Shown piece after piece: positions 1 through 39,128 of a DNA stretch of 39,128 bases. The number at the start of each line of letters is the position of its first letter. The first letter of the stretch is position 1. Source of the stretch: an uncultured Bacteroidota bacterium (GTDB lineage Bacteria > Bacteroidota > Bacteroidia > Flavobacteriales > Flavobacteriaceae); contig CABZIT010000008.1 in NCBI GenBank assembly GCA_902525795.1, forward strand, positions 1-39,128. The letters run 5' to 3'. A model generated the notes under the pieces. It was not told the origin of the DNA. It saw only the letters and a program-made list of their open reading frames with translations, and ran no database searches. The position numbers and the translations under genes were made by a program.

Positions 1-1
1 C

Positions 2-817
2 ACAGGTAAAATAGCTCCTGGACAAGGATTTTTTGTAGCAGCAAGAAGCTCTAGCTCTGCCAATATTACATTCAAAGAAGCCATGCAGACCACTTCAACA
101 GGGGATGACTTTTTTGAAGGGGATATTTTTCAATTCAATGAAGTAGAACTAAGGCTGTCCAATGGGGACAATTATGTAGGGAAAACAAATATTTTCTTCA
201 TTGAAGGTCTTTCCAATGGATTAGACATGGGTTGGGATGCAGGAAGTTACAGCCAAAATGCAAGTATCATGTCTCGGATGATAGAAGAAGATGAAGGGCA
301 TGGAATGGCTATTAATACTATGGGTCTTGATGCTATGGAAAATGCAGTTATTCCTCTTGTGATTAATCAGCCTGCCGGTCAGGAGTTTATAGTAAGTTTA
401 TTTACTGCTACAATTCCCAATACAAATGTATATTTAGAAGACAATGTATTGGGCACTTTCACCAATCTATATCAGCAAGATTATACACATACTTCAGATG
501 TAGATCTGAGTGGAGTAGGAAGATTCTTTATTCACATGACGGAAGGTACCATGAGTAATAACGAATATTCAACCAATTTATTAAATGTATTTAAACAATT
601 GGATGCAGATTATATCACTGTGGAAGGATTAGCTTCTCAATCCAATGAAACGAAAGTAAGTTTGTATGATATTCTTGGTAAAAATATAATCAACCAAACG
701 CTCGATAATAATACAAATACCCAGACCATTTCAACTGCTGGCTTGCAGCCAGGAATTTATATCATTCAACTAAAGTCTGGAAAAAATGATTTAAAAAAGA
801 AATTAATTATTCATTAA
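2..817 (+). CDS. C-terminal part of a T9SS-secreted protein (5' end outside window)
   Basis: The frame is open from the first bases of the window, so the gene starts upstream; the ATG at 83 is internal. The first readable residues (TGKIAPGQGFFVAA) are of a kind common just before the tail of Bacteroidetes surface proteins. The last about 65 residues (VSLYDILGK...GLQPGIYIIQLKSG...KKKLIIH) form a type A T9SS C-terminal sorting domain, which directs export across the outer membrane and is normally removed afterwards. The upstream catalytic or binding domain cannot be seen, so no function is assigned. The gene converges on the aminopeptidase gene and their 3' ends overlap by 15 bp. Confidence 0.85.
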   Translation, partial: TGKIAPGQGFFVAARSSSSANITFKEAMQTTSTGDDFFEGDIFQFNEVELRLSNGDNYVGKTNIFFIEGLSNGLDMGWDAGSYSQNASIMSRMIEEDEGHGMAINTMGLDAMENAVIPLVINQPAGQEFIVSLFTATIPNTNVYLEDNVLGTFTNLYQQDYTHTSDVDLSGVGRFFIHMTEGTMSNNEYSTNLLNVFKQLDADYITVEGLASQSNETKVSLYDILGKNIINQTLDNNTNTQTISTAGLQPGIYIIQLKSGKNDLKKKLIIH

Positions 818-2095
818 TTCTTCAATTTCTTCAATTTCAATAGGAATATTATTCATTAAGTTTAAAGGTTCGCCCTTGGCTTGAATCACTATGTCATCTT
901 CTAGTCTTATACCAAAACCTTCATCCGGCAAGTAGATGCCTGGCTCAACGGTAAATACCATATTTTCTTGCATAGGGTTTTCTAATAGTCCATAATCGTG
1001 AGTATCTAAACCTAAATGGTGGGAAGTGCCGTGCATAAAATATTTTTTGTATGCTGGTTTATCTTCTGTTTCATTTTGAATATCAGCTTTGTCCAGTAAA
1101 CCCAGACCAAGTAATTCAGAGGTCATCAGCTTACCAACTTCAACGTGATATTCTTTCCAATCAGCACCAGGAATTAGCATTTTTGTTGCTCCTTTTTTAA
1201 CTCGCAGCACAGCATTATAAATGTCTTTTTGTCTTTTGTTGTAGCGTCCTGAAACTGGAATGGTTCTAGTCATATCACTAGAATAATTTGCGTATTCAGC
1301 GCCAACATCCATCAGAATTAATTCGCCATTTTTACATTGTTTGTTATTTTGTGTATAATGGAGAATATTGGCATTATTACCTGATGCAATAATTGGTGAA
1401 TATGCGAATTTTTTGGATCTATTTTTTAAAAATTCATGAATAAATTCTGCCTCAATTTCATATTCCCACACACCATCTTTTACAAAATTTAAAACTCTTC
1501 TAAATCCTTTGTTCGTAATGTTACAAGCTGTTTGAATGAGTTCTAGTTCAATGTTTTCCTTGACGGACCTAAGTTGTTGCAATACAGGATTACTTCTATC
1601 TTTTTTAATTTTAGGAAATTTATTTTCCAACCATTTATTAAATCTTTCTTCTCGGGTTTCAACTTCTACATTTGCTCTGTAATGTTCATTATGATTATAG
1701 TATATGTTTTCACAATGCATTACCACTTTATCAATAACTTTTTCCATTTCATTGATCCAGAATACTGATTTAATTCCACTGGTTTCAAAAGCTTGTTGCT
1801 TAGTTAACTTTTCCCCTTCCCAAATTGCAATATGTTCATTGGTCTCTTTTAAAAAAAGCACCTCACGATGCTTAGGATCGCTTGCATTTGGGCAAAGCAT
1901 TAGTACACTTTCCTCTTGATCAACACCTGAAAGATAAAAAATGTCACGATGCTGCTCAAATGGAAGTGTAGAATCTGCACTAATGGGATAGATATCATTG
2001 GAGTTGAAGAAAGCCACACTATTTGGCTTCATCATTTCAATAAACTTCTTCCTATTCAGAATAAATAAACTTGAGTCAATTTTGTGATATTTCAT
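803..2095 (-). CDS. pepP: Aminopeptidase P (Xaa-Pro aminopeptidase, peptidase M24B)
   Basis: A 430-residue cytosolic metallopeptidase expected to remove an N-terminal residue preceding proline. An N-terminal aminopeptidase P domain (about 1-140) is followed by the pita-bread M24 domain (about 175-425). All five expected metal ligands are visible: D263 (LMDVGAEY), D274 (SSDMTRT), H359 (HGTSHHLGLDTHD), E384 (VEPGIY) and E399 (RLEDD). Length is normal for the family. A TAnnTTTG element on the minus strand (2120-2127) lies 24 bp before the start codon. The gene is divergent from sdhC with a 93-bp spacer. Confidence 0.93.
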   Translation of the reverse strand: MKYHKIDSSLFILNRKKFIEMMKPNSVAFFNSNDIYPISADSTLPFEQHRDIFYLSGVDQEESVLMLCPNASDPKHREVLFLKETNEHIAIWEGEKLTKQQAFETSGIKSVFWINEMEKVIDKVVMHCENIYYNHNEHYRANVEVETREERFNKWLENKFPKIKKDRSNPVLQQLRSVKENIELELIQTACNITNKGFRRVLNFVKDGVWEYEIEAEFIHEFLKNRSKKFAYSPIIASGNNANILHYTQNNKQCKNGELILMDVGAEYANYSSDMTRTIPVSGRYNKRQKDIYNAVLRVKKGATKMLIPGADWKEYHVEVGKLMTSELLGLGLLDKADIQNETEDKPAYKKYFMHGTSHHLGLDTHDYGLLENPMQENMVFTVEPGIYLPDEGFGIRLEDDIVIQAKGEPLNLMNNIPIEIEEIEELMNN

Positions 2096-2119
2096 CTACC
2101 ATTAAATTTTATTGCTTAA

Positions 2120-2127
2120 CAAATTTA
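2120..2127 (-). promoter_or_regulatory. Putative -7 promoter element of pepP
   Basis: On the minus strand the sequence reads TAAATTTG, matching the Bacteroidetes -7 consensus TAnnTTTG. It lies 24 bp upstream of the pepP ATG. No convincing upstream TTTG is seen at the usual distance, so confidence is modest. Confidence 0.4.
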
Positions 2128-2152
2128 ACATAACTATTTTAAGTATTAATTG

Positions 2153-2184
2153 TTTGCCTAAGAATCTTATCGTTCTTAAATTTG
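2153..2184 (+). promoter_or_regulatory. Putative sdhC promoter
   Basis: TTTG at 2153-2156 is followed after 20 bp by TAAATTTG at 2177-2184, a good match to the Bacteroidetes -33/-7 consensus. The -7 element ends only 4 bp before the sdhC ATG, so transcription should start at or next to the start codon, giving a leaderless or nearly leaderless mRNA. Confidence 0.65.
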
Positions 2185-2188
2185 TATA

Positions 2189-2851
2189 ATGAAAAATTTT
2201 ATTACCACATCTATCGGAAAAAAATTTGCAATGGCTCTTTCTGCAATTTTTTTAATGGTATTTCTCTTGCAACATTTTCTAATAAATATAACGTCTGTTT
2301 TTAGTGCGGATATTTTTAATTTTCTTTCCCATTTCATGGGGACCAACCCGCTTGTTCAGTTCATTCTACAGCCAATATTAATCGCTGGTGTGATATTTCA
2401 TTTTGTAATGGGATTTTATCTTGAATTTCAAAACAGAAAAGCAACTAAATACGAGTATCACAAGGTAAGAGGTGGAGCAAATTCTACGTGGATGAGTAGA
2501 AATATGATTTGGAGCGGTCTCGTAATTCTTTCTTTTTTAATTCTTCATTTTATTGACTTTTGGTTCCCTGAAATGAATCATAAATATGTTGAATTTCTTC
2601 CTGAAGATCCAAATAGGTATTATGATGAATTAGTAGAAAAATTCGAAAGTCCAGTAAGGGTTCTATTCTATTGTGTTTCTTTCGTGTTGCTTTCCTTACA
2701 TTTACTGCATGGTTTTTCTTCATCACTTAAATCCATGGGGACTAATAAAACTTATGTTTCAACTGTTAAAAATCTTAGTAATTTTTATGCTATTGGTATT
2801 CCTGCCGGTTTTTGTTTCATTGCTGTTTTCCATTTACTGTCCCACTTATAA
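2189..2851 (+). CDS. sdhC: Succinate dehydrogenase cytochrome b558 subunit
   Basis: A 220-residue integral membrane protein with about five hydrophobic helices and conserved histidines suited to haem ligation (for example H29 in LLQHF, and the VIFHF and LILHF helices). This is the single fused membrane anchor of the B-type SDH/fumarate reductase found in Bacteroidetes. It anchors the SdhAB catalytic subunits and passes electrons between succinate oxidation and menaquinone. It is first in the sdhCAB order. The 105-bp gap to sdhA is longer than expected for such an operon and holds a tandem repeat and a second promoter-like element. Confidence 0.92.
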   Translation: MKNFITTSIGKKFAMALSAIFLMVFLLQHFLINITSVFSADIFNFLSHFMGTNPLVQFILQPILIAGVIFHFVMGFYLEFQNRKATKYEYHKVRGGANSTWMSRNMIWSGLVILSFLILHFIDFWFPEMNHKYVEFLPEDPNRYYDELVEKFESPVRVLFYCVSFVLLSLHLLHGFSSSLKSMGTNKTYVSTVKNLSNFYAIGIPAGFCFIAVFHLLSHL

Positions 2852-2872
2852 CTGATTAAATGATTGAAAAAT

Positions 2873-2896
2873 AACGTGTTACAAAACGTGTTACAA
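2873..2896 (+). repeat. Perfect tandem duplication of a 12-bp unit (aacgtgttacaa x2)
   Basis: Two adjacent identical copies of aacgtgttacaa occupy 2873-2884 and 2885-2896, in the sdhC-sdhA gap. They sit about 60 bp before the recombinase-like reading frame that is fused to sdhA. Phased direct repeats next to an integrase gene would fit arm-type binding sites or an operator; that role is inference. Confidence 0.75.
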
Positions 2897-2915
2897 TTTT
2901 ATATCAATTATTATG

Positions 2916-2942
2916 TTTGCTTTTAAATATTCTTTATTTTTG
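2916..2942 (+). promoter_or_regulatory. Promoter-like element inside the sdh operon
   Basis: TATTTTTG at 2935-2942 matches TAnnTTTG, with TTTG at 2916-2919. The 15-bp spacing is shorter than the usual 19 or so. It ends 14 bp before the ATG at 2957. It may be the promoter of a former integrase gene, now able to transcribe sdhA and sdhB independently of sdhC. Confidence 0.4.
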
Positions 2943-2956
2943 TATAAAATTTAGAA

Positions 2957-3235
2957 ATGTCAAAAAAGAAGTTAACCTTTTCTTTAAATTACAGAAAACC
3001 TAAGTCACAGTACAAAGACTCTGATGAGTTAATGATATGTATCCGCTATTATCATAAGTGTAGCAATACGGACAAAACCAAAATTATTAAAAAAAGTACC
3101 GGTGTTAAATGCATGCTTAAAGATTGGAATACGGACTGGCATAAAAGTAACGATCGCGCCCCTGTAAAATCTACTGATCCAAATGCCAAGAAAAAAAATA
3201 AAATTTTAAAAGAAAAGGTAAAAAGTTTTGATATT
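2957..3235 (+). mobile_element. Remnant of a tyrosine recombinase: arm DNA-binding domain fused in frame to sdhA
   Basis: Residues 1 to about 93 of the sdhA reading frame do not belong to the SDH flavoprotein family. Their layout is that of the N-terminal arm-type DNA-binding domain of Bacteroidetes integrases: basic start, a strand like [11 protein letters not shown], then [11 protein letters not shown], the signature LKDWN, and a polar stretch ending [15 protein letters not shown]. The core-binding and catalytic domains of a recombinase (R...HxxR...Y) are absent from the window, so this is only a fragment. The frame runs without a stop into SdhA. The family call rests on pattern recognition and needs a profile search. 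Confidence 0.65.
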
Positions 3236-5272
3236 GATGAGCTTTACAGCTCTGTAAAAAATGATTCATTTTCACCATATTTAAATTCTAAGATTCCTTT
3301 TGGTGACATAGAAAAAAAGTGGACCAATCATAAAAATACTATTGATCTTGTAAGTCCTGCAAATAAAAGAAATATTGATATTATCGTTGTAGGTACAGGG
3401 CTTGCTGGAGGATCAGCCGCCGCTACTTTGGCTGAACTTGGGTACAATGTTAAAGCTTTTTGTTTTCAAGACTCGCCAAGACGAGCGCACTCCATCGCTG
3501 CGCAGGGCGGGATCAATGCAGCAAAAAATTACCAAGGTGATGGAGATTCTGTTTATCGACTGTTTTATGATACAGTAAAAGGTGGAGACTACCGATCAAG
3601 AGAAGAAAATGTTTACAGACTTGCTGAAGTTTCTGCAAATATTATTGATCAGTGCGTGGCACAAGGAGTTCCCTTTGCTAGAGATTATGGTGGTTTACTG
3701 GATAATCGATCTTTTGGAGGTGTATTGGTTTCTAGAACTTTTTATGCCAAGGGACAAACAGGGCAACAATTATTACTTGGAGCTTATTCGGCAATGAATA
3801 GACAAATCGCTAGGGGAAAAATTAAAATGTATAACCGTCATGAGATGTTAGACATTGTTAAAGTAGATGGTAAAGCAAGAGGAATCATTACTAGAAACTT
3901 AGTGAATGGAGAAATTGAAAGACATTCTGCTCATGCTGTCGTACTGGCAAGTGGTGGGTATGGAAATGTATTTTATTTATCTACTAATGCAATGGGTAGT
4001 AATGTAACAGCTGCATGGAAAGCACATAAAAGAGGAGCCTTCTTTGCTAATCCTTGCTTTACACAGATTCATCCTACTTGTATTCCTGTTTCGGGAGATC
4101 ACCAATCCAAGTTAACGCTAATGTCAGAGTCTTTGAGAAATGATGGTAGAATTTGGGTTCCAAAAAAATCAGAAGACGCTAAAAATGTCAGGTCTGGAAA
4201 ATTAAAACCCACGGAAATTGCTGAGAATGATAGAGATTACTTTTTAGAGAGAAGATATCCCGCATTTGGGAACCTTGTTCCAAGAGATGTAGCCTCTAGA
4301 GCGGCTAAGGAAAGATGCGATGCAGGATTTGGAGTTAATAAAACAGGGGAAGCTGTTTATTTGGATTTTGCTTCATCAATTATTAGATATGGAAAAGAAC
4401 AGGCTTTAGTGAATGGACAGGACGAAAACAATGTGGAGTTGGTACAAAAACTGGGTAAAGAAATAATAAAGAAAAAATACGGCAACCTATTTCAGATGTA
4501 TGAAAAAATTGTGGATCAGAACCCATATGAAACTCCCATGATGATCTATCCTGCCGTACACTATACTATGGGTGGTATTTGGGTAGACTATAATTTAATG
4601 ACCACTGTTCCTGGTTTGTATGCCATTGGAGAGGCAAATTTTTCTGACCATGGAGCAAATAGATTAGGCGCATCTGCACTTATGCAAGGTCTGGCAGATG
4701 GTTACTTTGTATTGCCCTACACAATTGGGGATTACTTATCTAAAGAAATTTCCACGGGACCAATTCCCAATGACACGGAGGAGTTCATAAAAGCGGAGAA
4801 AGAAGCTAAAGAAAAAATTAATCTTTTTATAAATAATAAAGGTTCCAAAAGGGTAGATTATTTTCACAAAAAACTAGGAAAGATAATGTGGAATAAGTGT
4901 GGAATGGCTAGAAATAAAAAAGACCTTGAATCAGCAATAAAAGAAATTTCAGCATTGAGAAAAGATTTTTGGAAAAATGTTAAAGTTCCTGGATCTCAAG
5001 ATGAGTTTAATGAAGAGCTTGCTAAAGCTGGAAGAGTTGCTGACTTTTTGGAATTAGGAGAGTTATTTGCAAAAGATGCATTGGATAGAGAAGAATCTTG
5101 TGGAGGCCATTTCAGGGAGGAACATCAAACTAAAGAGGGTGAAGCCACACGTAAAAAAGAATTTCAATTTGTATCAGCTTGGGAATATGTTGGTGAGCCA
5201 AAAAATGCAATTTTACACAAAGAGGAATTGAAATATAAAAATATCGAAGTAAAAGAAAGAAGCTATAAATAA
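2957..5272 (+). CDS. sdhA: Succinate dehydrogenase/fumarate reductase flavoprotein subunit with foreign N-terminal extension
   Basis: Oxidises succinate to fumarate using covalently bound FAD, at the membrane with SdhB and SdhC. The SdhA-like part starts near residue 109 ([14 protein letters not shown]). It shows the FAD dinucleotide motif [12 protein letters not shown] (about 144-155), the FAD-linking region [11 protein letters not shown], the catalytic-arginine region [11 protein letters not shown], and HYTMGG and RLGASAL near the C-terminus, ending KERSYK. Total length is 771 residues, about 100 more than usual. Candidate ATGs are 2957, 3032 and 3113; no ATG, GTG or TTG lies in frame between codon 53 and the native N-terminus. 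Any product therefore carries at least 56 extra residues, which resemble an integrase arm domain. sdhB follows 5 bp downstream. Confidence 0.9.
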
Positions 5273-5277
5273 TATTA

Positions 5278-6021
5278 ATGAGACTTACATTAAAAATTTG
5301 GAGACAGAAAAATTCTGAAACAAAGGGAAAAATTGAATCATACGATATCGATGAGATATCACCCGATATGTCTTTTTTAGAAATGTTGGATGTGTTGAAT
5401 GCAAAACTTATCAATGAAGATCAAGAACCCGTATCTTTCGATCATGATTGTAGGGAGGGAATTTGTGGCTCATGTTCTTTATTTATTAATGGTCGTGCAC
5501 ATGGTCCAGACAGAAGAATAACCACTTGTCAACTTCACATGCGAAAATTTAAAGACGGGGATACTATATATATTGAACCATTTCGTGCAAAAGCATTTCC
5601 CGTGATCAAAGATTTAGTTGTTGATCGTAGTGCATTTGATAGAATTCAACATGCTGGTGGATATATTTCAATTAATACATCTGGAAATACACAAGATGCA
5701 AATGCAACGCCTGTAAACAAAGAGGATGCTGATGCTGCTTTCGATGCTGCAACTTGTATTGGTTGCGGAGCTTGTGTGGCAAGCTGTAAAAATTCATCTG
5801 CCATGCTATTTGTTGGGGCCAAAGTTTCTCAGTACTCATTATTACCACAAGGTCAAACAGAAGCTTCAAGAAGAGTCATTAATATGGTAAATCAAATGGA
5901 TTTAGAGGGCTTTGGTAATTGCTCAAATACGGGTGCTTGTGAGGTGGAATGTCCAAAAGGAATATCGCTTGATAATATTGCAAGGATGAATAGAGAACTA
6001 GTTAAAGCATCCTTTAAATAA
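5278..6021 (+). CDS. sdhB: Succinate dehydrogenase iron-sulfur subunit
   Basis: A 247-residue electron-transfer subunit between the flavin of SdhA and the quinone site at SdhC. The N-terminal ferredoxin domain carries C58, C63, C66 and C84 for the [2Fe-2S] cluster. The C-terminal domain carries C160, C163, C166 and C170, plus C215, C221 and C225, for the [4Fe-4S] and [3Fe-4S] clusters. All ligands are present, so the enzyme looks intact despite the SdhA extension. It is co-transcribed with sdhA. Its stop lies 1 bp from the stop of the converging lipoprotein gene, with no visible terminator. Confidence 0.95.
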
Positions 6022-6022
6022 A

Positions 6023-7621
6023 CTATTCATTAAGAATAAATTCTTGTACTAAATCCCAACCAGCTCTAATATCAATTATCTCAGGAAAATAAGTTACTTT
6101 TTCTGGCATAATTCGATTTAAAAAATTCCCTGTATCATATTTCCCATTATTATTTTTATCAAATATGATTCTTACATAGTATTTTCCAGCTTCGATATTT
6201 TCAAAACTTAATTCATTTCCAAAATCTGTAATTTTCTCATATTTAATCTTATTATCTGAGTTAACAAGTTGTATTATTTTCGCAGAGTTTTTTCCAATTA
6301 TTTTTAAAAATAAATTACCATAATCATCAAATGTTTTTGTTTTTAATTTAAATGATAAGCTGTCATTTTGATTTTCAAAAATATCCTCAATTGATCCCGG
6401 TAAAAAATTTAAAATGTAGTTTTCATTTTGTGTCTTTTCAAACAGAAAATCAATTTTATTGTTAATACTATCCAGCTTTAGTACGTAGTCTGTTACGGAA
6501 GAATCTTTATCAATTATTTGTATTTTATTTTTATTGATTGAACTAATTGGGGTATTTATCTCTAAAGAAAAATCTTCATAAAATTTAATAACATTCGTTG
6601 GACTAGGTTTTATGACTAATGAGTCTTTTTTCTTTTTAAAAATTTTTAAATTAAACGTATCTGAAACAAATTCATTAGATATTGCAAGCTTAAGTGAATC
6701 AATTTCATTCTTTGTTTTGAACCAATATATGAGTGAGTCACTTTTTATATCTTTAGTAATCCTTGACTCAATTTCATTTTGTCTTGCTTCTAGTAATTCT
6801 ATTTTTAAATTTTCATCACCTTCATTTCCTATAATAAAAGAATTTAAAGAGTTTTGCCTTGGTCTAGTTATTTTATTTGCAACCTTTTCTTTAAAAACTT
6901 TTAAATTAATTACGGAGTCCTTTGGCAACTCTAAATAACTATCGTGAAAACCAATTTTATCTGAATCGGACTGAAAAATATAATCTTTATTTTCCTCCTC
7001 CAAAGCTATCACCAAGTAATTACCGGTTTTTAAGTTTTTAAGCTTATACGAAGATGTGGAATCAACCACTTTTGCAACATATTTTGGTTTGGTATTATAT
7101 ATAGTTGAGTCTGTAAAAGTAGAATCAATTTCAAAAAGAAGAACATTAATATTTTCACTAATTTCCCGATTAAATGCATCAGAGATAGTCCCCTTTACAT
7201 TTAAGGAATCAATAAATTTTCCAGTTGAAAAAACATATCTAAAATCACTAAGTTTATTTCCCTCGTTGTTATCCACTATACTTTCCCCAAAATTAAAACT
7301 GTAAGTGGTATTTTCTAAAAGCGAATCCATTTTGGTAATAGATAGCACTTTATTTGCAGATCCAACAGGTGAAATTTGAGGAGTTGGATCAATTGGTGGA
7401 GAAATAATTAGTTCATTGTCCAGATTTCTAATTTTTATAAATTCGTCAAATACTATTTCAATAGATTCTGAATTAAAATTTGTAGAAAAGTTTTCAGGCG
7501 ATGATTTTACAATTTTTGGAGGATCTACATCAATTTCACCACCACTGGGGTTTCCACGGTTTGCACAGGAACAAATAAATAAAATCGAAATCGATATTTT
7601 AACCAGGTTTCTAATCATCAT
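6023..7621 (-). CDS. Ig-like domain lipoprotein of unknown role
   Basis: A 532-residue predicted lipoprotein. The signal peptide ends in a lipobox at LFICSC, followed by ANRGNPSGG. Residues about 33-130 (DPPKIVKSSPEN..., VFDEFIKI, ...FSFGESIVDNN-like pattern, YVFSTG) have the form of a bacterial Ig-like (Big_5/SbsA-type) domain. The rest is acidic, Ser/Asn-rich and probably beta-rich, with a C-terminal KNNNGKYDTGNF segment resembling a calcium-binding or prealbumin-like loop. Many Bacteroidetes genomes carry one such CANRG lipoprotein; its function is not known to me. ATG codons occur at residues 1 and 2, and either could be the start. The gene is divergent from glyS. Confidence 0.7.
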   Translation of the reverse strand: MMIRNLVKISISILFICSCANRGNPSGGEIDVDPPKIVKSSPENFSTNFNSESIEIVFDEFIKIRNLDNELIISPPIDPTPQISPVGSANKVLSITKMDSLLENTTYSFNFGESIVDNNEGNKLSDFRYVFSTGKFIDSLNVKGTISDAFNREISENINVLLFEIDSTFTDSTIYNTKPKYVAKVVDSTSSYKLKNLKTGNYLVIALEEENKDYIFQSDSDKIGFHDSYLELPKDSVINLKVFKEKVANKITRPRQNSLNSFIIGNEGDENLKIELLEARQNEIESRITKDIKSDSLIYWFKTKNEIDSLKLAISNEFVSDTFNLKIFKKKKDSLVIKPSPTNVIKFYEDFSLEINTPISSINKNKIQIIDKDSSVTDYVLKLDSINNKIDFLFEKTQNENYILNFLPGSIEDIFENQNDSLSFKLKTKTFDDYGNLFLKIIGKNSAKIIQLVNSDNKIKYEKITDFGNELSFENIEAGKYYVRIIFDKNNNGKYDTGNFLNRIMPEKVTYFPEIIDIRAGWDLVQEFILNE

Positions 7622-7682
7622 TTAGTATCACAAAGAAAAGCATTATTTTAAAAAAAGAACACTTTTAGTGAATTCCGTTTGC

Positions 7683-7690
7683 TATTTTTG
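7683..7690 (+). promoter_or_regulatory. Putative -7 promoter element of glyS
   Basis: TATTTTTG matches TAnnTTTG and ends 4 bp before the ATG at 7695, the same spacing as at sdhC. A weak TTTTAG at 7664-7669 stands in for the -33 element. This placement argues that the GTG at 7668 is not the start codon, because it would lie upstream of the transcription start. Confidence 0.55.
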
Positions 7691-7694
7691 TTAT

Positions 7695-9227
7695 ATGAGT
7701 GAAAGTTCAAATAAATTCAAACAGGTTATTTCTCATGCAAAAGAATATGGATTCATTTTCCAAAGCAGTGAAATTTACGATGGGTTGAGTGCAGTGTACG
7801 ACTATGGGCCAAACGGAGTTGAATTGAAAAATAATATTAAAAGATTTTGGTGGGATTCCATGGTTCGTATGAATCATGATATTGTTGGACTGGACTCTTC
7901 AATCCTAATGCATCCAAAAACTTGGAAAGCATCCGGCCATGTGGATGCATTCAATGACCCATTAATTGACAATAAAGACTCGAAACACAGATATAGAGCA
8001 GATGTACTCGTAGAAGATTATGTTGCAAAAATTGAATCAAAAATTAACAAGCAAGTTGACAAAGCAAAATCAAAATTTGGGGATTCATTTGATGAAAAAC
8101 TCTACAGAGAAACAAATCCCAGGATTGTTGAGAATCAACAAAAAATTGATTATGCATTATCCGCAATGAAAAAATGTCTGGATGATGATGATTTAGTTTC
8201 TTTTAAAAATTTAATTATTGAATTAGACATCAAAGATCCAATTTCAGGATCTAAAAACTGGACAGATATAAAACAATTTAATTTAATGTTTTCTACTAGC
8301 ATTGGTGCAAATTCAGAGTCATCCTCCGAAATTTATTTAAGACCAGAAACTGCTCAAGGTATTTTTGTTAATTTCTTAAATGTTCAAAAAAGTTCCAGAA
8401 AAAAAATTCCGTTTGGTATTGCCCAAATTGGAAAAGCGTTTAGAAATGAGATTATTGCAAGACAGTTTATTTTTAGAATGAGAGAATTTGAACAAATGGA
8501 AATGCAATTTTTTGTAAAGCCTGGAACCCAAAAGGAGTGGTATGAGAAATGGAAGGAAAAAAGAATGCAATGGCATAAATTAATGGGATTTAACGAGAAA
8601 GATTACAGGTTTCATGATCACGATAAATTAGCACACTATGCAGACGCAGCCTGCGATATTGAATTTAAGTTCCCATTTGGTTTCAAAGAGCTGGAAGGAA
8701 TTCATTCTAGAACAGACTTTGATTTGTCCCAACATGAAAAATTCTCAGGAAAAAAACTTAGGTATTTTGATCCTGAATCAAAGGAAACTTATGTCCCCTA
8801 TGTAGTGGAGACCTCCATTGGATTGGATAGAATGTTTCTTTCCGTATTAACGGCATCTTTGCATGAAGAAAATTTGGAAAATGATACAAAAAGACTTGTT
8901 TTAAAAATTCCTGCATTTCTAGCCCCTTTCCAGGCAGCTGTTCTTCCACTTGTTAAAAAAGATGGTTTAGAAGAAAAGTCCAATGAACTTTATGAAAATT
9001 TAAGACCATTTTTAAATGTTACAAAGGATGAAAAAGATGCTATTGGTAGAAGATATCGGAGGCAAGATGCTATAGGAACCCCAGTTTGTATTACAATAGA
9101 TCATGATACCTTGAAGGATAATTCTGTTACTTTTCGTTTGAGAGACAGTATGGAACAATATAGAGTTGATTTAAATTCAGTTAGGGATGAACTTTTAAAA
9201 CTCACGAATTTTGCAAATTTTTTATGA
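7695..9227 (+). CDS. glyS: Glycyl-tRNA synthetase (single-chain, class II)
   Basis: Charges tRNA-Gly with glycine in the cytosol. The product is 510 residues from the ATG at 7695; an open GTG 27 bp earlier is rejected because it overlaps the promoter element. It is the homodimeric eukaryote/archaea-like form used by Bacteroidetes, not the two-subunit GlyQ/GlyS. Class II motifs are seen: YGPNGVELKNNIKRFWW near the N-terminus, LRPETAQGIFVNF, FRNEI...RMREFEQMEMQFF (motif 2 region), and a late GLDRMFLSVL (motif 3), followed by an anticodon-binding domain (LAPFQAAVLPL onwards). Confidence 0.95.
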   Translation: MSESSNKFKQVISHAKEYGFIFQSSEIYDGLSAVYDYGPNGVELKNNIKRFWWDSMVRMNHDIVGLDSSILMHPKTWKASGHVDAFNDPLIDNKDSKHRYRADVLVEDYVAKIESKINKQVDKAKSKFGDSFDEKLYRETNPRIVENQQKIDYALSAMKKCLDDDDLVSFKNLIIELDIKDPISGSKNWTDIKQFNLMFSTSIGANSESSSEIYLRPETAQGIFVNFLNVQKSSRKKIPFGIAQIGKAFRNEIIARQFIFRMREFEQMEMQFFVKPGTQKEWYEKWKEKRMQWHKLMGFNEKDYRFHDHDKLAHYADAACDIEFKFPFGFKELEGIHSRTDFDLSQHEKFSGKKLRYFDPESKETYVPYVVETSIGLDRMFLSVLTASLHEENLENDTKRLVLKIPAFLAPFQAAVLPLVKKDGLEEKSNELYENLRPFLNVTKDEKDAIGRRYRRQDAIGTPVCITIDHDTLKDNSVTFRLRDSMEQYRVDLNSVRDELLKLTNFANFL

Positions 9228-9259
9228 AAAAATAATTTTAGTATATGCTTTAAATAGAT

Positions 9260-9267
9260 TAAATTTG
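9260..9267 (+). promoter_or_regulatory. Putative -7 promoter element of the secreted-protein operon
   Basis: TAAATTTG matches the TAnnTTTG consensus, with TTTTAG about 19 bp upstream (9236-9241). It lies 40 bp before the ATG at 9308 and 5 bp before a perfect 14-bp palindrome. Confidence 0.5.
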
Positions 9268-9272
9268 GCATC

Positions 9273-9286
9273 CCCTTTGCAAAGGG
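9273..9286. repeat. Perfect 14-bp palindrome at the predicted transcript start
   Basis: CCCTTTGCAAAGGG is fully self-complementary, and its G+C content is unusual for this AT-rich spacer. It begins 6 bp after the -7 element, so it would be either an operator over the start site or a small hairpin at the extreme 5' end of the mRNA for the two secreted proteins. Confidence 0.7.
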
Positions 9287-9307
9287 TAATTAACAATAAA
9301 ATATATA

Positions 9308-12226
9308 ATGAAAAATAAATTCTTCTCAAGCTTATTAGCAGTTTTAATTTCTGTAACTGCATTTTCTCAACGTGATTCTAATAATTCACCTACCTTAATT
9401 GGAACGTCGGTTAATATGTATAAGGTACAACCCCTTGAATCCAGATTATCTTCTTTGAAAATTGCAGAATTTAAAGAGAATAAGGGCCTTTATGATAGCA
9501 GGTCTTCTAGACAAAAAATTATCCCTGGTAAAGGGTCTACGGGTGATGATATTCTGTCTAATAGTGATAAGCCAATGTCTCAAAAACTGCAAGTAAAGTC
9601 AATTGATTTTACTTTTAACTCTGGATCTTTTAATGGAGGTGGAGGTCCTACAGATCCTGCAGGTGCTGTTGGTCCTAATCATTATGTGATTATTAGTAAT
9701 GCAGGTTTTAGAATTTACAATAAATTAGGGAATCCGGCTACAAACTGGCTAGATTACTCTGCTATTTTTGATGGAAATAATCTTTGTTGTGATCCAACTG
9801 TTTCCTACGATCACGATGCGAATAGGTTTGTAATGACAGTTTTAGCTTATGATGGAGTTCATGTTGCTGTCAGTGGAGGTCCTAACCCATTGGGGGGATG
9901 GAATGTATATGAATATGACCAGAACACAGACTATCAAAAATTATCTGTTTGGGGAGATGGATACTATTTTACAGCGAATAAATTTGGTGGATCTAAGGTA
10001 TATGCAGTTGACAAAGAGGCCATGATTCAAGGAGCTTCTTCAGCTGATATTCAAGGTTTTGATTTGCCAGGCTTAGCCATAGGGGGCTTTTACTCGCCAC
10101 AAGCGTTAAACGCAATTAACGATGATTTATCAAGTGGCCCTGCAAGTATAGTGTATTATGCGGACGATGCATGGCCTGGGGTAAGTTATGATCATTTGAA
10201 AATATGGTATATTGATGTTGATTGGGACAATCCAAACAATTCATCAATTTCAAATCCACAAGCATTAGAAACAACCCCATTTATAAGTGTATTTGATGAA
10301 GGTAGTTTTTCAAATCTTGATCAACCTGGTTCTCCAATTGATATTGATGCTATCCAAGGTACTATAATGAATCAAGCACAATTTAGAAAGTTTCCTGATT
10401 ATAATTCTGCAGTGTTTAATTTTGTTGTAGATACGGACGGGTCTGCTAATGAAATTGCGGGAATCAGATGGTATGAAATGCGCCAGGACAGTGACAATGA
10501 CCCATGGTACATTTATCAAGAAGGAACTTACACATCGCCGAATGGTAAACATGCATGGTTAGGCAGTATGGGGATTGATATGAATGGAAACATTGCAATG
10601 GGTTACTCAGGAATGGGTGGTACTACTAATACTTATGTAAGCTCTTATTACACTGGAAGGTTTGAAAATGATCCCTTAGGAGTTATGACTATTGAAGAAA
10701 CATTGCTTGATGCTGGTGGATCTAATATTTCACAAACAAATAGATATGGTGATTATGCAAAACTTGCACTAGATCCGTCAAATCAAAAAAGCTTTTGGTT
10801 TATTACAGAAAACAAACAAGGAAATAATATATCAAACCCAGTTGGTGTTTTTCAGATAATTTCAGATAATGATTATGATATTGGCGTTGTTGATATTGTT
10901 GCTCCAACATCTAGTGCTTTTACAGGTCCTGTAAATGTGACTGCATCAATCTATAATTATGGGCAAATTCCAGTTTCCAACTTTAATGTGTACTACCAAG
11001 TTGAAGGTGGTTCGCAAGTGGTTGAAACTTACGTGGGTACTATTGTACCTCAACAAACCGTAAATTATACCTTTTCAAATGCTGTTGATTTAGCGGTTGA
11101 AGGGCAAACGTACACCATTGAAGCGGGAACACTCTTAAGTAATGATGAGGACAATAGTAATAATTCCTACGCTGTAGAGGTTACTCATTTGGCTGCCTTT
11201 GACGTAGGTATTTCATCAGTGATTTCCCCAACGGACGGTACATTATCAAATTGTCAAGAGGTTATTGTAGAAGTAACAAATTATGGAGGAAATAATTTAT
11301 CAAATGTAGAGGTAACACTTGTGTTTGGTTCTTTGACTACAACATCAGTTCTGTCAAGCATTGCTGCAGGTGATTCAATAGAATTTACCTTAGATGGTTG
11401 TGTGGATATGGCCATTCCTGGTGATTACACTCTTACAGTTTATACTTCCTACCCAGGTGATGCAAATAGCTCTAACGACTCACTGACAGTTTCGGTTACA
11501 AATGTTGGGCTTTGTACACCTGAGGCAGATTGCTCCTATGGTGATGGTATGACATCATTTGAATTTGCGGATATAAGTAATTTGGATTCAGGATGTTCTG
11601 AGTTAGGATATGGAGATTATACTGATTTAACAACCGACCTATTGCAAGGGGAAACCTATGATATGACTTTTTCGTCTGGATACGGAACACAGGTATTTAG
11701 AGTTTGGATTGATTATAATGATGACTTTGTATTTTCATTAGACGAATTAATTGTAGATAATCCTGTGTTGGCACAAGGTCAAGGACCGGGCGACTATACT
11801 GGAACCCTGCCTGTTGAAATTCCTTCGGATGCTTCTTTAGGCCAGCACATGATGCGTGTAAAATCAAATTATGGAGCACTTGTACCAGATGATGCGTGCG
11901 AAGGTACTGAGTATGGAGAAACGGAAGATTACACGGTCAATATTATTAGTTCCTTGGGAATGGATGATTTGACTAATAGCTCTGAACTTTCTGTATTTAC
12001 CAATGACAATAAAATGTTTAACATAATATTGACTTCAGATTTTTATGGTACAGCAGACCTCACAGTTTTTGATGTTACAGGAAAGAGAATTGTTTTTCAC
12101 AGGTTTAATAAAGAGACAGCATCATACGAATATGGTCTAGACATGTCTTACATGTCTGCCGGTGTATATTTGGTGAAAGTTGGAAATTCTATATTTGGAA
12201 AAATTAAAAAGATCGTTGTGAAATAA
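9308..12226 (+). CDS. Large T9SS-secreted protein with CARDB-like and GEVED domains
   Basis: A 972-residue secreted protein. It has a signal peptide (1 to about 21, ending FSQ); a large N-terminal region (about 100-520) rich in aromatic and Asp/Gly residues, possibly a beta-propeller, that I do not recognise; two CARDB-like Ig folds (from about 523, starting YDIGVVDIVAP); a GEVED domain (about 735-880, with VWIDYNDD and the signature YGETEDYTVNI); and a T9SS type A sorting tail (LTVFDVTGKR...SAGVYLVKV). It is probably released or attached at the cell surface. One base separates it from the protease gene downstream, so the two are surely co-transcribed and may act together. Confidence 0.8.
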   Translation: MKNKFFSSLLAVLISVTAFSQRDSNNSPTLIGTSVNMYKVQPLESRLSSLKIAEFKENKGLYDSRSSRQKIIPGKGSTGDDILSNSDKPMSQKLQVKSIDFTFNSGSFNGGGGPTDPAGAVGPNHYVIISNAGFRIYNKLGNPATNWLDYSAIFDGNNLCCDPTVSYDHDANRFVMTVLAYDGVHVAVSGGPNPLGGWNVYEYDQNTDYQKLSVWGDGYYFTANKFGGSKVYAVDKEAMIQGASSADIQGFDLPGLAIGGFYSPQALNAINDDLSSGPASIVYYADDAWPGVSYDHLKIWYIDVDWDNPNNSSISNPQALETTPFISVFDEGSFSNLDQPGSPIDIDAIQGTIMNQAQFRKFPDYNSAVFNFVVDTDGSANEIAGIRWYEMRQDSDNDPWYIYQEGTYTSPNGKHAWLGSMGIDMNGNIAMGYSGMGGTTNTYVSSYYTGRFENDPLGVMTIEETLLDAGGSNISQTNRYGDYAKLALDPSNQKSFWFITENKQGNNISNPVGVFQIISDNDYDIGVVDIVAPTSSAFTGPVNVTASIYNYGQIPVSNFNVYYQVEGGSQVVETYVGTIVPQQTVNYTFSNAVDLAVEGQTYTIEAGTLLSNDEDNSNNSYAVEVTHLAAFDVGISSVISPTDGTLSNCQEVIVEVTNYGGNNLSNVEVTLVFGSLTTTSVLSSIAAGDSIEFTLDGCVDMAIPGDYTLTVYTSYPGDANSSNDSLTVSVTNVGLCTPEADCSYGDGMTSFEFADISNLDSGCSELGYGDYTDLTTDLLQGETYDMTFSSGYGTQVFRVWIDYNDDFVFSLDELIVDNPVLAQGQGPGDYTGTLPVEIPSDASLGQHMMRVKSNYGALVPDDACEGTEYGETEDYTVNIISSLGMDDLTNSSELSVFTNDNKMFNIILTSDFYGTADLTVFDVTGKRIVFHRFNKETASYEYGLDMSYMSAGVYLVKVGNSIFGKIKKIVVK
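10874..11945 (+). repeat. CARDB-CARDB-GEVED module, copy 1
   Basis: A roughly 1.07-kb coding module beginning at YDIGVV and ending at YGETEDYTVNI. It recurs twice in the next gene. The copies are diverged, but short stretches such as gaagattayac are nearly identical. Confidence 0.7.
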
Positions 12227-12227
12227 T

Positions 12228-15200
12228 ATGAAGAAATTATTTTCACTATTCTTAATCAGTTTTTGTTCACTAAATTTATTTTCACAGATTGTTGATAGGG
12301 GAAATCCGATTAGTTGGGATTTAGATATTAACAATCAAGATGTTATCAATTATAGTCTTCCTTCTTTTGATTTAGAAAGAGTTCAACAGGAAGATGAAAT
12401 TAATGATATTGCTTTTAATGGTCCTTGGAGATTTGGTTATATGCACAGTGTTGATTATGGTTTTGACAATGGTACTTGGACAAAGCTTGAAAATGGAGAT
12501 CGCATCTGGAGAATTTTAATTAGCTCAAAAGGGGCCCTTTCTTTAAACTTTATTTTTGACGAGTTTTACATGCCCGAGGGCGCGTACATTTATTTGTATA
12601 ATGATCTGAAAACAGATGTGCTTGGAGCATACGATAGTACACAAAATCAAGAGTCAGGAATTCTTGGCACCTGGCTAGTTCAAGGAGATAAAGTATGGAT
12701 TGAATACTATGAACCGCTCTCTGCATTTGGTCAAGGGAGATTACATATTGCCAAAGCAACCCATGGATACAGAAATGCTGAGTCTTACAAGCAAGCGAAA
12801 GCATTAAACAGTTCTGGGGATTGTAATTTAGATGTTGACTGTTCTATTGGTGATGACTGGGAAGAATTAAAAGAACACAACAAGAGATCAGCTGGAATAT
12901 TGCTTTCAGGAGGATCTGGTTTTTGCTCAGGAGCCTTAATAAATAATACAGCGAATGATGGCACACCCTATTTTTTAACTGCCAATCATTGTTATTCTAA
13001 TCCTGCTAACTGGGCTTTTAGATTTGGATGGATTAGTCCAGATCCTGTTTGTGCAACCACTGCTAATAGCACAAATGGTCCAACAAATATGACATTAAGT
13101 GGCGCTACGTTAAGGGCTAGAGATGCAGGCTCTGATTTTGCACTGGTAGAAATTAATCAACCAATTCCCGAGGATTGGGATAGAGTTTTTGCAGGATGGG
13201 ATAAGTCTGAAATTACCCCAGAATTTACCGTTGGTATTCATCACCCTGCTGGTGATATTATGAAGGTGTGTAGAGATAATGACCAACCTATTCTGGCTAA
13301 TAATGCAGGTGCACAGACCTGGGAAATTACCACTGCAGGTGGTGGATGGGAAATTGGTGTTACGGAGCCCGGCTCCTCTGGATCCCCTTTATTTGATAAT
13401 GAGGGAAGAATCATTGGACAATTGTATGGTGGTGGTGCAGCATGTTCTGGAACTGTAGATAATGGATTATTAGATTACTATGGAAGACTTGGTGTTTCAT
13501 GGGAAGGCGGTGGGTCTTCCAGTACAAGACTTAGAGATTGGCTGGACCCTAATGGATCTAATCCAGATCAAATTGATCCTTACCCATCTTTAGTTACTTA
13601 TCCCTATGACATAGGAGTGGTAAGTATTGATAGCCCCACATCGGGAACTCTTTCTGACAATGAAACGGTTACGGTCTCAATCGAAAATTTCGGTGAGAAT
13701 CCTGTAACCTCCTTTGAGGTAAGTTTTCAAGTTAATACTGGAGAAATTATCACTGAATTTGTCAGTAATGTAGCTATTCAGCCCGGAGATGTTTATCAAT
13801 ATACTTTTACCCAAACAGCAAGTATGCCAGTTATCGGTAATACTTATGCTATTGTTGCATCTACCAATTTAGAAAATGATGGTGACGTGGAAAATGACGC
13901 ATTTTATGCTGATGTCACTTTCTTACAACCTAATGATATTGGTGTTTCTGAAATTATATCACCGGTTTCTGGTGAATTGTTATCAAGTTCAGAACCAATA
14001 ATTCTTGTAATTACTAACTACGGAGGTGAAACCCAAACAAATTTTGAAGTTAACTTTGTTATAGATGGAGAGCTGATTACGGAAATTGTCGCTGGACCAC
14101 TTGTTGGAAACTCATATATTGAGTATACATTTACTCAAACTGTAGATCTATCTGGATTTGGATCTTACTCAGTTGTGGCTTACACTGATCTAGAAGGGGA
14201 TTCCAATTCGATGAATGATTCATCTATTGGTATTGTATCAAATATTAATTGTTCACCCGTTGCTAATTGTAGTGGCTATGATGATGGCTTTCAGTTTTTT
14301 CAGATAGCTGATATTGTTAACCCGTCCGGCTGTGAGGGAGGATATAGTAATTTTACAGATCTTTCAACAGATCTTGTAATTGGTGAAACATACGATGTTA
14401 CTGTTACAACAGGCTATGGAGATCAACACATGAGAATTTGGATTGATTTTAATGATGATTTTAATTTTACCCTTGATGAAATTATAGTTTCTGATTATGT
14501 CATTGCACCAGGTCAAGCACTTGGATCTTATACTGAAACTTTCCCATTGACTATTCCTGAATCATCCGTTACGGGTACACATTTAATGAGAATAAAAGCA
14601 AATTGGGCAGCTCCAGTCCCTGATGATGCATGCGCGGATACCGTGTATGGGGAGACAGAAGATTATACTGTAAATATTATTGGTGGAGCTCAATATGATG
14701 TAGGAGTTATAGATATTTTAAGTCCGATTTCTGGTTTGTTGACATTTGATGAAGGGGTTTCCATAGAAATTTATAATTATGGTGAAAGTGAGGTTTCTAA
14801 TTTTGAAGTTAGTTATCAATTAGATAATGGGGAAATTGTCACTGAAGTATTCACTGAAGTGATTCCTTCAGGTCAATCGGCTGTTTATTCCTTTAACACA
14901 TTATTAGATCTTTCAAATATGGAGGGAGAAGTAATTTCTATCTCTGCAAGCACGGGCCTAGATAACGATGAGGATTCTTCCAACGACATGTATACTGCGG
15001 ATTTAGTGAGTCTTTACCCTGCTGATGTAGGTGTTTCAGCGATGATAAGCCCAGAATCTGGTGTATTACTATCTGAGTCTGAGTCTGTCAGTATTAGCAT
15101 CACTAATTTTGGCGGGGAAGCCCAATCCAATTTTGAAGTAACTTATTTGATTTTAGAAACTGGCGTAATAGTTACTGAAGATGTCCCCGGTCCAATAGAG

Positions 15201-16043
15201 CCAAATTCTAGTATTGAATTTACTTTTTCACAAACAGCTGATTTATCTGTTCCTGGAGTTTATACTTTTGAGTGCTATACAAGTTTACCAAATGACTCAG
15301 ACCCCTTAAATGATGCTGCATCCGTTGAAATAATTAACTCTAATTGTGCACCAAATATAAATTGCTCTTTCAATGACGGCTTTCAATTATTTCAACTAGG
15401 TGATATTTTCAACGAAAGCGGTTGTGAAGAGAGTGGTTTTTCTGATTTCACTGATTTATCAACTGTTCTTGGATTAGATACTTCTTATGAATTAACTGTA
15501 ACTACTGGTTATGGAGATCAGCATATTAGTGTATGGATTGATTTTAATGATGACTTCACTTATTCAACAGACGAATTGGTGGTAAATAATTATATTATTG
15601 CTCCAGGTGAAGGACCTGGAAGTTACACAGAGACTATTCCATTTAATTTACCTGCTGATTCACCAGTTGGAATACATACCTTGAGAGCAAAAGCTAATTG
15701 GAATGCGCCTGTCCCGGATGATGCATGTGAGGAAACAACCTATGGGGAAACTGAAGATTATACTGTTGAGATTGTTGAATCATTAGGTATTATTAACCTT
15801 AATATTGACGGGTTATCCGTTTTTCCAAATCCAATTGACAATCAAATAAATATTATTCAAAATAGTAACAAAATTTTAGAAGTCTATATTTTTGATGTTA
15901 AAGGAAAGCTGATTCTACAAAGCAATGCAAATTACAGATCTAATACTATTAATGTTGCGAGTTTGGGATCCGGTATTTATTTCTTACAAATTTGCAACGA
16001 TGGATGTGAGTCAAGTAATTTTTATAAAGTTGTAAAAAAATAA
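12228..16043 (+). CDS. T9SS-secreted trypsin-like serine protease (lysyl endopeptidase-like) with repeated accessory modules
   Basis: A 1271-residue exported endopeptidase. The signal peptide is 1-20 (...LNLFSQ). An N-terminal beta-rich prodomain-like region (about 60-180) precedes an S1-type protease domain (about 220-425) resembling the lysyl endopeptidase family, with catalytic H254 (LTANHC), D303 (SDFALVEI) and S384 (PGSSGSP), and several cysteines likely in disulfides. Two copies of a CARDB-CARDB-GEVED module (about 460-820 and 823-1185) and a T9SS type A sorting tail (VYIFDVKGKLIL...LGSGIYFLQI) follow. Likely roles are extracellular protein digestion or processing of other surface proteins. 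The start lies 1 bp after the preceding stop. Cleavage specificity cannot be read with confidence. Confidence 0.88.
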   Translation: MKKLFSLFLISFCSLNLFSQIVDRGNPISWDLDINNQDVINYSLPSFDLERVQQEDEINDIAFNGPWRFGYMHSVDYGFDNGTWTKLENGDRIWRILISSKGALSLNFIFDEFYMPEGAYIYLYNDLKTDVLGAYDSTQNQESGILGTWLVQGDKVWIEYYEPLSAFGQGRLHIAKATHGYRNAESYKQAKALNSSGDCNLDVDCSIGDDWEELKEHNKRSAGILLSGGSGFCSGALINNTANDGTPYFLTANHCYSNPANWAFRFGWISPDPVCATTANSTNGPTNMTLSGATLRARDAGSDFALVEINQPIPEDWDRVFAGWDKSEITPEFTVGIHHPAGDIMKVCRDNDQPILANNAGAQTWEITTAGGGWEIGVTEPGSSGSPLFDNEGRIIGQLYGGGAACSGTVDNGLLDYYGRLGVSWEGGGSSSTRLRDWLDPNGSNPDQIDPYPSLVTYPYDIGVVSIDSPTSGTLSDNETVTVSIENFGENPVTSFEVSFQVNTGEIITEFVSNVAIQPGDVYQYTFTQTASMPVIGNTYAIVASTNLENDGDVENDAFYADVTFLQPNDIGVSEIISPVSGELLSSSEPIILVITNYGGETQTNFEVNFVIDGELITEIVAGPLVGNSYIEYTFTQTVDLSGFGSYSVVAYTDLEGDSNSMNDSSIGIVSNINCSPVANCSGYDDGFQFFQIADIVNPSGCEGGYSNFTDLSTDLVIGETYDVTVTTGYGDQHMRIWIDFNDDFNFTLDEIIVSDYVIAPGQALGSYTETFPLTIPESSVTGTHLMRIKANWAAPVPDDACADTVYGETEDYTVNIIGGAQYDVGVIDILSPISGLLTFDEGVSIEIYNYGESEVSNFEVSYQLDNGEIVTEVFTEVIPSGQSAVYSFNTLLDLSNMEGEVISISASTGLDNDEDSSNDMYTADLVSLYPADVGVSAMISPESGVLLSESESVSISITNFGGEAQSNFEVTYLILETGVIVTEDVPGPIEPNSSIEFTFSQTADLSVPGVYTFECYTSLPNDSDPLNDAASVEIINSNCAPNINCSFNDGFQLFQLGDIFNESGCEESGFSDFTDLSTVLGLDTSYELTVTTGYGDQHISVWIDFNDDFTYSTDELVVNNYIIAPGEGPGSYTETIPFNLPADSPVGIHTLRAKANWNAPVPDDACEETTYGETEDYTVEIVESLGIINLNIDGLSVFPNPIDNQINIIQNSNKILEVYIFDVKGKLILQSNANYRSNTINVASLGSGIYFLQICNDGCESSNFYKVVKK
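13605..14680 (+). repeat. CARDB-CARDB-GEVED module, copy 2
   Basis: A coding repeat of about 1.08 kb from YDIGVVSIDSP to YGETEDYTVNI, equivalent to the module in the upstream gene and directly followed by copy 3. Confidence 0.75.
14694..15774 (+). repeat. CARDB-CARDB-GEVED module, copy 3
   Basis: A coding repeat of about 1.08 kb from YDVGVIDILSP to YGETEDYTVEI, a tandem neighbour of copy 2 at only 13 bp distance. It suggests duplication within the gene. Confidence 0.75.
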
Positions 16044-16047
16044 TATT

Positions 16048-19000
16048 TTAAAAATTAGCTCTTACTTGGAAGGATGCATTATGTATCGGTGGAGTTTTAG
16101 GGCTTTTTCTTCCAAAATATCTTACATTCATGTCCAATGTTTTATTAAGTTTTTTCACTAAAGTAAAAGACCAAGTGTAGTTTTCTCCATTTTTCAATCC
16201 ATTCATCATAGTGTAACTAATAATGGAATTATTTTCTCCATCAAATTTATTATTATAGTAATTGAAGTTTACAATTGCACCATCTTTCTTCTTTGTATCA
16301 AAATACATCTCAGTTCCAAAAGTTTGTTGTTTTAAAGTTTCATTATCTCCAATCAAATTCATAACACTTGTATTTTCATAGCTAAAATTAATTCGATTAT
16401 TTTCATCATAAAAGTATGTAAGTTTGGGCTTTATTAAATCCTCTTTGATCTTGTAATTTTTTTCCGAAAAATTCTCACTCCAATTCATTTTTCTTTCACT
16501 ATTTGTTATTAGTTCAAATAATGTTGAAGGGTTAATTTTATGTGCAATATTAATTTTATTGAACCTATTCAAATGCTGATTAGATCCAAAAGAATAACTA
16601 TCTTTTTTCTCATTTTCAGCATAAGTGTAAGTAATTGAATATCTATTCTTAGCTCTATTAATTGCAAATGAATTTTTAAGACTTATATTATAAGCCAATA
16701 GATCATCATTCCCTTTAAAAAGTGAATTCAATATAATGTTGTTTTCTTGATATTCAGATTTATTATCTACTGATATTTGGAATTTATTTGAAATTTTTGA
16801 AAGTATTTTTATGAAATCAACATTACTATTTTGAAAAATGGAGAAGTTCGTTTGTAAGGAATAGTTAAGTTTATTTTGATAGGTCCTCAAAAATATTTGA
16901 TTGGGTAAAAGAACCCTTATAAATATTGCTTCGTCTTCGAATACTGCAATTTCAAATTCTTCTAATTCTTGAATCCCATTTCCGTTTATGTCAATCCATT
17001 TATATGATCCAAGCCCTGGCTCAACCTCTATAAAAGTATATTCTTGTTGTGGTAAATTGCCAGCGCTTGATTCGAAAAACAAATCCGAGTTCAATGAATT
17101 TTTTAAAATTTTTTGTCTTTGAATAATTCTTGTATTTAAATACTCCTCTTTATTATTATTTAAATATGATTTTAGTCTATTAAAATTTAAATAAATATTC
17201 AATGTAGATTTTTTATTATTAATTATTTGAGTGTTCATAAAGTAGCTATCGTAGTTGTTTACCTCATTTAAAATATTTTCTACTAGGCTATCATTAATTT
17301 TTTTTTTGTAACCAATTTCAATAAATGTTTTTTCTTTGTTTCCAAAACCGGTCTTTATTTTGAAAAGTTTATTTGCGAAATCTGAAGCATTTGTTATAAT
17401 TTGTTCATTAGATTCCTTTTTTTCATATTCATAACCTAATTCTGTCCATATTTTTTTATAGTCCAATACAAGGCTGTTATATGATCTAATAAATTCAGAA
17501 TCAATTCCAATATTACTAGACGCCATAATACTTGTACTTGAAATAAATTCTAAATTATTGATCTCGGATATGTTAACTTTTAAAATATTTTTTTGCCCGG
17601 AAAATAACTTTCCAAGTTTTAAAGTTTCATATGTATAATCAATTGTTCCAAGATTCGATTTTCTGAAACCAAAAGTTGTATTCGCTACGGTTTGACTTTG
17701 ACCATTAAAACTATTCACCTCAAAGCCCCAATCTCTTTCAAATTCAGGACCAAAAATTCTCTCAATAATTTCAAAGTTTTTATCAATATATTTTAGATCC
17801 AATTTAGAGTATATATTGAATGTGGAATCAATTTTTATTTTTTTATTGAAACCTATCATGGATGCAAACCCTTTGTTGTCTTCATCATCAATAGTTGAAA
17901 ATAAATTTTTATTGAAGTTACTTCCAGCTATTTCATAGAAAAGCTCGGAACTTTCATTAAAAGCGGTATTTGAATTTAATACAGCTATTTGTCTTTTTTT
18001 TGGAGATATGATTTTGATAATTGGCTCAAAATTTCCTTGTCTTTGACTGTCAATTGGCATTATGTATTCATATATGTTTTCAATAGTATTATTCGAAGAT
18101 AGAATATAGTTACCTTGATTTTCTCCTACATTTTGAAATCTAACTGTGTATAACTCATCTTCTGGGTTATTAGAGTACACATAAATTTCAACTCCTTCTA
18201 CTATTTCTTTTTTATAAAGAATTCTATTTTCATCATAATTGGATAAGTTGCCTGATGGAATATTCATTAAATTTTCATCATCACCGGCAGCAGATAAAAT
18301 ACCAATTTGATCATTATTTAAATTTTGTAAAAGAGGCTGATTTTTTAGATCGGTTTCATTATAATATGAAAAATTATATTTACTTTTTTTATTCTTTATT
18401 TCAATATTACTATATCCAAAAACAGAATTGTAGTTTTTTTCACTTACTTGGTACTCAACCTGGATTCTCATATCTGCCATTATTGGAAACGTACTGTTAA
18501 ATATTATTTCTCCAGCGTTGTAATTAATTATATAGTCTTTGTCAATTCCTCTCTCTATTTTAATTCCATTTACAAAAACGGTCTCACTTCCCGAAACAAT
18601 TAAAACATATAATTCACCATTTTCTCCTGTCAATTTGTAAGGTCCTTGATTCCCATTTTCTACATTTAAAATACTTTTTGTGAAGCTTCCTTTCACAATA
18701 GCAGCTGCAGAAGTAATATTTATCTTTTCATTTAAATAAGAATCAAGCAGAAGCCCTTGAATTTTCTTCTCATAATTGGCAAAAAAGGAATTTGTTTTTA
18801 TTAAATCAATATCTCCTCCCCTTAGAACCCAGTCTTCAGACTGTAACTCTATGAAAATCTGATCAAACTCATTTAATTGCTGAGAATACCCATTATTTAT
18901 AATAGGTATACTTGAATCTTGTATTGATGCTTTTATTGAAACTTTTTCATTTAATTTTCCGATAATTTTTAAGTCAAGCTCACTCTCCAAGACAGAATTC

Positions 19001-19335
19001 TGATTATTACCAATATTTATTCCTCTGGAAATATTACCTGATGTTTCTAAGTCATAAAATTTTACTTCATTCTTTATTTTATTACTAGTGGAAAGTTTAT
19101 ATAGCTTATTAAGATTATTATTATTCTCAATAATTAAATTCTTGTCTATTAGAGAATAACTTTTAAGTAATCTATCTATTTTTTCAACTTTATTTAAAGA
19201 ATCTTTAAATTTATTGATCTCAAATTCAAAATTTAATATGGTGTCTTTGTTAAAAAGAGAACTTTTATAACTCAGATCAGTAGCATAAAAGTTGATTGTA
19301 AAAAAAAGAATAAGTAAATTTCGAAATATCTTCAT
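16048..19335 (-). CDS. Very large putative outer-membrane beta-barrel protein, uncharacterised
   Basis: A 1095-residue protein with an N-terminal signal peptide (MKIFRNLLILFFTINFYA). Residues about 105-300 contain NISRGINIGNNQN, a strand-rich segment (ELDLKIIGKLNEKVSIKAS), VLRGGDIDLIKTNSFF and NGNQGPYKLTGENGE. I associate this order with large Bacteroidetes surface proteins of unknown function, distantly reminiscent of SprA-type proteins. The remainder alternates polar and aromatic residues as in long barrel strands, and the chain ends in phenylalanine (ASFQVRANF), a usual outer-membrane barrel ending. A segment DINGNGIQELEEFEIA resembles a calcium-binding loop. Function unknown. It converges on the protease operon with a 4-bp gap. 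Confidence 0.6.
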   Translation of the reverse strand: MKIFRNLLILFFTINFYATDLSYKSSLFNKDTILNFEFEINKFKDSLNKVEKIDRLLKSYSLIDKNLIIENNNNLNKLYKLSTSNKIKNEVKFYDLETSGNISRGINIGNNQNSVLESELDLKIIGKLNEKVSIKASIQDSSIPIINNGYSQQLNEFDQIFIELQSEDWVLRGGDIDLIKTNSFFANYEKKIQGLLLDSYLNEKINITSAAAIVKGSFTKSILNVENGNQGPYKLTGENGELYVLIVSGSETVFVNGIKIERGIDKDYIINYNAGEIIFNSTFPIMADMRIQVEYQVSEKNYNSVFGYSNIEIKNKKSKYNFSYYNETDLKNQPLLQNLNNDQIGILSAAGDDENLMNIPSGNLSNYDENRILYKKEIVEGVEIYVYSNNPEDELYTVRFQNVGENQGNYILSSNNTIENIYEYIMPIDSQRQGNFEPIIKIISPKKRQIAVLNSNTAFNESSELFYEIAGSNFNKNLFSTIDDEDNKGFASMIGFNKKIKIDSTFNIYSKLDLKYIDKNFEIIERIFGPEFERDWGFEVNSFNGQSQTVANTTFGFRKSNLGTIDYTYETLKLGKLFSGQKNILKVNISEINNLEFISSTSIMASSNIGIDSEFIRSYNSLVLDYKKIWTELGYEYEKKESNEQIITNASDFANKLFKIKTGFGNKEKTFIEIGYKKKINDSLVENILNEVNNYDSYFMNTQIINNKKSTLNIYLNFNRLKSYLNNNKEEYLNTRIIQRQKILKNSLNSDLFFESSAGNLPQQEYTFIEVEPGLGSYKWIDINGNGIQELEEFEIAVFEDEAIFIRVLLPNQIFLRTYQNKLNYSLQTNFSIFQNSNVDFIKILSKISNKFQISVDNKSEYQENNIILNSLFKGNDDLLAYNISLKNSFAINRAKNRYSITYTYAENEKKDSYSFGSNQHLNRFNKINIAHKINPSTLFELITNSERKMNWSENFSEKNYKIKEDLIKPKLTYFYDENNRINFSYENTSVMNLIGDNETLKQQTFGTEMYFDTKKKDGAIVNFNYYNNKFDGENNSIISYTMMNGLKNGENYTWSFTLVKKLNKTLDMNVRYFGRKSPKTPPIHNASFQVRANF

Positions 19336-19398
19336 CGTAATGATTAAACTAAAAATTATGCAAATTATTTTAATTTATCACGCTTTAAAAAGCAATTA

Positions 19399-20160
19399 AT
19401 GAAAATCATTTCCTATAATGTTAATGGAATTAGAGCCGCAATGAAAAAAGGATTCATTGATTGGCTTATTCTTGAACAACCTGATATTGTCTGTGTTCAA
19501 GAGATCAAGGCCTTGCAAGATCAAATAGACATTGTAGCACTAGAAAAAATAGGCTACAAGTATAATTATTGGTTTAGTGCCGAGAAGAAGGGTTATAGTG
19601 GTGTGGGTATAATTTCTAGACAAGAACCAAATAATGTTATTTATGGAACGGGAATTTCTGAAATGGATTTTGAGGGAAGAAATTTAAGAGTTGATTTTGA
19701 TCAACTCTCTATCATGAGTTTATACTTACCGTCAGGCACAAATTTAGATAGATTAGAGTTTAAACTCTCATACATGGACAAATTTTATGACTATGTTTCT
19801 AATTTAAAAAAAACTAATCCCAATCTTGTAATTGCGGGAGATTTTAATATTTGCCACAAGGCAATTGATATACATGATCCAATCAGAAATAAAAATGTTT
19901 CAGGATTTTTACCTGTTGAGAGAAATTGGTTAAGCAAATTTATTGAATTGGGCTTTATAGATTCCTTTAGGTTTTATGATGATAAGCCCCACAAATACAG
20001 CTGGTGGACATACAGGGCTAATGCTCGGGCTAATAATAAGGGATGGAGAATTGATTATATTATGGTTTCAAAATCTCTAGAAAATAAAATGAAAAATGCT
20101 TCGATTTTGTCAGAGGTTGTCCACAGCGATCATTGTCCAATTCTAGTTGAAATACAATAA
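19399..20160 (+). CDS. xth: Exodeoxyribonuclease III / AP endonuclease
   Basis: A 253-residue cytosolic DNA-repair nuclease of the exonuclease III/EEP family, expected to cut at abasic sites and trim 3' ends. The motifs are in order: SYNVNGIRAA (N7 region), VQEIK with metal ligand E35, SLYLPSG, AGDFNI, RIDYIMVS, and the C-terminal VVHSDHCPI with the catalytic Asp-His. Length matches the family. It is divergent from the large barrel-protein gene and ends at a strong terminator shared with rng. Confidence 0.93.
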   Translation: MKIISYNVNGIRAAMKKGFIDWLILEQPDIVCVQEIKALQDQIDIVALEKIGYKYNYWFSAEKKGYSGVGIISRQEPNNVIYGTGISEMDFEGRNLRVDFDQLSIMSLYLPSGTNLDRLEFKLSYMDKFYDYVSNLKKTNPNLVIAGDFNICHKAIDIHDPIRNKNVSGFLPVERNWLSKFIELGFIDSFRFYDDKPHKYSWWTYRANARANNKGWRIDYIMVSKSLENKMKNASILSEVVHSDHCPILVEIQ

Positions 20161-20193
20161 AAAAACCCTATCAGACATGATAGGGTTTTTTTT
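20161..20193. terminator. Bidirectional intrinsic terminator between xth and rng
   Basis: A stem ACCCTATCA / TGATAGGGT with a GACA loop is flanked by five A on the left and eight T on the right, so it works on both strands. It starts directly after the xth stop and overlaps the rng stop codon by 2 bp. It is the only textbook intergenic terminator I see in the window. Confidence 0.9.
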
Positions 20194-21730
20194 ATATTGA
20201 TTTACCATCTTCATTATAAAAATGATATTCTAAGTATTTATAAGCATCTCTTGGAATAATTTTTATCCAAATTTTATATTTGAAATACCATTTTAACCTT
20301 GTTGAAGGGTATCCTTTTTCAAGGTATGCTGCAATAAATGGATGTATATTAAGATTAATATTTTTTTCTCCCTTATGAACTAATCTTTCAATATCCTCTG
20401 AAATTTTATCAACTAAAATAATTGGAGCTTCAACTTCATTTTTTCCTCCACTAGGATTCTGTTCTCTAGTTTTTATATTCATTTCAGGTCTAACTCTTTG
20501 TCTTGTAATTTGAATCAAACCAAATTTACTTGGAGGTAAAATTCTATGTTTAGCTCTATCTTCTTGCATTTCCGATTTAAGATGATTGAAAAGTTTTCTT
20601 CTGTTTTCTGAAGTATTTTGATCAATGAAATCAATCACGATTATACCTCCCATATCTCTTAGCCTGAGCTGTCGGGCTATTTCAGTAGCAGCTGTTAAAT
20701 TAACTTCAAGTGCTGATTCTTCTTGATTTTTTGATGTCGTTGATCTATTCCCACTATTCACATCGATAACGTGCAACGCTTCCGTGTGTTCTATCACTAG
20801 GTAGGACCCTTTGGTCATTGAAACATTTTTTCCAAATGATGTTTTTATTTGACGCTCAATTCCATACTTCTCAAAAATTGGAATCTTTGACTTGTAAAGC
20901 TTTACTATTGACTCTTTTTTTGGAGCAATTTTTTGAACATAATCTTTTATTTGAATTTGTAGTGCTTCGTCATTGACTAATATTGAAGTAAATTTTTCAT
21001 CAAAAAGATCTCTAAGTATTTTTGAAGAAATATTCATTTCATCCATGACTTTGGTAGGAAAACTTGCATTTCTAATTTTCTTACTCATAGCAATCCATCT
21101 TCCAAAAAGATTTTGTAAATCTCTGTCTAATTCAGCAACTTTTTTGCCTTTTGCAACGGTTCTTATAATAACCCCAAAACCTTTAGGAGCTATACTTTTA
21201 ACAAGTCTCTTAAGTCTATCCTTTTCTTTTGGATCTTCAATTTTTTGTGATATAGAGATCCTTGTTGAAAATGGGACTAAGACTAAAAATCTACCTGCAA
21301 TAGATAATTCAGATGTAACTCTTGGGCCTTTTGTTGAAATAGGTTCTTTTACAATCTGTATTAGTATAGATTGATTAGGACTGAGTACATCTCCAATGGC
21401 ACCATCTTTGTCAATTTCACTTTCGAATTTATAATTTGCTAATGAGAAATCTTTAATTTTTCCAGTGCTTACACCTTTTAAAAATTTTTGTAAAGTGGTA
21501 AGCTTTGGACCTAAATCATGATAGTGAAGAAATGCATCCTTTTTGTAACCAACATTTACAAATGCTGCATTCAAGGCAGGTAATGATTTTCTAATTTTTG
21601 CCAAATAAATATCTCCGACTAAAAATTTAGTATTGTCGTTATCTTTATGATATTCTATAAGTTTTCCGTCTTTAAGTAAGGCAAAATTAATATTGTTTGA
21701 ACTAGAACTTATCAGTAATTCTTTATTCAT
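20192..21730 (-). CDS. rng: Ribonuclease G/E family endoribonuclease
   Basis: A 512-residue RNase G-type enzyme for rRNA maturation and RNA decay. An S1-like RNA-binding domain (about 36-130, VGDIYLAKIRKSLPALNAAFVNVG) precedes the catalytic domain with the two expected metal-binding aspartates, D323 (HVIDVNSGNR) and D367 (IIVIDFIDQ), and a C-terminal RNase G domain. The CPxCxG zinc-link that joins subunits in E. coli RNase E is missing; the equivalent position (about 420-432) reads TREQNPSGG. I believe this is shared by relatives, so it need not mean inactivity. It is probably co-transcribed with the small basic gene and HU upstream. Confidence 0.93.
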   Translation of the reverse strand: MNKELLISSSSNNINFALLKDGKLIEYHKDNDNTKFLVGDIYLAKIRKSLPALNAAFVNVGYKKDAFLHYHDLGPKLTTLQKFLKGVSTGKIKDFSLANYKFESEIDKDGAIGDVLSPNQSILIQIVKEPISTKGPRVTSELSIAGRFLVLVPFSTRISISQKIEDPKEKDRLKRLVKSIAPKGFGVIIRTVAKGKKVAELDRDLQNLFGRWIAMSKKIRNASFPTKVMDEMNISSKILRDLFDEKFTSILVNDEALQIQIKDYVQKIAPKKESIVKLYKSKIPIFEKYGIERQIKTSFGKNVSMTKGSYLVIEHTEALHVIDVNSGNRSTTSKNQEESALEVNLTAATEIARQLRLRDMGGIIVIDFIDQNTSENRRKLFNHLKSEMQEDRAKHRILPPSKFGLIQITRQRVRPEMNIKTREQNPSGGKNEVEAPIILVDKISEDIERLVHKGEKNINLNIHPFIAAYLEKGYPSTRLKWYFKYKIWIKIIPRDAYKYLEYHFYNEDGKSI

Positions 21731-21851
21731 TGTTATTAATTTTATGCATTATATGCTATTTATTTCCGAAAATTCATTTGTTATAAAAGCTTTTATTATA
21801 ACGCTATTAATGAATTAATTTCAAAGAACTTGAGTTGAATAACTAATAAAA

Positions 21852-21944
21852 CTAGTCTTTTTTCTTGTGACGATTTGCTCTACGTCTTTTTTTTCTTTTG
21901 TGAGTTGCTACTTTATGTCTTTTACGCTTTTTTCCGCTAGGCAT
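21852..21944 (-). CDS. 30-residue highly basic protein, conserved in Bacteroidetes
   Basis: A short gene easily missed by gene callers. It encodes 30 residues starting MPSGKKRKRHKVATHKRK and ending ANRHKKKD, of which about 18 are Lys, Arg or His. I recall near-identical small proteins beginning MPSGKKRKRHK next to HU and RNase G in other Bacteroidetes, which argues it is a real gene. Such composition fits a ribosomal or rRNA-binding peptide, or a nucleoid peptide; the role is inference. It starts 10 bp after the HU stop and lies 121 bp before rng. Confidence 0.8.
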   Translation of the reverse strand: MPSGKKRKRHKVATHKRKKRRRANRHKKKD

Positions 21945-21954
21945 AAACTTGTAT

Positions 21955-22245
21955 TTAATTAATTTTCAAATTATCCTTAACTCCCTTAACAAAAAACTTA
22001 GATGGCTTGAAGGCTGGGATATTGTGTGCGGGAATTTTAATGGTTGTATTCTTCTTTATATTTCTAGCAGTTTTCTCCGCTCTTTTTTTTACTACAAAGC
22101 TACCAAAACCTCTCAAATAAACATTTTCACCATTTTCTAAAGATGAAATGATTTCATTCATTAAAGATTCAACTGTAAGTTGAACATCTACCTTTTCAAT
22201 TCCTAATTTACTTGAAATATTCGCTACTAAATCCGCCTTTGTCAT
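21955..22245 (-). CDS. HU-family DNA-binding protein
   Basis: A 96-residue histone-like nucleoid protein that bends and compacts DNA as a dimer. It starts MTKADLVANISSKLG, contains VYLRGFGSFVVKKR (the family's GFGxF core), and has the DNA-clamping arm region ARNIKKNTTIKIPAHNIPAFKPSK with the conserved Pro. Length is typical. A TATATTTG promoter-like element lies 40 bp upstream. It heads the HU-small basic protein-rng cluster. Confidence 0.93.
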   Translation of the reverse strand: MTKADLVANISSKLGIEKVDVQLTVESLMNEIISSLENGENVYLRGFGSFVVKKRAEKTARNIKKNTTIKIPAHNIPAFKPSKFFVKGVKDNLKIN

Positions 22246-22285
22246 GTATCTTTTTATTTTATCATTAAATATTCAACAATGCCTG

Positions 22286-22293
22286 CAAATATA
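22286..22293 (-). promoter_or_regulatory. Putative -7 promoter element of the HU gene
   Basis: On the minus strand it reads TATATTTG, matching TAnnTTTG, 40 bp before the HU ATG. A TTG 14 bp further upstream is closer than the usual spacing. Confidence 0.4.
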
Positions 22294-22370
22294 TGTATTT
22301 TTATATCAACTTAATCATGATTATAACTTAATTTTTTTGAAATATTTATTTGTTCAATAGTCAAAATAAT

Positions 22371-23420
22371 ATGAATTTTAGTGACTTAATTTTAGAATGG
22401 TACGATAAAAACAAAAGGGATCTTCCGTGGAGAAAATCAAAAGATCCTTATAAAATTTGGATCTCTGAGATCATTTTACAACAAACTAAAATTTCACAGG
22501 GTACTAAGTATTATTTAAATTTTTTAAAAAAATTTCCAAACTTAAAATCCCTTGCAAATTCAAGTGAAAATGAAGTTTTATTGTCTTGGCAGGGATTAGG
22601 CTATTACTCAAGGGCTAGAAATCTACATAAAAGTGCAAAAAAAATATACTTTGAATTAGAAAATACTTTCCCAAAAAAATATGAGTCTCTACTAAAATTA
22701 AAAGGTATTGGAGACTATACTGCAAGTGCTATATCCTCCATTTGTTTTAATGAAAAAAATGCCGTTTTAGACGGAAATGTTTACAGAATCCTTGCTAGAT
22801 ATTTTTTAATTGACAAGCCCATAAATGCATCCCCATCCAAAAAATATTTTCGAAAAATTGCCCAAGATCTCATCCCAAATAAAAGATGTGGTGATTATAA
22901 TCAAGCAATAATGGATTATAGTTCTATGATTTGTAAACCTGTAGATCCAAAATGTAATATTTGTATTTTTTCAAAAAATTGTAAAGCTAATTTATTTTCT
23001 ATGACAATGGATTATCCAAAAAAATTATCTAAAAATAAAAACAGATTTATATATTACGATTATGTCATTTTTGAACAAGGGGGTAAGAATCTAATTCAGA
23101 AAATTAATTCTGGATTATGGCTTAACATGTATCAGTTTCCTGTTTTTCAGTCTTATTCCTGTATTAGCTTGATAGATTTAAAGGGAATGATTTACAAGAA
23201 ATTCAAAGTTTCATCTTACAATATTGAATTAATAAATGAAAACTTTATAAATCATAAGCTTACACATTTGCAAATTCAATCAAGGTTTTGGAAAATTTCA
23301 GATACACCAAAAATTAAAGGAGGTTTGTACGTTGATAATTTCGAAAAATATCCGATGTCAAGATTGATGCATAAATTTTTTGAAAAATATGACTACAAAT
23401 TAAGTTTAATCTCACTTTAA
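22371..23420 (+). CDS. mutY: Adenine DNA glycosylase
   Basis: Removes adenine mispaired with 8-oxoguanine. The product is 349 residues from the ATG at 22371; an in-frame TTG 21 bp earlier is open but less likely. Seen in order: WRKSKDPYKIWISEIILQQT with the catalytic-region Glu, the helix-hairpin-helix LKLKGIGDYTASAI, the catalytic Asp in VLDGNVYRI, the [4Fe-4S] motif C-x6-C-x2-C-x5-C (CKPVDPKCNICIFSKNC), then a NUDIX-like 8-oxoG recognition domain. It is followed by ssb and gldD, an order familiar from Flavobacteria. Confidence 0.94.
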   Translation: MNFSDLILEWYDKNKRDLPWRKSKDPYKIWISEIILQQTKISQGTKYYLNFLKKFPNLKSLANSSENEVLLSWQGLGYYSRARNLHKSAKKIYFELENTFPKKYESLLKLKGIGDYTASAISSICFNEKNAVLDGNVYRILARYFLIDKPINASPSKKYFRKIAQDLIPNKRCGDYNQAIMDYSSMICKPVDPKCNICIFSKNCKANLFSMTMDYPKKLSKNKNRFIYYDYVIFEQGGKNLIQKINSGLWLNMYQFPVFQSYSCISLIDLKGMIYKKFKVSSYNIELINENFINHKLTHLQIQSRFWKISDTPKIKGGLYVDNFEKYPMSRLMHKFFEKYDYKLSLISL

Positions 23421-23447
23421 ATGTTAAATTTAGAAAAATAAAATATT

Positions 23448-23885
23448 ATGTCAGGAACATTAAATAAGGTAATGTTAATTGGTCATCTTGGGGATGATGT
23501 TAAGATTCACAGGTTTGAAGACGGAGGTTGTATCGGGAGGTTTCCACTCGCAACAAATGAGACTTACTTAAATAAGCAAACAAATGAAAAGGTCTCCAAT
23601 ACTGAGTGGCATAATATAGTTCTCAGAAATAAGGCTGCTGAAATTTGTGAAAAATATCTTTCAAAGGGTGACAAAGTATATATTGAGGGAAGAATTAAGA
23701 CAAGAAAATGGCAAGATGATAAAGGAAATGACAGGTACTCTACAGAAATTAATTGTACCGAATTTACATTTCTATCAAATAAAAACGAAGATGTTGTAAG
23801 TTCTAATGAAAATGTCAATAAGAAACCTGAAATTCAGCAACCAAAAGCTGATGTTGTTGATATAGATGATGATCTTCCTTTTTAA
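23448..23885 (+). CDS. ssb: Single-stranded DNA-binding protein
   Basis: A 145-residue protein with one OB fold (about 1-110: LNKVMLIGHLGDDVKIHRFE..., EWHNIVLRNKAAEICEKYL, GDKVYIEGRIKTRKWQD) and an acidic tail ending DIDDDLPF, the tip that recruits replication and repair partners. It acts in replication, recombination and repair. It lies 27 bp after mutY and 18 bp before gldD, so it is probably in one operon. Confidence 0.95.
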   Translation: MSGTLNKVMLIGHLGDDVKIHRFEDGGCIGRFPLATNETYLNKQTNEKVSNTEWHNIVLRNKAAEICEKYLSKGDKVYIEGRIKTRKWQDDKGNDRYSTEINCTEFTFLSNKNEDVVSSNENVNKKPEIQQPKADVVDIDDDLPF

Positions 23886-23903
23886 TCTAATTGATTAAAA
23901 ATA

Positions 23904-24482
23904 TTGAAATTCACACATAAAATATTATTTCTATTTGGTTTATTTTTATTTCATTTTTCTTGTAATGAAACAAACTATCTCCCCAGGGAAAAAGGTTTTT
24001 TGAGATTAGAATTTGAAAAACCAACTTATGAGACATTTTTTAGCGAGTATTCAGGCTTGAATTTCATTTATAATGATTCATATTCGTCTTTTGAAATAGT
24101 TTCTGACGATAAAATAGTTCTGAGATACAAAGACATTAAAATTGATATAGTATTGAGTGATGTGGAACTTGAAAATTTATCCTCTTTTGAAGAAAGTATA
24201 CGAAATTTTTATATGTTCTTAGAACCGCACAGAAAAAAATCTTACCAAATAAGTATTAAGGAATTTACTTCTGTAGATAATAATAGATTTGCTAAGGTTT
24301 TTGAAATGCGTGGTCCAATAGCATCTCCATTACAGTTCTATGTCACGGACAGTACTAATAATTTTTTATTTGGATCAATGAATGTAACGGAAAAGTATGA
24401 TTATGATTCCATTTATCCATCGATAATGTATGTCAAAAATGATATTTTTTCAATTATTGAATCTGTAAATTGGGAGGAGTAA
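23904..24482 (+). CDS. gldD: Gliding motility/T9SS lipoprotein GldD
   Basis: A 192-residue predicted lipoprotein. The start codon is TTG, since no ATG gives the signal peptide; it reads MKFTHKILFLFGLFLFHFSC with the lipidated Cys at position 20. The body shows PREKGFLRLEFEKPTYE near the N-terminus and FEMRGPIASPLQFYVTDST plus YDSIYPSIMYVKNDI near the C-terminus, the hallmarks of GldD. In Flavobacterium johnsoniae GldD is needed for gliding and type IX secretion. It follows ssb closely. gldE, which neighbours gldD in that species, is not present here. The context fits the T9SS cargo genes in this window. Confidence 0.85.
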   Translation: MKFTHKILFLFGLFLFHFSCNETNYLPREKGFLRLEFEKPTYETFFSEYSGLNFIYNDSYSSFEIVSDDKIVLRYKDIKIDIVLSDVELENLSSFEESIRNFYMFLEPHRKKSYQISIKEFTSVDNNRFAKVFEMRGPIASPLQFYVTDSTNNFLFGSMNVTEKYDYDSIYPSIMYVKNDIFSIIESVNWEE

Positions 24483-25355
24483 ATGAAACTGAATAAGTGG
24501 TTTTATCTAACTGCACTTTCATTCATTTGGGGAAGTTCCTTCATTCTTATAAAAAAGGGGTTAGTCGGCTTGACAGCAATTGAGCTAGGCTCAATTAGAA
24601 TTATTATTTCAGCCTTAGCATTAATACCTTTTACTTTTAATAGATTAAAAGAAATCACTTTCAAACAATGGAAATGGATAATTATTTCAGCTTTTGTCGG
24701 TAGTTTTTTTCCAGCTTTTTTATTTGCTTTTGCAGAGCAAGAAATTGATAGCTCTGTGGCTTCAATATTGAATTCAATTGTTCCACTAAATACAATTATT
24801 ATTGGTCTAGTATTATTTGGAATTAAATCGACAAAAAGACAAATTATTGGAGTTTTACTAGGTTTTTTTGGTGCCTATCAACTCATAATTTCTGGAATTA
24901 ATTTAAATCCTGATCAAAATTATTTTTATTCAGGGCTTGTTATCATTTGTTCTTTCCTTTATGCTTTTAATGTTAATATAATTAAGAAGTATTTACAAGA
25001 CCTTTCAGCGGTTGCAATAGCAACAGGGCATTTTACTGTGATATTAATTCCTTCAATTATTGTACTTTTAATTTCAGATTTTAATTTTGAAAGACTCCAA
25101 AGCCCACAAACTCAAATATCTCTTTTTTATGTTACAGTTCTAGCAGTTTTTGGAACAACATTAGCAAAAATTTTATTTAATAAGCTGATAAATATATCTA
25201 GCCCGGTCTTTGCTTCTTCGGTAACCTATTCCATGATAATAGTATCAATATTCTGGGGTGTTATGGATGGAGAAAATTTTAGTTTCAACCAACTATTTGC
25301 TACTATAATAATAATTTTAGGAATTCTGCTTACTAATAAAAAATCTAAAAATTAG
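24483..25355 (+). CDS. EamA-family (DMT superfamily) transporter
   Basis: A 290-residue inner-membrane protein with about ten hydrophobic helices in two EamA repeats. The first repeat begins WFYLTALSFIWGSSFILIKKGL with ELGSIRIIISALALIP; the second covers about residues 145-285. The family exports or imports small metabolites, but the substrate cannot be predicted. The ATG follows the gldD stop with no gap, so translation is probably coupled. Its 3' end overlaps the converging M16 peptidase gene by 11 bp. Confidence 0.88.
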   Translation: MKLNKWFYLTALSFIWGSSFILIKKGLVGLTAIELGSIRIIISALALIPFTFNRLKEITFKQWKWIIISAFVGSFFPAFLFAFAEQEIDSSVASILNSIVPLNTIIIGLVLFGIKSTKRQIIGVLLGFFGAYQLIISGINLNPDQNYFYSGLVIICSFLYAFNVNIIKKYLQDLSAVAIATGHFTVILIPSIIVLLISDFNFERLQSPQTQISLFYVTVLAVFGTTLAKILFNKLINISSPVFASSVTYSMIIVSIFWGVMDGENFSFNQLFATIIIILGILLTNKKSKN

Positions 25356-27411
25356 AGTCTTTAAGATCCTTATTGACTTCTAAACTAGTAGTTGAAAACT
25401 CAAGTTTTTGTGCAGGTAATTCCATATAAAAAGGAAACTTCACATTATCTACTTCCTGGTAGTCACCATAGTTTGTAGTAACAACATTATTATTATCGTC
25501 CGTTTCTTCTTGACTAACTAGAAATCCTGTCTCTATACTGTAATATCTATGGGAAACGTTTCCATCAACTGTTACCTTAACTTTGTAAGCATCCTCATAA
25601 TTCACAGAGTTTATACTTACTAGTTCTAGCTGATCTTCGCTATAGTAAAGTTCATCAAATAATCCTTTCTTGCCTTTGTCCTTATTAATTTGATCTTCTT
25701 TAAAATCAACCTTTTGACCTTGCATTTCATTAAATCCTCTTTCACCGTCAAATTTGACCTTTGACAAGGTAATATTCTGTCCACCCATATTAGCTTGAAT
25801 TTCAAATGAATACTTGTTTGGGAATTTTCTCATACTTGTAGCAGTAGGTTTAAATGGAGCACCTGGAATTGTTACTTCTGCTTTCATCACAAGAGTTTTC
25901 ACTGATTCTAGCATATCTTTTCCACCAACACTTTTAATGTATGAATTAATTACATCATCAGCGGTTAACCCCTCAGGAATTGCTTTGTTAAAAATGGGTT
26001 TAGCTATAGGGTTAGCATACTCATCATAATATTTAATAGGGAATCCAACTTCTTCTAAGTTTGCCACTACATCACTTCCCTTTCCAACAACAATTATTCT
26101 AGAATTTCCGATTTTTAAATATTTATTTGCAACTCTTTTTACATCAGATTCGGTCACAGAATTTATATTTTCTAAATAATTTTCATAGAAATCATCTGGA
26201 AGGTTATTAAATTTAATGTTTAGTGCGTATCCTGCAATAGTTTGTGGGCTTTCAGATCTTCTAATAAAACTACCAACATACTTAGCTTTAGCATTTTTAA
26301 GTAATTCTGAGTCTACTTTCTCAAGACGAATTCTAGAGATTTCCTTGATAATTTCTGAAACTGCACTATCAGTAACCATATTTCTTACTTTAGCACCAGC
26401 ATTAAATCTTGAAACACCATATCTGCTAGACCCAAGACTAGAATAAGCTCCATAGGTATATCCTTTATCTTCTCTTAAGTTCTTAAATAAGTAACCTGAT
26501 CCACCACCACCTAAAATATCATTTGTCATTAAAGCAATGAAATAATCTTCATCAGTCATTTTTAAGTCTACATTATTTGTAACAGTAATGCTTGATTGAG
26601 TTGCTGTTGGTAAATCAATAAAGTTTATTTCTGTCAGGGCAACATTATCAGTTAACACTGGAGCAGGGTTTTCGATAACTTTACCCTTAGACCATGATCC
26701 AAACTTGTTAGCCAAAAGTTTTTTTGTTTCCTTATAATTTACATCTCCAATTACAACAATATATACATTGTTAGGAATTGAGTAGTTTTTATGATATTCA
26801 AGAACATCATCAAAATTCACTCTATTTACACTTTCTTCAGTGATAAATTCTCCATAAACATGATCTTTCCCATAGGAAAGTGCACCACTAACTCGACCTG
26901 AGATTGCATCAATAGATTTCTTCTCGGCTTTAAGGCTTTCAATCAATTTTTCTTTTTCCTTTTCAAATTCCTCTTCCGTTAATAAAGGATTTATTAAAGC
27001 ATCTGAAAGAAGCTCAACCACTCTTTCATTATTTTTTGTTAATGTGAAAGCAGAGGCTGATCCAAATCCAACATTTACGGACGCGCCAAGGAAATCAACT
27101 TCTTCATTGAACTCATCTTTTGAAATAGATGTTGTTCCATTACCAAGCATAGAACTTAATAAAGAAATAACTCCTGCTTTTTCCCCTTCAAAAATTGGTT
27201 TTCTGTCAAACCTTACAAGATAATTAACTCTTGGAAGTTTATTGTTCTCAACAAAGAGAACTTTGATGCCATTTTTTAATTTAAATTCTTTTGGTTTATC
27301 CAATTTAATTTTTGGAGTAGGCCCTCCTTTTGGCATAATGGATCTGTCAAGTTGTGCATGTATGCCTAAACAAAAGAATAATAAAATAAAACTAAGAATG
27401 ATTTTTTTCAT
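25345..27411 (-). CDS. M16 peptidase-family protein, non-catalytic partner, with extra C-terminal domain
   Basis: A 688-residue exported protein (signal peptide MKKIILSFILLFFCLGIHAQ). Residues about 35-465 form an M16 (pitrilysin/insulinase) fold: FEGEKAGVISLLSSMLGNGT sits where the zinc motif HxxEH should be, so it has no metal site, and LREDKGYTYGAYSSLG marks the substrate-binding half of the pair. Residues about 480-688 form an additional beta-rich domain resembling the LolA-like outer-membrane lipoprotein-sorting fold. It lies 11 bp downstream of the catalytic M16 gene, with which it should form a heterodimer in the periplasm. Confidence 0.85.
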   Translation of the reverse strand: MKKIILSFILLFFCLGIHAQLDRSIMPKGGPTPKIKLDKPKEFKLKNGIKVLFVENNKLPRVNYLVRFDRKPIFEGEKAGVISLLSSMLGNGTTSISKDEFNEEVDFLGASVNVGFGSASAFTLTKNNERVVELLSDALINPLLTEEEFEKEKEKLIESLKAEKKSIDAISGRVSGALSYGKDHVYGEFITEESVNRVNFDDVLEYHKNYSIPNNVYIVVIGDVNYKETKKLLANKFGSWSKGKVIENPAPVLTDNVALTEINFIDLPTATQSSITVTNNVDLKMTDEDYFIALMTNDILGGGGSGYLFKNLREDKGYTYGAYSSLGSSRYGVSRFNAGAKVRNMVTDSAVSEIIKEISRIRLEKVDSELLKNAKAKYVGSFIRRSESPQTIAGYALNIKFNNLPDDFYENYLENINSVTESDVKRVANKYLKIGNSRIIVVGKGSDVVANLEEVGFPIKYYDEYANPIAKPIFNKAIPEGLTADDVINSYIKSVGGKDMLESVKTLVMKAEVTIPGAPFKPTATSMRKFPNKYSFEIQANMGGQNITLSKVKFDGERGFNEMQGQKVDFKEDQINKDKGKKGLFDELYYSEDQLELVSINSVNYEDAYKVKVTVDGNVSHRYYSIETGFLVSQEETDDNNNVVTTNYGDYQEVDNVKFPFYMELPAQKLEFSTTSLEVNKDLKDSNF

Positions 27412-27422
27412 TTTTTAAAATT

Positions 27423-28730
27423 TTAATTTGCTGAGCCGACTAGATATTCTATTTCAACCCTTTGGTTAGTACTCAAATATTTTCTTGCAACCGCACGAAT
27501 TTCTTCTCTATCGATTGACCTATATATATCAATGTATTTATTGATTAAATTCACATCATCGTGAAGTAAGTAATACTTTGCTAAAGAATTTGCAATTCCT
27601 TCCACGCTGGAGTTTGAATTCACAAACTGCGCTTCAAACTGATTCAACAGTTTTTGATAATCTCTTTCTGAAATAAGTTCATTTTGAACCTTAACAATTT
27701 CCTCATCAATTTCTTCCAATAGAGTATCTAAACTTACTTCCCCCAACGGTAATGCAAAAAATGTAAACATACTATACTCCCTTTGACTTAAATTAATTGC
27801 AGCAATTTGCAGCGCTTGTTTTTGTTGGTCTACAAGTTTCTTATACAAAACAGAACTCTTACCACCACTTAGGTATGAAGAAATCATATCTAAAACATAG
27901 GCATCACGCTCAGTAAATCCAGGTGTTCTGTATGCTGCTAAGATTGCAGGTATCTGAATGTTTTGATCATAAGCTTGAACTCTTGATACTTCTGTAATGG
28001 GATCCTCTTTGGGAAAAGATCTTGCTGGTTTTGGTCTTGGCTTTACAGCAGAAAAATATTTTTCGACAAGACCTTTTGTCTCCTCTAAATCAATATCACC
28101 AGCAACAACGAGCACAGCATTTGTAGGAGTATAGTATTTATCAAAATATACCATGAATTCTTCTAGTGTAGCTGCATCTAAGTCCTCCATCTTTCCAATA
28201 TTTTCATCTTTGTAAGGGTGAATTTTAAATAAATTTTCACCTAAAACCTTGAATAATTGACCATATGGGCTATCATATCTTTGTCTTTTTTCTTCTTTCA
28301 CTACTTCATTTTGAGTATCTACACCAACTTGATCAATTACTGGATGAAGCATTCTTTCAGACTCCATCCAAAGGCCTAATTCCAGCTTATTTGAAGGAAA
28401 GACTTCATAGTAATAGGTTTCGTCATTGGAAGTGTAAGCATTAAATGTACCTCCATTAGCTGGTATAATTTTCATGAACTCTCCACGACCAATATTTTCT
28501 GAACCTTCAAACAATAGGTGTTCAAAGAAGTGTGCAAATCCAGTTCTTCCTTCCGCTCTGTCTTTACCGCCAACGTCGTACATGACTGAAGTTATAACAA
28601 CAGGAGCTGAGTTATCTTGATGCATAATTACATGTAAACCGTTTTCTAAATCAAACTCAGTAAAAGATACTTGCTGAGAAAAAATAAAAAGGGGTAACAG
28701 TAAAAGATGTAATAAAATTTTATTTTTCAT
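27423..28730 (-). CDS. M16 zinc metallopeptidase (catalytic subunit)
   Basis: A 435-residue exported protease. The ATG at 28730 gives a clean signal peptide (MKNKILLHLLLLPLFIFSQQ). A further in-frame ATG at 28772 overlaps the -7 promoter element and is rejected. The inverted zinc motif is HFFEH at 67-71, followed by NDETYYYEVFPSNKLELGLWMESERM, which supplies the downstream Glu ligand region. It degrades peptides, probably in the periplasm, together with the non-catalytic M16 protein encoded next. Confidence 0.9.
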   Translation of the reverse strand: MKNKILLHLLLLPLFIFSQQVSFTEFDLENGLHVIMHQDNSAPVVITSVMYDVGGKDRAEGRTGFAHFFEHLLFEGSENIGRGEFMKIIPANGGTFNAYTSNDETYYYEVFPSNKLELGLWMESERMLHPVIDQVGVDTQNEVVKEEKRQRYDSPYGQLFKVLGENLFKIHPYKDENIGKMEDLDAATLEEFMVYFDKYYTPTNAVLVVAGDIDLEETKGLVEKYFSAVKPRPKPARSFPKEDPITEVSRVQAYDQNIQIPAILAAYRTPGFTERDAYVLDMISSYLSGGKSSVLYKKLVDQQKQALQIAAINLSQREYSMFTFFALPLGEVSLDTLLEEIDEEIVKVQNELISERDYQKLLNQFEAQFVNSNSSVEGIANSLAKYYLLHDDVNLINKYIDIYRSIDREEIRAVARKYLSTNQRVEIEYLVGSAN

Positions 28731-28769
28731 AATACGATTAAAATTAATATAATTCCACTTATAGTTGTG

Positions 28770-28777
28770 CAAATATA
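28770..28777 (-). promoter_or_regulatory. Putative -7 promoter element of the M16 peptidase operon
   Basis: The minus strand reads TATATTTG, matching TAnnTTTG, ending 39 bp before the chosen ATG at 28730. It overlaps the alternative ATG at 28772, which supports the shorter start. Confidence 0.5.
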
Positions 28778-28855
28778 AAATTTCATCTTAAAACATATGT
28801 TAAAAAAAAATAAAATATCTGTTAATTGTGATTTCTCTATAAATCAGCATAAAAG

Positions 28856-28886
28856 TTTGTTGATTTGTGAATTAACTTTATATTTG
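28856..28886 (+). promoter_or_regulatory. Promoter of the rplU operon
   Basis: TTTG at 28856-28859, a 19-bp spacer, then TATATTTG at 28879-28886: the best match to the Bacteroidetes -33/-7 consensus in the window. The predicted leader before rplU is only about 15 nt. Confidence 0.75.
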
Positions 28887-28905
28887 CAGACGCTTAATTA
28901 AAGAG

Positions 28906-29403
28906 ATGTACGCAATAGTTGAAATTTCAGGAAAGCAGTTCAAGGTTGAAAAAAAACAAAAGCTGTTTGTGAACAGAATTGATGCTGAAGAAGGAAAAAA
29001 AGTTTCTTTCGATAATGTACTGATGTTTAGTGATGGAAATAAGTTGTCCATTGGTAGTCCTGTAGTAAGTGGAGTCAAAGTAGATGCGAAAGTTTTAAAG
29101 CACTTGAAATCTGATAAATTAATTGTTTTCAAAAAGAAAAGAAGAAAAGGGTACAAGTTAAAAAACGGACACAGACAAATGATTACACAGATTGAAATAA
29201 ATGATATCATTTCTGGTGGCTCTAAAAAGTCTTCCTCAGCAAAAAAAGAGATTAAGAAAGCATCAGTAAAGGTCTCTACAAAAGAAAATAAGCAAGATTT
29301 ATCCAAACTTTCTGTGGCAGAATTAAAGAAAATTGCATCTGAAAAAGGTATGTCAGGAGTTTCTTCTTTGAAAAAAGCGGATTTAATTAAAAAACTTAGC
29401 TAA
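28906..29403 (+). CDS. rplU: 50S ribosomal protein L21 with C-terminal SAP/Rho-N-like extension
   Basis: Residues 1 to about 103 are ribosomal protein L21 (MYAIVEISGKQFKVE..., FKKKRRKGYKLKNGHRQ), which binds 23S rRNA. The protein is 165 residues, about 60 longer than the usual L21. After a Lys/Ser linker (about 104-130), residues 131-165 (DLSKLSVAELKKIASEKGM...LKKADLIKKL) form a two-helix SAP/Rho-N-like motif typical of nucleic-acid binding. I believe extended L21 tails are common in Bacteroidetes. rpmA follows 9 bp downstream. Confidence 0.93.
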   Translation: MYAIVEISGKQFKVEKKQKLFVNRIDAEEGKKVSFDNVLMFSDGNKLSIGSPVVSGVKVDAKVLKHLKSDKLIVFKKKRRKGYKLKNGHRQMITQIEINDIISGGSKKSSSAKKEIKKASVKVSTKENKQDLSKLSVAELKKIASEKGMSGVSSLKKADLIKKLS

Positions 29404-29412
29404 AAATAAACA

Positions 29413-29667
29413 ATGGCTCATAAAAAAGGTGTAGGTAGTTCAAAAAACGGTAGAGAATCAGAATCGAAACGATTAGGAGTGAAGATTTTCGGTGGTCAAC
29501 AAGCAAAGGCTGGAAATATTATTGTTAGGCAAAGAGGTACTGTTCATAAACCTGGTGAGAATGTTTATTTAGGTAAAGATCACACTCTGCATGCAAGAGT
29601 TGATGGAACAGTCAAGTTTACAAGAAAAAAAGATAACAAGTCTTTTGTTTCTATAATACCCGTTTAA
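29413..29667 (+). CDS. rpmA: 50S ribosomal protein L27
   Basis: An 84-residue ribosomal protein whose N-terminus reaches toward the peptidyl-transferase centre. It starts [20 protein letters not shown] with no cleavable extension of the Firmicutes kind, and contains the family core [10 protein letters not shown]...HPG-like [18 protein letters not shown]. It is co-transcribed with rplU, the standard pairing. Confidence 0.96.
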
Positions 29668-29730
29668 AATTTTCAATTTTATTTTATATACTTATCTTTA
29701 AGGTAATTAAATATTGTCTAATACATAATT

Positions 29731-30123
29731 ATGGAAATTTATCTTAGAGTACTCAAAGAAAATTATGTTAATTTTAATGGACGTGCAAGGCGAAAAGAGT
29801 TTTGGATATTTCAGCTTTTTCTAACAATTATTTCAACAATATGTTTTGTTTTAGATAATATTTTAGGTACTGTTTTTACAATTGATGCAGGACCTGCAGG
29901 ACTAATTAGTTTGCCATATGGATGGTTGTATTTCTTATGCGGAATTTATCATTTTCTGCCATCTCTTTCGGTACTTGTTAGAAGACTTCATGATGTTGGA
30001 AAATCGGGTTGGTGGTTTTTTATTGTATTTGTCCCGTTTATAGGGCCTTTTTGGTCTTTTTACTTATTATGTAAGGATGGAGACCATGGCGAAAATAGTT
30101 ATGGTAATAACCCAAAAGCCTAG
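29731..30123 (+). CDS. DUF805 inner-membrane protein
   Basis: A 130-residue membrane protein with about three or four helices. It has the DUF805 marks: NFNGRARRKEFWIFQLF at the N-terminus, VRRLHDVGKSGWW in the middle, and a tail KDGDHGENSYGNNP. Molecular function is unknown. It follows rpmA after 63 bp, and its stop abuts the start of the phosphopantetheinyl transferase gene. Confidence 0.9.
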   Translation: MEIYLRVLKENYVNFNGRARRKEFWIFQLFLTIISTICFVLDNILGTVFTIDAGPAGLISLPYGWLYFLCGIYHFLPSLSVLVRRLHDVGKSGWWFFIVFVPFIGPFWSFYLLCKDGDHGENSYGNNPKA

Positions 30124-30744
30124 ATGCCAGTAATTGAGGATATACACTTATCTTCTACAACAAGAATAATAGTTTGGGAAATTAAAGAAACCATTGATTT
30201 TCTAAAATCAGAACTTAATTTGTCTGATTTTTCCAAAAAAACTTTACTAAAAAAAAAATCTGCAATTCATCAAAAGCAGTTTTTAGCTGTTAGAAATATA
30301 CTAAAACTATTATCAATTCATGAAATAGATCTCAGTTATAATGTTAATGGTAAACCTAGTATAAAATCTGGTTATATTTCAATTAGTCATTCCAATGAAT
30401 TTGTTACGGTTTTAGTTAGTGATCAGAAGGTTGGTGTGGATATTGAAAGTAACTCAAATAAATGTTTTCGGATTATGGAAAAGTTCATTGGAACGGAAAA
30501 TGAATTCCCAATTAGAATTGAAAGGAAAATTGCACAGGTCATATGGAACATGAAAGAATCTCTATTTAAGATGATGGACTTTAAAGAAATTGATTTCAAG
30601 GAAAATATAATTGTAATACCTTTTTCATTGAATGAAAAACAAACAAAAATTTGGTTTGTAAAAAATGAAGTATCACAAGATTTTAATGTAAATTATTTTA
30701 TAAATAAAAATTATAGTTTAGCCTATATTATCGGAAAAGAATGA
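30124..30744 (+). CDS. 4'-phosphopantetheinyl transferase superfamily protein
   Basis: A 206-residue Sfp-type enzyme expected to attach phosphopantetheine from coenzyme A to a carrier protein. It has SYNVNGKPSI...YISISHS (about 71-90), the Mg-binding GVDIE (104-108, D106) and the signature WNMKESLFKM (W141, K144, E145). These cover the three family motifs, so it should be active. The carrier protein is not in the window. It begins directly after the DUF805 stop and overlaps pnuC by 4 bp (ATGA), so it is translationally coupled. Confidence 0.85.
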   Translation: MPVIEDIHLSSTTRIIVWEIKETIDFLKSELNLSDFSKKTLLKKKSAIHQKQFLAVRNILKLLSIHEIDLSYNVNGKPSIKSGYISISHSNEFVTVLVSDQKVGVDIESNSNKCFRIMEKFIGTENEFPIRIERKIAQVIWNMKESLFKMMDFKEIDFKENIIVIPFSLNEKQTKIWFVKNEVSQDFNVNYFINKNYSLAYIIGKE

Positions 30745-31358
30745 CAGAAATAATTAACTATTTATTTGAAGCGTATGCTACACATTCAGCATTTGAAATT
30801 GTATTAGAATGCATAGCCTTTGGTTTTGGAATAATTAGTGTCATTTATGCAAAAAAGGAGAATATTTTAGTGTATCCTACTGGGATTACCTGTACATTAA
30901 TTACTATGTACTTTATGTTTAACGAGAGACTAATTGGACACATGATGGTAAACCTTTTTTACACCCTCATGAGTATATATGGTTGGTGGAATTGGTCTAG
31001 AAAAGAAAATGATGTTGTAAAGGTCAAAATAGCAAAGTTTGTTTTCAAGGACTTACCAAAAGCTTCCTTAATCTTCTTTTTTATTGTTTTTATTTCATAC
31101 TTTTTGCACGAGTATTTTGATACAGATTTAGGGGCTTATGCAAGTTTAGATATATTCACTTCAGGGATTTTTGTTACGGCAATGTGGTTGATGGCTAACA
31201 AGAAACTAGAAAACTGGGTATTGTGGATCATTGGAAATGTAATTACAATACCACTTTATTTCGGATCTGATAAAATTATATTATCTATTCAATACATAAT
31301 TTTCACAATTTTAGCTATTCAAGGATATATACAATGGAAGAAAAGCTTAAGCAAATAA
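30741..31358 (+). CDS. pnuC: PnuC-family vitamin transporter (nicotinamide riboside, or possibly thiamine)
   Basis: A 205-residue inner-membrane protein with about seven helices of the Pnu family. Characteristic segments are VYPTGITCTLITMYFMF and the tryptophan-rich MSIYGWWNW. PnuC proteins take up nicotinamide riboside by facilitated diffusion with kinase trapping; PnuT members of the same family take up thiamine. The overlapping NadR-like kinase gene favours nicotinamide riboside, while a thiamine-regulated TonB receptor 4 kb downstream leaves thiamine possible. No TPP riboswitch precedes this gene itself. Confidence 0.85.
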   Translation: MTEIINYLFEAYATHSAFEIVLECIAFGFGIISVIYAKKENILVYPTGITCTLITMYFMFNERLIGHMMVNLFYTLMSIYGWWNWSRKENDVVKVKIAKFVFKDLPKASLIFFFIVFISYFLHEYFDTDLGAYASLDIFTSGIFVTAMWLMANKKLENWVLWIIGNVITIPLYFGSDKIILSIQYIIFTILAIQGYIQWKKSLSK

Positions 31359-31900
31359 AATCAAGCTGTAAAAGAGTTGTTTTATACGGCCCTGAATCTA
31401 CAGGTAAGACAACACTAGCACAGAAATTATCAGCTTATTACAAGGTTCCATGGGTGCCAGAATTTGCTAGGGACTATCTGCAAAAAATATGGGATCAAGA
31501 AAAAAGAATTTGTGAACCAAAAGATTTATTACCAATTGCCATGGGTCAGATGAAAGCTGAAAATGAGATAATAAAAAAATCTAATTCTATAGTAATATGT
31601 GATACAAACCTTTTTGAAACGATGGTATATTCAAAGTATTACTATGGTGGAACTTGTGATCCGCTACTTGAAAAATATGCTTTGTCAAATCACTATGATT
31701 TATATTTATTGACAAATATTGATATCCCGTGGGTCCAGGATGATTTGCGAGACAAGCCCCATGAAAGAGATGAATCTTTTCAAATATTTAAAGAGGAACT
31801 AGTAAAGAATAATATCCCTTTCAAAATAGTGGAGGGGGATTTTGAAAAACGGTTCAATATTTGTAAAAAATGTATTGATGAATTAATAAAAGATGTTTAA
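31334..31900 (+). CDS. NadR-like P-loop kinase (probable ribosylnicotinamide kinase)
   Basis: A 188-residue AAA/NadR-type ATPase with Walker A GPESTGKTT (19-28), a VPEFARDYL segment, and a Walker B-like IVICDTNLFETMVYSKYYYG. It corresponds to the kinase domain of NadR without the adenylyltransferase domain, and should phosphorylate and trap the vitamin brought in by the adjacent PnuC. It overlaps pnuC by 25 bp, a strong sign of a functional pair. If the pair handles thiamine instead, it would be a thiamine kinase. Confidence 0.8.
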   Translation: MEEKLKQIKSSCKRVVLYGPESTGKTTLAQKLSAYYKVPWVPEFARDYLQKIWDQEKRICEPKDLLPIAMGQMKAENEIIKKSNSIVICDTNLFETMVYSKYYYGGTCDPLLEKYALSNHYDLYLLTNIDIPWVQDDLRDKPHERDESFQIFKEELVKNNIPFKIVEGDFEKRFNICKKCIDELIKDV

Positions 31901-32219
31901 ATTTATACTGATGAAAAATTTTTTCAGTTTTTTCTTTACTTTAACATTACTACTTCCCCCTGTATTTAATTTAGTGCACCATCTTCATGAGGAGCATAAA
32001 CATTGTGATGTTTCTGAAATTCATTTTCACCAGTTAGAAAACAAGTGTGAGTTTTGTGCATTAATGAACACGAATTCAGCTGAGGAGGAACTATTTAATT
32101 CATCGAAAAATCTTATTTTAATTAATCATTTTTTTGAGTTAGTTCTAAAAAATTATGCTTTTAAGATTGAAAATAATAATAATCTATTTCCTACTAGGGG
32201 ACCGCCTTACTATTGCTAG
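31893..32219 (+). CDS. Small exported His/Cys-rich protein, probable metal-linked
   Basis: A 108-residue protein (102 if it starts at the second ATG, 31911). A hydrophobic N-terminus (FFSFFFTLTLLLPPVFN) is followed by a cluster LVHHLHEEHKHCDVSEIHFH and CEFC, rich in likely metal ligands, then an acidic middle and PTRGPPYYC at the end. I do not know a characterised member. Its position before a lipoprotein and a ZnuD-like TonB receptor suggests a role in metal, perhaps zinc, acquisition. It overlaps the kinase gene by 8 bp. Confidence 0.6.
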   Translation: MFKFILMKNFFSFFFTLTLLLPPVFNLVHHLHEEHKHCDVSEIHFHQLENKCEFCALMNTNSAEEELFNSSKNLILINHFFELVLKNYAFKIENNNNLFPTRGPPYYC

Positions 32220-32231
32220 TACTCCAAAAAT

Positions 32232-32252
32232 TGATTCAAAAATCTTGAATCA
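32232..32252. promoter_or_regulatory. Inverted repeat upstream of the lipoprotein gene, possible metalloregulator operator
   Basis: TGATTCAA and TTGAATCA form perfect 8-bp arms around a 5-bp centre, 33 bp before the lipoprotein ATG. No T-run follows, so an operator seems likelier than a terminator. A Fur/Zur-type site is a guess based on the neighbouring genes. Confidence 0.4.
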
Positions 32253-32285
32253 CTATTATAATTGTATATCTTAAAAATTAAAAAA

Positions 32286-32822
32286 ATGAAAATATTTAAA
32301 TATGCCTTATTGGCATTACCCTTTTTATACTTCTCTTGTAGCGATGACGACGATAACAGTATCCCAGAGCCAATTAATGAAGAAGAAGTAATTACAACTT
32401 TGAATGTTTATGTTAACGAAATCCTTGCGATGTCATCGACAGATGCTGATGGAGACGGTCCGCTTGATCCTGTGGTAACAGACGGTGTTCTTGCTGCATC
32501 TACAACTTACGATGTAAGATTAGAGTTCTTAAATGAATTAGAGGAAGAGCCTGAAGATATAACAGAAGAGATTGAAGAGGAAGATCTTGAACATCAAGTA
32601 TTTTATTCTGTTGGTGGAGATCTTAATGTTGGTGTTGAATATGCAAACTTTGATTCAGATGGAAATCCTTTAGGAACTCAGGTTACATTAACAACGAATG
32701 AAGCTGGTTCTGGAACAATCACAATAACTTTAATACATGAGCCTATGAAGCCAAATGATGGACTTGACTCAGCAGGGGGTTCAACGGATATTGAAGTTAC
32801 ATTCAACGTTACGGTCGAATAA
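32286..32822 (+). CDS. Acidic lipoprotein linked to the TonB receptor
   Basis: A 178-residue predicted lipoprotein from the ATG at 32286 (MKIFKYALLALPFLYFSC, Cys18 lipidated); an in-frame TTG 24 bp earlier is open but would spoil the signal peptide. The mature part begins with a poly-Asp run, then STDADGDGPLDPVV and EDITEEIEEEDLEHQVFY. This layout matches small Bacteroidetes lipoproteins often labelled type 1 periplasmic binding fold superfamily, a label I would not trust for function. The acidic patches could bind cations. The gene lies 5 bp before the receptor gene, so they likely work together at the cell surface. Confidence 0.7.
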   Translation: MKIFKYALLALPFLYFSCSDDDDNSIPEPINEEEVITTLNVYVNEILAMSSTDADGDGPLDPVVTDGVLAASTTYDVRLEFLNELEEEPEDITEEIEEEDLEHQVFYSVGGDLNVGVEYANFDSDGNPLGTQVTLTTNEAGSGTITITLIHEPMKPNDGLDSAGGSTDIEVTFNVTVE

Positions 32823-32827
32823 TTTTA

Positions 32828-35266
32828 ATGAACTGTATATGTAATAAATGCGGTGCTAATTTCACTTCGAAATTAGCACTCGCTTTTTGTTCTGTATTTT
32901 CTATTTGTTGTTTCAGTGCCCACAGTCAAAACTGTAACAATAAACTTTCTATTGAAGTTATTGATTTGCATGACGGATCTTCATTAGACAATGCAAATAT
33001 TTACTTTGAAAAAATTGATATTGGTGGAAAGACTGATCAAAACGGTGTTATCGTTTTCGAAAATCTATGTGATGGTAGTTACAATCTTAGCGTTGCTCAT
33101 GAGGATTGTGTGACTTTAAATGTTAAAGTAATTGTTAAAAAAGACACCTATAAAAAAGTTTATTTGGAGCATCACTTGAATGAGCTGCAAGAAATCATTG
33201 TAACTTCCAGCAATCGACTGAATTCAAAGTCATTGTTTGAAAATAAAATTTCCAAAGAGGTGCTAGATGATTATAACAGTAGAACCTTAGGTGAGGTATT
33301 ACAAACTGTTACTGGGGTCAGCTCTTTAAATTCTGGATCTTATTTGTCTAAACCTGTAATAAATGGATTACATAGCAGCCGGGTCATATTGATAAATAAT
33401 GATGTCAGACTGGAAGATCAAGAATGGGGTATAGAACACGCACCCAGTATTGATATTAATTCAATTGATAAATTATCTGTAATTAAAGGGGCGAGTGCTT
33501 TACAATATGCAGGAGATGCCGTTGGGGGTGTTATCATTGCAGAAACATCACGGGAAAAATTAGTTGATAATTTATATGGAAGTATTACTACCAACCTTCA
33601 ATCCAATGGAAGAGGGGGGTCAGTGTCTACTAACTTTACGAAGACAAACAGCAACGGATGGTACTACAAATTCCAAGGAACCCTAAAACGAATGGGTGAT
33701 TTTGAAACGGCTGATTATGTTATGACCAATACAGGTTTTCAAGAAAACAATATTTCTTTAAAAGCAGGGTTGAATCGCATTGACCATGGTTTTGATATTT
33801 ACTATTCCCTTTTTAGCAATCAGCTGGGAATTCTAAGATCTTCACACGCGCACACTGCAATTGATATTATTAATGCGATAAATAATGAAATCCCAGGAGT
33901 TATTGATGAATTTAGTTATGACATCAATATACCCAGACAAAAAATTAGTCACAATCTTGTGAAAATTAAAGCTTATAAAAATTTTAATTTTGGTAAATTA
34001 AGTATGCGATATGATTATCAATCAAATGACAGAAAAGAATTCGACATTAGAAGACAAGATTATAGAAAAAAACCAGCATTAGATTTAAATCTGCAGACTC
34101 ATTCTTTAGCTTTGGATGTAGAATCAAAATTTGACAGTAGTTCTAATTTTAAAGCAGGTATTTCTGGCAGGTATCAAAAAAATTATCCCGACCCTGCAAC
34201 AGGCGTAAAGCGAATAATTCCGGATTACAAAAAATATGATTTTAGTTTATATTCCATTTATGATAACAGTTTGAATGAGGATTGGTTAGTAGAGGCAGGC
34301 ATCAGATATGACTTTTCTCACATTAATGCATATAAATATTATAGAACTTCTCTATGGGAATTAAGAAATTATAATGAGTTGTTTTCTGAATTTTTAGTTG
34401 AAGATTTAGGGTTAAATACTCTTACCAATCCAAAATTTGACTTTCATAATGTTTCTTCTAATTTAGGAGTACGATATTCAATTAATTGGGGTGAAAATAT
34501 TTATCTGAATTATTCTATTTCTTCTCGAAAACCAAATCCTTCCGAATTATTTAGTGAAGGACTACACCATTCCTCAGCTAGAATTGAAATTGGGGATTTA
34601 AGTTTTAAATCTGAAGTTGGAAATAATATTTCTATAACCTATAATTTATCAGATGAGAAATCTGCATTAACATTTAACTCCTTTTTTAATTATATAAATG
34701 ACTTTATTTACATAATCCCTGTTAGAACAACAACAACCATTGCTGGAGTTTTTCCCGTTTGGGAGTATATGCAAGCGGATGCAAATTTATATGGTTTCGA
34801 CGTAAAATATGACAAGCAGTATTTTGATAATTTTTTCATTGGCCATCAATTTTCTTTAGTCAAAGGATATGAAAGATCAAACGATAAACCTCTTATTAAT
34901 TTACCACCGGCAAATCTTAAAAACTCTATTAGTTATAATTTCTTAGATTTTAATAATATGAATATTTCTTTAGAGAGTGAATATGTTTTTGAGCAAAATG
35001 AGTATCCGGATACAAATTTTGAAATTTATATCCCTACCACTCAAACATATGCGATGCTAGATACAAGTACACCACCTGAAGCATATCATTTATTGAACCT
35101 TTCCTCATCGATTCGATTTAATTCCAAAAGGGGAGGTGAGTATAAAATAAATGTACGTGTTGAAAACCTTTTAAATAATCTCTATAAAGACTATTTGAAT
35201 AGACTTAGATATTTTACTCACGAAATGGGAAGAAATATCTTGCTTTCAGTAAATTATAGTTATTAA
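32828..35266 (+). CDS. TonB-dependent outer-membrane receptor, ZnuD-like (probable zinc)
   Basis: An 812-residue receptor. After the signal peptide (h-region LALAFCSVFSICCFSA, cut near HSQ) comes a carboxypeptidase-regulatory-like domain (about 38-118), then the plug: LGEVLQTVTGVSS, PVINGLHSSRVILINNDV, IEHAPSIDINSIDKLSVIKG and GDAVGGVI, an order that closely parallels the zinc receptor ZnuD of Neisseria. A 22-stranded barrel follows, ending SVNYSY. Oddly, the N-terminal region is MNCICNKCGANF, unlike a normal signal peptide start, and is encoded across a terminator-like hairpin. No other start codon lies in frame before the hydrophobic segment. Confidence 0.85.
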   Translation: MNCICNKCGANFTSKLALAFCSVFSICCFSAHSQNCNNKLSIEVIDLHDGSSLDNANIYFEKIDIGGKTDQNGVIVFENLCDGSYNLSVAHEDCVTLNVKVIVKKDTYKKVYLEHHLNELQEIIVTSSNRLNSKSLFENKISKEVLDDYNSRTLGEVLQTVTGVSSLNSGSYLSKPVINGLHSSRVILINNDVRLEDQEWGIEHAPSIDINSIDKLSVIKGASALQYAGDAVGGVIIAETSREKLVDNLYGSITTNLQSNGRGGSVSTNFTKTNSNGWYYKFQGTLKRMGDFETADYVMTNTGFQENNISLKAGLNRIDHGFDIYYSLFSNQLGILRSSHAHTAIDIINAINNEIPGVIDEFSYDINIPRQKISHNLVKIKAYKNFNFGKLSMRYDYQSNDRKEFDIRRQDYRKKPALDLNLQTHSLALDVESKFDSSSNFKAGISGRYQKNYPDPATGVKRIIPDYKKYDFSLYSIYDNSLNEDWLVEAGIRYDFSHINAYKYYRTSLWELRNYNELFSEFLVEDLGLNTLTNPKFDFHNVSSNLGVRYSINWGENIYLNYSISSRKPNPSELFSEGLHHSSARIEIGDLSFKSEVGNNISITYNLSDEKSALTFNSFFNYINDFIYIIPVRTTTTIAGVFPVWEYMQADANLYGFDVKYDKQYFDNFFIGHQFSLVKGYERSNDKPLINLPPANLKNSISYNFLDFNNMNISLESEYVFEQNEYPDTNFEIYIPTTQTYAMLDTSTPPEAYHLLNLSSSIRFNSKRGGEYKINVRVENLLNNLYKDYLNRLRYFTHEMGRNILLSVNYSY
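32846..32888 (+). terminator. Terminator-like hairpin inside the first 20 codons of the TonB receptor gene
   Basis: GTGCTAATTTC (32853-32863) pairs perfectly with GAAATTAGCAC (32869-32879) around a 5-nt loop. The stem can extend through GCG/CGC with one bulged T, and is flanked by A residues on the left and TTTTT (32884-32888) on the right. This is the layout of an intrinsic terminator, yet the receptor reading frame runs through it. It may act as an attenuator, or be a leftover of an intergenic terminator absorbed into the gene. Confidence 0.6.
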
Positions 35267-35273
35267 AAAGTTG

Positions 35274-35281
35274 TAAATTTG
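35274..35281 (+). promoter_or_regulatory. Putative -7 promoter element for the TPP riboswitch transcript
   Basis: TAAATTTG matches TAnnTTTG and ends 10 bp before the conserved riboswitch core, so the transcript would start just ahead of the aptamer. No clear -33 element is seen. Confidence 0.5.
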
Positions 35282-35288
35282 TATTGTA

Positions 35289-35358
35289 CAACAGGGGTGC
35301 TGATACGGCTGAGATTATACCCATTGAACCTCGAACAGATAATGCTGTTTAGGAATTT
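35289..35358 (+). ncRNA. TPP (thiamine pyrophosphate) riboswitch
   Basis: All the conserved THI-box blocks occur in order: ACAGGGGTGC (35291-35300), CTGAGA (35309-35314), ACCC, GAACCT (35326-35331), and the helix ACAG-ATAATG-CTGT (35335-35348) followed by TTTAGGAA. The aptamer lies 48 bp before the ATG of a TonB receptor, which it should switch off when TPP is abundant. A possible downstream pairing, TTTTGAT (35356-35362) with ATCAAAA (35395-35401), may belong to the expression platform near the start codon. Confidence 0.93.
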
Positions 35359-35405
35359 TGATGATATTCTTTTCATTCACAAGCCTCCCGTAAAATCAAA
35401 AATAA

Positions 35406-37526
35406 ATGAAAAATATATTACTGTTATATCTGTTAGGCTTTATTCAAGTATATTCTCAAGATCAACAAATTGATTCCTTAAATGTGCAAAAATTAGAGGA
35501 GGTTTTGGTTTCTTCGGTTAGAGTTAATGAAGACATACCGATGGCATTTACAAATGTCTCTAAAGATCAAATTGAAGAAAGAAATTTAGGTCAAGACCTT
35601 CCAATTTTATTAAATTTTCTACCCAACGTTGTTACCACCTCCGATGCTGGTGCTGGAATTGGATATACTGCAATTAGAATTCGTGGGATTAATGCACAAT
35701 CAACTAATGTTACCATTAATGGTATTCCATACAACGATGCAGAATCCCTTGGTACTTTTTGGGTGGATCTTCCAGATTTTTCTTCTAGTGTTGAAAATTT
35801 ACAAGTTCAAAGAGGAATTGGCACATCAGTAAATGGGTCCAGTGCATTTGGGGCAAGCATTAATATATTGACTGATAAAATTTCCAAAGATCCATTCTTT
35901 GAAAGCAATAATACCTTTGGAAGCTATAATACTTTTAAAAATACTCTTCGTTTTAGTACAGGACTCATTAATGAAGTATTTGAATTTTCAGGTAGGCTAT
36001 CTAAAATTGACTCTGATGGTTATATTGACCGATCAACATCTGACTTGAAATCCTATTTTTTACAATTTTCTTATAAAAAAGAAAATACTCTTATAAAGTT
36101 CTTGAATTTTGGAGGCCATGAAATTACCTATCATGCTTGGAATGGTATTGACGGCGAAACACTTCAAAATGATAGAAGGTTTAATCCATCAGGATTGTAT
36201 ACCGATTTAAACGGAGTGCAACAGTTTCATGAGGACGAACTTGACAACTACAAACAAGATCATTTTCAATTACACTGGAGTGAAATCATCAATAATAATT
36301 TTACATCTAATTTGGGATTAAATTTAACCAATGGAAAAGGTTATTATGAGCAGTATAATGAAAATGGAAATGAAGATTTTATAACGAGAAAATGGCTGGA
36401 TAATCAATTTATTGTAGTGAATTACTCATTAAAATATTCAAAAAATAAACATAATATTATCTTAGGATCTACTTATAGTGAATATGATGGTGATCATTTT
36501 GGAGAGACAATTTGGTCACAGAATTCTGGAGATATTGAGTTTACAGATTTATTTTACAGTGGAAATGGTCTAAAAAAAGACTTTAGCAATTTTATTAAGT
36601 CGGTGTTTCAAATTTCTAGCCGATTAAGTATGTATACTGATTTCCAATTAAGAAAAATTAACTACAACACAGATGGAAGCACTTCCAATATTCCTGAGTT
36701 AAAACTGGACAAAAAATATAGTTTTTTCAATCCAAAATTTGGTTTAAATTTTAAGTTAAATAAAAAAAATAGACTATATTTTTCTGCAGCCAAAGCTTTT
36801 CGTGAACCTACACGAAGTGATTATGAAAATAATTTTAATATAAAACCTGAAGAGCTAATTGATTTTGAATTAGGATGGAGTCTTAATTCAAATACTATAA
36901 TTTTAAATACAAACCTCTATTACATGAATTATGAAAATCAATTAGTCTTAACTGGAGCATTGGATGATGTTGGATCTCCAATAAGAGAAAATAGTGGTAA
37001 AAGTTATCGAGCAGGTATTGAAATTGAATCAGCGTTTAAGGTCTCTGAAAAAATCAATCTTGCAGGAAATGTAAGCTTTAGTGAAAATAAAAACCTCGAC
37101 TACGTCAGCAGATTTGATGGGGAGTTGATGAATTTAGGTGATACAGATATTTCCTATTCACCTTCATTTATTTCATCACTAGCTATAAACTACAGCCCAA
37201 ATTCAAAGTTGGATCTTTCTCTTTTGAATAAGCATGTAGGAGAACAGTTTATGAGTAATAATGGATCTTCTTTTTCAAAGCTTGACTCCTATTCCGTAAC
37301 AGATTTAAATTTTAGATATACTTTTGATGAATTATATTTATTTGATGAGTTATCCATAAATCTTTTAATTAATAATCTATTTTCAGCAGAATATGTTTCC
37401 AATGGGTATTATTATACTTATGATGACACGTGGACAGATGAAAATATGATTACTACTATTGAGGGGACAGGATATTATCCACAAGCTACTAGGAATTTCT
37501 TATTTGGTATTGGAATTAAATTTTAA
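35406..37526 (+). CDS. TonB-dependent outer-membrane receptor under TPP riboswitch control (probable thiamine uptake)
   Basis: A 706-residue receptor with signal peptide MKNILLLYLLGFIQVYSQ, then a TonB-box-like region (LEEVLVSSVRV), a plug domain (NLGQDLPILLNFLPNV, AIRIRGINAQSTNVTINGIP, VQRGIGTSVNGSSAFGASI) and a barrel ending FLFGIGIKF. There is no carboxypeptidase-like N-terminal domain. The riboswitch directly upstream assigns it to thiamine or a precursor; the receptor type known from comparative genomics of Bacteroidetes THI-regulons (Omr1) fits. Its stop overlaps the stop of the converging lipoprotein gene by 4 bp. Confidence 0.9.
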   Translation: MKNILLLYLLGFIQVYSQDQQIDSLNVQKLEEVLVSSVRVNEDIPMAFTNVSKDQIEERNLGQDLPILLNFLPNVVTTSDAGAGIGYTAIRIRGINAQSTNVTINGIPYNDAESLGTFWVDLPDFSSSVENLQVQRGIGTSVNGSSAFGASINILTDKISKDPFFESNNTFGSYNTFKNTLRFSTGLINEVFEFSGRLSKIDSDGYIDRSTSDLKSYFLQFSYKKENTLIKFLNFGGHEITYHAWNGIDGETLQNDRRFNPSGLYTDLNGVQQFHEDELDNYKQDHFQLHWSEIINNNFTSNLGLNLTNGKGYYEQYNENGNEDFITRKWLDNQFIVVNYSLKYSKNKHNIILGSTYSEYDGDHFGETIWSQNSGDIEFTDLFYSGNGLKKDFSNFIKSVFQISSRLSMYTDFQLRKINYNTDGSTSNIPELKLDKKYSFFNPKFGLNFKLNKKNRLYFSAAKAFREPTRSDYENNFNIKPEELIDFELGWSLNSNTIILNTNLYYMNYENQLVLTGALDDVGSPIRENSGKSYRAGIEIESAFKVSEKINLAGNVSFSENKNLDYVSRFDGELMNLGDTDISYSPSFISSLAINYSPNSKLDLSLLNKHVGEQFMSNNGSSFSKLDSYSVTDLNFRYTFDELYLFDELSINLLINNLFSAEYVSNGYYYTYDDTWTDENMITTIEGTGYYPQATRNFLFGIGIKF

Positions 37527-37954
37527 AAGCTACTGATAATTAATACGTTACCAGCAGACTCCACTCGGTATGCTTTCAAAGTACAATTAAGAACTGTACC
37601 AACTGACTGACCAGTAATTAAGCTGTATGAATTCTGTTGTGCACAACTTGATGTTGCCTCTAATCCATTTATATTTAAGATGGAACATGGAAGTATTTCA
37701 TGGTTAGGATCTGATGCATCCCAGGCAAGGAAACCAGTTCCGGCATTTACTACTATTACCCCTCCATTTCCTACATCTGGAATATAAACAGAGTTGCTAA
37801 CAAAATTAAGATCTGAATACTGAGGTAGATTTAAATTTACTTCGTAATAGATGTCAAGATTAAGCAGAAAATTACATCTTGAATCATTTATATTTGAAGA
37901 ACAATTACAGAGCAAAACAATTAGTAATAAGTAGCGAAAGTTTCTCAATGTCAT
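37523..37954 (-). CDS. Degenerate Rieske-like lipoprotein
   Basis: A 143-residue predicted lipoprotein with signal peptide ending LLCNCSS. The body (YSDLNFVSNSVYIPDVG...GGVIVVNAG, FLAWDASDPNHEILPC, CAQQNSYSLITGQ, LKAYRVESAGNVLIIS) follows the fold of the small Rieske-type proteins common in Flavobacteria. The cluster motifs C-x-H and C-x-x-H are not intact: the first reads DPNH, and the second has no His after CAQQ, so a [2Fe-2S] centre is unlikely. The role is unknown; it may be structural or bind something else. It is divergent from greA. Confidence 0.7.
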   Translation of the reverse strand: MTLRNFRYLLLIVLLCNCSSNINDSRCNFLLNLDIYYEVNLNLPQYSDLNFVSNSVYIPDVGNGGVIVVNAGTGFLAWDASDPNHEILPCSILNINGLEATSSCAQQNSYSLITGQSVGTVLNCTLKAYRVESAGNVLIISSF

Positions 37955-37995
37955 CTGCTAAAAATACGATAAAAATAGATGATTTAAATATTTTG

Positions 37996-38003
37996 TATAT
38001 TTG
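37996..38003 (+). promoter_or_regulatory. Putative -7 promoter element of greA
   Basis: TATATTTG matches TAnnTTTG, 58 bp upstream of the greA ATG. The upstream -33 element is not clear. Confidence 0.45.
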
Positions 38004-38061
38004 ATTATATCTCGAAAATTCGGGATTTTTTATTTTATAAAAGTAAACTAGATTGATTGCT

Positions 38062-38535
38062 ATGAGCAATATTTCATATTATACTGAGGAGGGTTTAAAA
38101 AAGCTAAAAGATGAATTAAACCAGTTAAAGGATATTGAAAGGCCAAAAGCATCCAATGCAATTGCAGAAGCTAGAGATAAAGGTGACTTGAGTGAAAACG
38201 CTGAATATGATGCTGCAAAGGAAGCGCAAGGAATGTTGGAGATTAGAATTTCAAAGCTTGAGGAAAGATTGGTGAATGCTCGAGTGATTGATGAATCTCA
38301 GTTAGATAACTCCAAAGTACTTGTTTTATCAAAGGTTAAAATCAGAAACAAATCCAATGGTATGACTATGGATTATATGATTGTAGCTGACGGTGAAGCA
38401 GACCTATCTAAGGGAAAAATTTCAGTAAACTCACCAATTGGAAAAGGATTGTTAGGAAAATCTGTTGGTGAAATAGCAAAAATAATTGTTCCTTCAGGAT
38501 TTATAGATTTAGAAATTTTAGAAATTTCAAGATAA
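38062..38535 (+). CDS. greA: Transcription elongation factor GreA
   Basis: A 157-residue factor that inserts into the RNA polymerase secondary channel and helps rescue backtracked complexes by transcript cleavage. It has an N-terminal coiled coil (about 1-75) with the tip motif RDKGDLSENAEYDAAKE carrying the acidic residues, and a C-terminal FKBP-like domain (SPIGKGLLGKSVGE). The ATG at 38062 is chosen over an in-frame TTG 9 bp earlier. The HIT gene begins immediately after its stop. Confidence 0.95.
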   Translation: MSNISYYTEEGLKKLKDELNQLKDIERPKASNAIAEARDKGDLSENAEYDAAKEAQGMLEIRISKLEERLVNARVIDESQLDNSKVLVLSKVKIRNKSNGMTMDYMIVADGEADLSKGKISVNSPIGKGLLGKSVGEIAKIIVPSGFIDLEILEISR

Positions 38536-38934
38536 ATGCCAACTATCTTTAGTAAAATAATCTCTGGCGAAATACCGTCCTATAAAGTTGCAGAAAATGA
38601 AGATTTTTTAGCATTCTTAGACATTAACCCAAATTCGGTTGGACACACTCTTTGTATTCCAAAAAAAGAAATTGATAACATTTTGGACTTGGATGAAAAT
38701 ACTTATCAGGAACTTATGAAATTCTCTAGAAGTGTAGCACTCTCAATTGCTAAGGTTATTGATTGTGAAAGAGTATCTTTTAGCATTATTGGCTTAGAAG
38801 TGCCTCACGTACATGTACATTTGATTCCTATAAAAAAAATGAGCGATGCTAATTTTACCAAAAAAGTTTCCATGAATGACAATCAGTTTAAACATACTGC
38901 AAGTCTAATTTCAGATGCTTTCAAATCTGTTTAA
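38536..38934 (+). CDS. HIT-family (histidine triad) nucleotide hydrolase
   Basis: A 132-residue cytosolic protein of the Hint branch. It has FSKIISGEIPSYKVAENEDF at the N-terminus, AFLDINPNSVGHTLCIPKK, and the histidine triad VPHVHVHLIP with H91, H93 and H95. Members hydrolyse phosphoramidates or other purine nucleotide derivatives; the physiological substrate is uncertain. It starts directly at the greA stop, so it is co-transcribed. Its 3' end overlaps the converging histidine kinase gene by 24 bp. Confidence 0.92.
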   Translation: MPTIFSKIISGEIPSYKVAENEDFLAFLDINPNSVGHTLCIPKKEIDNILDLDENTYQELMKFSRSVALSIAKVIDCERVSFSIIGLEVPHVHVHLIPIKKMSDANFTKKVSMNDNQFKHTASLISDAFKSV

Positions 38935-39128
38935 CCTGATTTCAAAAGTTGTACCTTCATTAATTTTTGATTCTAATACCTTGATTTTCCCTAAGTGATA
39001 GTCCTCAATTATCCTTTTGGCGAGGGATAACCCTAAGCCCCAGCCTCTTTTTTTTGTGGTGTAACCGGCTTTAAAAATATTTTTAAATAATTTTTTACTC
39101 ATTCCCTTTCCGTTATCATTAATATAAA
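38911..39128 (-). CDS. C-terminal end of a sensor histidine kinase (5' end outside window)
   Basis: The frame stays open to the window edge upstream of the internal ATG at 39102, reading YINDNGKGMSKKLF before it. It holds the end of a HATPase domain: the G1 box DNGKGM, the F box IFKAGYTTK and the G2 box RGWGLGLSLAKRII, then INEGTTFEIRL. About 72 residues are visible. It is the ATP-binding end of a two-component sensor kinase; the sensing domain and partner regulator are not in view. Confidence 0.88.
   Translation of the reverse strand, partial: YINDNGKGMSKKLFKNIFKAGYTTKKRGWGLGLSLAKRIIEDYHLGKIKVLESKINEGTTFEIRLNRFESI

Follow-up and report, generated by a model that had tools for sequence, protein, structure and literature searches.

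A succinate dehydrogenase flavoprotein with an integrase-type arm domain and candidate operator repeats at its own gene in flavobacteria

The sdh locus and its fused flavoprotein

The window, that is the whole 39,128-nucleotide stretch of DNA analysed here, forms contig C8 in an assembly that measures 1.08 Mb and is 57% complete, and it carries on its plus strand three genes of succinate dehydrogenase (SDH) in the order sdhC-sdhA-sdhB. The first, sdhC (2189–2851), is an open reading frame (ORF) for the 220-aa cytochrome b subunit, whose product matches the Pfam family Sdh_cyt weakly (E 3.1e-4, under the cut-off) and whose place directly ahead of sdhA fits this assignment, and the last, sdhB (5278–6021), assigned by its ORF and Pfam match, encodes the 247-aa iron-sulphur subunit. 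Between them lies sdhA (2957–5272), which starts with ATG and encodes 771 aa; it was assigned by its ORF, its Pfam and NF005749 matches and its recurrence in the genus. Approximately the first 90 residues of the product are extra relative to the SdhA body. Three parts can be distinguished in the protein: an arm DNA-binding domain (residues 6–89; 2972–3223), delimited by Pfam, profile comparison and a structure model, a variable linker (residues 90–108; 3224–3280), recognized by the alignment of extensions, relaxed selection and low pLDDT, and the SdhA body (residues 109–771; 3281–5269), set by an NF005749 match that begins at residue 108. That match, over residues 108–771, scores 1166 bits against a subfamily cut-off of 866, and FAD_binding_2 and Succ_DH_flav_C are matched as well; SdhA downstream of the extension is intact, as an earlier sequence-only reading of this DNA had held. 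The same reading found no standard in-frame start between codon 53 (3113) and the native SdhA N-terminus, and a codon scan agrees, since ATG, GTG or TTG occurs within the first 139 codons only at codons 1, 26 and 53.

The sdhC-sdhA spacer contains an operator-like tandem, GTGTTACAA-N3-GTGTTACAA (2876–2896, plus strand), with 7-mer cores at 2876–2882 and 2888–2894. It is followed by two candidate promoter boxes of the form TAnnTTTG, which we take to be the Bacteroidetes promoter consensus, one at 2912–2919 and one at 2935–2942 (TATTTTTG, plus strand). The stretch immediately 5′ of the sdhA ATG is alike across the genus.

As judged by profile comparison, the N-terminal ~90 residues of SdhA are homologous to integrase arm domains. 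The profile search of these residues that had been proposed did return PF17293 (Arm-DNA-bind_5) for residues 16–89 at E 8.6e-4, but with 20.2 bits, under the Pfam cut-off of 22.6. Of 33 related extensions, 24 match the same family at E ≤ 1 (best 2.2e-6), and 22 columns are invariant among 33 diverse extensions. Strong evidence comes from profile–profile alignment, in which the 33 related extensions set against 15 integrase arm domains gave a probability of 97.2% (E 3.8e-11), so that the arm-like character claimed for the ~93 N-terminal residues is borne out. The model of the arm (mean pLDDT 85.3) has strands at residues 6–10, 24–34 and 41–53 and a helix at 77–89, which is the order of three strands and one helix described for integrase arm domains (PMC8138268). 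When the PDB was searched with this model in Foldseek, no hit reached E ≤ 0.001 and the hits were uninformative; by sequence, too, no PDB relative was found. The model of full-length SdhA (25 similar sequences) has a mean pLDDT of 59.7 and is poor over the body; the arm and the low-confidence linker reappear in it, with pLDDT below 50 at residues 97–113. Pfam matched neither a recombinase core-binding or catalytic domain nor a ribbon-helix-helix, proline dehydrogenase or P5C dehydrogenase domain in the fused protein.

The same arm family is also met outside SdhA. One locus (L199; G332:C9, 308–2521, minus strand) encodes a 737-aa C-5 cytosine DNA methyltransferase with an N-terminal Arm-DNA-bind_5 (E 9.4e-8), which indicates that the arm domain has joined other enzymes too. 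In the genus of the window, an integrase-like ORF of more than 495 aa, open at the contig side (L158; G013:C24, 2–1486, minus strand), matches Arm-DNA-bind_5 above the cut-off.

Spread and history of the fusion

Among 21 genomes of the genus, sdhA was found in 16 and its N-terminus is visible in 14, of which 13 are fused and one, G005, is unfused. The named-genome scan gave 53 loci, 51 of them fused: 50 extend to the SdhA signature and one (L079) passes from the arm into SdhA before the contig ends; the two loci not counted are L087, cut too early to tell, and L056, in which a 131-aa arm ORF stands separately. With the same junction in 13/14 genus genomes and in 51/53 loci of other assemblies, an assembly chimera is rejected and the in-frame fusion of the arm with sdhA is real, as first read. 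The fused loci come from uncultured Bacteroidetes single cells and from assemblies labelled Formosa, Cryomorphaceae and Flavobacteriaceae, and the habitat that is called marine here is a reading of these labels.

Within the order the fusion was seen in three families. The arm profile matched nine of 395 genomes in an order scan, five of them with fused SdhA (the window's genome, one in f8 and three in f11); the remaining matches (G455, G482, G625 and G639) are weak and lie in ORFs of 326–453 aa, three of which look like integrases. The family scan (299 genomes) matched seven, namely five fused genomes (G000, G007, G024, G101 and G183), one with a free arm ORF (G170) and one with an integrase (G087). 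These proportions make the fusion a minority trait. The fusion-bearing assemblies in these scans are 1.0–1.9 Mb and many are incomplete. What the sequence-only reading had missed is that the trait is an old one, spread widely among marine flavobacteria and present in many with small genomes.

In a tree of 68 SdhA bodies, G005 is the single unfused member of a clade (100/99) whose other 23 sequences are fused, so that it has probably lost the arm. The fused/unfused label requires six state changes on this tree, five of them forced by starred branches, and between groups the identity of the arm does not correlate with that of the body (r −0.07). Both observations stand against simple vertical descent, which was rejected, and make losses, transfer of the domain, or both likely. 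Seven fused sdhA genes have apparent non-ATG starts, TTG in L067 and L071 and GTG in L068, L072, L074, L075 and L077, which may lower their translation.

Repeats upstream of the fused genes

The sequence-only reading had given the fused sdhA an upstream region of its own, which stands, but had overlooked a repeat motif in the spacer that is linked to the fusion. The motif, GTGTTACAA, is asymmetric and often forms direct repeats 11–12 bp apart, roughly one turn of the helix, 5′ of fused sdhA, at many loci also 5′ of sdhC. An unbiased 7-mer ranking was made on 32 fused loci, selected from the 53 mainly to thin near-copies; their upstream 150 bp were compared with the remainder of the same loci, and GTGTTAC came out at the top, ~106-fold enriched and present in 28 of the 32. 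For counting, a site was defined as GTGTTA[C/T] on either strand, in the sdhC-sdhA spacer or in the 250 bp before sdhC. The sdhC-sdhA spacers of 54 fused loci hold 134 sites in 6.4 kb, whereas the other 299 kb of the ranking loci have 65. All 54 have at least two sites before sdhA or sdhC, and at least one precedes sdhC in 22 of the 50 with enough sequence. The 42 unfused loci (sets of 16 and 26) have no site in 38 cases, one in four and two in none; their higher mean G+C (0.39 in the 26-locus set, vs. 0.32) lowers the number of chance sites a little, and the loci in these co-occurrence counts are not phylogenetically independent. Since arm and sites are adjacent, a single deletion removes both, as perhaps happened in G005, and this genome was rejected as independent support.

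Where the sdhC-sdhA spacer of a fused locus is 1–4 bp (L088, L127 and L128), the sites precede sdhC, reading GTGTTAT in L127 and L128; with sdhA so tightly coupled, the sites thus follow the region that should drive it. Across 42 loci the motif is GTGTTA(C)AA. Of 110 neighbouring site pairs, 74 point in the same direction, 36 of these at 11 or 12 bp, and further clusters lie at 22/23, 35/36 and 46–48 bp; these spacings fit monomers stacked on one helix face better than a dimer on a palindrome. The positions vary, being upstream of the likely promoter in the window's genus and at or near the start codon in some other lineages, which makes the sign of any regulation uncertain.

Across the 21 genus genomes, the tandem GTGTTAY-N4/5-GTGTTAY occurs 28 times, 23 of them before sdhA and covering all 13 fused genomes, and the reversed control pattern matches once. 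Three exact tandems, set aside as incidental, fall within a single orthologous coding sequence of G000, G008 and G011, which by eye encodes a transporter. Another precedes a gene that is thrS-like by eye, and the last, found in G007, separates a flavodoxin gene from a second flavoprotein gene, whose ATG follows 18 bp later. This divergent pair (L038, 374–2736) is situated ~2 kb upstream of sdhC, and the second flavoprotein is nearest to FrdA/TfrA models, below their cut-offs. A looser tandem pattern, searched in 20 chosen genomes, was found at 18 places in nine genomes, its reversed control in three genomes; both matches in G024 lie before sdhC and before sdhA. The looser pattern is absent from six fused or arm-bearing genomes, G101 and five others (G183, G170, G527, G537 and G499) whose sites are otherwise arranged or read GTGTTAT, and it is present in one of six unfused genomes (G021). 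The window's own genome also contains two identical GTGTTAC pairs 3.4 kb apart (L167 and L168; G000:C24:8771–8792 and 12141–12162), which perhaps lie in a repeated gene.

In G170 (L056, 4998–9050) the 131-aa arm ORF is open and four GTGTTAC-type sites stand before it. The native SdhA body was not found in this assembly (84% complete); the sole match to it, at 31% identity, is a flavoprotein encoded farther along, past the arm ORF; it belongs to another SDH type (NF005866, 857 bits vs. 819) and to a different SDH operon lying directly downstream. This one genome hints that the module of arm and sites outlived its enzyme.

Capture of a mobile-element start codon by sdhA, as proposed at first, is plausible, but searches for the donor element found none. 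No relative turned up in viral contigs and none of the arm in phage records, and neither of two profiles detected an arm domain encoded in the 52 viral stretches with the tandem motif. The best match other than SdhA in the family scan is the integrase of G087 (L095), and GTGTTAC is absent from the 3.2 kb examined at that locus. Of 28 integrase-type loci tried, three had no readable ORF and L002, not integrase-like by eye, was dropped; none of the 24 that were read has more than one GTGTTAC.

A candidate autogenous regulator and its alternatives

From its sequence, the fused SdhA is probably an autogenous “trigger enzyme”, similar to PutA but with an integrase arm, that would bind its own operator: it combines a DNA-binding-type domain on a metabolic enzyme with operator-like sites at its own promoter. 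The arm domain is very likely to recognize GTGTTACAA, which it would bind as a monomer, in the manner of integrase arm domains on arm-type sites. Control of its own operon by SdhA, in either direction, is likely, and given such control we expect repression rather than activation with reasonable confidence. SdhA outside the membrane complex would occupy the operator and most likely repress sdhAB, and SdhB, the SdhC anchor, FAD or substrate would pull it into the membrane complex, whereby the operator would be freed. Integrases are described as repressing their own synthesis (PMC10516654), so that the arm may have been captured along with its sites, perhaps from an integrase gene adjoining its own arm-type sites. 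We lean towards a wider reading, in which complex II of many genome-reduced marine flavobacteria would be its own transcription factor, arm and arm-type sites having been captured as a ready-made feedback loop; it also takes in L056, where the module would have outlived its enzyme, and G007, the one genome in which another flavoprotein gene would have come under the module.

For ten close pairs, the dN/dS values are 0.030–0.094 over the first 90 codons and 0.024–0.063 over the body, the arm being somewhat above the body in nine of the ten. Over two sets of 18 and 16 more distant sequences, in which many distant pairs are saturated in dS, the arm core has a pN/pS of 0.19 and 0.26, the linker one of 0.46 and 0.67 and the body one of 0.11 and 0.15. 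By these estimates purifying selection is strong on the arm core and relaxed in the linker. The DNA-binding tail that had been suggested for SDH is supported.

It is conceivable, though unlikely, that the arm has lost its DNA binding and been kept for the structure or assembly of SDH, and that the repeats are the target of another regulator. Purifying selection shows that the domain matters and not for what, DNA binding by the arm is a prediction, and SDH works at the membrane. However, at least two sites are present in 54/54 fused and 0/42 unfused loci, the repeat is direct and asymmetric, unlike the palindrome of a common dimeric regulator, and the arm ORF of L056 is still open without its SdhA. 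It is most improbable that the repeats are relic or live parts of recombination sites and that the arm serves site-specific recombination in trans: integrase arm domains do bind arm sites near recombination sites (PMC8138268), but the sites discussed here are found ahead of sdhC in loci that couple sdhA to this gene, and in G007 ahead of a different flavoprotein gene, and no recombinase catalytic domain is among the Pfam matches listed for the fused SdhA. A harmless scar, that is leftover integrase coding sequence giving a start codon and promoter only, had been considered in the earlier reading and is rejected as highly improbable, for although the lack of a standard in-frame start after codon 53 makes the extension unavoidable once the native start is gone, and although G005 lost the arm, a scar would drift, whereas this domain is conserved across genomes and is held (dN/dS 0.030–0.094; 22 invariant columns) where the linker is not.

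Autogenous control by the arm-bearing SdhA, if true, would mean that a flavoprotein of complex II carries its own regulator and would be a clear domestication of an integrase domain, perhaps along with its DNA sites; ocean bacteria with small genomes would then have a way to control respiration that needs no separate regulator. No description of SDH or SdhA with an integrase arm or a DNA-binding domain, or as a trigger enzyme or domain fusion, was found in the open-access papers that were searched.

The closest parallel is PutA, described as a membrane-associated flavoenzyme with an N-terminal DNA-binding domain and an operator beside its own gene, which in E. coli is a single-target regulator (PMC5293562; PMC8249747). 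In anatomy the two agree: each is a flavoenzyme that works at the membrane and has a DNA-binding-type domain at its N-terminus, and each has an operator, in the fused SdhA a candidate one, beside its gene; PutA uses a ribbon-helix-helix domain and oxidizes proline, whereas the fused SdhA has an integrase arm on an SDH flavoprotein and asymmetric direct repeats, and its regulation is inferred. With the arm domains of tyrosine recombinases (PF17293) it shares profile homology and the three strands and one helix, but here the arm is followed by SdhA and not by core-binding and catalytic domains. MrpR, the SPbeta prophage repressor, is described as a tyrosine-recombinase fold turned DNA-binding regulator (PMC10516654), a regulator derived from a recombinase, as proposed for the fused SdhA; MrpR still has both the core-binding and the catalytic fold and is joined to no metabolic enzyme, whereas the fused SdhA keeps only the arm, on an enzyme. 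Ordinary SdhA of Flavobacteriales has the same full-scoring enzyme body and the same sdhC-sdhA-sdhB order, but in the 42 unfused loci it is ~640–680 aa long, with sdhC-sdhA spacers of at most 24 bp and no paired sites. Trigger enzymes are already known; an integrase arm on an SDH flavoprotein, together with its own repeats, is new.
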